Source of the DNA: Komagataeibacter swingsii
GTDB taxonomy: Bacteria > Pseudomonadota > Alphaproteobacteria > Acetobacterales > Acetobacteraceae
DNA length: 50,666 nucleotides
Direction: 5' to 3'
NCBI RefSeq assembly: GCF_003207895.1
Contig: NZ_NKUB01000019.1
Coordinates: 1 to 50,666 of the forward strand
Each line of letters starts with the position of its first letter. The stretch's first letter is position 1. The notes beneath the pieces are model-generated. The model saw nothing but the letters and a program-made list of their open reading frames with translations, was not told the origin of the DNA and searched no databases. This document shows positions 1 to 50,666 of the stretch, in pieces. The position numbers and the translations under genes are program-made.

Positions 1-54
1 ACACCCCGCCTGCATAAAGGTGACAGAAAAGGAATCACAACAGATTCATCTGCA

Positions 55-1125
55 TCAAGCACAAAATTCAAGAACAGCAGATTTGTGGGTAACTGCAAGC
101 CGGCCAACCACGCCCTGTCCCGATGCGACATCGTACGGCGTGCTGATGCCGGACAGCAGCAGCAGGCGCGTATTGTCCAGTGTAAAGGTGGCGGTGATGA
201 CAATATCGGCGGGCTGTTCGCCAATATTGCCGTCGGAATCAACGAACGTTACCCCGGTCGCCATCTTCCTGTCCGGCGTGGTGTTGATGCGGATGACCTC
301 GCATTCCGTGACAACCGTGAAATTCGGGCGCTGCATCAGTACCGGCAGGATGCAGATATTGGGGCTGGACTTGGACCAGTTGCCGCAACCGTATAACTGG
401 CAGTACCCGCAATAGGTGCATGGCGCCAGGTTCAGGCCCAGCGCATTTTTATACGGCGCGCCAATCATGGCCGATGGCACGGGAAAGGGATGGTAGCCCA
501 GCCGGGTCGCCGCTTGTGCAAACAGCACGTTGGCGCGCGAGCGTTCCAGCGCGGGCGTGGGGTAGGGGGCGGTGCGTGATCCCTCGAACGGGTTGCCGCC
601 GGGCTGGCGTTGCCCGTTGATGACACCGGCGGTGCCCGACGTGCCCGCGATCTTCTCGAACCGGTCATAGAAGGGTTCAAGGTCGTCATAGGTCACGCCC
701 CAGTCCTGCAGGATCAGGCCATCGACCAGTTGTCCCGCGCCATAACGCTGCATGACATGGCTGTAGGGCTGGTGATCGAACGGCAGCCACCGCCAGCTTG
801 CGCCCGCCCAGTGCGTGCCAGCCCCCCCTACGTTATTGCCCAGCGTCAGGTTGTGGTACTTGCGCATGGGCAGCGCGGTCTGGCCGGCCTTGTTGCGCAC
901 GGTATAGGTTTCGGTCACCGGAGCCTGCAGGATTTCCTTGCGCACGGACCCGCTGAGTTCATCCGGGTCGCGCGTGGTTGGAAAGCTGGTCGTGGTATCG
1001 CGCCATGCCCCGCGTTCGATCGCGACCACCTTCAGCCCCGCGCGGGTCAGTTCTTCCGCCATTGTGGAGCCGGACCAACCCAGCCCGACAATGACCACAT
1101 CGGCCTTTGGCCTTTTGTAATTCAT
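55..1125 (-). pseudogene. GMC-family membrane dehydrogenase flavoprotein, C-terminally truncated
   Basis: Flavoprotein of the gluconate/glucose/sorbitol-type periplasmic dehydrogenases, which oxidise sugars or polyols and pass electrons to a cytochrome c subunit. The N-terminal FAD-binding motif GLGWSG lies at residues 14-19. A further conserved stretch LGNNVGGAGTHWAG lies near 95-108, and a Cys cluster (C236, C239, C242, C247) matches the site that binds an iron-sulfur cluster in FAD-dependent glucose dehydrogenases. The start is ATG at 1125 with AAGGTG upstream. Subunit 3 lies 62 bp upstream on the same strand. The protein has only 356 residues, while the family usually has 530-600. After GQGVVGR (residue 342) family similarity stops, the DNA becomes more AT-rich, and a stop follows after 14 codons. 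The substrate-domain end is therefore missing and the gene is probably inactive, unless the window edge hides an assembly artefact. The partner cytochrome c would be expected beyond base 1. Confidence 0.75.
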
Positions 1126-1187
1126 TCAGGTGCACCTTGGTTTTTATTATAATCGTGCTTCGCATCGCCATGCCGGGCATGGCGCGC

Positions 1188-1913
1188 TCAGGCGCGGCCC
1201 AGCAGGCTTACGGGGTGGACATCAATCTTCCTGCCCCGTTTTGATACGATCCAGTCGCGGTAGTCGTAAATCGCGCCGGGAAACCCGACCAGTTTCCAGC
1301 CCACCATGTCGCGGTTGCCGCCATACATGGGATCGGCCAGATAGCCTTCACGCACGTTCTGCAACAGCAGTACGAAGAACTGGTCGGATTTCAGGGTCTC
1401 GAAGGCAATCGCGCCACTTTCGATACCCTTGAGGAACGTGACTTTCTGTTCTTCGGACAGGTCAGCAAAGGACCTGTCGAATTTCGCATGCACGGCATGT
1501 TCGAATTCAACCAGGCCCCTACGGTAGATTTCCGCAGGCGTCATGATGCTCTGTGGTCCCTGCTGCGGCAGGCCCTCGACAACGGGGCCAAGCTTGTAAT
1601 CCTTGGCCGCCGTGCCGTAGGGGCCAGCCAGCTGGTGGTCAAGGAAGGTCACGCAGCCGGCCTCGCTCGCCCCTATCCCCAGTTCATCAGCGGGGATCAG
1701 GACATCGAATATGGCCCCCACCAGTTTTGCCTCATCGGGTGTCAGGTACACCAGACGGCTGGCGTCAACCACCGATAGCGGCGGGGGCGGCGTGGCCCGC
1801 CACGCACCCGTGCCGCCAACATAGGTCCTGGAATAGGCCGGTCTGTATATGGAGGCCAGCGTGGAGGTCGCCATCAGCACCAGGCCGCCTTTTATTACGT
1901 CACGCCGCTTCAT
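1188..1913 (-). CDS. Gluconate 2-dehydrogenase subunit 3 family protein (Tat-exported)
   Basis: Small non-catalytic subunit of three-part membrane dehydrogenases (flavoprotein, cytochrome c, subunit 3). In this family it supports maturation and export of the flavoprotein. It has 241 residues. The start is ATG at 1913, because GGAGAG stands just upstream and the protein then opens with the twin-arginine leader MKRRDVIKGG and a hydrophobic stretch. The reading frame stays open upstream to 2036 without a better ribosome site. The central part holds the family-like segment DEAKLVGAIFDVLIPADE, followed by conserved HQLAGPYG and the C-terminal GWKLVGFPGA. It sits 62 bp upstream of the truncated flavoprotein, the usual order in this family. 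The Tat leader fits co-export of a folded complex. If the flavoprotein is dead, this subunit is orphaned. Confidence 0.85.
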   Translation of the reverse strand: MKRRDVIKGGLVLMATSTLASIYRPAYSRTYVGGTGAWRATPPPPLSVVDASRLVYLTPDEAKLVGAIFDVLIPADELGIGASEAGCVTFLDHQLAGPYGTAAKDYKLGPVVEGLPQQGPQSIMTPAEIYRRGLVEFEHAVHAKFDRSFADLSEEQKVTFLKGIESGAIAFETLKSDQFFVLLLQNVREGYLADPMYGGNRDMVGWKLVGFPGAIYDYRDWIVSKRGRKIDVHPVSLLGRA

Positions 1914-2122
1914 TACTGTTCTCTCCTGACTGGCATTGCCGCCATGGGGTGGGACGCGCGTGCAACGGGCCGTTTCCCTGCGGGACCATATTTCAGGTGC
2001 GCAGGCCACGGCACGCCAGAAAAGATCTGTTCGCACGGGATCTGTTCATTGGCGTTACTTTTCCCCGGTGGCATAGCCATGGGTAAACGTATCTGGTTGT
2101 TAATAATTACAGGGAAGGCGGA

Positions 2123-3310
2123 TCACAAACTGCTCACCACACCACCCAGCTTTTGCCCGTCCAGCGTATCGGGCAGCGCGAAGCCAAGACTGATGAAGGG
2201 CAGTTTCACGGCATTGACGCCAGCATTGTTGCTGGGCAGGCGTTCTGTCTGCGCAACTGGCACCAGCATATGCCGGTCGGCCGTGATGAACAGGGCGTCA
2301 CCGTCCACCAGGCGCGGATCTTCAAATAATGCAAGCTGCTTCTTTTCCGGCGTCAGGACGACAATCCGCCCGTGTTCGGCATCGGCATAGTACAGGTTGC
2401 CCAGCGTGTCGATGGCGGTGCCCATGATCGTCGGCAGGTCGATGACCGTCTCGATCCGCCCCGCCCGCTGGCCGTCGGTCAGGCTGGCATCCATCAGGAC
2501 ATCGGTCGGTATCCGCCGCAGCGGGCCGGACGGGGTGGAGAAATAGAACCATTTCCGGTCCGCCGTGATTTCCAGCATGTCCGAATGGACCAGTGGCCGC
2601 TTGCCATGGCTGTCGCGCAGGATATGCCCGTCGCGCCCGCGCAGCGGCTTGTCCGGCGTTGCGCGCAGCAGCGCGTGCTCCGACAGCCTGCGCACGGTTT
2701 CCCCACTGCGCATGTTATGGATGATGATGCCGCCCAGCCCTGAATCGGTCACGAACATGAGGTCGCCCGCAATGCGCAGGTCGTTCATGGCCGAACCCGG
2801 CGGCAGGATGTCATCGCCCCAGCGCAGGATTTGCAGTACCCTGCCATCGCGGGGGTCAAGCTGCACCAGCTTCTGCCCCCCCGGCACGGATGCGCCCCTG
2901 GTCGGGTCGATACCCTGATCGACGACCCATAATGTGTCATCGCTGAAGATATGCAGGCCATTGACCATGACAAAGGCATTGGTCGCATCGCCGCCCGGTT
3001 TCCATTCGTTCCAGCGCCCCCCCGGAAAAGGCTGGAGCGCGCCGCCGGACCCCACGCGGAACACGCTGGGTGTATCCGCCATAAGGTCCCATCGTGGCGC
3101 GCCAAGGAACAGGGTTCCGCCACGTGTCGCGGCCACCGCATTGCATAGATAGCGCGGGGAGGAAGCGATAACGGTCGCATGCACGGATGCCGCCCCGGCC
3201 CGTGGCATGCGGGCGGCCCCGAACCCCGCCAGCGCCAGCCCGCCGGCCAGCCCATGCAGGGCGGCACGCCGCGACAGGCCGTGGCCCATGGCATCGGTAA
3301 TATGTGTCAT
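2123..3310 (-). CDS. Royal-jelly/yellow-type beta-propeller protein, Tat signal, possible lactonase
   Basis: 395-residue protein resembling the major royal jelly/yellow family, six-bladed beta-propellers related to SMP-30/gluconolactonase folds. A Tat-like leader (SRRAALHGLAGGLALAGFG, about residues 13-31) predicts periplasmic location. Family-like segments include LWVVDQGI, LDPRDGRVLQ, MNDLRIAGDLMFVTDSGLGGII and, near the C-terminus, AIDTLGNLYYADAEHGRIVVL. The start is ATG at 3310, preceded by AAGAGAAA. It lies 209 bp upstream of the dehydrogenase subunit 3 gene and 96 bp downstream of an MFS gene on the same strand. Bacterial members are mostly uncharacterised. From the context, an inferred role is hydrolysis of the lactone made by the neighbouring dehydrogenase. 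A binding rather than catalytic role cannot be excluded. Confidence 0.75.
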   Translation of the reverse strand: MTHITDAMGHGLSRRAALHGLAGGLALAGFGAARMPRAGAASVHATVIASSPRYLCNAVAATRGGTLFLGAPRWDLMADTPSVFRVGSGGALQPFPGGRWNEWKPGGDATNAFVMVNGLHIFSDDTLWVVDQGIDPTRGASVPGGQKLVQLDPRDGRVLQILRWGDDILPPGSAMNDLRIAGDLMFVTDSGLGGIIIHNMRSGETVRRLSEHALLRATPDKPLRGRDGHILRDSHGKRPLVHSDMLEITADRKWFYFSTPSGPLRRIPTDVLMDASLTDGQRAGRIETVIDLPTIMGTAIDTLGNLYYADAEHGRIVVLTPEKKQLALFEDPRLVDGDALFITADRHMLVPVAQTERLPSNNAGVNAVKLPFISLGFALPDTLDGQKLGGVVSSL

Positions 3311-3406
3311 GAAGATTTTCTCTTGCTTATTGTTTGTTATTACTTGTGTCTTTATTTATTCCATCTGTCGCTACACAATAAAGTGCAGGAAAGCGATGGA
3401 ACCGAT

Positions 3407-4783
3407 TCATGCCGGCAGGGTCAGGCGCCTGATCTTTCCAACCACGAACAGGTACAGCAGGATCGCCACAATGCAGTGGCCGGCCACAAACAGCAGCGCA
3501 CCGTTATAGGATTTTGTTATTGCAACGATATAGCCGATCACGATCGGTGTGACGATTCCGGCGATATTGCCGATCCCGTTGAAAATGCCCGCGGCCAGGC
3601 CCGGCGTTTCCCTGGGGGCTATGTCAGAAATCACCGCCCAGCCAATGGCGGCGACACCCTTGCCAAAGAATGCAAGGGACATGATCAGCACGATCACCCA
3701 CGCAGACTGGACAAAATTGCACAGGCAGATGGTGGATGCGATCGCCATGCCCACGACATAGGGCGTCTTGCGCGCGACATTTTCAGACCGCCCCCGGCGC
3801 AGCAGCAGGTCCGACAGCGCCCCGCCCGCAATCGCCCCCGCCAGCCCGCACAGTGCCGGCACGCTGGCCGCCAGCCCGGTCTGCGCCATGGACAGCCCGC
3901 GCGACTGATGCAGGTAAAGCGGGAACCACGTCAGGAAGAAATACAGGATGGCGGTAATGCAGTACTGCCCCCCGTACACGCCCACCAGCGTCCGGTCCGT
4001 CAGCATGAAGCGTATCTGCCGCCATGCCAGCTTCTTGCGCACCCGCATGGCGCGGTCGTCGATATCAACCAGCGCGCCGCCCGCGCGGATGAACGCAAGC
4101 TCGGCCGCATTGACGCCGGGATGGCCCGCGGGCGGGCGCATGCGCATGAGCCAGATCGTGGCAAGTGCTACCCCCGCGATTCCCATGACCGCAAAAATGT
4201 ATTCCCAGCCGAACTGCTGGGTAATCCACCCCATGAGCGGCGCAAAGAACGCGACGGCGACATACTGCGCCGAATTGAAAATGGATGTCGCAAGGCCACG
4301 TTCCGCCGTCGGGAACCAGCTTGACACGATGCGGCTGTTGGCGGGAAAGGTCGGGGCCTCCACCAGTCCCAGCCCGGCCCACAGCACGAACAGCACGGGA
4401 AAGGCGATGGCGTGCGGGACATGGCCCACGCCCGCGATCAGCAGCGTGCACACCGACCACGCCAGCAGGCTTGCACCATAGACGCGAATGGACCCGAAGC
4501 GGTCCAGCAGCCAGCCGCCGGGCACCTGGTTCATGACATAGGCCCAGCCGAAGGCGGAAAAGATGTACCCCATGGTCACCGGGGTCAGGCCGAGATCGTG
4601 CGAGATGGATGACCCCGCGATGCCCAGCGTCGCGCGATCCCCATAATTGATCGCCGTGATGATGAACAGGAATGCAAGGACATTGTAGCGGACGGCGGTG
4701 CGCGGGGCGGTACGGGACGCGCCCGCGGCGATCGGCGCATGTGTGGCGGTGGGGCCTGCGGTTGGCCCTCTTGTCATGGTCAC
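3407..4783 (-). CDS. MFS transporter, anion:cation symporter (ACS) family, sugar-acid type
   Basis: 458-residue inner-membrane transporter with about 12 hydrophobic helices. The opening FLFIITAINYGDRATLGIAG is typical of the ACS family that imports hexuronates, glucarate and galactonate. Its LDRFGSIRVYGASLLAWSVCT region carries the D-R-x-G loop after helix 2. The first 30 residues are a Thr/Ala-rich soluble extension. The likely start is GTG at 4783, because GGGAG stands about 8 bases upstream; ATG at 4777 is the alternative. It is co-oriented with the propeller protein and dehydrogenase genes downstream and with the LysR gene upstream. The expected substrate is an aldonic or aldaric acid, consistent with the IlvD-type dehydratase across the divergent promoter. 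The exact substrate is not visible in the sequence. Confidence 0.85.
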   Translation of the reverse strand: MTMTRGPTAGPTATHAPIAAGASRTAPRTAVRYNVLAFLFIITAINYGDRATLGIAGSSISHDLGLTPVTMGYIFSAFGWAYVMNQVPGGWLLDRFGSIRVYGASLLAWSVCTLLIAGVGHVPHAIAFPVLFVLWAGLGLVEAPTFPANSRIVSSWFPTAERGLATSIFNSAQYVAVAFFAPLMGWITQQFGWEYIFAVMGIAGVALATIWLMRMRPPAGHPGVNAAELAFIRAGGALVDIDDRAMRVRKKLAWRQIRFMLTDRTLVGVYGGQYCITAILYFFLTWFPLYLHQSRGLSMAQTGLAASVPALCGLAGAIAGGALSDLLLRRGRSENVARKTPYVVGMAIASTICLCNFVQSAWVIVLIMSLAFFGKGVAAIGWAVISDIAPRETPGLAAGIFNGIGNIAGIVTPIVIGYIVAITKSYNGALLFVAGHCIVAILLYLFVVGKIRRLTLPA

Positions 4784-4971
4784 CCTGTTTTCTCCCTCGA
4801 TACGCTGACCGGCGCGGCGGGAGCGGGGTTACGCCCGGCCACCGTGCGACCGCACCGGGTCCTGTGCGCAAGGGAACGCGGGAAGGCGGCGGGAAGTCCA
4901 AATCAAACTGCGCATGGATTGATGCGCGGGCGGCATCACCCGCGGGGCCATCGCGGTGCGGCCGCGTCCCG

Positions 4972-5880
4972 TCAGGGCGGGGGCTGGTCCCGTGCGTCGG
5001 TGATCCGGTCAACGATGGTCATGACATTGCCCAGCACCGGGCTGGCATCATGCGCGCGGTGGACCATGAACAGTTCGGCCATGATGGCCTCGCCAAACGC
5101 CAGCGGGCGGTAGATGACATTTTCGATACCAAGCCGCGACGCCGATTCCGGGATCAGGGCGATGCCCATCCCGGTCCTGACCATGGACAGCAGGGCATGG
5201 ATCTGGGTCAGGTGATGGACCAGGCGCGGCCGGATATGCGCGCTGACCAGCAGGCGCTGCACAAGGTCGTGAAAATAACCGCTGCCCAGGATCGAATACA
5301 TGATCAGGTCCTGCCCCTCCATGTCCGCGGGCGTCAGCCTGTCGCACGCGACCAGGGGGTGATCGTGGGGCAGGGCGGCCACCATGGGTTCGGCCCGGAC
5401 CCTGCGGGCGCGGGTTTCCTTTGCCTCGAACGGCGGGCGGATGAAGGCCAGGTCGATCCGGTGGGAGGCCAGGGCCGCGATCTGGTCGCGTGTGACCATC
5501 TCCTCCAGCGTAAGTTCGATGTCAGGATACGCCGCCCGCAGCCCGTGGATCAGCCGGGGCAGGAAGTCGTAGCTGCTGGAGGGCGTGAACCCGATCGCGA
5601 CCTGCCCCAGCGCGCCGCGCCGCGCCCGGCGGGCCAGAAGGACCGCGTCTTGCGCGCTGCGTAGCAGGCGGCGGGCTTCGGGCAGGAAGATCGCGCCAGC
5701 CGGCGTAAGCCGGACGCTGCGGCTGTTGCGTTCCAGCAGTTCAACGCCCAGCGCGTGTTCCAGCAGTTGCACCTGCCGGCTCAGCGGTGGCTGGGTCATG
5801 TTCAGCCGCACTGCCGCGCGGCCGAAATGCAGTTCCTCCGCCACCGTGACAAAACACCGGACCTGCGTGAGCTGAAGCAT
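4972..5880 (-). CDS. LysR-family transcriptional regulator
   Basis: 302-residue regulator. The N-terminal winged helix-turn-helix covers residues 1-60 (MLQLTQVRCFVTVAEELHFG, then AAVRLNMTQPPLSRQ) and is followed by a substrate-binding domain of two alpha/beta lobes (GQVAIGFTPSSSYDFLPRLI onward). The start is ATG at 5880 with AGGA upstream; the frame stays open to 5958 but those codons lack a ribosome site. It is divergent from the sugar-acid dehydratase gene with 134 bp between starts, the classic LysR arrangement. The start codon itself overlaps the perfect 12-bp palindrome ATTGATATCAAT (5879-5890). It probably senses a sugar acid or its dehydration product and controls the dehydratase and transporter; this is inferred from position only. 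Confidence 0.9.
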   Translation of the reverse strand: MLQLTQVRCFVTVAEELHFGRAAVRLNMTQPPLSRQVQLLEHALGVELLERNSRSVRLTPAGAIFLPEARRLLRSAQDAVLLARRARRGALGQVAIGFTPSSSYDFLPRLIHGLRAAYPDIELTLEEMVTRDQIAALASHRIDLAFIRPPFEAKETRARRVRAEPMVAALPHDHPLVACDRLTPADMEGQDLIMYSILGSGYFHDLVQRLLVSAHIRPRLVHHLTQIHALLSMVRTGMGIALIPESASRLGIENVIYRPLAFGEAIMAELFMVHRAHDASPVLGNVMTIVDRITDARDQPPP

Positions 5881-5890
5881 TGATATCAAT
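5879..5890. promoter_or_regulatory. 12-bp perfect palindrome over the LysR start codon
   Basis: ATTGATATCAAT reads the same on both strands and includes the LysR start codon. Its position would suit autorepression. It may equally be chance, as the sequence is short. Confidence 0.35.
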
Positions 5891-5952
5891 CCTGTCTCAA
5901 TCCATGCCGTATCTAATCTGGACACCCCGGAACTGTCTTGCCCTAACTGCGG

Positions 5953-5970
5953 TAACAAACACCCTTGTTA
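5953..5970. promoter_or_regulatory. Candidate operator in the LysR/dehydratase divergent promoter
   Basis: TAACAA-ACACCC-TTGTTA is a dyad with 6-bp arms and a 6-bp spacer, close to the T-N11-A style of LysR sites. It lies 45 bp upstream of the dehydratase start and about 73 bp from the LysR start. The binding role is inferred. Confidence 0.4.
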
Positions 5971-6014
5971 TCAGGCCATTGTGACCGGGCAGGGCATGCA
6001 GGGAGAACACAGGC

Positions 6015-7796
6015 ATGACGGAAGACGCCGGGATGCGCCCAGAGGGCGGGAATACGGCAGGGCAGGCGAAACGCAGGCTGCGCAGCGAGCGGTGGTTCGG
6101 CCCCGCCGACCTGCGCAGCTTCGGCCATCGTTCCCGCGCGATGCAGATGGGCTATGACCCGCAGGACTGGGCGGGCAAGCCCGTCATCGCCATCCTGAAC
6201 ACATGGTCGGACATCAATCCATGCCACATGCATTTCCGCCAGCGTGTGGAGGATGTGAAGCGGGGCATACTGGAAGCGGGCGGATTTCCCATGGAGCTTC
6301 CCGCCATCTCGCTGTCCGAAAATTTCATGAAGCCCACCACCATGCTGTACCGCAACATGCTGGCGATGGAGGCGGAGGAACTGCTGCGCGCCTACCCCGC
6401 CGATGGCGCGGTCCTGATGGGCGGATGCGACAAGACCACGCCCGGCCTGCTGCTGGGGGCGACCAGCATGGATATCCCGGCCATCTATGTGCCCGCAGGC
6501 CCCATGCTGCGCGGGAACTGGCAGGGCAGGACACTGGGTTCGGGGTCGGATTCATGGAAATACTGGGATGAACTGCGCGCGGGCAGGATCACGCCCGAGG
6601 ACTGGCAGGGGGTCGAGGCCGGGATCGCGCGCAGTGCCGGCACCTGCATGACCATGGGCACGGCCAGCACCATGACCGCCATTGCCGAGGCGATCGGCCT
6701 GTCCCTGCCGGGGGCCAGTTCCATCCCGGCGGTGGATTCCAACCACATCCGCATGGCCAAGAGTTCGGGGCGGCGGATTGTCGATATGGTGTGGGAAGAC
6801 CTGAAACCATCGAAAATCCAGACCCGTGCCGCCTTTCGCAACGCCATTGCGGTGGCCATGGCCATGGGGTGTTCGACCAACGCCATCATACATGTGATCG
6901 CCATGGCGCGGCGCGCGGGCGTTGACATCGGGCTGGATGATTTCGACCGCGCCAGCCGCGAGGTCCCGGTCATCGCCAATGTCAGGCCGACGGGCACGAC
7001 CTACCTTATGGAGGATTTCTACTACGCTGGCGGGATCGCGGCGCTGATGAACCGGATTTCCGGCTTCCTTGACCTGGACTGCCTGACGGTGACGGGCCGC
7101 AGCGTGGGGGAGAACATCCGCGATGCGAAGGTCTGGAACGATGATGTCATAAGGCCGCTGGACCAGCCGATGTTCACGGGGGACGCCGGCGGCGCGCTGA
7201 CGGTCCTGCGTGGCAACCTTGCCCCCGATGGCTGCGTGATGAAGCCGGCGTGCTGTGACCCGAAATTCCACAAGCACAGGGGGCCGGCGCTGGTGTTTGA
7301 CGACTATCCCACCATGAAGAAGGCGCTGGATGACGAAACGCTGGACGTGACCCCCGATCATGTCCTCGTGCTGCGCAATGCCGGCCCGCTGGGTGGTCCG
7401 GGCATGCCGGAATGGGGAATGCTGCCAATGCCCAGGCGCCTGGTCAAGGAAGGCTACCGTGACATGCTGCGCCTGTCCGATGCGCGGATGAGTGGCACCA
7501 GCTACGGCGCCTGCATCCTGCATGTCGCCCCCGAAAGCTATGTCGGTGGGCCGCTGGCGCTGCTGAAGACGGGGGATATCATCGCGGTGGACGTGGCGGC
7601 GCGTTCGGTCAACATGGAAGTGCCCGAGGCGGAACTGGCGCGCCGCCGCGCGGCATGGACACCACCCGCGCCGCGTTACGGGCGTGGATATGGCTGGATG
7701 GCGGCCCATCACATGCGCCAGGCGAATGAAGGGTGTGACTTCGACTTCCTGCAGACCGATTTCGGCCCCCCGGTGCCCGAGCCGGTTATTTATTGA
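6015..7796 (+). CDS. IlvD/Edd-family sugar-acid dehydratase (L-arabinonate/pentonate type)
   Basis: 593-residue dehydratase. It converts an aldonic acid to a 2-keto-3-deoxy acid using an iron-sulfur cluster and Mg2+ in the cytoplasm. The three cluster cysteines are visible: C70 in NPCHMHF, C138 in GGCDKTTPG and C211 in GTCMTMGTAS. The sequence resembles the L-arabinonate/D-xylonate branch more than true IlvD: RSFGHRSRAMQMGYDPQDW near the N-terminus, AVDSNHIRMAK in the middle, and the C-terminal DARMSGTSYG and GGPLALLKTGD. The start is ATG at 6015 with AGGGAG upstream; ATG at 6033 is possible. It is divergent from the LysR gene. Downstream 2-keto-3-deoxy-acid dehydratase/aldolase and semialdehyde dehydrogenase genes are not in the window, so the final pathway is unresolved. 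Confidence 0.9.
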   Translation: MTEDAGMRPEGGNTAGQAKRRLRSERWFGPADLRSFGHRSRAMQMGYDPQDWAGKPVIAILNTWSDINPCHMHFRQRVEDVKRGILEAGGFPMELPAISLSENFMKPTTMLYRNMLAMEAEELLRAYPADGAVLMGGCDKTTPGLLLGATSMDIPAIYVPAGPMLRGNWQGRTLGSGSDSWKYWDELRAGRITPEDWQGVEAGIARSAGTCMTMGTASTMTAIAEAIGLSLPGASSIPAVDSNHIRMAKSSGRRIVDMVWEDLKPSKIQTRAAFRNAIAVAMAMGCSTNAIIHVIAMARRAGVDIGLDDFDRASREVPVIANVRPTGTTYLMEDFYYAGGIAALMNRISGFLDLDCLTVTGRSVGENIRDAKVWNDDVIRPLDQPMFTGDAGGALTVLRGNLAPDGCVMKPACCDPKFHKHRGPALVFDDYPTMKKALDDETLDVTPDHVLVLRNAGPLGGPGMPEWGMLPMPRRLVKEGYRDMLRLSDARMSGTSYGACILHVAPESYVGGPLALLKTGDIIAVDVAARSVNMEVPEAELARRRAAWTPPAPRYGRGYGWMAAHHMRQANEGCDFDFLQTDFGPPVPEPVIY

Positions 7797-7955
7797 CCGC
7801 GCCCGCGAACCCGACCCGCCGTTTCGATCGTTCAGCATGCATGACGCAGGAATGGAGGCAGCAAGACAGGTGACAGGCCGGGCGGGCACATGACCCTGCC
7901 CAAGGCCCGGAATGACTGCAACACGGTTCGACACCCGTCAAAGAAGAAAAACAAC

Positions 7956-8831
7956 ATGTACATGAAGTCGGATATGATCCCACCGTCATTCGCGGTATTG
8001 CGGCCGCGCTTTGTGCCTTACTGGCTGTTGTGGCTGGCGCTGGCGGCCACGACAGCCGCCATGGTCTATTCGTCCTTTATCGTGCCGGTGATACCGGACC
8101 TTGCCTGCCTGTCCACCATCGGGCTGGATGGCCTTGCGCTGGCTGTCACGGTCGCGGTGATGCCGCGGAATTTCGTGGTGGGTTTCCTTGCCTCGCTCCT
8201 GCCGTTCGTCATTAGCTGGCGGGTGGCGGCCATCCATGGGTCGGTGCCGGGCATGGCCTGTTCCACGGCCACGTTCATCATCTATCTTTTGCTGTATGCG
8301 GACTGCATGGCCCATGACTGGAAGGCATACGGTATTGGTGGATGGAACAGCCACCTGCAATGGCAGACGGCGTTACTGCGCATATATTTCGGTTTCGACA
8401 TGGTCGGGCATTTTTCCGAAAAACTTTTTGCGGGAATCAGCTCGTTCCATCACATGGAACAGGTCTTTGTCAGCTTCGGCTTTCCGCCGGACGGGCAGGC
8501 CGTCATTATTGGTGGATTATGTGAACTGTCGGTGGCGATTGGCGTGGGGATGGGCTTCATGACCCGCCTGGCCGGAATTGGCGGGGCGGCCTATTACCTG
8601 ATTGCCAACCATTACGGCCAGCATTTCGATGATGGATTTACCTGGAACAATGCCCCCGTTGGCGGTTGGGAATACCCGATGCTGATGATTGTCGCCTTCG
8701 CCAGTTTTTCGATTGCCGGGGCGGGCAAGTTCTCGATTGATGGCTGGCTGATCGACCGTGGCCTGATGCCCGGATTCCTGCTGCCACTCTGTGTATCCGC
8801 GTCCCCGGATCATATGGAGCGTGATATCTGA
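7956..8831 (+). CDS. DoxX-like integral membrane protein
   Basis: 291-residue membrane protein with several hydrophobic helices, beginning after a short polar N-terminus (PYWLLWLALAATTAAMVYSS). The C-terminal half has the DoxX-like pattern: LRIYFGFDMVGHFSEKLFAG, then an extracytoplasmic loop, a glycine-rich helix IIGGLCELSVAIGVGMGF, and EYPMLMIVAFASFSIAGAG. DoxX relatives occur in sulfur oxidation, cell-envelope redox and stress loci. No specific reaction can be assigned. I chose ATG at 7956, because the frame upstream to 7890 has a low-complexity lysine-rich stretch and no ribosome site; ATG at 7962 is an alternative. It follows the dehydratase gene by 159 bp and precedes two secreted GlcG-like genes. 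Confidence 0.7.
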   Translation: MYMKSDMIPPSFAVLRPRFVPYWLLWLALAATTAAMVYSSFIVPVIPDLACLSTIGLDGLALAVTVAVMPRNFVVGFLASLLPFVISWRVAAIHGSVPGMACSTATFIIYLLLYADCMAHDWKAYGIGGWNSHLQWQTALLRIYFGFDMVGHFSEKLFAGISSFHHMEQVFVSFGFPPDGQAVIIGGLCELSVAIGVGMGFMTRLAGIGGAAYYLIANHYGQHFDDGFTWNNAPVGGWEYPMLMIVAFASFSIAGAGKFSIDGWLIDRGLMPGFLLPLCVSASPDHMERDI

Positions 8832-9103
8832 AACGGGTGGCGGCAACGCCATTCAATACTTGTTCCGTCCCTTTTGTTTTTTAAAAACGGATGGAATGAT
8901 TTATCACATGCACGCGATTTATTAATTGTTATTTGTATGTGCGTAAAAAACCGTAATAGAATGTCCCGTGCGGTATGACATGGGTTCTATCGTGCAATCT
9001 GAACTGAACGACGCCTTCATTGTCCCTGCATGGGCCGGTCCGGCCGGACAGGAAGCGTCGTCAGGGGTTCAATAATAACATTGAGAATAAGGTAACCCTT
9101 GAA
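8832..9103. other. AT-rich gene-free stretch before the HbpS/GlcG pair
   Basis: The stretch contains T- and A-rich blocks (8870-8890 and 8919-8955) and no convincing reading frame. It probably holds the end of the DoxX transcript and the promoter of the GlcG-like pair. No operator stands out. Confidence 0.4.
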
Positions 9104-9583
9104 ATGAAGCATCTGCTTAAAGTCCTTGCGGTGCTGGCGTCATGCGCGACCCCCGCATTTGCGCAGCCGTCATCCTCCTCTACCGCGCCGCAGCTCAACA
9201 TCACGACCGATGCGGCGATGGATATGGCGCATTATGCGGTTGGCCTGGCGGAAAACCGGCATCTCAAGCTGTGCATAGCGGTTGAGGATACGGATGGAAA
9301 CCTGGTGGCCTTCATCCGCATGCAGGGCGCCTATGCCGGCTGCGTGGAGGCTTCGATCGCCAAGGCGAAATCGGCGGCACGGTTCGCCCGCAATACGATC
9401 GAGTTCTTTGACGCCGTGCGCACACAGAACCTGCCCATCGGCTTTGTCCCCGGTATCCTGCCATCAGCGGGTGGCGCGGTTTTCAAGCAGGGTGACGTGG
9501 TCGTCGGCAGTATCGGCACCAGCGGCGACACCAATGAAAACGAACAGGCGCTTGTTGTCGATACGGCCAAGCACTTCCACTGA
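9104..9583 (+). CDS. Secreted GlcG/HbpS-family (heme-binding-like) protein
   Basis: 159-residue GlcG/HbpS-fold protein with a signal peptide (MKHLLKVLAVLASCATPAFA, cut near residue 20), so it is periplasmic or secreted. Family features are the N-terminal helix ITTDAAMDMAHYAVGLAEN, the strand CIAVEDTDGNLVAFIRM and the C-terminal DVVVGSIGTSGDTNENEQA. HbpS in Streptomyces binds heme and aquo-cobalamin; most other members have no proven role. The start is ATG at 9104, because it gives a clean signal peptide and has AAGG upstream. Two cysteines (in KLCIAV and YAGCVEA) could form a disulfide in the periplasm. The next gene is a paralog 65 bp downstream, so the two likely form one transcript. Confidence 0.8.
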   Translation: MKHLLKVLAVLASCATPAFAQPSSSSTAPQLNITTDAAMDMAHYAVGLAENRHLKLCIAVEDTDGNLVAFIRMQGAYAGCVEASIAKAKSAARFARNTIEFFDAVRTQNLPIGFVPGILPSAGGAVFKQGDVVVGSIGTSGDTNENEQALVVDTAKHFH

Positions 9584-9648
9584 GACGGACCTTAAATGGT
9601 CCCCGGTACAAAACAGAATATCCAGACAAACTTGCATCAGGATTTCCC

Positions 9649-10134
9649 ATGAAAATCAGACATATCGGGCCGCTGGCCATTCTGGCATGCCTTCCTGCGC
9701 TTGGCGCGGCGCATGCGGATGACGCCAAGCTGCTGACCCGCCCGCAGCTCAGTAACGCCGGTGCGAAAAGCCTGCTGAACGCAGCCGAGGAGGAGGCGCG
9801 ACAGAAGGGCATGCAGGTCAGTATCGCGGTGGTGGATGCATCGGGCAGGCTGCTGGCCTTCACCCGCATGGATGATTCACAGACCGGAACGGACGAGACA
9901 GCCATAAAGAAGGCCCGGACCGCCGCGCTGTACCATTCACCGGGCAAGGTGCTGGCCCAGCGTATCAGCCAGAATCAGGCGTTCCTTGCAACATTGCCCG
10001 GCATTACGGCCGTGCCCGGGTCCTGCCCGGTCATGAGTGGCAAATACCTGATCGGGGCGGTGGGGGTCAGTGGGGCCACGGATGATCTGGATAATGCGGT
10101 CGCGACCGATACGGCAACCGGGTTTCATTCATAG
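9649..10134 (+). CDS. Second secreted GlcG/HbpS-family protein
   Basis: 161-residue paralog of the preceding protein, with signal peptide MKIRHIGPLAILACLPALGA and cleavage near AHA-DD. The core shows the family pattern: LSNAGAKSLLNAAEEEARQK, then VSIAVVDASGRLLAFTRMDD, AIKKARTAALYHSP and YLIGAVGVSGATDDLDNAVA at the C-terminus. It is closer to the family consensus than its neighbour. The start is the first ATG of the frame, preceded by a purine-rich stretch. A strong hairpin follows 45 bp after the stop, ending the probable two-gene unit. Function is unknown; heme or small-acid binding is the family-level guess. Confidence 0.82.
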   Translation: MKIRHIGPLAILACLPALGAAHADDAKLLTRPQLSNAGAKSLLNAAEEEARQKGMQVSIAVVDASGRLLAFTRMDDSQTGTDETAIKKARTAALYHSPGKVLAQRISQNQAFLATLPGITAVPGSCPVMSGKYLIGAVGVSGATDDLDNAVATDTATGFHS

Positions 10135-10178
10135 GATAGATCAGGCCAGGTAATACCGGATATTTCCAGACATCAAAA

Positions 10179-10221
10179 AATACAGGCCATTCTTCCACTT
10201 AACAGGAAGATGGCCTGTATT
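10179..10221. terminator. Strong hairpin after the GlcG-like pair, probably bidirectional
   Basis: AATACAGGCCAT (10179-10190) pairs with ATGGCCTGTATT (10210-10221); five more pairs follow past a one-base bulge, with an 8-nt loop. An A-run precedes it and a short T-rich stretch follows. It sits between the convergent GlcG-like and oprB genes. Confidence 0.75.
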
Positions 10222-10339
10222 GTCTTATTTGAAAGGCAGGAGGAAATAATAAAAAAGCACTTATGACAGGCTGAACATGCAGGAAAATCATGTAATCCAT
10301 GTCAAGGGACTGGTCCAGGACCTGCCTGCAAATCATGAC

Positions 10340-10414
10340 AGGGCTTTTTCAAAAGGCTTCAGGGAACGCCGCCTTTTTGAAAACAGGCGGCACACGAAAC
10401 CCTTTGTTATTTTG
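10340..10414 (-). repeat. Partial copy of the palindromic intergenic repeat family
   Basis: The core hairpin GCCGCCTTTTTGAAAACAGGCGGC (10368-10391, arms imperfect) is flanked by degenerate versions of the family's GAAGC...GCTTC segment. Orientation is given relative to the full copy at 43788-43947. Both ends of the element are missing or decayed. It lies just before the oprB stop. Confidence 0.65.
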
Positions 10415-10435
10415 GCGGCAGGGGGTGAAATAGTC

Positions 10436-11809
10436 CTAGAAGGTAAATCCTGTTTTCATGCCGACGACCGTTACCAGGTCGCGCTGGGTATAACCGCCCG
10501 GATTGATCCAGAACTGGACGTTTGGCTCGATATAGACCCATGACCTGAACTGGATTGTATAATCTGTTTCAATGGCAAATTCGGAATCCCGTCGCGGTCC
10601 CTTTTTACCGGCCTGGTACCACTCCAGCGTTGCAAGGCGCGAATTGACGTGATTGGTGCCAAAGGCAAGGGTCACGGCGTCATGCCTGCGCCATGGCAGT
10701 CCAAGATAACGCAGGCTGCCTGTTACCTGCGATGAAACGGGGCTGGTTTCCTTATCAACCATGGTCAGCGTGACATAGGCGGTCAGCCCCTGGAGGACGA
10801 CCGGGTCCTGCCCGGGTTTTTCGCTGAAGGTACCCGTCAACTGCTGCTGGAACCATAGGTACCCGCCATGCGAACTGGCCCGTTCCAGCATGGGCAATCC
10901 GCCGGTTACAGCGGGCTGTCCATTGGTTGCCAGCAGGATATCCGGTGCGCTGGCGGTATTGACCCACCCGCCAATACGATAAACGCCCGGATAGTGGTGC
11001 GCGCCCATATGCAGGCGTAACCCGGTTTCGAACGGCAGCAGGGCGCCGGTGGCCCCGTGGACGTATCCAAGGAAGAACTTGTTATCAAGGTTGCGCATGT
11101 TCTGTTCATACGCACCGGCCTGCAGGTACCACAGGGGGCTGTTATATTTAAGGTAGCCGCCCCAGGTGCTGACAGGCCAGTTCAGCCAGCGGTTGCCATC
11201 CATGTTTCCCGTTGTCGCGCCGCAGAAATAGTTGACCATGGTCAGGCAGGGCACATTGTCAAAATCGGCGCCGGTTGGCAGGCGACCGATCTTGAAACTG
11301 AAGTGGTCGCCCAGTTTCTGGTTATACCATAACCCGGTCAGCCGGGTGGTCTGCCCGCGTCCCCACACTTCCTGTGGCTGTTGCAGGGTATACAGGCCCG
11401 CCCGTGTAATCAGGTTGCTGCCCCAGCGGCTGGTAAAGGTGAAATTGAAGGTCGCCCCTTTCCATTTCACCAGTTTTTCCGCATCGATATCCATGATCGC
11501 CGCGATCTGGTTGGTTTCGGCCGCGGTGCGCCGGTCGCCGCCGGTCGTATTCCCGGCGGTTTCGTTGGTCCATGTCGCAGCCAGGTCTATTCCCCTGTCG
11601 CGCAGCCAGGTCCTGTAACCGCCCCAGTCCCCCGTCATGGTCGATGCCGGGTGCTGGGCGCTGTTGCGCAGGGCGTAACTGGCGTCATTGCCCTGGTTTC
11701 CGTTGAAAACACTATTGGCGGGCGCTTCCTGCGCGCCGAAAACCACATACATGGAAAAACCGAAATACAGTATCGGAAATCTTCCACATCGATGCGTAAA
11801 ATATTTCAT
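10436..11809 (-). CDS. OprB-family carbohydrate-selective porin
   Basis: 457-residue outer-membrane porin for sugars, with a hydrophobic N-terminal signal (residues about 10-30). The mature start SQ/GDWGGYRTWLRDRGIDLAA is the family hallmark, followed by beta-strand-rich sequence (TFNFTFTSRWGSNLI; DHFSFKIGRLPTGADFD). It carries the conserved NVPCLTMVNYFCGATTGNM with two cysteines, and ends in aromatic phenylalanine (TGFTF) as outer-membrane barrels do. The start ATG at 11809 lacks a clear ribosome site; the upstream DNA is markedly AT-rich and probably holds the promoter. It converges on the GlcG-like genes. Acetic acid bacteria carry several OprB paralogs that feed periplasmic dehydrogenases; the sugar is not predictable here. 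Confidence 0.9.
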   Translation of the reverse strand: MKYFTHRCGRFPILYFGFSMYVVFGAQEAPANSVFNGNQGNDASYALRNSAQHPASTMTGDWGGYRTWLRDRGIDLAATWTNETAGNTTGGDRRTAAETNQIAAIMDIDAEKLVKWKGATFNFTFTSRWGSNLITRAGLYTLQQPQEVWGRGQTTRLTGLWYNQKLGDHFSFKIGRLPTGADFDNVPCLTMVNYFCGATTGNMDGNRWLNWPVSTWGGYLKYNSPLWYLQAGAYEQNMRNLDNKFFLGYVHGATGALLPFETGLRLHMGAHHYPGVYRIGGWVNTASAPDILLATNGQPAVTGGLPMLERASSHGGYLWFQQQLTGTFSEKPGQDPVVLQGLTAYVTLTMVDKETSPVSSQVTGSLRYLGLPWRRHDAVTLAFGTNHVNSRLATLEWYQAGKKGPRRDSEFAIETDYTIQFRSWVYIEPNVQFWINPGGYTQRDLVTVVGMKTGFTF

Positions 11810-12252
11810 TGTACGGCCACTGATATATTATTGGTTTTATTTATGTGGCGATTAAACGAATTTATACGGATACAGTTTTTTGTTTCATATATTAATTTAT
11901 TGTGCGTCGGGGTGTTTGGTTTTTGACCTGTATTTTTTAAGAAACATTATGTGCGGAATTGCGTTCCCGCCCGTCTCCGGGTGCGTGCTGGGAAAATTTT
12001 TCCTGCCGGACCGTAACATGCCGGTGTCCGGTTTTTCAGTAAGGGAGCATGCCAGAAATCCGCCTGCAAACTGGCCTGCGGATCACGCGGGAGTTTCTGG
12101 TGAGCTTTTTTCAAAAAAGCGGCGTTCTTTCGAAGCTTTTGCAAAAAGCTTCACTAAAAACTTCTTTTAATTTTAAAGCGCTATCATGAGCTGACTTTTC
12201 AAGCAGTCTCTTAAGGGAATGCCGTTTTTTCAAAAAGGCGGCCTTTTGTCAG
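11810..12252. other. AT-rich intergenic stretch: oprB promoter region and a repeat copy
   Basis: The AT-rich part (about 11815-11960) probably carries the oprB promoter. Bases 12091-12209 are a repeat-family copy. A further short hairpin-like GCCGTTTTTTCAAAAAGGCGGC (12222-12243) is a second remnant of the same core just before the nagB remnant. No gene is seen. Confidence 0.55.
12091..12209 (+). repeat. Palindromic intergenic repeat, copy lacking its left end
   Basis: Closely matches the right three quarters of the copy at 43788-43947. It has the core hairpin region, the GAAGCTTTTGCAAAAAGCTTC palindrome split around 12130-12152, the block AATTTTAAAGCGCTATCATG, and the right end CTTTTCAAGCAGTCT. 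The left end (about 45 bp) is absent. Confidence 0.8.
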
Positions 12253-12798
12253 TCAGTGACGGGGCGGGATGTATGCCGCCATCCATCGGCATGCCTCCGA
12301 CAGGTCCATCGCCGCATCTTCATCCGGTATGAATGTGCAGTCAGGGTGGAAATGCAGCGCCGAGGCGCTGGTCATGGGGGAAATCGCCCCTTCGATCACG
12401 CGGGCAAAGATCGCAGCCTTGCCGGGACCTGTCGCCAGCAGGGCCGCGTGCCTGGTGTCCAGAACTGTCCCGACACCCACGGTCAGCGCATGGCGCGGCA
12501 CATTGTCCGGGCAACCACCAAACATTTCCGCGTTCTGGGCACGCGTGGCGGGGCAAGCCTGACACGGCGGGTGCGCGACGCGAAGGAGGAAAGAGGTTCG
12601 TTAAAACCGATATGGCCGGTATGACCGATCCCAAGCAGTTGCAGGTCGATACCGCCTGCGGCACGGATTGCGGTTTCGTATCGTGCGCCCGGTTGCAAGC
12701 CCCGGCACGGCTGCCGGGTTGCGCGCGCGGCACATGTACAGCATGTCCGCCACATGGGCGCAGGCCGTGTTCCGGTCCGGCGCGATGACAAGTTTCAT
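12253..12798 (-). pseudogene. nagB: Glucosamine-6-phosphate deaminase, inactivated by deletion and frameshift
   Basis: Remnant of NagB, which turns glucosamine-6-phosphate into fructose-6-phosphate and ammonia. The N-terminus is intact in one frame (MKLVIAPD to GLATGR, from ATG 12798). It then joins near 12685-12695 to [20 protein letters not shown] in another frame, so about 75 family codons are missing, including the segment with the catalytic Asp of the LDEY motif. A second frameshift near 12541-12556, after [10 protein letters not shown], restores [19 protein letters not shown] and the C-terminus. The usual DGHI motif also reads TGHI. The remnant start overlaps the anmK stop (ATGA). A deletion this size cannot be a sequencing error, so the gene is dead. 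Loss would stop amino-sugar carbon flowing to glycolysis while leaving recycling to UDP-GlcNAc possible. Confidence 0.92.
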
Positions 12799-13925
12799 GG
12801 ACGCCTCCTGCTGGATGCATAAATCCACGCCGGCACGGGCATAAGGCCCGCGCAGGTCAGGCGACCACCGGACAGGCCACCCGGCCCGCCCGTGATGGTG
12901 GGCGCGGATAGCGGCAGCCCGCGCACGCTGCGCGCGGCAAGGAAGCCGAAACATTGCGCCTCCAGCGCATCGCCGTTCCAGCCAAGGTGGTCCACTTCCA
13001 TGACCGGGACGCCCAGCGCCGCCTGCAATCCCTGCATCAGGACAGGGTTATGCCGCCCCCCGCCACAGACATACCAGCGTACGGGCCGTGCGGGCAGGGG
13101 CGTGCGCCGGACGGCCTCAATGGTAAAGGCGGCCAGTGTCGCCGCGCCATCGGCCGGGGTGCAGGCGGCCACGCGGTCAAGGGCCGTGGCGAAATGCTGG
13201 CGATCCAGTGATTTGGGGGCAGGGCGGGCAAAATAGGGATCGGCCAGCAACCGCTCCACAATGGCCCGGTTGGCCGTGCCCGCGCGCGCCAGTCGTCCGT
13301 CAGTGTCGCAAGCCGTGCCGGTATGGCGCATGGCCCAGTCATCCAGCAGGGCATTGCCCGGCCCGGTATCACAGGCATGGATCGTATGATCCGCGTCGAT
13401 GAACGTGACATTCGCAACGCCGCCGATATTCAGCACGGCAACCGGCCCCGGAACGTCATGCAGCAGGGCTGCGTGAAACCATGGCGCCAGTGGCGCGCCT
13501 TCGCCGCCCGCCGAGACATCAGCGCTGCGGAAATCATGGACGACAGCCAGCCCTGTCGCGCGTGACAGCACGGCGGCATCGCCAATCTGCCATGTCATGC
13601 GGCGGTCCGGCGCATGCAGGATGGTCTGGCCATGGAACCCGATCAGGTCGATATCCGGCACAAGGGCGTGTAACCGCCGCACCGCGTCGATGTGATGGCG
13701 GGTGATCTCAAGCTCGACCGCCTTCAGTTCCGGATCATCGGGCGACAGGGCGGGCGCATGGTCGAGGATACGGCGCGCGCGCTGGCGCAGGGCAGCGGCA
13801 TAGGGCAGGCTGATATCCGGCCCGGCCCCGGCGATCCGCTCACCATCGGTGTGGATCACGGCGGCGTCCACGCCATCAAGTGACGTGCCGCTCATAAGGC
13901 CAATGACCGTAAGCATGGGCTTCAT
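12795..13925 (-). CDS. anmK: Anhydro-N-acetylmuramic acid kinase
   Basis: 376-residue sugar kinase that opens and phosphorylates 1,6-anhydro-MurNAc from cell-wall turnover, giving MurNAc-6-phosphate. Family motifs are GLMSGTSLDGVDAAVI at the N-terminus, GFHGQTILHAP near residue 100, the phosphate-binding NIGGVANVTF, DTGPGNALLDDW, and VCGGGRHNPVLM near residue 295. Length is normal. The start is ATG at 13925 with a GGGGGTCAGG-like site upstream; the frame runs open to 13964 but has no better start. It lies 141 bp after murQ on the same strand, and its stop overlaps the start of the nagB remnant. Together with MurQ it forms the core of muropeptide recycling. Confidence 0.95.
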   Translation of the reverse strand: MKPMLTVIGLMSGTSLDGVDAAVIHTDGERIAGAGPDISLPYAAALRQRARRILDHAPALSPDDPELKAVELEITRHHIDAVRRLHALVPDIDLIGFHGQTILHAPDRRMTWQIGDAAVLSRATGLAVVHDFRSADVSAGGEGAPLAPWFHAALLHDVPGPVAVLNIGGVANVTFIDADHTIHACDTGPGNALLDDWAMRHTGTACDTDGRLARAGTANRAIVERLLADPYFARPAPKSLDRQHFATALDRVAACTPADGAATLAAFTIEAVRRTPLPARPVRWYVCGGGRHNPVLMQGLQAALGVPVMEVDHLGWNGDALEAQCFGFLAARSVRGLPLSAPTITGGPGGLSGGRLTCAGLMPVPAWIYASSRRRP

Positions 13926-14066
13926 GCCTGACCCCCGATATCCTGAATCCCGCTGCGTCATCATAAGGATCGACGCGATGGAATGAAAATAGGATGACGC
14001 TGCCGCGCTATGCCTGCGTGGCCCGGATGTGGACAGGCCGCGCCCGAAAACATTTGGGGTTTTCTG

Positions 14067-14981
14067 TCACTTGCGGGCCGCAAGGACCGAACGCAGGTTG
14101 CCGCCATGCGCCGCAAGCACTGCCTCGACCTGATCGGCGGGAATGCCCGAACAGATCATGACGGCGCGCTTGACATTGAACCCCGTTGCCTCCAGCGCCT
14201 GTTGCGCCCTGTGTTCGGTACTGCCGGTCAGGTTGCGGACCATGCGGCATGCCCTGTCGCGCAGCTTGGCGTTGACGACCCGCATGTCCACCATCTGCCC
14301 GCGATAGGCATGGCCCATACGGATCATGAGTGTTGTGGAAATCAGGTTCAGGGTGGCTTTCTGCGCGGTGCCGGCCTTAAGCCGCGTGGACCCGGAAATG
14401 ACTTCCGGCCCCGTCACCGCCGCAATGCCCTGTTCCGCCACGTCCAGCAGCCTGCCGCCGCGATTGCATGCAATGCCGATGGTCAGGCTGCCCGCGGCGC
14501 GCGCGGCCATGATCGCGGCGCAGGTATAGGGGGTGGACCCGCTGGCCGCGATGCCCAGCACCACGTCATCCGGGCCGGGGGCGTGGGCCAGCATGTCCGC
14601 GCGCGCCACGTCCTCGCGGTCCTCGGCGCCTTCCGCCGCCTGGTACACGGCGTCATTGCCCCCTGCCAGCAGCAGCACAAGCCGCCCCGGTTCCCAGCCG
14701 AAGGTGGGCAGCAGTTCCACCCCGTCCTGCATACCGATGCGCCCCGACGTGCCCGCGCCGACATAGAACAGCCGCCCCCCCGCCAGAAGCCGGGGCAGGG
14801 CGCTGCCCACCGCGCGTTCCAGTTCCGGTGTCGCGGCGCGGACGGCGGCGATGGCGCTCATCTGTGATTCCACCAGCGCCTCCAGCACCGAGGCGACGGG
14901 CCAGATATCCACATCCGCATAGCGCGGGTCCTGTCCTTCTGTCGCAATGGGGGGGATGGGCGTGCTGCTGTTCGGGGTCAT
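14067..14981 (-). CDS. murQ: N-acetylmuramic acid 6-phosphate etherase
   Basis: 304-residue SIS-domain lyase that cuts the lactyl ether of MurNAc-6-phosphate to GlcNAc-6-phosphate and D-lactate. Visible motifs are TEGQDPRYADVDIWP at the N-terminus, the sugar-phosphate loop YVGAGTSGRIGMQDGVELLP (with the family's catalytic Glu in GVELLPTFG), LGIAASGSTPYTCAAI, and GSTRLKAGTAQKATLN. The C-terminal helical part NVKRAVMICSGIPADQVEAV is complete. I prefer ATG at 14981; an in-frame TTG at 15011 is the alternative. It sits between the serine hydrolase and anmK genes, acting on the anmK product. The next enzyme, NagA, is not in the window. Confidence 0.95.
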   Translation of the reverse strand: MTPNSSTPIPPIATEGQDPRYADVDIWPVASVLEALVESQMSAIAAVRAATPELERAVGSALPRLLAGGRLFYVGAGTSGRIGMQDGVELLPTFGWEPGRLVLLLAGGNDAVYQAAEGAEDREDVARADMLAHAPGPDDVVLGIAASGSTPYTCAAIMAARAAGSLTIGIACNRGGRLLDVAEQGIAAVTGPEVISGSTRLKAGTAQKATLNLISTTLMIRMGHAYRGQMVDMRVVNAKLRDRACRMVRNLTGSTEHRAQQALEATGFNVKRAVMICSGIPADQVEAVLAAHGGNLRSVLAARK

Positions 14982-15033
14982 GTAGCCTGACTTGCTGTAA
15001 ATTAAAGACAATGCATTCTTTCTACGCGGCCCC

Positions 15034-16218
15034 TCAGCCCCGTGACGGGATCAGCGCAAGGGCCGCCACTGTCGCCACATCATGGCGCAGCCGCACGACG
15101 TTGCCACGCCCATCGGGATGCAGGCGGCTGGTCAGGATCACGACATAGCTGTCGCTACCCGGGTCCAGCCACAGCGACGTGCCGGTAAAGCCGGTATGGC
15201 CAAAGGACCCTACGGGAAACCGGTCCCCCCGCACGGAGGAATAATGCGTGGCGATGTCCCACCCCAGCCCGCGCAGGTCGGTCTTGCCCTGTGGCTGCTG
15301 CGGGGCCGTCATCAGCATGAGTGTGTCCGCCCGCAGCGGATAGGCGGATGGCCTGCCCGCGCGGCGGTCCAGCAGGGCCTGTGCGTACAGGCACATGTCA
15401 CTGGCGGTGGAAAACAGGCCCGCATGCCCTGCAACCCCGCCCATGCGCCGGGCCGAGGGGTCATTGACCCGCCCACGCAGCATCTGGCCGTGTTCATCGG
15501 CCTGGGTGGGGGCGATGCGCGCGGACCATGTATCGGGCGGCATGAACCGTGACTGCCGCAGCCCCAGCGGTGCGAGGATGAAGCGCGTGGCATAGGCGTC
15601 CAGCGCCATGCCGGAAAGTTTTTCCACCACGAAACCCAGCGTGATGAAGTTGATGTCGCTGTATATGAACCCGCTGCCCGGCGGCCGCGTGGGGGCGGCC
15701 TGCATGGTCAGGTCGAAGGCGGCGTCATGTCCCTGCCACGGGCGGGTCAGGTCCAGGTCGGGCGGCAGGCCGGAATAATGGGTCAGCAGGTGCCGGATGG
15801 TAATGGTGGATTTCCCCGCGGCGGCGAATTGCGGCAGGTAGCGTGAAACCGGGTCATCCAGCCCGAACCGGCCCTGTTCCCACAACTGCATGATGCAGGG
15901 CGCGGTAATGACCGGCTTGGTCAGGGATGCCATGTCGAACACCGTGTCCCATGTCATGGCCTCGGGCGCGGGGGTGACGGCGCGCCTGCCATACACGGCC
16001 CGGTGCACGACCTGCCGGTCGTGGCCTATGGCGCAGACAACGCCGGGCGCTTCCCCCTGCGCCACGGCCTGTTGCAACCGGCGGTCCACGGCGCGCATGT
16101 CCGGTGCGGGCGGTTGCCCCCCCTGCGCAGGCGGGGCGCAGGCGGTCAGGGTCGCGGCCCCTGCCAGCATCAGGGCATGACGGCGCATCAGCCGGGGGGC
16201 GGCTGGAAAAACATGCAT
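15034..16218 (-). CDS. Serine hydrolase lipoprotein, beta-lactamase/YfeW (PBP4B)-like
   Basis: 394-residue class C beta-lactamase-fold hydrolase. The lipobox LTAC (Cys27) after a hydrophobic leader predicts an envelope-anchored lipoprotein. The active-site triad motifs are visible: SLTK (S98, K101), YSD in SGFIYSDINF, and HTG in FGHTGFTGT near the C-terminus. In E. coli the DD-carboxypeptidase-like yfeW gene is grouped with murQ, and the same partnership appears here, with murQ 52 bp downstream. The likely role is trimming peptidoglycan or muropeptides outside the inner membrane before uptake. The start at 16218 has a modest GGAT site; ATG at 16188 would give a shorter leader. It is divergent from the symporter gene. 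Whether it acts as amidase, esterase or carboxypeptidase cannot be read from sequence. Confidence 0.82.
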   Translation of the reverse strand: MHVFPAAPRLMRRHALMLAGAATLTACAPPAQGGQPPAPDMRAVDRRLQQAVAQGEAPGVVCAIGHDRQVVHRAVYGRRAVTPAPEAMTWDTVFDMASLTKPVITAPCIMQLWEQGRFGLDDPVSRYLPQFAAAGKSTITIRHLLTHYSGLPPDLDLTRPWQGHDAAFDLTMQAAPTRPPGSGFIYSDINFITLGFVVEKLSGMALDAYATRFILAPLGLRQSRFMPPDTWSARIAPTQADEHGQMLRGRVNDPSARRMGGVAGHAGLFSTASDMCLYAQALLDRRAGRPSAYPLRADTLMLMTAPQQPQGKTDLRGLGWDIATHYSSVRGDRFPVGSFGHTGFTGTSLWLDPGSDSYVVILTSRLHPDGRGNVVRLRHDVATVAALALIPSRG

Positions 16219-16497
16219 GTTGCAAACGATCCGTTGAAAGGCGACATGCCAGATGCCTGATCCATGAACGATACCACCATCCCCGCTGGCATGACAACGG
16301 CCCCTGCCGCCCGGCGACCCGGCGGCGACAGGCTGCATGACGGCGGGAAAAGGCCCGCTGGCCCCGGTGGCATGGCAGGCCGCGCCGGGCCTGCGCGCGG
16401 GGTGGGGGCAGGGCCGGCCCGGTTTCGGGCGGACTGGCCCTTTCCCATGGGAATGTCCAGGCCATATAGTGTGCCTTCATGACGTGGTGGAGCCGGT

Positions 16498-17961
16498 ATG
16501 TCCGCAATTGCCCTCTCGATTATCTGCATCTACTGCCTGGGCCTGCCCCTTGTCGCGTTCGCCCTGTCGGGGCGGCAGGGTTCCGTTTCCACCTATGTCG
16601 GCGGCGGGCACGACCTGCCGTGGTGGGCCATCTGCCTGTCCCTTGTCGCGACGGAAACCTCCACCCTGACCATCATCAGCATACCCGGCGTCGCCTATGG
16701 CGGCGGCATGGTGTTCGTGGGGCTGGGGGTGGGGTATGTCATCGGGCGCGCGCTGGTGGCGTGGCTGTTCCTGCCGCATTATTTTTCCGGGCGCGCGGGC
16801 AGCGTGTACCAGTATCTGGGCCAGCGTTTCGGGCAGGCGATGGAGCGTACCGTATCCATCACCTTCCTGGCCACGCGTGTGCTGGCCGAAGGGATCAGGC
16901 TGTTCGCCGGCATGCTGCCGGTCGCGGCCATCCTGTCCGCCATGGAAGTGCCGCTGCCGCAATGGCTGGTCATGGTGGTGATTGCCGGGCTGACGCTGGG
17001 GTACACGATGCTGGGCGGCCTGCGGGCCGTGGTCTGGTCCGATGCGATACAACTGGGCGTTTACGTGGCGGGAACGATGGCCTGCATCGCATTGCTGTAC
17101 CATCATGCAACGGACCTGCAGATCCATATGCTGCGCCATTCCAACAGGTTTCACCTGTTCCACAGGTCCCGCCTGTATTTCCTCGATCCCTACACGCCAT
17201 GCGCCGCCATGATCGGTGGGGCGATCATGGCCATGGCGTCGCACGGCACGGACCAGCTTCTGGTGCAGCGCGTGCTGGCGGCGCGCAGCCTGGCGGATGC
17301 CAGAAAGGCGCTGGTGGGCAGTGGTGTCCTGGTCGGCTGCCTGTTTGCCATGCTGTCGCTGGTGGGCATGCTACTCTGGGCGCGCAACGATGAAAAATCG
17401 CTTGCCGCCATGGGGCTGCCGGCGTCGGATGCGCTGTTTCCGGATTTCATCGCGCATGGCCTGCCGCAGGGGCTGACGGGACTGCTGGTTGCGGGCCTGC
17501 TGAGTGCGACGATGGGATCGCTTTCCGCAACCCTCAACGCCATGGCCAGCGCGACATTGCTGGATTTTGCCGCGCCCTGCCGGGCCGTGGCGCGGTGGAT
17601 GCGCCTGTCCCCGCTGGGCTTCGCGCGGCTGGTGACCGTGCTGTGGGCCATCATGCTGGTGCTGGCGGCGCTTGGGTTCGCCCGCAGCCATGGCCCGGCG
17701 GTGGTGTTCGGCCTGTCGGTGGCGTCATGCGCCTATGGGCCGATGCTGGGGGCTTTCGCATTCGCCATGTTCGACCGGCAGGCGGACGGACGCGACGTGC
17801 TGCCCGCGTTCATCATGGCGCTGGCGGTCATGTGCGGGGCCATGATGTTCTGGCGGCCCCATGGCCAGGCCATCGCCTTTACGTGGCTGGTGCCGCTGGG
17901 CGGCGCCATCATGCTGGCCTGCGTGTGGCTCATGCGCGGCATCCGGCGGGGACGGGCCTGA
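16498..17961 (+). CDS. Sodium:solute symporter (SSS family), candidate cell-wall sugar importer
   Basis: 487-residue inner-membrane transporter with about 13 helices. SSS features include FALSGRQGSVSTYVGGGHDLPWW after helix 1, the unwound helix motif SLVATETSTLTIISIPG, GGLRAVVWSDAIQ around residue 180, HGTDQLLVQRVLAARSLADARKA, and GLLSATMGSLSATLNAMASAT. It starts at ATG 16498 and is divergent from the serine hydrolase-murQ-anmK operon with 279 bp between starts. Its stop lies 31 bp from the convergent oleate hydratase stop. SSS proteins import sugars, amino acids and related solutes with Na+. By position the inferred substrate is a MurNAc-type sugar, which would replace the MurP or AmpG importers of other bacteria. 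This is a hypothesis only. Confidence 0.85.
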   Translation: MSAIALSIICIYCLGLPLVAFALSGRQGSVSTYVGGGHDLPWWAICLSLVATETSTLTIISIPGVAYGGGMVFVGLGVGYVIGRALVAWLFLPHYFSGRAGSVYQYLGQRFGQAMERTVSITFLATRVLAEGIRLFAGMLPVAAILSAMEVPLPQWLVMVVIAGLTLGYTMLGGLRAVVWSDAIQLGVYVAGTMACIALLYHHATDLQIHMLRHSNRFHLFHRSRLYFLDPYTPCAAMIGGAIMAMASHGTDQLLVQRVLAARSLADARKALVGSGVLVGCLFAMLSLVGMLLWARNDEKSLAAMGLPASDALFPDFIAHGLPQGLTGLLVAGLLSATMGSLSATLNAMASATLLDFAAPCRAVARWMRLSPLGFARLVTVLWAIMLVLAALGFARSHGPAVVFGLSVASCAYGPMLGAFAFAMFDRQADGRDVLPAFIMALAVMCGAMMFWRPHGQAIAFTWLVPLGGAIMLACVWLMRGIRRGRA

Positions 17962-17992
17962 CCCGGCCCCGCCCTGCCGCGCCCGGCGGGGG

Positions 17993-19738
17993 TCAGATCA
18001 GGCCGTAGCGTTCCAGCAGGGTGTCCACCTCCGTCCCGTCCGTCAGGTGCCGGATCAGGGTCGAGGCCGGAATCTTTTTCCCGTCGCGCAGTTCCGCCGC
18101 CGCCTGCACCAGCATGCGCACGTCATAGATGCTGCCGAACACTTCGGGCACGGCGCGGTTGATATCCAGCAGCGTATAGACCGCCTCCATCGCGGTGCGA
18201 ACGGAATATTCCGTCGTGAACACCGTATCGCGCGGGGTTTCGGCAAACTGGCCAAGGAAGGCGAGGTTGACGCTGCCATCGGGCACGACCTTCGGCCGGT
18301 CGCCCACGGCGCGTGGCATGAACTGCGCGGTGATGAAGGGCATCATGCACGGGTGGGTGATGGCGCCGGTGGCCGCCATGTCGTCAATCTCCGCCTCGGG
18401 CACGCCCATGTGGAACAGCCATTCGCGGGTGATTTCCTCGCCCGTGCAGTCCTGCATGGGTTTTTTCACGTAATTGCCCGGCACGTCGCTGAACAGGCCA
18501 TACAGCCATGCCACCATCTGGCCCTTCGGCTGGCCCTTGAAATGCGGCTGGCGGCTGACGACCCAGCTCATGAGCCACGCGGAATCCGCGATCGTGACCG
18601 GTCCCCCCGTCACGGTCCGGCCGGAGAAGGGATCACGCCCCGTCACCTTGTGCACAAGGGCCGGGATGCGGGCGTCGCGCGTGGTGACGGTGGCGGATTC
18701 CCAGCGCGATTTCGTGGTGTCGCCACAGAACACGTCGGGCTGGCCGAAAGCGGGGTCCTGTGCCGCGATGTTGCGCCATAGCTGCCAGATATTGCCCTGC
18801 GCGATCGTGGCGTCTATCGGCGCGGGGGTGTGGTGGTCGCCCCAGCGGGAATTTTCCACCATGGAGCCGTTGGTGACGAACACCAGATCCTCCGCGCTGA
18901 CCGCGATACCCTCCGCCGCGCCGTTTTCCAGCCAGTCGATATGGGTCGCCACCTTTTTCACGCCCGACGTATCGACGCGCACATTGGTCACCCGCACGCC
19001 GTGGCGGAACACCACGCCCTGGCCCGCCAGCCACGTGGCCAGTGGCAGGCTGAGGGATTCCTGCTGGTTGAAGCGGGTGAATTTCAGCGTATGCAGGTCC
19101 TTCAGCCCCAGGATCTGGTGCACGAAGCGGGCAAGGTAGCGCTTCATCTCGATCGCGCTGTGCCATGTCTCGAACGCGAACATGGAGCGCCAGAACAGCC
19201 AGAAATTCGATTTCATGAAATCGGCGGACAGGACATCGCCAATCGTCCTGCCATCCAGCTTTTCCTCATCCGTCAGGATCAGGGAAATGATTTCCCGCCG
19301 CGCCTTGCCGGTCAGCTTCAGGCTGTTGCGGTCGGGCAGGGGCTGCCCGCGCCCGCACATGGCCCGGACCGGGCTGGAGGACGGATCGACGCGGTTGAGG
19401 CGATAGAACTCGTCCAGCACCGACGCACCGGGTATTTCCAGCGAGGGGATGGAGCGGTACAGGTCCCACAGGCACTGGAACTGTTCCTCCATTTCGCGGC
19501 CGCCACGGATCAGCCAGCCGGTTTCGGCGTTGCCCGCGCCATCCAGCGCGCCGCCATCGGCGTCGGAGGCTTCAAGGATGGTGATCCGTGACGGTGTCAT
19601 CCCCGCGTCGCGGATCAGGAAGGCGGCGGCGGCCATGCCGCCCAGCCCGCCCCCGACAATCCATGCCGAGCGGGCGTCGATCCCGGCCGGTCTTTCGGGG
19701 CGTACGAAGGCTTCGAAGTTGCTGTGCGCATATCTCAT
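17993..19738 (-). CDS. ohyA: Oleate hydratase (MCRA family)
   Basis: 581-residue flavoenzyme that hydrates the cis-9 double bond of oleate and related free fatty acids to 10-hydroxy acids; FAD is structural. The family pattern is clear: AWIVGGGLGGMAAAAFLIRD (FAD-binding), ILEASDADGGALDGAGN, GWLIRGGREMEEQFQCLWDL, FWRSMFAFETWHSAIEMKRY, LVFVTNGSMVENS and the C-terminal FTTEYSVRTAMEAVY. Length matches the family. The start is ATG at 19738, with GAGGCGGGA upstream. It is divergent from the DUF2252 gene. In bacteria the enzyme is usually cytoplasmic or membrane-associated and detoxifies unsaturated fatty acids. Regulation is not evident, apart from the large palindrome in the shared upstream region. 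Confidence 0.95.
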   Translation of the reverse strand: MRYAHSNFEAFVRPERPAGIDARSAWIVGGGLGGMAAAAFLIRDAGMTPSRITILEASDADGGALDGAGNAETGWLIRGGREMEEQFQCLWDLYRSIPSLEIPGASVLDEFYRLNRVDPSSSPVRAMCGRGQPLPDRNSLKLTGKARREIISLILTDEEKLDGRTIGDVLSADFMKSNFWLFWRSMFAFETWHSAIEMKRYLARFVHQILGLKDLHTLKFTRFNQQESLSLPLATWLAGQGVVFRHGVRVTNVRVDTSGVKKVATHIDWLENGAAEGIAVSAEDLVFVTNGSMVENSRWGDHHTPAPIDATIAQGNIWQLWRNIAAQDPAFGQPDVFCGDTTKSRWESATVTTRDARIPALVHKVTGRDPFSGRTVTGGPVTIADSAWLMSWVVSRQPHFKGQPKGQMVAWLYGLFSDVPGNYVKKPMQDCTGEEITREWLFHMGVPEAEIDDMAATGAITHPCMMPFITAQFMPRAVGDRPKVVPDGSVNLAFLGQFAETPRDTVFTTEYSVRTAMEAVYTLLDINRAVPEVFGSIYDVRMLVQAAAELRDGKKIPASTLIRHLTDGTEVDTLLERYGLI

Positions 19739-19894
19739 GGGATTCCCGCCTCTTCCTGGGGCTGTCTTGTGGGGCTGCCAGTGACCCGGCCGATCGGGCC
19801 GGATTCAAAGACCTGCCGCATATAGCAGGCTTCTTTGTGACCGGCGTCGTTGATGTGCGTCAATTCGGCATGCCGGGCAGGGATGCATGAACCA

Positions 19895-19927
19895 CCCCCA
19901 CGTCCGCCGGCCCGGCGGACGTGGGGG
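19895..19927. promoter_or_regulatory. 33-nt GC-rich perfect palindrome between ohyA and the DUF2252 gene
   Basis: CCCCCACGTCCGCCGG (19895-19910) is complementary to CCGGCGGACGTGGGGG (19912-19927) with one base between, giving 16 paired bases. It lacks a T-run, and it lies between divergent starts (157 bp and 45 bp away), so it is not an ordinary terminator. It could be an operator or a transcript-end structure. Confidence 0.6.
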
Positions 19928-19971
19928 ACGGGCGACATGACACAATACGTCAGGAATGGTAGCATCGGCGC

Positions 19972-21396
19972 ATGGATCAGGAACACGCGGCCCTTCGGAC
20001 CATGCAGTGGGGCCATCGCAGCCTTGACCGCGCGGAACGCCATAGACAGGGCGTTGCCCTGCGCAGGAAGACAATGCGCGCCCACCACGCGCAGTGGCAT
20101 GCGCCTAGGGGCCGGCCCGATCCGGTCGGGCTGCTGGCGCGGCAGGGGGAAAGCCGGATACCGGACCTGCTGCCGGTGCGTTACGGGCGGATGATGGCGT
20201 CCCCGTTCGCGTTCCTGCGCGGGGCGGCGGTGGTCATGGCGTCCGACCTTGCGCATACGCCCGCGGCGGGGCCACGCGTGCAGGCATGCGGGGACTGCCA
20301 CCTGGCCAATTTCGGCAGCTATGCCTCACCCGAGGGGACCCCGGTTTTCGACATCAACGATTTTGACGAGACGCTGCCCGCCCCGTTCGAATGGGACATC
20401 AAGCGCCTTGGCGCGTCGCTGGTGCTGGCCGGGCGGGAAGGCGGCCTGCCAGAACACAGGGCGCGTGAGCTGGCGGTGTCCATGGCGCAGAGCTACGCCA
20501 TGGAAATGAAGCACCTTGCCGTGCTGTCCCCGCTGGAGGTCTGGGGCAATCCCATCGACCTGTCCGCCGCCATCGCCGCGTTTTCCGACCGGCATGCGCG
20601 CAGGCGGGCCGAAACCCTGCTGCGCGCGCGGATGGAAAGCGCGCGCTGCCATTACGGCCTGATAGACGAGGAAGGCGGCACGCCGTCGCTGCGCGCGCAT
20701 CCGCCGCTGGTCATGCGGCTGCCCGCGCATGAAGATACGATCCGCCATGCCTTTGCCCGCTACGTGGCGACACAGCCGGCCGAGCTGGCGGTGCTGCTGG
20801 ACCGTTACGTGCTGCGCGACGTGATTTTCAAGGTGGTCGGCATTGGCAGTGTCGGCACCTTCTGCGCCATAGGGCTGTTCGCCACGCCGGATGGGGCAAC
20901 GCTGCTGCTGCAGATCAAGGAAGCCCAGCAATCGGTGCTTGCCCCGTTTGCCGGGGCGTCGCCGTTCCATAACCAGGGCCAGCGCGTGGTGGTGGGGCAA
21001 CGCATCATGCAGGCGGAAACGGACATATTCCTGGGCTGCACGCATACCCGGCCCCAGTCCGGGACCGGCCCCGCGACACCGGACCTGTCCGGGGCGGGGC
21101 GGCAGTTTTACGTCCGCCGCCTGAAAGACGCGCGGCTGGCCGCCATCGGGGCGGATATCGCGCCTGAAGGGCTGGCCGATTACGCCAGGCTGTATGGCAG
21201 GACGCTGGCCCGCGCGCATGCACGTTCGGGGGATGGCGCCTTCATCAGCGGCTATCTGGGCAAGGGGCGCGTGTTTTCCGACGCCATAGGCTGTTTTTCA
21301 ACCCGTTACGCGGACCAGACAAAGGTGGACTGGAAAATGTTCACGAAGGCGATCAGGGCCGGGACAATCCCGGTTTCCCATGATGGCAATCCTTGA
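19972..21396 (+). CDS. DUF2252 family protein
   Basis: 474-residue member of the DUF2252 family, predicted cytoplasmic and kinase-fold-like. Typical segments are MMASPFAFLRGAAVVMASDL, ACGDCHLANFGSY, VFDINDFDETLPAPFEWDIK, RLGASLVLAGR, a middle part with KVVGIGSVGTFCAIGLF and LLQIKEAQQSVLAPF, VVVGQRIMQAETDIFLG, FYVRRLKDAR, and LARAHARSGD near the C-terminus. The order resembles aminoglycoside-phosphotransferase-like kinases, and no substrate is known for the family. It starts at ATG 19972 with only a weak ribosome site. It is divergent from ohyA. Family members are often single genes in stress contexts, and nothing adjacent defines a pathway. Confidence 0.85.
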   Translation: MDQEHAALRTMQWGHRSLDRAERHRQGVALRRKTMRAHHAQWHAPRGRPDPVGLLARQGESRIPDLLPVRYGRMMASPFAFLRGAAVVMASDLAHTPAAGPRVQACGDCHLANFGSYASPEGTPVFDINDFDETLPAPFEWDIKRLGASLVLAGREGGLPEHRARELAVSMAQSYAMEMKHLAVLSPLEVWGNPIDLSAAIAAFSDRHARRRAETLLRARMESARCHYGLIDEEGGTPSLRAHPPLVMRLPAHEDTIRHAFARYVATQPAELAVLLDRYVLRDVIFKVVGIGSVGTFCAIGLFATPDGATLLLQIKEAQQSVLAPFAGASPFHNQGQRVVVGQRIMQAETDIFLGCTHTRPQSGTGPATPDLSGAGRQFYVRRLKDARLAAIGADIAPEGLADYARLYGRTLARAHARSGDGAFISGYLGKGRVFSDAIGCFSTRYADQTKVDWKMFTKAIRAGTIPVSHDGNP

Positions 21397-21454
21397 TAAC
21401 CGTTCCTGAACGATAAACCGGGCACGTCAAAACAGCTATGACAGGGATGACAAT

Positions 21455-21808
21455 ATGAAGGCAATTCATCTTCTTTGCAGGCTGGAGGGTGGTCGCCCCC
21501 GAAATGTCAATAAGGACAAAGCTACCGGGATGGTACATTCAGGTAACTGGGACTTTATGCCTGAAGAAGCCGAAGAACTGGTGGGAGGCTGGATTTATCT
21601 GCATGAAAAAAAGGCGGAACCGTCCTATTATGGGGAACAGGTTACTGGTTGGTACAAGGCGCAGGATGATACGGTTGCCCGCACTAATCGGATCAAATTT
21701 ATTTTCAAACCCGTAATCGAAGGCAAAAACGTCAAATGGCGCGGCCAGTCTCACGTGATGGCATGGACGGGCGGCGTTGTAAAAGCTGATTGTCCGCATG
21801 AGAAATAG
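21455..21808 (+). CDS. Orphan 117-residue hypothetical protein
   Basis: I do not recognise the family. The protein is soluble, charged and aromatic-rich, with no signal peptide or membrane segment. A central block GGWIYLHEKKAEPSYYGEQV, then GWYKAQDD and RIKFIFKPV, suggests a compact beta-rich domain. A good ribosome site (AGGGATG, about 7 bases upstream) and an open frame of normal codon variety support a real gene. The DNA is noticeably less GC-rich than its neighbours, hinting at horizontal acquisition. It lies 58 bp after the DUF2252 gene on the same strand and converges on the mini-lipoprotein. Confidence 0.6.
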   Translation: MKAIHLLCRLEGGRPRNVNKDKATGMVHSGNWDFMPEEAEELVGGWIYLHEKKAEPSYYGEQVTGWYKAQDDTVARTNRIKFIFKPVIEGKNVKWRGQSHVMAWTGGVVKADCPHEK

Positions 21809-21852
21809 GGGTATTCAGCCGATACTCTGTTACGGGCCAGATGGCGCGCACC

Positions 21853-22050
21853 TCACCATCCCATATTGCCCGGGCCGCTCCATCCACCGCCCAGGCTTCC
21901 CCATCCGCCCTGCGGGCCGCCATTCCCGTTGTCATAGGCCGCGCGTGCATTGCGGTCCATGCGTGGGTCGCGGTCCGCGCAGCCCGCCAACGCGGCGACA
22001 AGGGCAAGGGCCGCCAGCAGGGCAGGCAGCGGAATCATGGTGGGTTTCAT
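21853..22050 (-). CDS. Small glycine-rich lipoprotein
   Basis: 65-residue secreted lipoprotein. The leader MKPTMIPLPALLAALALVAA ends in the lipobox LAGC (Cys near residue 23). The short mature part is ADRDPRMDRNARAAYDNGNG followed by Gly/Trp-rich repeats (GGWGSLGGGWSGPG). The start is ATG at 22050, because GGAGG stands directly upstream; the frame is open to 22263 but that upstream part is GC-skewed and has no ribosome site. Such mini-lipoproteins are common and mostly uncharacterised. It converges on the 117-residue hypothetical gene with a gap of 44 bp. Confidence 0.7.
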   Translation of the reverse strand: MKPTMIPLPALLAALALVAALAGCADRDPRMDRNARAAYDNGNGGPQGGWGSLGGGWSGPGNMGW

Positions 22051-22195
22051 GCGGCCTCCGTCATCAGCATGTGCCGTGGGCGCCCTTGCGGGGCCACGTA
22101 ATGGGCCGTTACGCCGCGCCGGGCGCCGCTGGTCAGGCCAGCGCGCGCCCGGCGGGTCCGTGGCCTGTTGACTGCCCGGCCCGCGCGCAATGCCT

Positions 22196-23173
22196 TCAGG
22201 CGAATGCCTCGTCCCAGGTCCCCAGTGTCGCACCACGGCTATACTCCGTCGCCCGGTTTTCAAAGAAATTGGCGTGTTCGACCGCGTTCATCATCTCGTC
22301 AATCCATGGCAGGGGATTGCTGGGCACGTCATAGATCGGGTCCAGTTCCAGGCCGATCAGGCGACGGTTGGCGATGAAGCGGATATACTGCTTGACCTCG
22401 GCCGCCGTCAGGCCCTTGACCGGCCCCATGCGGAAGGCGAGGTCGATGAAGCGGTCCTCGTTGGTCACGATTTCACGACAGGCCAGATGGATGGCGTCCG
22501 CCACGGCGGGCTTGTCGATCTGGTGGCCGAATTCCTGCATGTAGGTCTTGAACAGGCGGGTGATGGATTCCACGTGCAAACTCTCGTCACGCACGGACCA
22601 CGTCACGACCTGCCCCATGCCCTTCATCAGGTTATGACGGGGGAAGTTGAGCAGCATGGCAAACGACGCGAAAAGCTGAAGCCCTTCGGTAAAGCCCGCG
22701 AACACGGCCATGGACAGGGCGGTGTTGTAATGGTCGTCCATGTTGAAGCGCTTGAGGAATTCGTGCTTCGCGGCCATTTCCTCGTATTCAAGGAAGGCGG
22801 CGTACTCGGTCTCCGGCATGCCGATGGTGTCAAGCAGGTGGCTGTAGGCGGCCTGGTGGATGGATTCCATGTTGGTGAACGCCGACAGCATCATGCGCAC
22901 TTCGGTCGGCTTGAAGCGGGGCATATACAGGTCGATATAGGCGTTCTCGACTTCCGTATCCTGCTGGGTGAACAGGCGGAAGATCTGGGTCACCAGATAT
23001 TTTTCCGTCCCGGACAGGTTGTTGTTCCAGTCCTTCACGTCGTCGCCAAGGGGGATTTCCTCGGGCAGCCAGTGCAAAGACTGCTGGGTTTTCCATGCCT
23101 CGAACGCCCACGGATAGCGGAAGGGCTTATAGACCGGACTGGGGGAGAGGAGGTTGGGTGTGTCTGTGCTCAT
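22196..23173 (-). CDS. nrdB: Ribonucleotide reductase class Ia, beta (radical) subunit
   Basis: 325-residue R2 subunit that houses the di-iron centre and tyrosyl radical for making deoxyribonucleotides with NrdA. Spacing matches E. coli exactly: ligands D72, E103, H106, E163, E197 and H200, with radical Tyr110. The C-terminal tail (SRGATLGTWDEAFA), needed for docking to NrdA, is present. The start is ATG at 23173, with GGGGAGG upstream; an in-frame upstream extension to 23200 lacks support. No nrdA is next to it in the window, so the two subunits appear unlinked. A GC-rich hairpin (23243-23264) stands about 70 bp upstream. Confidence 0.95.
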   Translation of the reverse strand: MSTDTPNLLSPSPVYKPFRYPWAFEAWKTQQSLHWLPEEIPLGDDVKDWNNNLSGTEKYLVTQIFRLFTQQDTEVENAYIDLYMPRFKPTEVRMMLSAFTNMESIHQAAYSHLLDTIGMPETEYAAFLEYEEMAAKHEFLKRFNMDDHYNTALSMAVFAGFTEGLQLFASFAMLLNFPRHNLMKGMGQVVTWSVRDESLHVESITRLFKTYMQEFGHQIDKPAVADAIHLACREIVTNEDRFIDLAFRMGPVKGLTAAEVKQYIRFIANRRLIGLELDPIYDVPSNPLPWIDEMMNAVEHANFFENRATEYSRGATLGTWDEAFA

Positions 23174-23732
23174 GATGCCTCCCCTATAACGCAAAATCAC
23201 GATGGCACTATCCCCGATTTGGCGTCACATGGCCAGCGCCCCGATCCCCGGGGGGCCGGGGATCACGCTGTGGCGTCGGCACGGGCCTGATATGGCCGGG
23301 AAAGGCCGCCAGAGCCGTATGATTCCGGGGCGCGACATGAACGCACCACCGGAACCGGATTGAAGCAGCAGCCTGCGCGACCGGCGATAACGGCCCCGGC
23401 CATGCTCCCCCGCCCGCGACAGCCCAGGGTCAGTGCCATCCGCCGCATGGCCTGATGTATGTCATTGCAGCGCGTGGCGGCCACCTGCATATCAGGCTGA
23501 ATGGTTTTTCATACGATGCAGGAGGATGCTGTAGGCGACCGGACCCATAATATCCCGCCCGCCAGTCGCATGCGGGGGCACGGGCACAGGTGCCTGCCGG
23601 TTCCGTGTTTTTTGTATTTACGGCTATTCCCCTGTATTTTAACTTATTAATCAATGCATACCCGTGGCGTTACCCAGAATGCCCGATCGTCGCCTTGGCG
23701 GTATATGAATACTGAACACAGGACAGATAACC
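23174..23732. other. 559-bp gene-free stretch between divergent nrdB and the aldolase gene
   Basis: No convincing gene is seen; minus-strand frames here have no family features. It should hold both promoters. Near nrdB is the hairpin GATCCCCGG-GGGG-CCGGGGATC (23243-23264). The part next to the aldolase gene (about 23605-23660) is AT-rich and promoter-like. I did not find a clear NrdR-type box. Confidence 0.5.
23243..23264. promoter_or_regulatory. GC-rich hairpin upstream of nrdB
   Basis: Perfect 9-bp arms GATCCCCGG/CCGGGGATC with a GGGG loop, 70 bp upstream of the nrdB start. It may be a leader structure; function is inferred from position only. Confidence 0.4.
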
Positions 23733-24629
23733 ATGCCGATTGACCAGATGCGTAAGAACATGTCGGAAAACGCGGGCTTCATCGCGGCCCTGGACCAGAG
23801 CGGGGGGTCGACACCGGGTGCGCTGCGGCATTATGGCATACCCGACAGCGCCTACAGCACCGATGCCCAGATGTTCGCCCTGATGCATGAAATGCGGGTC
23901 AGGGTCATTACCGCCCCGGCCTTTACGGGCAAGAGCATCCTGGCGGCCATCCTGTTCGAGCAGACCATGAACGGGCTGGTCAGGGACACGCCTGTTCCGA
24001 CCTATCTGTGGAAGGAAAAGGGCGTCGTCCCCTTCCTGAAGGTGGACAAGGGGCTGGAGGCCGAAGCGGGCGGCGTGCAGATGATGAAGCCCATCCCCAA
24101 CCTTGAACCCCTGCTGGACCAGGCGATTGCGAAGGGCGTTTACGGCACGAAGGCGCGTTCGGTCATCCGCCTGGCCGAGCGCGACGGCGTCGCCGCGATC
24201 GTGAAGCAGCAGTTCACCCTTGCCGAACAGATTGCGGCCCGTGGCCTCGTGCCCATCATGGAACCCGAAGTCCTGATCAAAAGCCCGGACAAGGCCGGGG
24301 CGGAAGCCCTGCTGCATGATGAACTGCACCGTGGGCTGGATGCGCTGCCCGGTGACTATCAGGTGATGATCAAGGTCTCGATTCCTGAAAAGGCCGACCT
24401 TTACCTCGACCTGATCAAACATCCGCGCGTGCAGCGGGTTGTGGCGCTGTCCGGTGGCTACCCGCGTGATGAAGCGTGCCAGCGGCTGGCGAAGAACCAT
24501 GGCATGATCGCCAGCTTCTCGCGCGCGCTGCTTGAAGACCTGCGCTATACCATGACGGATGCGGAATTTGACGCAGCCCTTGCGAAATCGATCGCGCAGA
24601 TCTTCCAGGCATCGACCCAGAAGGTCTGA
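23733..24629 (+). CDS. Fructose-bisphosphate aldolase, class I
   Basis: 298-residue Schiff-base aldolase that splits fructose-1,6-bisphosphate into dihydroxyacetone phosphate and glyceraldehyde-3-phosphate. Visible family segments are FIAALDQSGGSTPGAL, the long LMHEMRVRVITAPAFTG region, LWKEKGVVPFLKVDKGLEAE, the strand IMEPEVLI, the lysine segment YQVMIKVSIPEKADLY (Lys of the Schiff base) and the phosphate loop VVALSGGYPRDEAC. It starts at ATG 23733 with AGGACAG upstream. It is transcribed alone, divergent from nrdB and followed by a repeat copy. Acetic acid bacteria have weak glycolysis, so the enzyme may serve mainly gluconeogenesis. Confidence 0.93.
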   Translation: MPIDQMRKNMSENAGFIAALDQSGGSTPGALRHYGIPDSAYSTDAQMFALMHEMRVRVITAPAFTGKSILAAILFEQTMNGLVRDTPVPTYLWKEKGVVPFLKVDKGLEAEAGGVQMMKPIPNLEPLLDQAIAKGVYGTKARSVIRLAERDGVAAIVKQQFTLAEQIAARGLVPIMEPEVLIKSPDKAGAEALLHDELHRGLDALPGDYQVMIKVSIPEKADLYLDLIKHPRVQRVVALSGGYPRDEACQRLAKNHGMIASFSRALLEDLRYTMTDAEFDAALAKSIAQIFQASTQKV

Positions 24630-24756
24630 TGACCCCGCGCCCCGCCCGCGCCAACGCGGGTGGGGGGCGCGACACATGGCAGGCGGCCTGCGGTCACACG
24701 GAAGCCGTTTTGCATCTGGCCCGCCGTCGCGCACGGACCACAGGAAGGTGCCCGGC

Positions 24757-24833
24757 GCGCTTTTTCCACAAAGCTTCAGGATGCGTCGCCTTTTTGGGAA
24801 AAGGCGACGCCCGGGCGCCCTGATATTTTCCAC
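24757..24833 (-). repeat. Degenerate copy of the palindromic intergenic repeat core
   Basis: GCGTCGCCTTTTTGGGAAAAGGCGACGC (24784-24811, split arms) is the family core hairpin with changed base pairs, flanked by CAAAGCTTCAGG on the left. Both arms carry matching changes, so pairing is kept although sequence differs. Orientation is relative to the copy at 43788-43947. Confidence 0.6.
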
Positions 24834-24894
24834 CAGATGGCCGGATTTGGAACAAGCCTGCCGTCACGATGGGGTTTCTGCCCGGACGCGACCT

Positions 24895-25821
24895 TCAGTG
24901 GCCTGTTGCCGCATCCGCGCGGGCATGGCCATTGAGCGTAACGGTGTCCCCTTTTGCCAGCATCCCCACGATCAGGGCGGTCTGGCCCGTGTTCCACGCC
25001 ATTTCCAGAAGCGTGCCGGGAATGCCCGCATCCCCCGATGGCGACAGCATGCCCATCGTGTAGGATGTCAGGCGGCCATACGCACCGGAAGTGTATGTCA
25101 CGCCGTGGCCCCGGCCCGTCCTGCCCGCGGGATAGAGCAGGAATAGCGGGTCGTCGTCATACATGGCCTCCGGCGGGTAGTCCGGTTCGTACCAGTCCAC
25201 GACGGCGTCATGGCGATGGTCGCGTCCCGGCCTCATCATGATATCGGCGTCGTCTGCCGCCACGACCAGCACCAGCCTGACCCGGCTGCGGGACCCGGCC
25301 GCGTCCAGCGCCGCATCCAGCGTGGCCTTCAGTGGCGCACGGTCGGTATCGCGTATGGTTTCACCGCCGGTCAGCACGGCCACCGCGCCGCAATCAGCCA
25401 GCCGTTCAGCCAGTTGTGTCGCGCCAAGTGCCGGGGGCAGCACGACATGCACCGCGCCGATGCGCATGCATGCCAGCACGGCAACCACGCCTTCCACCAT
25501 CAGGGGCAGGTGGATTACGACCCTGTCGCCGCGCTGCACCCCCTGGTCCGTCAGGGCGTTGGCAAGGCGGCAGACCCGTTCATGCAGGTCACGCCAGGAT
25601 ACGGGCCGCGCGTCGGCCGCCGGCCCGGACAGGGCGGGCCTGTCCGCATGGTCGCCCAGGTGGCGGTCCACGCACAGGGCGGAAATGTTCAGCATGCGCT
25701 GCCCATGCGCGGGCTGCGCCAGAACGCCATGGAACGCCGCATGGTCCGTCATGCGCGGGAAAACCTGCCCCATGGCGGGGGCTGACAGAATGGAAACATC
25801 ATCATACATCATGCGCGTCAT
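24895..25821 (-). CDS. Half-length acetyl-CoA-synthetase-like (AMP-binding) protein, probably non-catalytic
   Basis: 308-residue protein collinear with roughly the N-terminal half of acyl/acetyl-CoA synthetases (about 650 residues): LNISALCVDRHLGDHADRPA, VSWRDLHERVCRLANALTDQ, GDRVVIHLPLMVEGVVAVLA, and the segment where the P-loop should be. That loop, normally YTSGSTGKPKG, reads YPAGRTGRGHG and has lost key residues. Homology ends near WNTGQTALIVGMLAKGDTVT, so the remaining adenylation motifs and the C-terminal lid are absent. The start is ATG at 25821 with AAGGAA upstream. It is divergent from a short-chain-acyl-CoA-type regulator. It may be a decaying acs paralog or an adapted binding protein; the frame has stayed open over 300 codons, which argues weakly for selection. 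A repeat copy lies 62 bp beyond its stop. Confidence 0.7.
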   Translation of the reverse strand: MTRMMYDDVSILSAPAMGQVFPRMTDHAAFHGVLAQPAHGQRMLNISALCVDRHLGDHADRPALSGPAADARPVSWRDLHERVCRLANALTDQGVQRGDRVVIHLPLMVEGVVAVLACMRIGAVHVVLPPALGATQLAERLADCGAVAVLTGGETIRDTDRAPLKATLDAALDAAGSRSRVRLVLVVAADDADIMMRPGRDHRHDAVVDWYEPDYPPEAMYDDDPLFLLYPAGRTGRGHGVTYTSGAYGRLTSYTMGMLSPSGDAGIPGTLLEMAWNTGQTALIVGMLAKGDTVTLNGHARADAATGH

Positions 25822-26070
25822 GGTCGTGTTCCTTGTCGTTCGGTTAAAGCACGAAGCGCCATGGGGGTGTGGCACCCGGCCAGTGGCGGCGTTGCACATG
25901 AATCCGGCCGGGGCGTCGGGTGCCTGAAACGGCAGTTATTATGTTTATTCTTGCCCGACCCTGGCGTTCGTCTTTACGGCTCTTGTTTTTGTTGATCCGG
26001 ACTTTGACAAATCCCGGTTGCGGACGGAAGATGTTTTGCCGTTTAAAAGAGCGAATACACCGAAGCGGAT

Positions 26071-26086
26071 TGCAAAGACTGCAAAT
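26071..26086 (+). promoter_or_regulatory. Tandem TGCAAA motif just before the XRE regulator start
   Basis: TGCAAAG (26071-26077) and TGCAAAT (26080-26086) lie end to end with 9-bp spacing, directly upstream of the ATG. RamB-type relatives of the adjacent regulator are known to bind TTTGCAAA-like sites, so an autoregulatory site is possible. Confidence 0.35.
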
Positions 26087-27523
26087 ATGAAAAAAGCCGC
26101 CACCAAGACCTTCACCGGCTCGCGCATCCGCCACCAGCGCAACCATGTCGGCATGACGCAGAGCGCGCTGGCCCGGCGGCTGGGCATATCCGCCAGTTAC
26201 CTGAACCAGATCGAGCATGACGCCCGCCCCCTGCCGCTGGCGCTGCTTGACCGGCTGTGTGAAATTTTCTCCGTTGGCGTGGATTATTTCAGCGATACCG
26301 AGGAAACACGCGGCATACAGGCATTGCGTGAGATACTGGCCGACCCGGTATTCGATACCGACGCCGTAAGGCTGGACAGCATCCAGGCCGCCATGCGCGT
26401 CGCACCCGATCTGTGCGCGCAGTTCATCCGGCTCTATCGCGCCTACCTGCTGCGGCATGAACAGGCCGCTACCCCCCTGGTCGGCCCGCTCCCGCCGCGA
26501 CACGACGGCGCGCCCGACCGGGTGGAACCCTACGAGGCCGTCAATGACTGGGTGCAGGCCCAGCGCAACTATTTTGACGAGGTGGACCGCACGGCCGAGC
26601 GCCAGGCCGAACGGATGCGGCTGGATGAAGGCAACCCCGGTGAACAACTGGCCCGCTACCTTCTGGACCAGCACGGCATCCGTACCGAAATCGACCTGGC
26701 GCTGGGGCAGCGGGGCCTGATGTGGCATATGGACCGGCGGCGGCGCACCCTGTTCCTGTCGCGCATCGTCCCGTCGGAAAGCAGCACGTTCTGGATGGCG
26801 CAGGCGCTGGGGCAGATCGAGCACCAGGGCGTGTTCGCGCGCACCATCCGCCGTTCGCGCCTGCGTGAAAGCGAGGCGCGGGGACTGGCGCGCGTCTACC
26901 TGACCAATTACTTCGCCGGCGCGCTGCTGCTGCCCTATGAACGGTTCCGGGCGACCGCCCGTGACGTGCGCCATGACCTTGAACTGCTGCAACGCCATTT
27001 CGGGGTCAGTTTCGAACAGGCCTGCCAGCGGCTGAGCACCATGCAGCGGCCCGGAAGCGAGGGGGTTCCCTTCTACTTTCTCAAGACGGATATCGCGGGC
27101 AATATCCTCAAGAGTTTCAGCGCGAACCGTTTTGCCCAGTCCCGTTTCGGTGGTCCGTGCCCGTTATGGAATATTTTCCGCGCCTTCAGCACGCCCCAGC
27201 AGGTGCAGGTCCAGCTATCGCAGACGACCGATGGCGCGCTTTACCTCAACATAGCGCGAACCGTCGGGCGCAACAGCATATCCTACCTTGATCGCCCGCG
27301 CCTTACGGCCGTGGTGCTGGGCTGTTCGATCGCGGATGCCCCGCACCTGGTCTATTCCGCCGGGCTGGACCTGAATGACCCGCGCATGATCATTCCCATC
27401 GGGCCGGGCTGCCGTGCCTGCACACGTGAAAACTGCCATCACCGCGCATTGCCGATGGTCGGGCACCGTGTCGATATTGATAATGAAGGGCGCGGCATCG
27501 CCCCCTATCGCACGGCATTGTAG
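26087..27523 (+). CDS. XRE-family regulator with short-chain acyl-CoA-type C-terminal domain (RamB/PrpR/MccR-like)
   Basis: 478-residue regulator. The N-terminal XRE helix-turn-helix is at about residues 10-60 (GSRIRHQRNHVGMTQSALAR, ISASYLNQIEHDARPLP). A central part resembles IrrE-type peptidase-like domains (QLARYLLDQHGIRTEID; FAGALLLPYERF) but lacks the HExxH zinc motif. The C-terminal DUF2083-like domain ends in GPGCRACTRENCHHRALP, a conserved Cys cluster. Relatives control acetate, propionate and glyoxylate genes in response to acyl-CoA. I chose ATG at 26087; an in-frame TTG at 26018 is weaker. It is divergent from the half-length acyl-CoA-synthetase-like gene. The target set beyond that gene is unknown. 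Confidence 0.88.
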   Translation: MKKAATKTFTGSRIRHQRNHVGMTQSALARRLGISASYLNQIEHDARPLPLALLDRLCEIFSVGVDYFSDTEETRGIQALREILADPVFDTDAVRLDSIQAAMRVAPDLCAQFIRLYRAYLLRHEQAATPLVGPLPPRHDGAPDRVEPYEAVNDWVQAQRNYFDEVDRTAERQAERMRLDEGNPGEQLARYLLDQHGIRTEIDLALGQRGLMWHMDRRRRTLFLSRIVPSESSTFWMAQALGQIEHQGVFARTIRRSRLRESEARGLARVYLTNYFAGALLLPYERFRATARDVRHDLELLQRHFGVSFEQACQRLSTMQRPGSEGVPFYFLKTDIAGNILKSFSANRFAQSRFGGPCPLWNIFRAFSTPQQVQVQLSQTTDGALYLNIARTVGRNSISYLDRPRLTAVVLGCSIADAPHLVYSAGLDLNDPRMIIPIGPGCRACTRENCHHRALPMVGHRVDIDNEGRGIAPYRTAL

Positions 27524-28082
27524 GGTTGCCCCTGCCGTATCGCGCAAACCCGTTGCGCGATGGGTCGGTATTCCCCATCGGGGCGCATGGCGCCGCATGC
27601 GATCCCGCTTCATGGCCGTGAAAACAGGCGGGTTTTTGCCCATTGCATGGGGCGTGGGGTGGTGGGGGATGAACCCGCCGCCACTACGGTAGTGCGTCCG
27701 CGCAATGGCGGCCCTGATGCGGACGCTGAAGAAAGGGTCGCGGCCCTGCCAGGTGACGCCGTCCGGGCGACCGGGCAGGTCTGAGACGGATATTTCCAGA
27801 CCGGAAGACCGTCCGGTTAGGAAAGACTTCCCATAATCCCGCCATGTATAGGCATGGCGAATGCAGGAAATCATGGTATGGTTTAAAAAGTGTTACAATG
27901 CCTCTCATCCATGTTTCAGAATATACGTCGCCTTGCCGAACATTTCCCGGAATAGTCCCGGGCCGTAAATCCTGGTGATTTTTGGGCAGGATGTGCCTGA
28001 TGCTTTTTGTTACATCATTCGACCTTACATTTTTAATCATATGACACGATGTATGAGGGGTCGAATTAAAGGATACCATATT
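27524..28082. other. 559-bp gene-free stretch with a hairpin and a promoter-like region
   Basis: The hairpin ATCGCGCAA-ACCCG-TTGCGCGAT (27539-27561) lies 16 bp after the regulator stop, a possible terminator without a T-run. Minus-strand frames through this stretch have no recognisable product. The AT-rich end (27985-28080) probably carries the promoter of the repeat protein. Confidence 0.5.
27539..27561 (+). terminator. Hairpin after the XRE regulator
   Basis: 9-bp perfect arms, 5-nt loop, 16 bp downstream of the stop. No T-run follows, so intrinsic termination is uncertain. Confidence 0.4.
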
Positions 28083-28505
28083 ATGAAGCGTTCAATTCTT
28101 TTCGCACTGGCGCTTGGCGCCTCCCTCCCGCTGGCGGCGCATGCCCAGTCCAATGACTGGAGCCAGGGCGGCGAGCAGGGCGAACATGGTGGCCGTGGTG
28201 GCCATCACGGTGGTCGCCATGGCGGCGAAGGCGATCGTGGCGGCCAGGGCCAGGGTGGTGATTTCCAGGGCGGTGACCGCAACGGTGGCGATCGCGGTGA
28301 TCGTGGCGGTGAAGGCCGCGGTGATCGCGGTGGCGAAGGCCGTGGCGACCGGAACGGTGGTTCCGGCGAGCGTGGCGGCTGGGGCGAACATGGCAACCGC
28401 AGCGGCGACAGCCAGAACGGCGGCTGGGGCGATCACGGCGGCGGTCGCGGTGGCGATCGCAACGGTGGCGGCTGGAACCAGAACAACAACTCCAATTCCA
28501 ACTGA
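28083..28505 (+). CDS. Secreted Gly/Asp/Arg-rich low-complexity repeat protein
   Basis: 140-residue protein with signal peptide MKRSILFALALGASLPLAAH, cut after AHA-QSN. The mature part is almost entirely Gly, Asp, Arg, Glu, Asn and His, built of imperfect GGDRGGEGRGDRGG-type units, then GWGEHGNRSGDSQNGGWGDH and an Asn/Ser tail. It has no cysteines and no hydrophobic core, so it is probably disordered. The many His and acidic residues could bind metal ions, or the protein could act as an envelope or matrix filler. The start is ATG at 28083 with AAGGATA upstream. It has its own terminator 17 bp after the stop, so it is a single-gene unit next to the B12 operon. Function unknown. Confidence 0.75.
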   Translation: MKRSILFALALGASLPLAAHAQSNDWSQGGEQGEHGGRGGHHGGRHGGEGDRGGQGQGGDFQGGDRNGGDRGDRGGEGRGDRGGEGRGDRNGGSGERGGWGEHGNRSGDSQNGGWGDHGGGRGGDRNGGGWNQNNNSNSN

Positions 28506-28522
28506 TCCCTGTCCCACGACGG

Positions 28523-28552
28523 AAGGCCCGGCTTGTCGCCGGGCCTTTTTTT
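28523..28552 (+). terminator. Intrinsic terminator of the repeat-protein gene
   Basis: AAGGCCCGGC-TTGTC-GCCGGGCCTT followed by a T-run. A textbook Rho-independent terminator. Confidence 0.93.
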
Positions 28553-28735
28553 GTTGTGGCCGGTTTTGTTGTGGCCGGGCGTATTGCTGCCCTCTGTCAG
28601 GCGCGCCTGCCATGCGGCGCACGCGGGCGGCATGGGCGCATGGATATGGACAGGCCGGATAATCGCAACCGGGGCATGGGACCGGAAGGCCGTGTCCCGG
28701 CTTGACAGGACGGCGCCGCGCGATCAGAACCATGC

Positions 28736-28924
28736 CGACGGTTTCCCCTGCGGGGGAATTAAAAGGGAACGGGGTGCGGATCGCGATCCAAGGCCCCGGC
28801 TGTCCCCGCAACTGTAAGCGGTATGTCCCTGCATTACCGGATGTGATGGTCCGGGCCACTGGAAACTGCGGTTTTCCGGGAAGGTCGTGCGGGATGCCAC
28901 GCCGTGAGCCAGGAGACCTGCCGC
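28736..28924 (+). ncRNA. Cobalamin (B12) riboswitch
   Basis: Conserved parts are in order: AAAAGGGAACGGGGTGCGGA (28760-28780), GCTGTCCCCGCAACTGTAAG (28799-28818, the core with the B12-contact loop), CCACTGGAAA (28856-28865), TTCCGGGAAGG (28874-28884), and the B12 box GAGCCAGGAGACCTGCC (28906-28922). It precedes btuB by 134 bp. In Proteobacteria this class lowers expression of B12 uptake genes when adenosylcobalamin is plentiful. No clear terminator follows before btuB, so control is probably at translation; the pairing partner of the btuB ribosome site was not proven. Confidence 0.95.
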
Positions 28925-29057
28925 CATGATGGTTGCGACCGGGACCTGTCGGGCGGGGTGTCCTGACGGTGTGGCGTTACGGGTGTCCCTGTGGATCGGA
29001 CATCGGGGGCGGCACGCTCTCGTGGCAACGATGATGTGACCGCGAGACCTGAATTCC

Positions 29058-31157
29058 ATGCCGTTTTCCCGTAACCTGCTGATTGCTTCCACCATATTGA
29101 TGACAATGGGGGCAACGGTGGCGCGCGCTGATGCCCCCGCCGGGCGGAATGCCGCGCAAAAGCCGCCTGCCAGCCCGCATGCCGCCAGCGACCGCAAACC
29201 CAAGGCGGTTGTTTCACCGCCTGGTACGGGCCTGCCCGAACTGATCAGCGTCAGTGCCGCCCGCCGGCCCACGGCGGCCGATGATATCGGCACCAGCATG
29301 ACCATCATCACCGAAAAACAGATCCAGACCCAGCAGCGGCGCAGCCTGACCGATATCCTTGCGCGCCAGCCGGGCCTGAACGTGGTGCAGACGGGTGGGC
29401 CGGGCGGCACGTCGTCCATTTTCATGCGGGGCAACAACGCCAGCGAGGTCAAGGTCCGCCTTGACGGCATGGACATAAACGACGGCAGTTCCACCAGCGG
29501 CCTGTTTGACGCAGGCGCGTTCGTGACCGACGGCATGGGCCGGATCGAGATCCTGCGCGGCCCGCAAAGCGGCCTGTACGGCGCGGACGCCATGGCCGGT
29601 GTCATCGACATCACCACCGCGCAGGGGCAGGGGCGCTTCAGGCCCTTTGTCCGGGTCGAAGGCGGCGGCTACGGCACGTTCAACCAGACATTCGGCGCGC
29701 GCGGCGGCAAAGGGCGTTTTCATTACAACGTGGAATTTTCCCATTACCGCATGGACGGGTTCCATAATATCCCGTCCTATATCGAACGCTATTACGGCGC
29801 GAACCCGCAGCAGCGCCATGAAGGCAACCGCGATGACAACCGTGGCGTCAATATCCGGCTGGGTTATGATGTCACCCGCAATCTTGACCTCGGGCTTACG
29901 GCGTGGCTGATACAGGACAACAACCATTCCTATTCGGTGTATGACCTGCAAAGCGAAAACCTGTACGGGGACAGGGGCGTGCGCGAACAGACCACCCGGA
30001 ACGAGGCCATCGTGCGGGGCACGGCGCACCTGATGTCCTTCCACGGGGTGTTCGATCAGGTGCTGGGCCTTGGTTACATGACCAACCGCAACCGCTGGAC
30101 GGAAACGGGCACGGCTTACGGCAGCCCGGTCAATCCCGACCCCGACTATTACCGCTCCAGCCGGCTGAAGGTGGACTGGCACGGCACGTTCAGCTTGCGG
30201 CAGTATGGACAGCTTCTGGTCGGGGCCGAACATTTCCACGATACGTTCAATACTAGCCATACGGCGTCCAGCATGTGGGACAGCGGATACGATACCTCCG
30301 CCAGCATGGATACGACCGCGGGCTACGGGCAGTACCAGGGCAACTGGCGCCATATCCTGTATGGCGCGGCCAATATCCGTTACGACGCCAATTCGCGTTA
30401 TGGCAACCACGTGACATGGCGCGTGGCGCCCGCGATCCATGTGCCGGGCACGGGTACCATCATCAAGGCCAGCGCCGGTTCGGGCTTCCATGGCCCATCG
30501 CTGTACCAGTTGTTTGCAAGCCAGGTGGGCACGGGGTATTCCGAAAAGGGCAACCCGGACCTGAAGGCCGAGCAACTGATCGGCTATGACGCGGGCGTGG
30601 AGCAGAAACTGCTGCATGACCACCTGAATTTCGGCGCGACATGGTATGACAGCAGGGTGCGGAACCTGATCCAGTCCACGCTTTCGATTGATTCGTCATA
30701 TGACTACAACTACTCCTACGCCAATGTGGCCAAGGCGCGGATGTATGGCGTGGAGGCCTTCGTGAACTGGAAGGCGCTGCGCAGCCTGGAATTCAACCTC
30801 AGCTACACCTGGACCCATGCGCGCGACGCGGCGGACCACAGCGAACTGCAACAGCGCCCCCAGCACAAATTCAATTTCAACACGACATGGACCCCCATCC
30901 GCGACCTGACCTTTTCGGGCAATATCCTGTACACCAGCGGCTGGCGCGACCTGCCGGTCATCGGTAGCGAGACATGCAGCACCTGCGCCAGGGGCCATGG
31001 GTATTTCACCATCGACGTGGCCGCGAATTACAGGATCAACCGCTATGTGTCCGTCTATGCCCGCGCGGACAACCTGCTGGACCGCCAGTTCGAGGAACCG
31101 ATCGGCTACCTGCAACCCGGTCGTGCCGGGTATGGCGGCTTCATGCTGAATGACTGA
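29058..31157 (+). CDS. btuB: TonB-dependent vitamin B12 receptor
   Basis: 699-residue outer-membrane transporter that imports cobalamin using TonB energy. The signal peptide ends near residue 24 (ATVARA-DAP), followed by a proline-rich linker. A TonB-box-like ELISVSA appears near residue 60, then the plug (SMTIITEKQIQTQQRRSLTD, IFMRGNNASEVKVRLDGMDI, IEILRGPQSGLYGADAMAGV). The barrel runs to the C-terminus, with the typical NLLDRQFEEPIGYLQPGR. It is preceded by a B12 riboswitch, which fixes the substrate. Its stop overlaps the btuF start. The ribosome site before ATG 29058 is weak (GCGAGACC), as expected for a riboswitch-controlled start. Confidence 0.93.
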   Translation: MPFSRNLLIASTILMTMGATVARADAPAGRNAAQKPPASPHAASDRKPKAVVSPPGTGLPELISVSAARRPTAADDIGTSMTIITEKQIQTQQRRSLTDILARQPGLNVVQTGGPGGTSSIFMRGNNASEVKVRLDGMDINDGSSTSGLFDAGAFVTDGMGRIEILRGPQSGLYGADAMAGVIDITTAQGQGRFRPFVRVEGGGYGTFNQTFGARGGKGRFHYNVEFSHYRMDGFHNIPSYIERYYGANPQQRHEGNRDDNRGVNIRLGYDVTRNLDLGLTAWLIQDNNHSYSVYDLQSENLYGDRGVREQTTRNEAIVRGTAHLMSFHGVFDQVLGLGYMTNRNRWTETGTAYGSPVNPDPDYYRSSRLKVDWHGTFSLRQYGQLLVGAEHFHDTFNTSHTASSMWDSGYDTSASMDTTAGYGQYQGNWRHILYGAANIRYDANSRYGNHVTWRVAPAIHVPGTGTIIKASAGSGFHGPSLYQLFASQVGTGYSEKGNPDLKAEQLIGYDAGVEQKLLHDHLNFGATWYDSRVRNLIQSTLSIDSSYDYNYSYANVAKARMYGVEAFVNWKALRSLEFNLSYTWTHARDAADHSELQQRPQHKFNFNTTWTPIRDLTFSGNILYTSGWRDLPVIGSETCSTCARGHGYFTIDVAANYRINRYVSVYARADNLLDRQFEEPIGYLQPGRAGYGGFMLND

Positions 31158-31995
31158 CATGAAGCGGGTGATGGCGGGCATTGTCGCGGGCTTCCTTGCC
31201 TGTGTCCCCGTGGCGCGGGCGCAGCCTTTGCCGCGCGTGGTGTCGCTGAATGTCTGCACCGACCAGCTATTGCTGCTGCTGGCCGGACCGGGGCAGATCG
31301 CGGGCATCACGCCGCTTGCGCGCGACTGCTGGAACGCCGTGCTATGTGAACAGGCGCGGCATGTGCCGGTCCTGCGCCCCACGGCGGAAAATGTCGTGGC
31401 ATTCCATCCTGATGTCGTGCTGGGCGAAAGCTATACGGCGGCTGTCGCCATCCAGGCGGCGCGGGAACGGGGCGCGCGGGTCATCGTCCTGCCACCGGCA
31501 CAGGCGCTGGCCGACATTCCCGGCCAGATCATGATGGTCGCGAACGCCATTGGCGCGGGCGCGCGGGGGCGCGCGCTGGCCGCGGATTTCACCCGCCGCC
31601 TTGCATCCCTTTCAACCGATCCCGGCCCCGGCGGCCCGACGGCGGCGATCTATGCCGCCAATGGCTTCATCACCCGCGCGGGGTCGCTGCCCGATGATGT
31701 CCTGGCCCATGCGGGCCTGCGCAATTACGCGACCGTGATGGAACGGCAGGGAACGCCCCGCCTGTCCATGGAAGTCCTGGTCGCGCACCCGCCCGACCTG
31801 CTGGTGCTGGACCGTTCGGGGCAGGGCACGTCCCTTGCCCAGTCCATGCCGGACCATCCGGCGCTGAAACGGGCCTTTGCCGGGCCGCGCCATCTGGACC
31901 TGCCCGCGCGGCTGTGGCTGTGTGGCCTGCCACAGACATTGGACAGCGTCGCCATGCTGCGTGCCGCCCGCAATGGACTGGAGAACGTCCGGTGA
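31150..31995 (+). CDS. btuF: Periplasmic cobalamin-binding protein of the ABC importer
   Basis: 281-residue (or 278 from ATG 31159) periplasmic binding protein of the class III TroA-like fold. The signal peptide VMAGIVAGFLACVPVARA ends before QPLPR. The fold shows RVVSLNVCTDQLLLLLAGP, then the linking helix region AENVVAFHPDVVLGES and a second lobe beginning near GPTAAIYAANGFITRAGSL. It delivers B12 from the outer receptor to BtuCD. It overlaps btuB by 8 bp and its stop overlaps the btuC start (GTGA). The sequence alone would also fit a siderophore-binding protein; the riboswitch and operon make B12 the best call. Confidence 0.85.
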   Translation: MTDMKRVMAGIVAGFLACVPVARAQPLPRVVSLNVCTDQLLLLLAGPGQIAGITPLARDCWNAVLCEQARHVPVLRPTAENVVAFHPDVVLGESYTAAVAIQAARERGARVIVLPPAQALADIPGQIMMVANAIGAGARGRALAADFTRRLASLSTDPGPGGPTAAIYAANGFITRAGSLPDDVLAHAGLRNYATVMERQGTPRLSMEVLVAHPPDLLVLDRSGQGTSLAQSMPDHPALKRAFAGPRHLDLPARLWLCGLPQTLDSVAMLRAARNGLENVR

Positions 31996-32999
31996 AGCCA
32001 GCCCCGTATGCCGCCCTGCTGAATATCGTGCTTCTGGCCGGGGTCGTGGGCCTGTCCTGCGCGTCGCTGATGTGGGGGGAAACCCGCGTCATGTTCACGC
32101 ATGCGCTGGCGGACCTGCTGGCGGGGCGGGATAGCGCGGGCGCGATCATTGTGGGGCAGCTACGCCTGCCGCGCACGCTGCTTGCCATCATGGTGGGCGG
32201 GACGCTGGGCCTGTCGGGCGCGGTGTTGCAGGGATACCTGCGCAACCCGCTGGCCGATCCCGGTATCCTGGGGGTATCAGGCGGGGCGGCGCTGGGGGCG
32301 GTCAGCGTGTTCTATACCGGCCTCATGCAGGTATCCATCCTGGCCCTGCCGTTGGGCGGGCTTGCGGGCGCGCTGGGCGCGGCCGCCGTGCTGGTGGGGC
32401 TGGTGGGGGGCGGCGGCGCGCTGGTGCTGCTGCTGGCGGGGGCGGCGCTCAGCAGCCTGGCCGCAGCCCTGACGGCGCTGGTGCTGAACCTTGTGCCCAG
32501 CCCGTATGCGTCGTTCGAGATCATGCACTGGCTCATGGGGTCCCTGACGGACCGGACCTTTACCCATGTCTGGATCTGCCTGCCCGGTGTGGTGTGCGGC
32601 GGGCTGCTCATGCTCTCGGCGGGGCGCGCGCTGGATGCGCTGGCATTGGGCGAGGACGTGGCGCAAAGCCTTGGTTTCCGCCTGCATGGGATACGGAGCG
32701 TGCAGACACGGATCGTGCTGGGGACGGCGCTGGCCGTGGGGTCGTGCGTCGCGGTTTCGGGCGCGATCGGTTTCGTGGGGCTGGTGGTGCCGCACCTGTT
32801 GCGGCCGCTTGCGGGGTACCAGCCGTCAAGGCTGCTCGTGCCTGCCTTTCTGGGGGGGAGCGTGCTGCTGCTGGGGGCGGACATGGTGGTGCGCGCGGTC
32901 GCGACCGGGACCGAACTGCAACTGGGCGTACTGACGGCGCTGGTGGGCGCGCCGTTTTTCCTTGCCCGCGTCATCGTGCTGAAACGAGGCGTGTCATGA
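31992..32999 (+). CDS. btuC: Cobalamin ABC transporter permease (FecCD/BtuC family)
   Basis: 335-residue inner-membrane permease with about ten helices. Family segments are RLPRTLLAIMVGGTLGLSGA, LQGYLRNPLADPGILGVSGG, the glycine-rich GGLAGALGAAAVLVGLVGGG, WLMGSLTDRTFTHVWI, and the C-terminal GAIGFVGLVVPHLLRPLAGY where the permease contacts the ATPase. The start is GTG at 31992, overlapping the btuF stop; upstream codons in this frame lie inside btuF and are unlikely to be used. Its stop overlaps the btuD start (ATGA), so the two are translationally coupled. Confidence 0.92.
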   Translation: MKPAPYAALLNIVLLAGVVGLSCASLMWGETRVMFTHALADLLAGRDSAGAIIVGQLRLPRTLLAIMVGGTLGLSGAVLQGYLRNPLADPGILGVSGGAALGAVSVFYTGLMQVSILALPLGGLAGALGAAAVLVGLVGGGGALVLLLAGAALSSLAAALTALVLNLVPSPYASFEIMHWLMGSLTDRTFTHVWICLPGVVCGGLLMLSAGRALDALALGEDVAQSLGFRLHGIRSVQTRIVLGTALAVGSCVAVSGAIGFVGLVVPHLLRPLAGYQPSRLLVPAFLGGSVLLLGADMVVRAVATGTELQLGVLTALVGAPFFLARVIVLKRGVS

Positions 33000-33754
33000 C
33001 CCTGTTGCGGGCCTGTGGGGTTTCGCTCCGGCGCGGGGACCGGGCTGTGGTCTCAAACGCATCCCTTACACTGGCGCGGGGGCGGGTGATTGGCCTGATC
33101 GGGCCGAACGGGGCGGGGAAAAGCACGTTCATGCGCCTGCTGGCCGGATTGCAGCCCCCTGATTGCGGGCATGTCGCGCTGCTGGGCCACGACATGGGCC
33201 GGATCAGCCCAGCATTGCGCGCCCGGCAGCTTGCCTTCGTGCCACAGCAGGGCGAACCGCCGCCGCCCATGCCGGTGCGCGCGCTGGTGGCGCTGGGGCG
33301 GCTGCCGCACGGGCAGGTGAATGGCCATGCCGCCCGGCACCCGGCAGTGGCGCGCGCCCTTGCGGCCACCGGCCTGCAGGACCTGTGCGCGCGCGCGGCC
33401 ACGGACCTGTCCGGCGGGGAGCGCGCGCGCATGAACGTGGCCCGTGCGCTTGCGACCGATACGCCGGTCATGCTTGCCGATGAGCCGATCGCGGCGCTGG
33501 ACCCGGCGCATGCTTTGTCCATGATGCAGCTTTTCCGCCAGCAGGCGGGTCAGGGCAGGGGGATTGTCGTCGTGCTGCATGACCTGGTGCTGGCGACCCG
33601 GTTCTGTGATGAACTGGTGCTGATGGATGGGGGGGCGACCATCCGCCATGGCCCGGCGGCACAGGTGCTGGATGATGATGTCATGCGCACGGTTTACGGG
33701 GTTACGGCCCGGCGGGTGGGCGATGCCGTCGTGCCATGGGCACTGTGCCGCTGA
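32996..33754 (+). CDS. btuD: Cobalamin ABC transporter ATPase
   Basis: 252-residue ATP-binding protein. Walker A GPNGAGKST is at residues 36-44, a Q-loop at FVPQQGE (about 81-87), the ABC signature LSGGERARMNVARAL at 138-152, Walker B VMLADEPIAALDP at 158-170 and the switch histidine in VVVLHDLVLA. The start is ATG at 32996, overlapping the btuC stop; the same frame is open far upstream through btuC but has no ribosome site there. Last gene of the riboswitch operon, followed by a strong terminator 87 bp downstream. Heme ABC ATPases (HmuV) look similar, but context supports B12. Confidence 0.9.
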   Translation: MTLLRACGVSLRRGDRAVVSNASLTLARGRVIGLIGPNGAGKSTFMRLLAGLQPPDCGHVALLGHDMGRISPALRARQLAFVPQQGEPPPPMPVRALVALGRLPHGQVNGHAARHPAVARALAATGLQDLCARAATDLSGGERARMNVARALATDTPVMLADEPIAALDPAHALSMMQLFRQQAGQGRGIVVVLHDLVLATRFCDELVLMDGGATIRHGPAAQVLDDDVMRTVYGVTARRVGDAVVPWALCR

Positions 33755-33841
33755 TGGCGCATGGTTTCCAGCGGCCATTACCCGCGGGCGCGATCATGTG
33801 CGCCCTTGCCTTATTCCCGCGCAACGCAACCCTGTGACCAT

Positions 33842-33883
33842 AAAAAAGCCGGGGCGCCATTCCGGTGCCCCGGCCTTTTTTTT
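33842..33883 (+). terminator. Intrinsic terminator of the btu operon
   Basis: A-run, then GCCGGGGCGCC-ATTCC-GGTGCCCCGGC, then an eight-base T-run. The flanking A-run would allow action on both strands. Confidence 0.92.
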
Positions 33884-33906
33884 CTGGATATGGTTCCAGC
33901 CTTAAC

Positions 33907-34065
33907 AGACTGTCTGCAAAGGCAGTTCATGATAATGCTTTAAAATCAAGGGAAGTGTTTGGGTGAAGCTATTGGCAGGAAGCTGTGAAAGAACGCCGCC
34001 TTTTTGAAAAAAGGCGGCACCCAGAAACTTTTATTTTTTATCCATGCGTTGTTTTCAGACAGTCT
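33907..34065 (-). repeat. Full-length palindromic intergenic repeat (159 bp)
   Basis: Inverted ends AGACTGTCTGCAAA and TTTTCAGACAGTCT, with core hairpin GCCGCCTTTTT...AAAAAGGCGGC (33995-34018). It is the reverse complement of the 160-bp copy at 43788-43947, with clear similarity along its whole length. It ends 1 bp before the aminotransferase stop. No coding potential is seen. Confidence 0.85.
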
Positions 34066-34066
34066 T

Positions 34067-35269
34067 TTACTTCAGGCCATCCACAAAGGCCGCGATGCGG
34101 CGGCAGCCTTCGCGCAGGGTCGCCGTATCGGTGGCGTAGGAAATGCGGAAGAACGGACTCATGCCATAGGCCGCACCCTGCACGGACGCCACCTGCTGTT
34201 CTTCCAGCAGTCCCATGACGAAATCGGCGTCGGTCGCGATCAGGCGGCCCCCGGCCGAGGTCCTGCCCATGCATCTGCTGATATCGGGATAGACATAGAA
34301 CGCCCCCTGCGGCGTATGGCACTGCACGCCGGGAATGGCGTTGAGCAGGCTGACCACAAGGTCACGCCGCGCCTGGTATTCCGCCGCGCGGTCCTTCAGG
34401 AAATCCTGCGGGCCATCCAGCGCGGCCACGGCTGCGGCCTGCGCCAGCGTGTTGATGCCGCTGGTGGACTGGCCCTGCATGTTGTTCATGGCCGCGATCA
34501 GCGCGCGCGGGCCGCCACAGTAGCCGACACGCCAGCCGGTCATGGCATAGGCCTTGGACACGCCATTGACGGTCAGGACACGGTCCTTAAGCCGGGGTTC
34601 GACCTCGGCGATCGTGCAGAAGGTGAAGCCGTCATAGATCAGGTGTTCATAGATGTCGTCGGTCATGATCCAGACCTGCGGGTGCTTCAGCAGGACGGCG
34701 GCGATGGCTTCCATGTCGGCGCGCGGGCAGCATGCGCCGGTGGGGTTGCCGGGAAAGTTCAGGACCAGCCACTTGGTCCTTGGCGTAATCGCGGCCTCGA
34801 GTGCCGCGGCCGACAGGCGGAAGCCCCCTTCGGCCGGGCAGGGCACGGACACGATGGACGCCCCGGCCAGGCGGGCGATATCGGCATAGCTGATCCAGCT
34901 TGGCGTGGGCAGAACCACCTCGTCACCGGGGTTGATGGTGGCCATCATGGCGTCATAGATGATCTGCTTGGCGCCGTTGGCCACCAGGATTTCATCCAGC
35001 GCGTAATCAAGGTGGTTTTCGCGCTGGAACTTGCCCTGCACCGCTTTTTTCAGCGCGGGCTTGCCATCCTGCGGCGGGTATTTGGTGTCACCCGCGCGGG
35101 CTGCGGCGATCGCGGCGTCCACGACATGCGCGGGGGTGGGGAAATCGGGTTCGCCCGATGACAGGCTGATGATCTTCACCCCTTCCGCCTTCAGCACCGA
35201 TGCCTTGTCGGTCATCGCGGCGGAAGCCGAAATCCCAATTCCATTCAGTCGATCCGCAAACCCAGGCAT
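34067..35269 (-). CDS. Aspartate/aromatic-type aminotransferase (class I PLP enzyme)
   Basis: 400-residue PLP enzyme of the aspartate aminotransferase Ib-like group, moving an amino group between an amino acid and 2-oxoglutarate or oxaloacetate. PLP lysine K239 is in the motif NGVSKAYAMTGWRVGY. Other conserved parts are ISLSSGEPDFPTPAHV near the start, the NFPGNPTGACC loop, IMTDDIYEHLIYDGF, the dimer-interface segment QGQSTSGINTLAQAAAVAAL and the arginine segment FFRISYATD near the C-terminus, which binds the substrate carboxylate. It starts at ATG 35269 with GTGGAGAA upstream. It is transcribed toward the repeat copy and is likely a single gene. Confidence 0.93.
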   Translation of the reverse strand: MPGFADRLNGIGISASAAMTDKASVLKAEGVKIISLSSGEPDFPTPAHVVDAAIAAARAGDTKYPPQDGKPALKKAVQGKFQRENHLDYALDEILVANGAKQIIYDAMMATINPGDEVVLPTPSWISYADIARLAGASIVSVPCPAEGGFRLSAAALEAAITPRTKWLVLNFPGNPTGACCPRADMEAIAAVLLKHPQVWIMTDDIYEHLIYDGFTFCTIAEVEPRLKDRVLTVNGVSKAYAMTGWRVGYCGGPRALIAAMNNMQGQSTSGINTLAQAAAVAALDGPQDFLKDRAAEYQARRDLVVSLLNAIPGVQCHTPQGAFYVYPDISRCMGRTSAGGRLIATDADFVMGLLEEQQVASVQGAAYGMSPFFRISYATDTATLREGCRRIAAFVDGLK

Positions 35270-35403
35270 CAGACGTTTTCTCCACTTTCACCCATGCGAC
35301 AGGACACATGCTCACGCCGCATCGTAAATCGTTTCGGCGCGGCTTCGATACCGATGAAAATGATCTGGCCCCATACAACAATACTATGAAGGCCCGATGG
35401 CCC

Positions 35404-36666
35404 TTATCCCGCCCGCCCATCCATGCGGATCGGGTTGCGCACCATGGCCAGTGACAGCCCGGCGGCAATGACCAGGGCCGCGGCGCACATGTACCACGCC
35501 ATGTCGAAACTGCCGGTCCACGCCACGATATACCCGGTCAGGATGGGCGACAGCAGCCCCAGCGCGTTGCTGCATGTCAGCGTAACCCCCGTGACCGCCC
35601 CCATTTTCCGGCCATCGTCCACCATGTCGGTCAGCAGCGCGGTATTGGCGCCATTGGCCGCCATGAGGCAGGCCAGCGCCCCCGACAGCACCAGCACGAT
35701 GGGCATCATGGTATGGAACTGCGGCAGCAGCCCGATCGTGGCGGCGCCGATCAGGCAGGTGGCCACAATGAAGCGCCGCGCAGGCGGGTGGATGCCGTTG
35801 CGGAAGGTGAAATGTTCCAGCACGCGGCCGATAATGACCGCGCCAATGGCCGCGACCAGGTAGCACAGGGCCGTGCTGTTGCCGGTGCCGGTGGTGTTGA
35901 TGTGCAGTTCATGGATCAGGTACAGCGGCATCCACGACATGACCAGGAAGTTCAGGTAATTCTGCGTGCACTGCACCACCAGTATGCCCAGAAAGGACGA
36001 TGAGCGGAACAGGTTCCTGATTTCGCGCACCGTAATGGGCCTGCGCGGGGCGGCGTCGGCCTTCAGCACCGGGTTGCGGTACACCAGCCACCACACCAGC
36101 GCCCATATGATGCCCACCGCGCCCAGCGCCACGAATTCGCACCGCCACCCGAAAAAGGTGATCAGGTACGCCCCCGCGATCGTACCGCCCGCAAGCCCGA
36201 GCTGCATGCCCGTCAGCAGCACGGTCATGACCGACCCGCGTTCGCGCGGCTGCGCCCAGTTGCGCACCACGGTGGCCCCCACGCCGAAGGTCGGCGCCTC
36301 GCCCACGCCCAGCAGCACGCGCGTCAGCAGGAACTGCGTGATGTTCTGCGCCATGCCGCCCAGCAGCATGGCGAACGACCACACGCCAACGGCAAGGCTG
36401 CCGATGGCGCGCGCGCCCACCATGTCGAGCACGATGGTCGAGGGCAGGTTGAGCAGGAAATACGACCACAGGAAACTGGATGAAACCCAGCCCATCTGCA
36501 CCGGCGTCAGGGAAAACTCCCTGCCCATTGACGGCAGGGCGATGGACAGCGCGGCGCGGTCGCCATAGCTTATGGCGTACATCAGGAAGACAAGGAAGAA
36601 GAACACGTAGCGGGCCGGAATGGCGCGCCCGTTTCGTGCGTTGGTGGTCGTATCACCTGTTGTCAC
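35404..36666 (-). CDS. MFS transporter, ACS family
   Basis: 420-residue transporter with about 12 helices, an organic-anion importer by family. Typical segments are FLMYAISYGDRAALSIALPS at the first helix, WVSSSFLWSYFLLNLPSTIV, RVLLGVGEAPTFGVGATVVR before helix 5, NWAQPRERGSVMTVLLTGMQ, and NGANTALLTDMVDDGRKMGA late in the protein. The starting ATG is at 36666. It lies 66 bp after the EamA transporter gene on the same strand and about 1.2 kb downstream of pxpA. A natural hypothesis is that it imports the organic acid or cyclic amide handled by the pxp enzymes, but the sequence does not show this. Confidence 0.85.
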   Translation of the reverse strand: MTTGDTTTNARNGRAIPARYVFFFLVFLMYAISYGDRAALSIALPSMGREFSLTPVQMGWVSSSFLWSYFLLNLPSTIVLDMVGARAIGSLAVGVWSFAMLLGGMAQNITQFLLTRVLLGVGEAPTFGVGATVVRNWAQPRERGSVMTVLLTGMQLGLAGGTIAGAYLITFFGWRCEFVALGAVGIIWALVWWLVYRNPVLKADAAPRRPITVREIRNLFRSSSFLGILVVQCTQNYLNFLVMSWMPLYLIHELHINTTGTGNSTALCYLVAAIGAVIIGRVLEHFTFRNGIHPPARRFIVATCLIGAATIGLLPQFHTMMPIVLVLSGALACLMAANGANTALLTDMVDDGRKMGAVTGVTLTCSNALGLLSPILTGYIVAWTGSFDMAWYMCAAALVIAAGLSLAMVRNPIRMDGRAG

Positions 36667-36732
36667 GCTACAGGACTCCTGGTGTGCCGTGGAATGACGG
36701 TGGGGTGGGGGACGCCATGCGCGGGCCGTGCC

Positions 36733-37656
36733 TCATGGCGGGGTGCCGGTGGCCGCGTCCATCGTGCCTTCCGCCACGGCCTTGCGCCTTGCGGGGCGGT
36801 CATGGCGCAGCATCCACACACCAGACCCGATGATCAGCAGCCCGCCCATCACCATGGCCACGCCGGGTATCTCGCCAAAGCCGAACCACCCGATCAGCGC
36901 CGCCCACAGCAGCCCGGAATAGGCAAAGGGGCCAATGGCGGAGACCTGCGCCGAGGCAAAGGCCTCGGTCTGCAGGACCTGCGCGATCCCGGCGAAGGCG
37001 CCGACGGCGACAAGGCACGCGGCCTCGGTCACGCCGGGCGTGGTCCAGATGAAGGGCAGGGGAAGCGCTGTCATGAGCGTCATGAGGATGGCCTGCCACA
37101 GCGCGATGGTGGTGCTGGCTTCCGTGGCCGAAAGCTGGCGGATCTGCATGGTGGTCAGCGCGCCCACCGCGCCCTGCGCCAGGGCCACGAAATAGGCCCA
37201 GCCCGGCACCGCGCTGCCCGCGCCATGCAGCAGTCCCTTGCCAAGGGCCACCACGACCACGCCCGAAAACCCGAGGCACACGGCAATCCAGCGCTGCGCC
37301 GACGGCCGTTCATGCAGCAGCGGGATGGACAGCAGCACAAGGAACAGCGGCTGCGTGTAGGACAGCACCTGCTGTTCGGCCAGCGGCAGGCGGGTGACGG
37401 TCATCACCACCATGATCATGCTGATCAGGCCTACGACCGACCGCAGGACATGCCCGCCAAAATGGCTGGTTTTCAGGACAATGCCCGTGCGTGATGCGAT
37501 CAGCAGCACGAAGGGCAGGGAAAACAGGTTGCGGAAGAAAATGATTTCCAGCGCGGGCAGTGTCGATCCGGTCAGTTTCTGCAGGGCATTGAGGGCCGCG
37601 GTAAAGAATGTTGCCGATGCCAGAAGAAGGGCGCCACGTTTCAGGTCATGCTTCAT
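36733..37656 (-). CDS. EamA/DMT-superfamily transporter
   Basis: 307-residue membrane protein with ten hydrophobic helices arranged as two EamA repeats. The first has LPALEIIFFRNLFSLPFVLL, RLPLAEQQVLSYTQPLFLVL and LLHERPSAQRWIAVCLGFSG. The second has the matching GAFAGIAQVLQTEAFASAQV, PFAYSGLLWAALIGWFGFGE and IPGVAMVMGGLLIIGSGVWM. The family exports or imports small metabolites such as amino acids. It starts at ATG 37656. It is co-oriented with the MFS gene 66 bp downstream and with pxpA 171 bp upstream, so it may belong to the pxp transcript. Confidence 0.87.
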   Translation of the reverse strand: MKHDLKRGALLLASATFFTAALNALQKLTGSTLPALEIIFFRNLFSLPFVLLIASRTGIVLKTSHFGGHVLRSVVGLISMIMVVMTVTRLPLAEQQVLSYTQPLFLVLLSIPLLHERPSAQRWIAVCLGFSGVVVVALGKGLLHGAGSAVPGWAYFVALAQGAVGALTTMQIRQLSATEASTTIALWQAILMTLMTALPLPFIWTTPGVTEAACLVAVGAFAGIAQVLQTEAFASAQVSAIGPFAYSGLLWAALIGWFGFGEIPGVAMVMGGLLIIGSGVWMLRHDRPARRKAVAEGTMDAATGTPP

Positions 37657-37827
37657 TGTGTCCGTACCTCAACCGCACGACATGGACGGGTGCGCGCTTC
37701 ATGAAGGATCTGCCCGGCCGGTCATCCCCGCCTGTTTTCACGTTACGGCATCGTAACGCATGGGGCGCATCCCGCGTTATAGGAGTTGGTTGCCGCGCAA
37801 TAAGAAATTCTTATGGGTGGCGCGCGC

Positions 37828-38595
37828 TCAGTCCCCAAGCTGGCAGGCGGGCGTCAGCACGCCGCCGCTGGCCTCGATTTCCGCGCGGATGGCGCGTGCC
37901 AGTTCCAGTGACCCCGGCGTGTCGCTGTGCACCAGTATGGACCGCGCCTTGACCGGCAGGCGCGCGCCGTCGATGGTGGTGACCGACCCGTCATGCAGGA
38001 ACTGCCTCACGCGCGCGCGCACCCCCGCCAGGTCATGGATGACCGCCCCCGGCTGCCCGCGCGGCACCAGCGTGCCCGCCGTGGTATAGGCCCGGTCCGC
38101 CAGGAACAGTGTCTGCGCCCGCAGCCCGGCCTTTTCCGCCGCGCGCTCGGTCGCCTGGCCGGGCATGCAGAATACGCTCAGGTTGCGGTCCATCGCCGCG
38201 ATCGCGCGCGTCAGGCGCAGGGCGAGGGCCTCGTCGGCGTTGGCCATGTTGCCGAATGCCGCGTGATAGCTGACATGGGTGACACGGTGGCCATGGCGGG
38301 CGGCGATGCCCTGCAACGCGCCGATCTGGTAACACATCATGGATTCCATGTCCGCGTCCGACACGGCCATGCTGCGCCGCCCGAAGCCCATGAGGTCCGG
38401 CAGGCCGGGATGGGCGCCAATGCCCACGCCCCTTTCCTTCGCCAGCTTTACCGTGCGGTCCATGATGGCGTAGTCACCGGCATGGAACCCGCAGGCGATA
38501 TTGGCCGAGGACACGGTTTCCATCAGCCCGTCATCATCGGCGATGCGCCAGCGGCCGAAGCCTTCGCCCATGTCGGAATTGAGGTCGATCTTCAT
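37828..38595 (-). CDS. pxpA: LamB/YcsF family, 5-oxoprolinase subunit A
   Basis: 255-residue protein of the LamB/YcsF family. With PxpB and PxpC it makes the bacterial ATP-dependent 5-oxoprolinase, opening 5-oxoproline (a cyclised glutamate by-product) to glutamate. The family start MKIDLNSDMGEGFGRW is followed by SSANIACGFHAGDYAIMDRT (with metal-binding-type Asn/His/Asp), IGAHPGLPDLMGFGRR and, later, EAFADRAYTTAG-like FLADRAYTTAGTLVPRG; the C-terminal part has SILVHSDTPGS. The start is ATG at 38595 with GGAGACAAGG upstream. It overlaps pxpC by 4 bp and is the third gene of the tight pxpB-pxpC-pxpA unit. Confidence 0.92.
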   Translation of the reverse strand: MKIDLNSDMGEGFGRWRIADDDGLMETVSSANIACGFHAGDYAIMDRTVKLAKERGVGIGAHPGLPDLMGFGRRSMAVSDADMESMMCYQIGALQGIAARHGHRVTHVSYHAAFGNMANADEALALRLTRAIAAMDRNLSVFCMPGQATERAAEKAGLRAQTLFLADRAYTTAGTLVPRGQPGAVIHDLAGVRARVRQFLHDGSVTTIDGARLPVKARSILVHSDTPGSLELARAIRAEIEASGGVLTPACQLGD

Positions 38596-39599
38596 GCCTT
38601 GTCTCCAGACTTGATGCCGGCGCGGCAGCGCGCGGATGCACGGTAACGGGCGACCATCATGCGCAGGTCGTCCAGATAGGCATCGACCGGCCGCATGGCG
38701 GCGACCCCTTCGGCAAAGCTGCATTCATGAAAGCGGATGCGCGTGCCGATGCGCGCCTGCGCCAGCCGCCACAGGTCGGCCTCGATCACGGTGGCGATGC
38801 GCGGGTAGCCGCCAACGGTGTTGGCGTCGGCCAGCTGCACGATCGGCTCGCCCGCCGGTGGCACCTGCACGATGCCGGCGATGACACCGTAGGACCGCAG
38901 CTCAACCCGGTGGCGCAGTTCCAGCGGCGCGCCCGACAGGCGGTAGCCCACGCGGTTGCTCTGCGGCGTGATGCGCCACGCGGCGTCCCACAGCCGCCGC
39001 CGGGATTCAGGGGTGAACAGTTCATAATCGGTCGCCGGCATCGCGCGCAGATGGATGACCTTCGCATCATCTCCACAGGCTACGGCATCGAGCACCCGCG
39101 CGGGGGGCAGGGCACCGTAACCCGCAACGTCCAGCGTGGTCCCCGTGGTCTTCAGCGTGTCACCCGCTTCCAGCGGGCGGCCGTCCAGCCCGCCAAAGCC
39201 GCCACGGAGCTGCGTGCTGCGCGATCCCAGCACCACGGGCACCTCGATCCCGCCCGCGATGCAGATATAGCCGCGCGCGCCGGTCCTGGGCGCGCCCACG
39301 CGCAGCACCTGTCCCGCCGCCACGGTTTCGACCATCCATGGCAGGATGGCGCGGCCGTCGATTTCGATGTCGGCGTCAATGCCTGTCACCACAAGGCTGG
39401 CCGGAGCGTCAAGGCGCAGCACGAAGGGGTAGGTCTGCAGTTCGATACAGGCATCGTCAATCTTGTTGCCCAGCAGGATATTGCCCACCCGCAGCGCAAG
39501 GGCGTCCATCACGCCCGACGTGCCCACGCCAAGGTTGCGGTAACCGGGGCGGCCCAGGTCCTGCACCGTGTTCAGGGCGGATGTTTCAAGGATGGTCAT
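38592..39599 (-). CDS. pxpC: Carboxyltransferase-domain subunit (CT_A_B), 5-oxoprolinase subunit C
   Basis: 335-residue protein of the KipA family, homologous to subdomains A/B of the carboxyltransferase of urea carboxylase. Family pattern: ILETSALNTVQDLGRPGYRN, GVGTSGVMDALALRVGNILL, GYICIAGGIEVPVVLGSRST, LRGGFGGLDGRPLEAGDTLK, PQSNRVGYRLSGAPLELRHR and GVIAGIVQVPPAGEPIVQLA. The start is ATG at 39599, overlapping the pxpB stop (TGATG); GTG at 39602 is possible. Its stop overlaps the pxpA start, so all three are translationally coupled. Presence of a biotin carboxylase and carriers across the divergent promoter raises a biotin-dependent alternative. Confidence 0.92.
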   Translation of the reverse strand: MTILETSALNTVQDLGRPGYRNLGVGTSGVMDALALRVGNILLGNKIDDACIELQTYPFVLRLDAPASLVVTGIDADIEIDGRAILPWMVETVAAGQVLRVGAPRTGARGYICIAGGIEVPVVLGSRSTQLRGGFGGLDGRPLEAGDTLKTTGTTLDVAGYGALPPARVLDAVACGDDAKVIHLRAMPATDYELFTPESRRRLWDAAWRITPQSNRVGYRLSGAPLELRHRVELRSYGVIAGIVQVPPAGEPIVQLADANTVGGYPRIATVIEADLWRLAQARIGTRIRFHECSFAEGVAAMRPVDAYLDDLRMMVARYRASARCRAGIKSGDKA

Positions 39600-40279
39600 C
39601 ACGGCGCGATGCTTTCGGGATAAAAGCGGATGCGGTCGCCAATGGCGAACAGGGCGGGCGGCTGCTTGCGGGGATCAAACAGGGTAATGTCGGTGTAGCC
39701 GATGGAATTCCACCCGTTCGGCCCGGTCAGCGCGGAAATGCCCGCCTGCATGCCGCCAATGGTCACGGTCCCGGCCGGCATGTTCAGCGACGGCACGGTC
39801 TTGCGCGGGGTGGCGATGCGCGGGTCCAGCCCGTGCAGGTAGCCAAAGCCCGGCGCGCTGCCTATGGCGCAGACAGTGTATTCACTGCCATGGTGGATGG
39901 CGATGACCTCCTCGGGCGGCAGGCCCGCATGGGCGGCGACAGCGGCCAGGTCGCCGCCCAGTTCGCCGCCATAGCGCACGCCGATTTCAAACAGGCGACC
40001 TTCGATATGCCGTTCGGGCAGGGTGTCCCATGCATGGCGCAGCCAGTCTGCCACGTCATGCGGGCTTTCGGGCGGGACGGCAAAGATCAGCATGAGGTTG
40101 GTCACGCCGGGAATGAGTTCGCACACATCGGGCCGCGCCTGCGCCGCATCCATCAGCGACCAGATCCGGCGCTGGTGGGCCATGGTGAAGTCACCCGGCG
40201 CCTCGAACAGCATGGCGCGGGTGCCGATCATGCTGATGGTGGGTGCTGCACGGGTATCGCGCGCCACGTCGTTCTTCAT
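39599..40279 (-). CDS. pxpB: Carboxyltransferase-domain subunit (CT_C_D), 5-oxoprolinase subunit B
   Basis: 226-residue protein of the KipI family, homologous to subdomains C/D of urea carboxylase. Conserved segments are the middle FEIGVRYGGELGGDLAAVAA, the signature GSAPGFGYLHGLDPRIATPR, VPAGSVGIGG-like NMPAGTVTIGGMQAGISALT, PNGWNSIGYTDITLFDP and PALFAIGDRIRFYPE at the C-terminus. The start is uncertain: ATG at 40279 or in-frame TTG at 40291, both with weak ribosome sites. First gene of the pxpB-pxpC-pxpA unit. It is divergent from the SDR-accB-accC operon. Confidence 0.92.
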   Translation of the reverse strand: MKNDVARDTRAAPTISMIGTRAMLFEAPGDFTMAHQRRIWSLMDAAQARPDVCELIPGVTNLMLIFAVPPESPHDVADWLRHAWDTLPERHIEGRLFEIGVRYGGELGGDLAAVAAHAGLPPEEVIAIHHGSEYTVCAIGSAPGFGYLHGLDPRIATPRKTVPSLNMPAGTVTIGGMQAGISALTGPNGWNSIGYTDITLFDPRKQPPALFAIGDRIRFYPESIAP

Positions 40280-40636
40280 ATCCGTGTTCAAAATACACAG
40301 TCCCTGGAACAGTGCTGGTCATATCCCGGAAAATGGCAGGATCAGGCATCAGGCCCGGACCACGGCAATACAGGTTTCCCGCCGTCCGGCGCCGACCTGC
40401 AAACTATGGCCGTTTGCGTAACGATGACCAGTGCAATTCTGGCTGTATGGCCATCGGATAATCTTATGGATCAGGGCGATAGCCGGGCCATCATATATTG
40501 TTATGGCGTGAGAACGAAGTGCTCTTGGCGCATGCTGGCCGCGCCCGTTAGCATGAAGTGAATAGCTGAACATCCGGCACCCGTTGTGGGGCCGGGCGGG
40601 AGGCGTCATCTCTGTTCAGGATCGGGTTTTCTTACC
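40280..40636. other. Divergent promoter region between pxpB and the SDR gene
   Basis: 357 bp with no gene. It is more AT-rich than the genes on either side, especially 40425-40510, and should carry both promoters. No clear palindromic operator was recognised. Confidence 0.5.
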
Positions 40637-41392
40637 ATGAGCAACCAGCCGTACCGCACCGCCCTCGTCACTGGCGCATCCTCTGGCATTGGCGCGGAAA
40701 TCGTCCGCCGCCTGTCGAAGGAAGGGATCGAGGTCCATGCCCTGGCGCGTGACGCGGCGCGGCTGGAAGCGCTGTCGCAGGAAACCGGCTGCGTCGTGCA
40801 TGCCGTCAGCGTATCCGACCAGGCGGGGATCGAGGCGCTGGTCAACGGGCTGGAGATCGACATCCTGGTCAACAATGCCGGGCAGTCGCGCACGGGCAAC
40901 ATCACCAACACCACGCCGGAAGATATCGACGCCCTGGTGGACGTGAACCTGCGCGCGGTGCTGCAACTGACGCGGCTGGTGGTCGCGGGCATGATCGCGC
41001 GTGACCGCGGGCATATCGTCAACATCACCTCCATCGCCGGGCATTATGCCTTTGCCGGCGGCAACACGGTCTACCATGCCACCAAGGCGGGCGTGCATTC
41101 GCTGTCGCAGCAGTTGCGCTGCGACCTGTTCGGCCGCCACATCCGCGTGACCGAGGTCTCGCCCGCGCGGTGCGAGACCGAGGTGTTCGGCCGCCTGATC
41201 GGCAACATGGAGGAAGCGAAGAAGCGCTTCTTTGACGAATACGAATCCCTGCTGCCCGAGGATATCGCAAACTCCGTCGCCTTTGCCGTCATGGCGCCGC
41301 AGCGCATGAATGTCAGCTTCATGGAAGTGCTGCCGACCATGCAGGTGGTGGGCGGCCTGAACTTCGCCAAGAAGACGTCCGGCGCGGCGTAA
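40637..41392 (+). CDS. Short-chain dehydrogenase/reductase (SDR), YdfG-like
   Basis: 251-residue NAD(P)-dependent oxidoreductase. The cofactor motif TGASSGIG is near residue 13, the stabilising NNAG near residue 83, the catalytic Ser in NITSIAGHYAF, and Tyr/Lys in YHATKAG (YxxxK). The C-terminal part, including VSPARCETEVFGRLIGN, resembles the YdfG/3-hydroxy-acid dehydrogenase branch. The start is ATG at 40637; the frame is open to 40586 but upstream codons lack a ribosome site. Followed 5 bp later by accB, so it is the first gene of the biotin operon. It could act on a hydroxy acid related to the carboxylase substrate; this is inferred only from linkage. Confidence 0.88.
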   Translation: MSNQPYRTALVTGASSGIGAEIVRRLSKEGIEVHALARDAARLEALSQETGCVVHAVSVSDQAGIEALVNGLEIDILVNNAGQSRTGNITNTTPEDIDALVDVNLRAVLQLTRLVVAGMIARDRGHIVNITSIAGHYAFAGGNTVYHATKAGVHSLSQQLRCDLFGRHIRVTEVSPARCETEVFGRLIGNMEEAKKRFFDEYESLLPEDIANSVAFAVMAPQRMNVSFMEVLPTMQVVGGLNFAKKTSGAA

Positions 41393-41397
41393 GGCCA

Positions 41398-41835
41398 GTG
41401 GATCTCACGCATGTCAGGCGGCTGATCGACCTTGTGGCCCATGCCCCGGTCACGGAGCTTGAGGTTGAGGAAGGCGGCTGCCGCATCCGCATCACCCGTG
41501 GTGGTGGTGGTGCGCCGCCCGCCGCGACACCCGCGCCCGCAACTATCGTGGAGGCGGTCCGCGCGCCGACTGTGGCCGCGCCGGAACCGCCGCCCGTGGC
41601 GCAGGCCGTCATCACGGCCCCATCCTATGGCGTGTTCCATCTCTCGCCCTCGCCCGGCGCGGCCCCCTACGTCACGGTGGGGCAGGAAGTGCAGGTGGGG
41701 CAGGAAGTGGGGCTGGTGGAGGCCATGAAGGTGTTCAACGCCGTGCGCGCCACGCAGGCTGGCACGATCGCCGCCGTGCTGGTGGAAGACGGCACGGAAG
41801 TGGAGGCAGGGACCCCCCTGTTCCGTCTGGCATGA
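41398..41835 (+). CDS. accB: Biotin carboxyl carrier protein, paralog for a non-housekeeping carboxylase
   Basis: 145-residue carrier. The biotinyl domain at the C-terminus has the motif VEAMKVFN with the biotin-accepting Lys111. The N-terminus (LTHVRRLIDLVAHAPVTELE) is typical of AccB, and the Ala/Pro-rich linker (about 38-68) is flexible. The start is GTG at 41398, 5 bp after the SDR stop; TAAGG precedes it. It overlaps accC (ATGA). Acetic acid bacteria also need an essential accBC pair for fatty-acid synthesis. The linkage of this one to pxp genes suggests a dedicated set, but this cannot be proven without the other copies. Confidence 0.88.
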   Translation: MDLTHVRRLIDLVAHAPVTELEVEEGGCRIRITRGGGGAPPAATPAPATIVEAVRAPTVAAPEPPPVAQAVITAPSYGVFHLSPSPGAAPYVTVGQEVQVGQEVGLVEAMKVFNAVRATQAGTIAAVLVEDGTEVEAGTPLFRLA

Positions 41836-43199
41836 GTGAGATCCCACGTTTCAGCCGGGTGCTGATCGCCAATCGTGGCGAGATCGCGCTGCGCATCCAG
41901 CGCGCCTGCCGCCAGCTTGGCCTGGAAACGGTGGCCGTGTATTCCGAAGCCGACGCCGACAGCCGCCATGTGCATGAGGCCGACATCGCCCTGTGCATCG
42001 GCCCCGCCGCCGCCGCGCGCAGCTATCTGGATGCGGACGGGCTGCTTCTGGCCGCCCGCCTGACCGGGGCGCAGGCCATCCATCCCGGTTATGGCTTCCT
42101 GTCGGAAAACGCTGATTTCGCCGATGCGGTGGCGGCGGCGGGCCTGACCTTCATCGGGCCGACGGGCGCGTCGATCCGCATGATGGGCGACAAGATTACC
42201 GCCAAGCGCGCCATGCGCGACGCGGGCGTGCCCTGCGTGCCCGGATCGGACGGGCCGCTGCCTGCTGACATGGACGCGGTGAAGGCCATTGCGTTGCAGG
42301 TGGGCTTTCCCGTTATCGTCAAGGCATCGGGCGGTGGCGGCGGGCGCGGCATGCGCGTGGTCGAGCGCGAGGCCGACCTGGCGCAGGCCGTAACACTGAC
42401 CGCCAAGGAAGCACAGCAGGCGTTCGGCAACCCGACGCTCTACCTTGAACGCTTCATGCAGAAACCGCGCCATATCGAGATACAGGTGCTGTGTGACACC
42501 CACGGCACGGCGCTATGGCTGGGCGCGCGCGACTGTTCATTGCAGCGCCGCCACCAGAAGGTGCTGGAGGAAGCCTCCGCCCCCGGCATCGCCCCCGAAA
42601 CGATTGCCGAAATCGGCGAACGCTGCGCCGAAGCCTGCCGCCGTATCGGCTACCGTGGCGCGGGCACGTTCGAATTCCTGTATGAAGACGGGGTATTCGC
42701 CTTCATCGAAATGAATACCCGCGTGCAGGTCGAACACCCGATTACGGAGGAGACGACAGGCATCGACATCGTGGCCGGGCAACTGCGTATCGCGCAGGGC
42801 GAACCGCTGGGTATCGCGCAGCCGGACATCCCGCTGCTGGGCCATTCCATCGAATGCCGCCTGAATGCCGAGGACCCGTTCACCTTCATGCCCTCGCCGG
42901 GCACCATCACGCGCTGGGACCTGCCCGGCGGGCCGGGCATCCGGGTCGATACGCATGTGGTGGCGGGTTATACGGTACAGCCCTATTATGACTCGCTGAT
43001 CGGCAAGGTCATAAGCCATGGCGCAACCCGCGCCGAAGCCATTGCGCGGATGCAGGTGGCGCTGGCGGAAATGAAGGTGGAAGGGGTGTCAACCAACATC
43101 GCCCTGCACCGCGACCTGCTGGCGGACCCGGATTTCCGGCGCGGCGGGGTGGACATCCACTATCTTGAACGCTGGCTTGCACGGAGGACGGCGCCATGA
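41832..43199 (+). CDS. accC: Biotin carboxylase subunit
   Basis: 455-residue ATP-grasp biotin carboxylase, which carboxylates biotin on the carrier with bicarbonate and ATP. Typical segments are RVLIANRGEIALRIQRACRQ, the AIHPGYGFLSENADFADAV loop, GDKITAKRAMRDAGVP, the ATP-lid glycine loop KASGGGGGRGMRVV, the HIEIQVLCDTHG region, and the metal-binding FIEMNTRVQVEHPITEE. Full length and uninterrupted. The start ATG overlaps the accB stop, and its own stop overlaps the start of the second carrier (ATGA). All three are coupled, as in a stoichiometric complex. Confidence 0.94.
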   Translation: MSEIPRFSRVLIANRGEIALRIQRACRQLGLETVAVYSEADADSRHVHEADIALCIGPAAAARSYLDADGLLLAARLTGAQAIHPGYGFLSENADFADAVAAAGLTFIGPTGASIRMMGDKITAKRAMRDAGVPCVPGSDGPLPADMDAVKAIALQVGFPVIVKASGGGGGRGMRVVEREADLAQAVTLTAKEAQQAFGNPTLYLERFMQKPRHIEIQVLCDTHGTALWLGARDCSLQRRHQKVLEEASAPGIAPETIAEIGERCAEACRRIGYRGAGTFEFLYEDGVFAFIEMNTRVQVEHPITEETTGIDIVAGQLRIAQGEPLGIAQPDIPLLGHSIECRLNAEDPFTFMPSPGTITRWDLPGGPGIRVDTHVVAGYTVQPYYDSLIGKVISHGATRAEAIARMQVALAEMKVEGVSTNIALHRDLLADPDFRRGGVDIHYLERWLARRTAP

Positions 43200-43654
43200 A
43201 CAACCGCCCCGAACAGTTGGTGCCCCCGTTCGACCGGCTGCCGGAACCCGAACAGATCGCACAGATGGCGACATGGCTGGCGCAGGCGGGGCTGGACAGC
43301 CTGGAACTGACGAACGCGGCGGCGGGCCTGAAGCTGCGCATCCGCGTGGGGCAGGCGGCACCGGTCCCGCCCGCAGCGCAGGCCGCCCCCCCGCAGGCGG
43401 ATGCCGGGGCAGGGCGTGTTGCGGTTACGACGCCGTATTTCGGCCATCTGTGCCTGACCCATCCGTTGCGCGATGCGCCTTTTGCCCCGGCGGGGACAAG
43501 GGTGGCGCAGGGGGATGTGGTGGCCCTGCTGACACTGGACAGCCTGCAGGTGCCGGTGACCGCGCCGGTGGCGGGCATGGTGGTGGATGTTGTGGGCCAG
43601 CCCGGCGCGCTGGTGGGATATGGCGCGCCCGTCCTGCATATCCAGCCCGACTGA
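43196..43654 (+). CDS. Biotinyl-domain carrier paralog lacking the biotin lysine
   Basis: 152-residue carrier-like protein. The N-terminal helical part (EPEQIAQMATWLAQAGLDSL) and Pro/Ala linker resemble AccB, and the C-terminal domain aligns without gaps to the biotinyl domain of the carrier encoded at 41398-41835. The biotin motif VEAMKVFN is replaced by LTLDSLQV, so the lysine is a serine (Ser116). Nevertheless the glycine turns (TAPVAGMVVDV; GALVGYGAPVLHI) and hydrophobic core are preserved and the frame is clean. It cannot be biotinylated at the usual site. It may be a structural dummy subunit, an assembly factor or a regulator of the complex. The start overlaps the accC stop. Lipoyl modification seems unlikely for the same reason. 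Confidence 0.8.
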   Translation: MNNRPEQLVPPFDRLPEPEQIAQMATWLAQAGLDSLELTNAAAGLKLRIRVGQAAPVPPAAQAAPPQADAGAGRVAVTTPYFGHLCLTHPLRDAPFAPAGTRVAQGDVVALLTLDSLQVPVTAPVAGMVVDVVGQPGALVGYGAPVLHIQPD

Positions 43655-43787
43655 CACATGCCGGCCGGATGCTGTGACCATGCGGGCAACAGTATCCGGC
43701 GCGACCGGGCATGCCGCCTTGCTGGCATGACATGCGGGCAGCGTGCGCAGGGTTTCGTGGCAGGAAAACGGCCCCGCAATGACTAAG

Positions 43788-43947
43788 AGACTGTTTGAAA
43801 ACAAATCATTGATGAAAAACAATAAAAGTTTTTGGGTGCTGTCTTTTTTCAGAAAGGCGGCCTGCTTTCGAAGCTTCTGCAAAAAGCTTCACCAAAAACT
43901 TCCTTTGATTTTAAAGCGCCATCATGAGCTGACTTTTCAAACAGTCC
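43788..43947 (+). repeat. Full-length palindromic intergenic repeat (160 bp), reference copy
   Basis: Left end AGACTGTTTGAAAA (43788-43801) and right end TTTTCAAACAGTCC (43934-43947) are inverted with 13 of 14 bases complementary. Inside are a CTTTTTTCAGAAAGGCGG hairpin-like core and GAAGCTTCTGCAAAAAGCTTC around 43868-43888. Relative to flanking genes it is AT-rich. It has no coding frame of note. The structure resembles a miniature inverted-repeat element; no target duplication could be identified. Confidence 0.85.
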
Positions 43948-43950
43948 CTG

Positions 43951-44067
43951 AAGAAGTCCTTGGTGCGGCCTTGTTCCAAGAAGCTTCGAAGAATACTGCC
44001 TTTTTTGACAGAAGGCAGCGCCCGGAAATTTTTATTATTTCATCAACAGGTTGTCTCGAAACAATCT
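43951..44067 (-). repeat. Decayed inverted copy of the palindromic repeat next to the full copy
   Basis: Read on the minus strand from 44067 it begins AGATTGTTTCGAGA, continues with GATGAAATAATAAAAATTTC and a GCCTTCTGTC...AAAAAAGGCAG core, and stops similar to the family after about 115 bp. The two copies face tail to tail with 3 bp between them. Confidence 0.7.
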
Positions 44068-44087
44068 TTTAACCTGCATAGGCCGGA

Positions 44088-45578
44088 ATGATGAATATGA
44101 CCCCCTTGGCGCCAGACGCCACAACCCGCATTCCGACCGGCCCCACGGGGATCGGGACGGCAGCACCCGGCCCGCGCACGGAGCGCGACCTGCTGGGCGA
44201 AGTCACCATTCCCCCCGGCGCCCTGTGGGGCGTGCATACCAAACGCGCGCTTGACAACTTTCCCATCAGCGGCACGACAATCGGCACGTTCGGGGAACTG
44301 GTGCAGGGGCTGGTGACGGTCAAGCTGGCGGCGGCCCGGGCCAATCTTGCGCTGGGTTACCTGGACCGCACGCGCGCCGACGCCATTGCGGGCGCATGCC
44401 AGCTCATACTGCAGGATTCCGCCTACCACGCGCAGTTTGTCGTGGATGCCATGCAGGGCGGGGCGGGCACATCGACGAACATGAACGCCAATGAGGTCAT
44501 CGCCAACGTGGCCCTCGGGCTATTGGGGGAAAAGCCGGGCACGTACGCCGTGCTGCACCCCAATGACCATGTCAACATGGCGCAGTCCACCAATGATGTT
44601 TACCCGACGGCGCTCCGGCTGGGCCTGCTGCTGGCGGTTGACCCGCTGGTGCGCGCCCTTGAGGGGCTGCATGCGGCGCTGGATGAAAAGGCGGAAGCCT
44701 TTGGCGCGATCCTGAAGGTCGGCCGCACGCAGCTACGCGATGCCGTGCCCATGACGCTGGGGCAGGAATTCGGCGCGTTCCGCACGGCGATCGCCACGGA
44801 AATCAGCAGTATAAAGACCCATGCCACGGCGTTCGGGCAGGTCAACCTGGGCGGCACGGCCATTGGTACGGGGCTGAATACCGACCCGCGTTACGCATCG
44901 ACCGTCATGGCGGAGCTGCGCCACCTGACCGGGCGGCCCATGGCCGGCGCGCCGGACCTGATCGAGGCGACATCGGATGTGGGGGCCTTCGTCCTGTTTT
45001 CCGGCGTGCTGAAGCGCCTGGCGCTGAAGCTGTCGAAAATGTCCAGCGACCTGCGCCTGCTGTCCAGCGGGCCACGGACGGGACTGGGCGAAATCGTGCT
45101 GCCGGCGGTGCAGGCGGGGTCATCCATCATGCCGGGCAAGGTCAACCCCGTCATCCCCGAGGCCGTCAATCAGGTGGCCTATCTGGTCGCGGGCCATGAC
45201 ATGACCATTACAATGTGCGCCGATAGCGGGCAATTGCAGCTCAATGCGTTCGAACCGATGATCGGCTACTGCCTGTTTACATCCATCAGGACATTGCGCG
45301 CCGCCATCGAAACCCTGGCCACGCGCTGCATCAGCGGTATTTCCGCTGACACGGCGCGGTGCCAGTACCTGTCCGACATCAATATCGGCATTATCACGGC
45401 GCTGGTGCCGGTGCTGGGTTACGATACGTGTTCGGCCATTGCCAAACGCGCATTGGCGGAAAACCGCAGGGTGACGGAGCTGATCGTGGCGGAAGGGCTG
45501 CTTTCGCCCGAACGGCTTGCGGACCTGCTGCGCCCCGATGCGCTGACCAGCCCCAACGTGGGGCGGCAGGCGGGCTGA
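44088..45578 (+). CDS. aspA: Aspartate ammonia-lyase
   Basis: 496-residue member of the fumarase/aspartase superfamily. The N-terminal ERDLLGEVTIPPGALWGVHT is of the aspartase type. Active-site segments are GGAGTSTNMNANEVIANVAL, HPNDHVNMAQSTNDVYPTAL, TQLRDAVPMTLGQEFGAFRT, LGGTAIGTGLNTDPRYAST and the mobile catalytic loop AGSSIMPGKVNPVIPEAVNQ near residue 345. It deaminates L-aspartate to fumarate and ammonia in the cytoplasm. The first 30 residues are a Pro/Thr-rich extension, so a later start is possible; I kept ATG 44088 (AGGCCGGA upstream), with ATG 44091 and 44097 as alternatives. Its stop lies 3 bp from the convergent LysR stop. Confidence 0.9.
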   Translation: MMNMTPLAPDATTRIPTGPTGIGTAAPGPRTERDLLGEVTIPPGALWGVHTKRALDNFPISGTTIGTFGELVQGLVTVKLAAARANLALGYLDRTRADAIAGACQLILQDSAYHAQFVVDAMQGGAGTSTNMNANEVIANVALGLLGEKPGTYAVLHPNDHVNMAQSTNDVYPTALRLGLLLAVDPLVRALEGLHAALDEKAEAFGAILKVGRTQLRDAVPMTLGQEFGAFRTAIATEISSIKTHATAFGQVNLGGTAIGTGLNTDPRYASTVMAELRHLTGRPMAGAPDLIEATSDVGAFVLFSGVLKRLALKLSKMSSDLRLLSSGPRTGLGEIVLPAVQAGSSIMPGKVNPVIPEAVNQVAYLVAGHDMTITMCADSGQLQLNAFEPMIGYCLFTSIRTLRAAIETLATRCISGISADTARCQYLSDINIGIITALVPVLGYDTCSAIAKRALAENRRVTELIVAEGLLSPERLADLLRPDALTSPNVGRQAG

Positions 45579-45581
45579 GCT

Positions 45582-46532
45582 TCAGCCGAAAGGCTGGGTG
45601 CCCGGCCAGTTGTGCGAGGCCGCCATGGCCTTGGCCAGCTCGATGAGCAGTTCGCGCACCGCGACGGAGGCTTCCGTTTCAGGAATGATTTCGGGGATGC
45701 ACAGCGAAACATCCTCCTGAATGACGGGGTTGCGCAGCGGATAGATGCGCGAACGGCCCGGCACGACAATACGGCTGGCGACGGACCATGGCAGGATGGT
45801 GCTGCCGATGCCTTCCTCTATCGCGCCCTGCAAGGTAATCAGCGCCTCGATCTCGGCCACGATGCGCGGTTCAAGCTGCTTGCGCACGAAGGCCATGTCC
45901 ACGCTCTTGCGGACAAAGTTGTGCTTGGGCGGCAGCAGCAGGGGCGTATCGGCTATGTCCGCCAGTTGCACCGCCCCGGTTTCATCTTGCGGGAATTCCA
46001 GCCCGTGCGGGGCGAGCAGGAAGAATTCCTCCTTCATCAGCGGGGTGAAGATAACGCCCTTGATCGGTCCCGCGCCATGGATGACCGCCATGTCCAGCCG
46101 CCCGGTCATGATCAGTTCGCTATAGATGTCATCAAAGCTTTCGGTCAGGTGCAGCGTGATGTCGGGCAGGCAGGCGCGCACGCGCTGCAACAGCTTGACC
46201 GAAAGCGTGGACCCCGCGCTGTAGGGCGACAGCCCGACCGACACCTTGCCCACCAGCGGCCCGGCCCCCTGGGTTATTTCAACCATGGCGCGGTCGAACT
46301 GCTTGGTCAGGGTCTGCGCGTGGCGGTACAGTTCCGACCCGGCCGTGGTGGGTGTCACGCCGCTTTTGCTTCTGATGACAAGTTTCTGCTTGAAGGCGTT
46401 TTCAAGTGTGGCCAGTTGCTGGCTCAACGCGGGCTGGGCGATATTAAGCAGGTCAGCCGCACGGGAAATGCTGCCCAGATCAATGATTTTAATAAAAGCC
46501 TGCAGTCGCCGTATGTCCAACTGGAACTCCAT
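45582..46532 (-). CDS. LysR-family regulator, Nac/Cbl-like
   Basis: 316-residue regulator. The N-terminal helix-turn-helix shows LDIRRLQAFIKIIDLGSISR, then AADLLNIAQPALSQQLATLE. The effector domain begins near GKVSVGLSPYSAGSTLSVKL and resembles the Nac/nitrogen-assimilation branch (ESFDDIYSELIMTGRLDMAV). It is convergent with aspA and divergent from the large TonB-dependent receptor gene, with 369 bp between starts. Its nearest possible targets are therefore the receptor and itself. The start codon is ATG at 46532; the ribosome site is poor. Confidence 0.88.
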   Translation of the reverse strand: MEFQLDIRRLQAFIKIIDLGSISRAADLLNIAQPALSQQLATLENAFKQKLVIRSKSGVTPTTAGSELYRHAQTLTKQFDRAMVEITQGAGPLVGKVSVGLSPYSAGSTLSVKLLQRVRACLPDITLHLTESFDDIYSELIMTGRLDMAVIHGAGPIKGVIFTPLMKEEFFLLAPHGLEFPQDETGAVQLADIADTPLLLPPKHNFVRKSVDMAFVRKQLEPRIVAEIEALITLQGAIEEGIGSTILPWSVASRIVVPGRSRIYPLRNPVIQEDVSLCIPEIIPETEASVAVRELLIELAKAMAASHNWPGTQPFG

Positions 46533-46670
46533 GAATATTATTAGGCTTGGGCTTTATTGCATTGATAATGGGGATATTTCTGGAATTGTCAATATATTGT
46601 CATGCGCGGGCATGACGTTTCGGCCAGTCAACGCCGCCTTATCCGGATTGTCGCGTGGCCGTTCCACCAC

Positions 46671-46735
46671 CGTTGCGAAACGGGATTCCCGATACTTGCG
46701 ATGTATAGTGTCAAAAACGCGACACGTTGCGAAAC
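46671..46735 (+). promoter_or_regulatory. Pair of CGTTGCGAAAC direct repeats
   Basis: Two identical 11-base motifs, 54 bp from start to start (46671-46681 and 46725-46735). The spacing is close to five helical turns, so a regulator such as the divergent LysR protein could bind both. Binding is not shown. Confidence 0.4.
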
Positions 46736-46885
46736 CCGGAACGTTTTCAATTATATAATTCATTAAAACCAAGTAAGGACCGCCATCGCCCCCGAACATA
46801 TCAATAATCCATATGACGCCACATCGTAACGAATGCGCATCATAACCCTGCACATGTTCGTTACCAAACGTCCGGTCGATTTTCA

Positions 46886-46894
46886 GGGGGGGGG
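46886..46894 (+). repeat. Nine-base poly-G tract next to the ribosome site
   Basis: The run of nine G lies 8-16 bases before the ATG and merges into the AAGG of the ribosome site. A length change would alter the leader spacing. It is the longest homopolymer I noticed in a regulatory position. Confidence 0.6.
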
Positions 46895-46901
46895 AAGGCA
46901 G

Positions 46902-49382
46902 ATGTCAGGCCTATCAAAGCGGAAGTTATATCTGGTAGCCGGGGTTGCGTTCGGTACATTCGTACCTGTTGTGGGTGAAGCCGCGACAACCGCCGTCCCT
47001 TCGCCTGAAAAGCATTACAGGGCTGCCCCCGTCAAAAAAACGACCGTCGTGAAGCATGCCACGCCCACGGCGCTGCGCGCATCCGACCGGCCGGAAGAAA
47101 TCCATGTGGGCGGGCACCAGACCAACTCCATCTTCTCGCCGGGCGCTGCGCGCCACAGCACCACGCAGGTAACGGTCGTGACCGGCGCGGAACTGCTCAA
47201 GACCGGCCAGACCAATGTGCTGTCCGCGCTGGCGCAGGCCAACCCCGCCATCACCACGGCCGCCCTGCCCGGTGGCGGCGCAAGCTCCTTTGTCCAGACC
47301 ATGCAGTTGCGCGGGCAGTCGCCTGATGACACGCTGATCCTGGTGAACGGCCACCGCCGCCATATCGGCGCCAACTTCAATTCCAACGCGGGCACCAACT
47401 GGGGCAGCGAGCCGGCCGATATCTCGCTTATCCCCATCACGGCGATCGACCATATCGAGGTCATTACCGAAGGCGCGTCCGCGCTGTACGGTCAGGACGC
47501 GATCGCGGGCGCGGTCAATATCGTGCTGAAGCGCGATACGCAGGGCGGCACCATCAATTTCAAGAACAGCGGCTATTACGCGGGCGACGGCCAGGCGCTG
47601 GATGGCTCGGCCAGCTACGCCATGGCGCTGGGCAACAAGGGCGGCTACCTTGACCTTGCGGCGCAGGTCACCCACCAGTTGCCCACGACGCGCGGCGGTG
47701 ATTTCTATGGCACCCTGTTTGCCGACCCCACGCGCAACGCCACCGCGGACCGCAACGTGCAGCGCGGCCTGGGCCTGCCCAAGTCCACGCTTGAGACGCT
47801 GAGCGAGAACATGTCCGTTCCCTTCGCGCATGGGTTCAGCTTCTACAGCACGTCCACCTTCTCGCACCGTCGCGCCAACGTGCCTGAAACCTACCGCGCC
47901 AATTCAGGGGCGGATGAATGGGTCAACCCGTCGCTCTACCCCAATGGCGACCAGCCCTACATCACCATGGACCAGTATGATTTCGAGACGGATAACGGCA
48001 TCCGCGCGCGCAAATTCGGTTTTGCGTGGGATGCGTACGTAACCTATGGCCGCGACCAGCAGAAATACGGCACCAAGGATTCCGAAAACGCCACGATGTC
48101 GGGTGGCTCCTACGTCTATGACCCGACCCAGACTTCCTTTTATGATGGTGAGTCGATCGCATCCGAACTGACGACGGGGCTGCGGGGGTCGCGTTCGTTC
48201 CATACCGGGCTGCTGCCGCGTGACATCAACCTGAAATTCGGCGCGGAATACCGTCACGACACCTTCCAGATGACGCAGGGTGAAACCGCGTCATGGGGCG
48301 GGCAGGGGGCGACCGACCATCCCGGCAACGTGCCCATGGCGGTTACCAACCAGAACCGTGACGTATATGAAGGTTTCGCCAACCTTGATTTCTACATCAC
48401 CAAGAAATGGGAATGGACGCTGGGCGGCCGCGTTGACAGCTACAACAACCTGGCCACCGTCGAGACCGGGTCCATCGGCACGCGCTACAACTTCAACAAG
48501 CGCTGGGCCATCCGCGCCAACATCAATTCCGGCTACCGTCCGCCCACGCTGGGTGAAATGTCCTATTTCTATTCAGCGCCCTATCCCGGTTACACCGTGG
48601 ACCAGGTGCCCGCGAACAGCGCCATCGCCAAATACCTGGGCGCTGGCAACATGAAGGGCGAGTATTCGCGCAGCTATACCATCGGGCTGGATGCGACGCC
48701 GGTTGATGACTTCCACATCACGGGCAACCTGTACTACATCGCAATCAATGACCGCCTGGGCAGCACAAAGTCCTATACGGTCAATGCAAGTGACACCGAA
48801 CTGGAAAAACTGCTGGCCCAGGCCAATATTTCCAGCGCAACGTCACTGTCATACTATGCCAACCTGTATAATACCCAGACATTCGGCGGGGACCTGAGCG
48901 CCGATTACACGCTGCATACGCACCGCTTTGGCAAGTTCCGCTTCGCCATGGGCATCAACTTCTCCGATAACGAGATCCGTTCCGCCCGCAACAATCTGGT
49001 GAACGAATACACCAAGGAAATGGTCCTGCATTCCGCGCCAAAGAACCGCGAGCAGATCAGCGTGAACTGGCAGTACAGGAAATGGTCGGTCTTCCTGCAG
49101 GAAATGCGTTATGGCTCCATTACCTACATGGCGGCCCCGACCGGCCCCGGTTCCGTGCCGTTTGAGCAGAACCCGGCCTTCATCACCAACCTGGAAGTGG
49201 ACTACAAGCCCGTGCCGCGCTGGACCATCGGCGTCGGCGCCAACAACCTTGGCAACAAATACCCGACCCGCATTTCCAGAACGATTGCCGATTCACAGCA
49301 GGGCCTGTCCAAATACGCCTCCTATTCCCCCTACGGGTTCAACGGCGGGATGTATTACGTCAAGACCTCGCTCGATTTCTGA
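46902..49382 (+). CDS. TonB-dependent outer-membrane receptor
   Basis: 826-residue receptor. The leader MSGLSKRKLYLVAGVAFGTF is followed by VPVVGEAATT, where cleavage is likely. A TonB-box-like EEIHVGG appears near residue 68, then a full plug domain (TTQVTVVTGAELLKTGQTNV, MQLRGQSPDDTLILVNGHRR, IDHIEVITEGASALYGQDAI) and a barrel of repeated beta-strands ending in aromatic YVKTSLDF. It resembles the large receptor families of Sphingomonads and acetic acid bacteria, which take up sugars, siderophores or aromatic compounds; the substrate is unknown. The start is ATG at 46902, because GGAAGG precedes it; the frame is open upstream to 46833. A single-gene unit, with a terminator hairpin after it. 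Confidence 0.9.
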   Translation: MSGLSKRKLYLVAGVAFGTFVPVVGEAATTAVPSPEKHYRAAPVKKTTVVKHATPTALRASDRPEEIHVGGHQTNSIFSPGAARHSTTQVTVVTGAELLKTGQTNVLSALAQANPAITTAALPGGGASSFVQTMQLRGQSPDDTLILVNGHRRHIGANFNSNAGTNWGSEPADISLIPITAIDHIEVITEGASALYGQDAIAGAVNIVLKRDTQGGTINFKNSGYYAGDGQALDGSASYAMALGNKGGYLDLAAQVTHQLPTTRGGDFYGTLFADPTRNATADRNVQRGLGLPKSTLETLSENMSVPFAHGFSFYSTSTFSHRRANVPETYRANSGADEWVNPSLYPNGDQPYITMDQYDFETDNGIRARKFGFAWDAYVTYGRDQQKYGTKDSENATMSGGSYVYDPTQTSFYDGESIASELTTGLRGSRSFHTGLLPRDINLKFGAEYRHDTFQMTQGETASWGGQGATDHPGNVPMAVTNQNRDVYEGFANLDFYITKKWEWTLGGRVDSYNNLATVETGSIGTRYNFNKRWAIRANINSGYRPPTLGEMSYFYSAPYPGYTVDQVPANSAIAKYLGAGNMKGEYSRSYTIGLDATPVDDFHITGNLYYIAINDRLGSTKSYTVNASDTELEKLLAQANISSATSLSYYANLYNTQTFGGDLSADYTLHTHRFGKFRFAMGINFSDNEIRSARNNLVNEYTKEMVLHSAPKNREQISVNWQYRKWSVFLQEMRYGSITYMAAPTGPGSVPFEQNPAFITNLEVDYKPVPRWTIGVGANNLGNKYPTRISRTIADSQQGLSKYASYSPYGFNGGMYYVKTSLDF

Positions 49383-49417
49383 AACCCGGCCTGGCCTGCG
49401 GGCAGCGTGATTATGGC

Positions 49418-49451
49418 GGCTTCCTTTCCCGATCCATCGGGAAAGGGAGCC
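49418..49451 (+). terminator. Hairpin after the TonB receptor
   Basis: GGCTTCCTTTCCCGAT (49418-49433) pairs with ATCGGGAAAGGGAGCC (49436-49451); 16 pairs with one G-T wobble and a two-base centre. It is 36 bp after the stop. No T-run follows, so efficiency is uncertain. Confidence 0.65.
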
Positions 49452-49540
49452 GTTGCCGTATGCGCGCCCCGACATATCGCATGGCCCTGTTGCGCCGATG
49501 GGCGTTACCAGTCGGGAAACGCCATATGAAGGGGAGAGGC

Positions 49541-50188
49541 ATGTGCAACCTTTATGCAATGACGGACAGCCAGCAGGCCATCCGTGAGGCAGCGGGGGTC
49601 ATGATGGATCATACCGGCAACCTTGCGCCCCTGCCCGAGATCTGGCCCAACACCCTGGCCCCTGTCGTACGCAATGCGCGGGGCGGTCGCGAACTGGTCA
49701 TGGCGCGCTGGGGCATGCCCACGCCGCCGGGTTACCTGAAGGGGCGCAAGGTGGACCGGGGGGTGACCAACATCCGCAATCCGACCTCGCCATGGTGGAA
49801 ACGCTGGGAAGGGACCGCGCATCGCTGCCTCGTGCCGCTTACGGCCTTTTCAGAACCGGAGCATCTGCCCGACGGGGGCAGCAGGCCCGTCTGGTTCGCC
49901 CGCAGCGGGGGCGAGCCACTGGCGTTTTTCGCCGGTATCTGGTGCCAGTGGACATCGGTGCGCAGGCTTGCGGATGGCGAGACCACGGACACCCTGTTCG
50001 GGTTCCTGACCACGACCGCCAACCGGGTGGTCGGCGCGATCCATCCCAGGGCCATGCCCGTCATCCTGACCCGGCCGGACGAACTGGATGCCTGGATGAA
50101 TGCGCCAGCCCCGGACGCGCTGTGGTTGCAGCGGCCACTTGCCGACCACGCGCTTACGGTCGTGCCGGCGCCCGCACGGCTGGGATAA
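49541..50188 (+). CDS. SOS response-associated peptidase (SRAP/YedK/HMCES family)
   Basis: 215-residue protein of the YedK/HMCES family, which senses abasic sites in single-stranded DNA by forming a covalent bond through the N-terminal Cys2 after Met removal. MCNLYAMTD at the start shows Cys2. The rest follows the family: LVMARWGMPTPPG, GVTNIRNPTSPWW, the RCLVPLTAFSEPE segment with the active Glu, FGFLTTTANRVVGAIHPRAM with the His, and MPVILTRPDELDAW. The start must be ATG 49541, because the Cys2 position is essential and GGGGAGAGG precedes it; upstream codons in the frame to 49460 would bury Cys2. Followed by a perfect 11-bp inverted repeat. Confidence 0.92.
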   Translation: MCNLYAMTDSQQAIREAAGVMMDHTGNLAPLPEIWPNTLAPVVRNARGGRELVMARWGMPTPPGYLKGRKVDRGVTNIRNPTSPWWKRWEGTAHRCLVPLTAFSEPEHLPDGGSRPVWFARSGGEPLAFFAGIWCQWTSVRRLADGETTDTLFGFLTTTANRVVGAIHPRAMPVILTRPDELDAWMNAPAPDALWLQRPLADHALTVVPAPARLG

Positions 50189-50456
50189 TGATGACCGAGG
50201 CCGGAAAACGGAGGCTTCGCAACCCTGTTACATTTTGCAATGCGGGTATCATGCATTGCAAAAGCTCTTCTATCGCTATTGCGGGCCAGGAGGTGTAGAG
50301 ACATTCTTCATCCAGATGGAAGATCCATATGACGACCGTTCGCCGCAATAGCGCCATTTCGCCACAGATGGATCACTCCGTCCGCATGCGCCCTGCCACT
50401 GACCGGGGAGGCCGTTTCAATCAGGAAGGGGAGGCAGGCCAAGGGATGTCATCATA
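50189..50456. other. Gene-free stretch before the radical SAM gene, with a palindrome
   Basis: It holds the 11-bp inverted repeat (50233-50263). I see no convincing gene. The last 50 bases are purine-rich and supply the ribosome site of the next gene. Confidence 0.45.
50233..50263. promoter_or_regulatory. Perfect 11-bp inverted repeat
   Basis: TTTTGCAATGC (50233-50243), 9-nt spacer, GCATTGCAAAA (50253-50263). The spacing and AT-rich outer ends suit a dimeric repressor; alternatively it terminates the SRAP transcript. No T-run follows on the plus strand. Confidence 0.5.
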
Positions 50457-50666
50457 ATGGCCGATCCCTGCAAGGTCCTGATGATCTTCCCGCGCTTCAA
50501 CGCCAATTCATTCTGGAACTATCAGGCGGCATGCGACCTGGCCGGGGCGCGCTATCCGGCGGCGCCGCTTGGCCTGATTACCGTTGCGGCCCTGCTGCCC
50601 GCGGAATGGGACGTGCGGCTGGTCAACCGCAATACCGAAGAACTGGCGGATGCGGATCTGGCCTGG
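50457..50666 (+). CDS. B12-binding radical SAM protein, 5' part only
   Basis: The first 70 residues, cut by the window end. KVLMIFPRFNANSFWNYQ, CDLAGARYPAAPLGLITVAA and EWDVRLVNRNTEE are typical of the N-terminal B12-binding domain in radical SAM proteins of the DUF4070/HpnP type. HpnP methylates hopanoids at C-2, but other relatives share this start. The CxxxCxxC motif would lie beyond the window. The start is ATG at 50457, with AAGGGATG upstream. It may depend on the B12 imported by the btu operon in this window. Confidence 0.75.
   Translation, partial: MADPCKVLMIFPRFNANSFWNYQAACDLAGARYPAAPLGLITVAALLPAEWDVRLVNRNTEELADADLAW

Follow-up and report, generated by a model that had tools for sequence, protein, structure and literature searches.

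In a 50,666-nucleotide stretch of DNA from Komagataeibacter swingsii (the window), genes for the carboxyltransferase-domain proteins PxpB and PxpC stand divergent to genes for a biotin carboxylase (BC) and its carrier, which raises the question of whether the two arms encode a single enzyme. Urea carboxylase (3va7, 5i8i) is a fused chain of BC, carboxyltransferase, and carrier; in contrast, the cluster encodes separate proteins. PxpA together with PxpB and PxpC (PxpBC) is described as an ATP-dependent 5-oxoprolinase (PxpABC), in which PxpBC is assumed to phosphorylate the substrate (available portion of PMC13274462). Judging from the sequences, the two arms probably specify one multi-subunit, biotin-dependent enzyme of the urea carboxylase type that is split into separate proteins.

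Gene order and gene products

The left arm (37828-40291, minus strand) contains PxpA, PxpC, and PxpB, and the right arm (40637-43654, plus strand) contains a short-chain dehydrogenase (SDR), the carrier, the biotin carboxylase, and a carrier paralog, here termed the pseudo-carrier (Table 1). Each arm reads as an operon, because neighbouring frames overlap (PxpB/PxpC by 4 bases, PxpC/PxpA by 7, carrier/BC and BC/pseudo-carrier by 4 each) or almost touch (a 5-base gap between SDR and carrier). The left arm is prolonged by an aspartate-aminotransferase-like gene on the same strand, and the MFS transporter gene occupies the same position in acetic acid bacteria. An earlier note on this DNA had named the genes and their strands, and domain matches recovered all of them as it stated; PxpA lies just outside the interval that it had marked (38592..43654).

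Table 1. Features of the cluster and its surroundings in the window
Feature	Position	Strand	Remark
Aspartate-aminotransferase-like protein	34067..35269	-	Best solved match aspartate aminotransferase B, 6f35
MFS transporter	35404..36666	-	Best NCBIfam model TIGR00893, 178.2 bits, under cut-off 395
EamA-family transporter	36733..37656	-	Same position in acetic acid bacteria
PxpA (LamB/YcsF), proposed ring-opening hydrolase	37828..38598	-	LamB_YcsF 305.7 bits
PxpC, carboxyltransferase subdomains A and B	38592..39602	-	CT_A_B 281.9 bits
PxpB, carboxyltransferase subdomains C and D	39599..40291	-	CT_C_D 212.9 bits
Divergent intergenic region between arms	40292..40636	.	345 bases
SDR	40637..41392	+	Best NCBIfam model YdfG equivalog, 160.9 bits, under cut-off 411
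Biotin carboxyl carrier protein, EAMKVF biotin site	41398..41835	+	Biotin_lipoyl 62.1 bits, cut-off 22.1
Biotin carboxylase (AccC-like), second genome copy	41832..43199	+	All three BC Pfam domains
Pseudo-carrier, AccB-like fold without biotin-site lysine	43196..43654	+	Biotin_lipoyl 29.1 bits, cut-off 22.1
Aspartate ammonia-lyase family protein, probable pathway neighbour	44088..45578	+	28/35 acetic-acid-bacterial loci
LysR-family regulator	45582..46532	-	Relatives recur near cluster

By sequence, all components of a biotin-dependent carboxylase are present: BC, a carrier with the lysine motif, and a carboxyltransferase (CT_A_B plus CT_C_D). The biotin carboxylase scores 645.9 bits against TIGR00514 (cut-off 626.5), and the EAMKVF carrier scores 111.9 against TIGR00531, slightly under the cut-off of 115.2. 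The three proteins of the PxpABC 5-oxoprolinase are also encoded together, with scores above the cut-offs for PxpA (334.8 against the PxpA subfamily model, cut-off 226), PxpB (178.8 against TIGR00370, cut-off 145.55), and PxpC (297.2 against TIGR00724, cut-off 230.2). However, PxpC falls far under the cut-off of the PxpC_5OPro equivalog (280.7 versus 500), and compared with known PxpABC systems (E. coli YbgJ-YbgK-PxpA; C. glutamicum PxpTABC), the cluster adds a dedicated BC, carrier, pseudo-carrier, SDR, and aminotransferase.

The urea carboxylase model TIGR02712 (cut-off 1303.85) is reached neither by BC (488.2) nor by PxpC (163.2) or the carrier (29.4), and there is no single fused chain. 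In yeast urea carboxylase, K1605 is the probable general base (available portion of PMC5770610). Through chained alignments this lysine corresponds to R163 of the window PxpB, and five solved PxpB relatives also have arginine there. At this position, the sole one examined, no residue separates linked from unlinked PxpB, since both carry arginine. A plain urea carboxylase is ruled out by the TIGR02712 scores and this arginine. The protein complement differs as well: the cluster adds PxpA and the pseudo-carrier, a conserved subunit without the biotin-site lysine.

Another accC, with its own carrier, is present on another contig (G000:C58:157147-158699) and scores 726.8 bits versus 645.5 for the accC of the cluster. 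That accB-accC pair is housekeeping-like, and the cluster pair is a second copy. Thus, the cluster pair is not the sole acetyl-CoA carboxylase pair of the genome; had it been, the proposal of the earlier note would by its own terms have been refuted.

Linkage of the two arms in other bacteria

The comparison of gene neighbourhoods that the earlier note had called for revealed conserved linkage, with the genes of both arms interleaved in relatives. With altered gene order, PxpBC, BC, and carrier are linked in three proteobacterial classes (alpha, beta, and gamma) and, in a different form, in Lactobacillaceae. The family sample covered 40 of 44 places; the remaining four include a partial match and a place on a contig of 4.4 kb. 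The phylum draw was confined to the 87 places in frames shorter than ~400 aa, which sets aside the fused urea carboxylases and roughly twelve matches in frames of 537-821 aa; in 74 of these 87 unfused PxpB loci, neither BC nor carrier lies within ~8 kb. Four loci of this type (L094, L103, L119, and L160) are truncated or rearranged at the end of a contig or locus; they were placed in a no-neighbour class and not counted as unlinked. L060 and L142 are also cut, and L142 is the same place as L259.

When truncated loci are counted too, there are 102 loci of this type, of which 96 have PxpA, 89 an SDR, and 85 a LysR gene. An aspartate-aminotransferase-like gene is present in all 35 acetic-acid-bacterial loci; the aspartate ammonia-lyase family gene found in most of these (Table 1) is absent from all 60 other loci of this type. 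An RraA-family aldolase is encoded in 33 of 39 other alphaproteobacterial loci. In trees built after the removal of 41 near-duplicate loci, 61 of 62 PxpC sequences of this type fall in one clade (support 0.995), which is sister to a group containing E. coli PxpC.

Two known arrangements resemble the cluster. Operons of Lactobacillaceae (L324, L325) have the order pxpB-pxpC-BCCP-accC-(D-glutamate cyclase)-pxpA-Nramp and so, like the cluster, provide PxpABC with a carrier and BC of its own; unlike it, they have a single carrier, with EAMK, and no second carrier is annotated in the operon. For Lp. pentosus, the available portion of PMC12427679 reports one more copy each of BCCP and BC as well as a pxpB-pxpC pair, and discusses the two findings separately. 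In 9yx5, the M. smegmatis long-chain acyl-CoA carboxylase complex with MSMEG_0435-0436 bound, a PxpC/PxpB-like pair is likewise found with a BC-carrier subunit, although there, according to the available part of the entry, the pair joins an acyl-CoA carboxylase having a fused BC-carrier chain (AccA3 complex); a literature search found no publication describing this structure. The Lactobacillaceae operons, with their D-glutamate cyclase and Nramp-family genes, and 9yx5 support a carboxylase split among separate proteins.

A carrier paralog without the biotin-site lysine

The earlier note had listed a carrier paralog without remarking on its biotin site, nor had it mentioned the aspartate-aminotransferase-like gene. 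The paralog is not a carrier but a conserved subunit in which LLTLDSLQVP aligns with GLVEAMKVFN of the carrier. The biotin-site lysine is absent in 95 of 95 pseudo-carrier sequences, a count of the alignment column that excludes 11 carriers in frames of more than 600 aa; L096, L097, and L100 were classed as pseudo-carrier loci by a T aligned at the biotin site. The split between carriers and pseudo-carriers is not fully blind, as the K-carrier group was initially defined by its motif and the profile used to recognise pseudo-carriers was derived from pseudo-carriers themselves. Pseudo-carriers are encoded in 96 loci, including every complete cluster of this type examined, and in 0 of 84 unlinked PxpBC loci. 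In their tree, 55 of 56 form one clade (support 0.96); when more housekeeping carriers are included, 55 of 55 stay together at 0.603, and three of a second lineage fall outside. A decaying duplicate is ruled out, the gene being intact and constrained across many genera. Seven enterobacterial-type loci keep the pseudo-carrier without a dedicated biotin carboxylase or K carrier; these seven count against an enzyme divided among both arms.

The predicted fold retains the N-terminal helix, hairpin, and barrel of AccB but is uninformative about partners. A BCCP fold minus the AMK lysine is also a feature of plant BADC proteins, BCCP homologs without the AMKL motif that are not biotinylated and that are part of plant acetyl-CoA carboxylase, to which they are called unique (available portion of PMC11926652). 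By this analogy, the pseudo-carrier is most likely a scaffold that would assemble BC, carrier, and PxpBC into a complex, as BADC does in the plant enzyme. It seems rather doubtful that it is a regulator, a decoy that would depress activity through competition with the true carrier. An inhibitory role of plant BADC had been suggested by older in vivo studies that PMC11926652 cites, and the predicted fold would permit competition; however, because the pseudo-carrier is present in every complete cluster examined and persists without BC and K carrier in the locus, an adaptor suits better than an inhibitor of the dedicated carrier. The bacterial pseudo-carrier looks new, and it suggests a conserved counterpart, tied to one enzyme type, of a subunit described as unique to plants.

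The proposed reaction and its substrate

In the proposed reaction, BC would consume ATP and bicarbonate and carboxylate the biotin of the EAMK carrier, which would bring the carboxyl group to PxpBC. PxpBC would then carboxylate a cyclic amide, either 5-oxoproline or an amino-acid lactam related to it; PxpA would hydrolyse the activated ring, yielding an amino acid, and the aminotransferase and SDR would pass the product onward. The earlier note had suggested one carboxylase assembled from separate proteins. Apart from the role of the paralog, this suggestion stands, with PxpBC as the predicted carboxyltransferase and PxpA as the predicted opener of the product, and has good support from the conserved linkage, the gene orders that mix both arms, and 9yx5.

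The note had also offered 5-oxoproline or another amide or cyclic substrate, for which a literature search gave no usable lead. The frequency of PxpA and the sister group of E. coli-type PxpBC favour a related cyclic amide. As the actual substrate, 5-oxoproline is uncertain: of 16 genomes checked, 14 contain one or more additional unfused PxpB-type loci outside this system, and the cluster has an aminotransferase and usually an SDR. These further loci, the low equivalog score of PxpC, and the recurrence of SDR, aspartate-aminotransferase-like, and RraA-family aldolase genes would also suit an enzyme that carboxylates a non-lactam compound, such as a ketone or amine from the SDR or aminotransferase, with a different role for PxpA; nevertheless, such an enzyme is unlikely given the same frequency of PxpA and the same sister relationship.

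Beyond a lactam-carboxylating enzyme at this locus, it can be proposed tentatively that PxpBC is generally a carboxyltransferase and that the widespread "ATP-dependent 5-oxoprolinase" PxpABC is an unrecognised biotin enzyme. It would use either its own BC and carrier (as in this window, Lactobacillaceae, and others) or a borrowed housekeeping acetyl-CoA carboxylase pair, and the pseudo-carrier would be a BADC-like adaptor docking PxpBC onto BC and carrier. How PxpBC couples ATP to lactam opening is a question because it has a carboxyltransferase fold and a Pfam search recognised no ATP-binding domain in it; coupling via carboxybiotin would be a testable answer. If this is true, genes whose present annotation is "biotin/lipoyl-containing protein" or a spare subunit of acetyl-CoA carboxylase would move to amino-acid lactam catabolism.

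There is little likelihood that PxpABC here is an ordinary ATP-dependent lactamase acting by substrate phosphorylation, beside a second accBC merely co-regulated and supplying malonyl-CoA or another carboxylation: although phosphorylation is the mechanism assumed in print, most unfused PxpB loci of the phylum draw are without a linked BC, and the general-base lysine of urea carboxylase is not conserved, the linkage is kept across three proteobacterial classes and, in its other form, Lactobacillaceae despite changed gene order, no accA or accD is annotated within six annotated plasmid regions of this cluster, and PxpBC is homologous to carboxyltransferase, with a relative bound to the AccA3 complex in 9yx5.

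Arrangement and linkage of the two arms

The left arm of the window (minus strand, far end inwards) carries genes for an aminotransferase, an MFS and an EamA transporter, PxpA, PxpC and PxpB. The right arm (plus strand) carries an SDR, a biotin carrier with the biotin-site motif EAMK (K carrier), an AccC-like biotin carboxylase (BC) and a carrier paralog, followed by an aspartase-family gene. Four-base frame overlaps join PxpB/PxpC, carrier/BC and BC/paralog. The earlier note had described the opposed arms correctly in gene content and strand; an aspartate-aminotransferase-like gene, absent from its list, recurs in the cluster. Window PxpB shows 96% identity to K. europaeus PxpB, which suggests a genome from Komagataeibacter or a close neighbour of it. 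Because the PxpB carboxyltransferase domain (CT_C_D) has a single place in the whole 3.73-Mb genome, which includes the window as contig 24, no further PxpB or fused urea carboxylase was detected there. A distinct, better-scoring accB-accC pair is present on contig 58 of this genome. The window pair is therefore a second one, excluding the possibility, raised beforehand against a split urea-carboxylase-like system, that it is the only such pair.

That the two arms form one system is well supported. Comparison of gene neighbourhoods finds their linkage kept across genera, and in several relatives the genes are co-directional, for example carrier-BC-PxpB-PxpC-paralog-PxpA-SDR (L049, L054, L061). 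CT_C_D is present in 36 of 120 family genomes (44 places), and 15 of the 40 places examined, window included, hold a cluster of the window type. A PxpB-alignment scan of named genomes gave 80 loci, both in acetic acid bacteria (Komagataeibacter, Gluconacetobacter, Acetobacter, Gluconobacter) and elsewhere (rhizobia, Bradyrhizobium, Chelatococcus, Pantoea, Rahnella, Enterobacter, Erwinia and others); plasmid records add Burkholderia to the cluster hosts. In Bradyrhizobium, two PxpBC pairs have one BC, one carrier and one paralog in common.

In Gluconobacter frateurii (L103, L260) the cluster is rearranged, with PxpB-PxpC-EamA-MFS some kilobases from SDR-carrier-BC-paralog-PxpA. At three loci one cluster gene seems to be in two pieces, by a true break or an assembly error. 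The flanks of the plasmid-borne Burkholderia cluster hold genes for an aspartate transaminase, an RraA-family protein, PEP carboxylase, D-glycerate dehydrogenase and an amino-acid ABC transporter, a hint of a C3/C4 amino-acid product.

Positions and membership of features and locus groups
Feature	Locus or loci	Position	Strand	Remark
Aspartate-aminotransferase-like gene	window	34067-35269	-	past MFS transporter
Carrier paralog (pseudo-carrier)	window	43196-43654	+	
Burkholderia plasmid cluster	L165	2732-18396		
IS30-flanked L. plantarum operon	L325	5268-11542		
Two-pair clusters, Bradyrhizobium	L121, L127, L130-L135, L139-L141, L143, L146, L151, L161, L163			
Split PxpC	L112			Acetobacter pasteurianus
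Split PxpB	L116			A. okinawensis
Split BC	L141			a Bradyrhizobium
Other BC-linked kinds	L063, L065, L066, L074, L077-L081, L221, L248, L250, L252-L254, L256, L257			no pseudo-carrier
VMK-carrier BC-linked kind	L077, L078, L080, L081, L250, L252, L253, L256, L257			
Enterobacterial loci	L145, L152, L153, L155, L156, L162			no BC or K carrier

A carrier paralog without the biotin lysine

The proposal of a carboxylase assembled from separate proteins is mostly right in outline: the interleaved gene order of relatives argues for one system, and a carboxylase function of PxpBC, BC and carrier is putative. The paralog, however, is a pseudo-carrier, with a predicted AccB-like fold and LDSL in place of EAMK. 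Physical evidence for a PxpBC-type pair with biotin machinery comes only from PDB 9yx5 ("Structure of the long chain acyl-CoA carboxylase complex from Mycobacterium smegmatis with MSMEG_0435-MSMEG_0436 bound"), which contains AccA3 and two PxpC/PxpB-like chains but represents another organism and another complex.

The biotin-lysine column of 201 carrier sequences holds K in 106 and S, T, P, L, E, V, R, N, D, A, G, Y or H in 95. With profiles that were themselves derived from K and non-K members, all 106 K sequences score best with the carrier profile and 94 of 95 non-K sequences with the pseudo-carrier profile; the sole exception, L180, scores best with the carrier profile. A total of 212 loci, non-independent samples of which 80 were chosen by similarity to window PxpB, were classed by gene content and corrected by carrier alignment. 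BC, K carrier and pseudo-carrier occur together in 89, and 7 have the pseudo-carrier and PxpABC with neither BC nor K carrier. The pseudo-carrier was found in none of 84 unlinked PxpBC loci (no adjoining BC or carrier), 17 loci of other BC-linked kinds and 7 loci with a fused urea carboxylase. Another eight make up the total: six window-type loci with truncated or rearranged ends (L060, L094, L103, L119, L142, L160) and two stretches lacking PxpB or PxpC (L258, L260). In an independent phylum draw, CT_C_D is present in 103 of 299 genomes; the 87 places fetched, in short frames, comprise BC, K carrier and pseudo-carrier (5), pseudo-carrier only (1), another BC-linked form without pseudo-carrier (6), fused BC-carrier (1) and unlinked loci (74).

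A second BC-linked PxpBC kind lacks the pseudo-carrier; its carrier is short (VMK site) and its PxpB very divergent.

What looks new is the conserved pseudo-carrier, together with the breadth of PxpABC linkage to biotin machinery. Split relatives of the urea-carboxylase CT had been mentioned in 2011, with no function assigned (PMC3199775). PMC11926652 describes plant BADC proteins, BCCP homologs that lack the AMKL motif, as having an important role in assembly and as a feature found only in the plant enzyme. Among the matches listed, with most subscription journals outside the scope, no title or abstract opening indicated a paper describing the PxpBC-BC-carrier-pseudo-carrier system.

Enterobacterial loci

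Six enterobacterial loci carry PxpB, PxpC, PxpA, an aminotransferase, LysR, the pseudo-carrier, SDR and amino-acid-type ABC transporter parts; BC and K carrier were found in none of the six. L219, from the phylum draw, resembles them. These loci can be read as a natural deletion: the dedicated BC and carrier are missing, yet the pseudo-carrier stays alongside PxpBC. Apart from three cases, BC-type matches in the six genomes belong to housekeeping-like AccC, of which G125 has two, or to fused urea carboxylases. The three cases are a BC within a second pxp cluster of another kind (G121, L257), one BC-carrier frame of 654 residues (G120, L258), and G123, with two fused matches only, perhaps reflecting an assembly gap. 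In the simplest reading, the pseudo-carrier would be an adaptor joining PxpBC to housekeeping AccB-AccC. Conversely, enterobacterial PxpBC may operate without biotin.

A second lineage and probable 5-oxoproline operons

In a tree of 169 PxpC sequences, 61 of 62 of the window type form one clade (support 0.995), which a node with support 0.905 unites with a group including E. coli PxpC. The lone exception, L180, groups with L179, an unlinked PxpABC locus (support 0.996). L180, L292 and L293, from three genomes of one genus, have the order K carrier-BC-PxpB-PxpC-PxpA-~400-aa frame-pseudo-carrier, and this pseudo-carrier may be of separate origin. The ~400-aa frame is Nramp-family in both loci tested (L292, L293), and in L292 a D-glutamate cyclase gene (PF07286) adjoins the K carrier. 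D-glutamate cyclase is presumably linked to 5-oxoproline.

A conjugative plasmid of Lactiplantibacillus plantarum carries, between IS30 elements, pxpB-pxpC-carrier-accC-D-glutamate cyclase-pxpA-Nramp-family gene. It looks like a mobile 5-oxoproline operon equipped with biotin machinery of its own. The operon in a Limosilactobacillus fermentum record lacks D-glutamate cyclase but otherwise matches it, and each has a single carrier, with EAMK. Such Lactobacillaceae pxp operons with biotin genes are likely 5-oxoproline operons. According to PMC13274462, C. glutamicum growth on 5-oxoproline requires PxpTABC, and PxpT, classed as an APC-superfamily transporter, is related to B. subtilis YcsG. We infer that PxpT is equivalent to the Nramp-family genes of these pxp operons.
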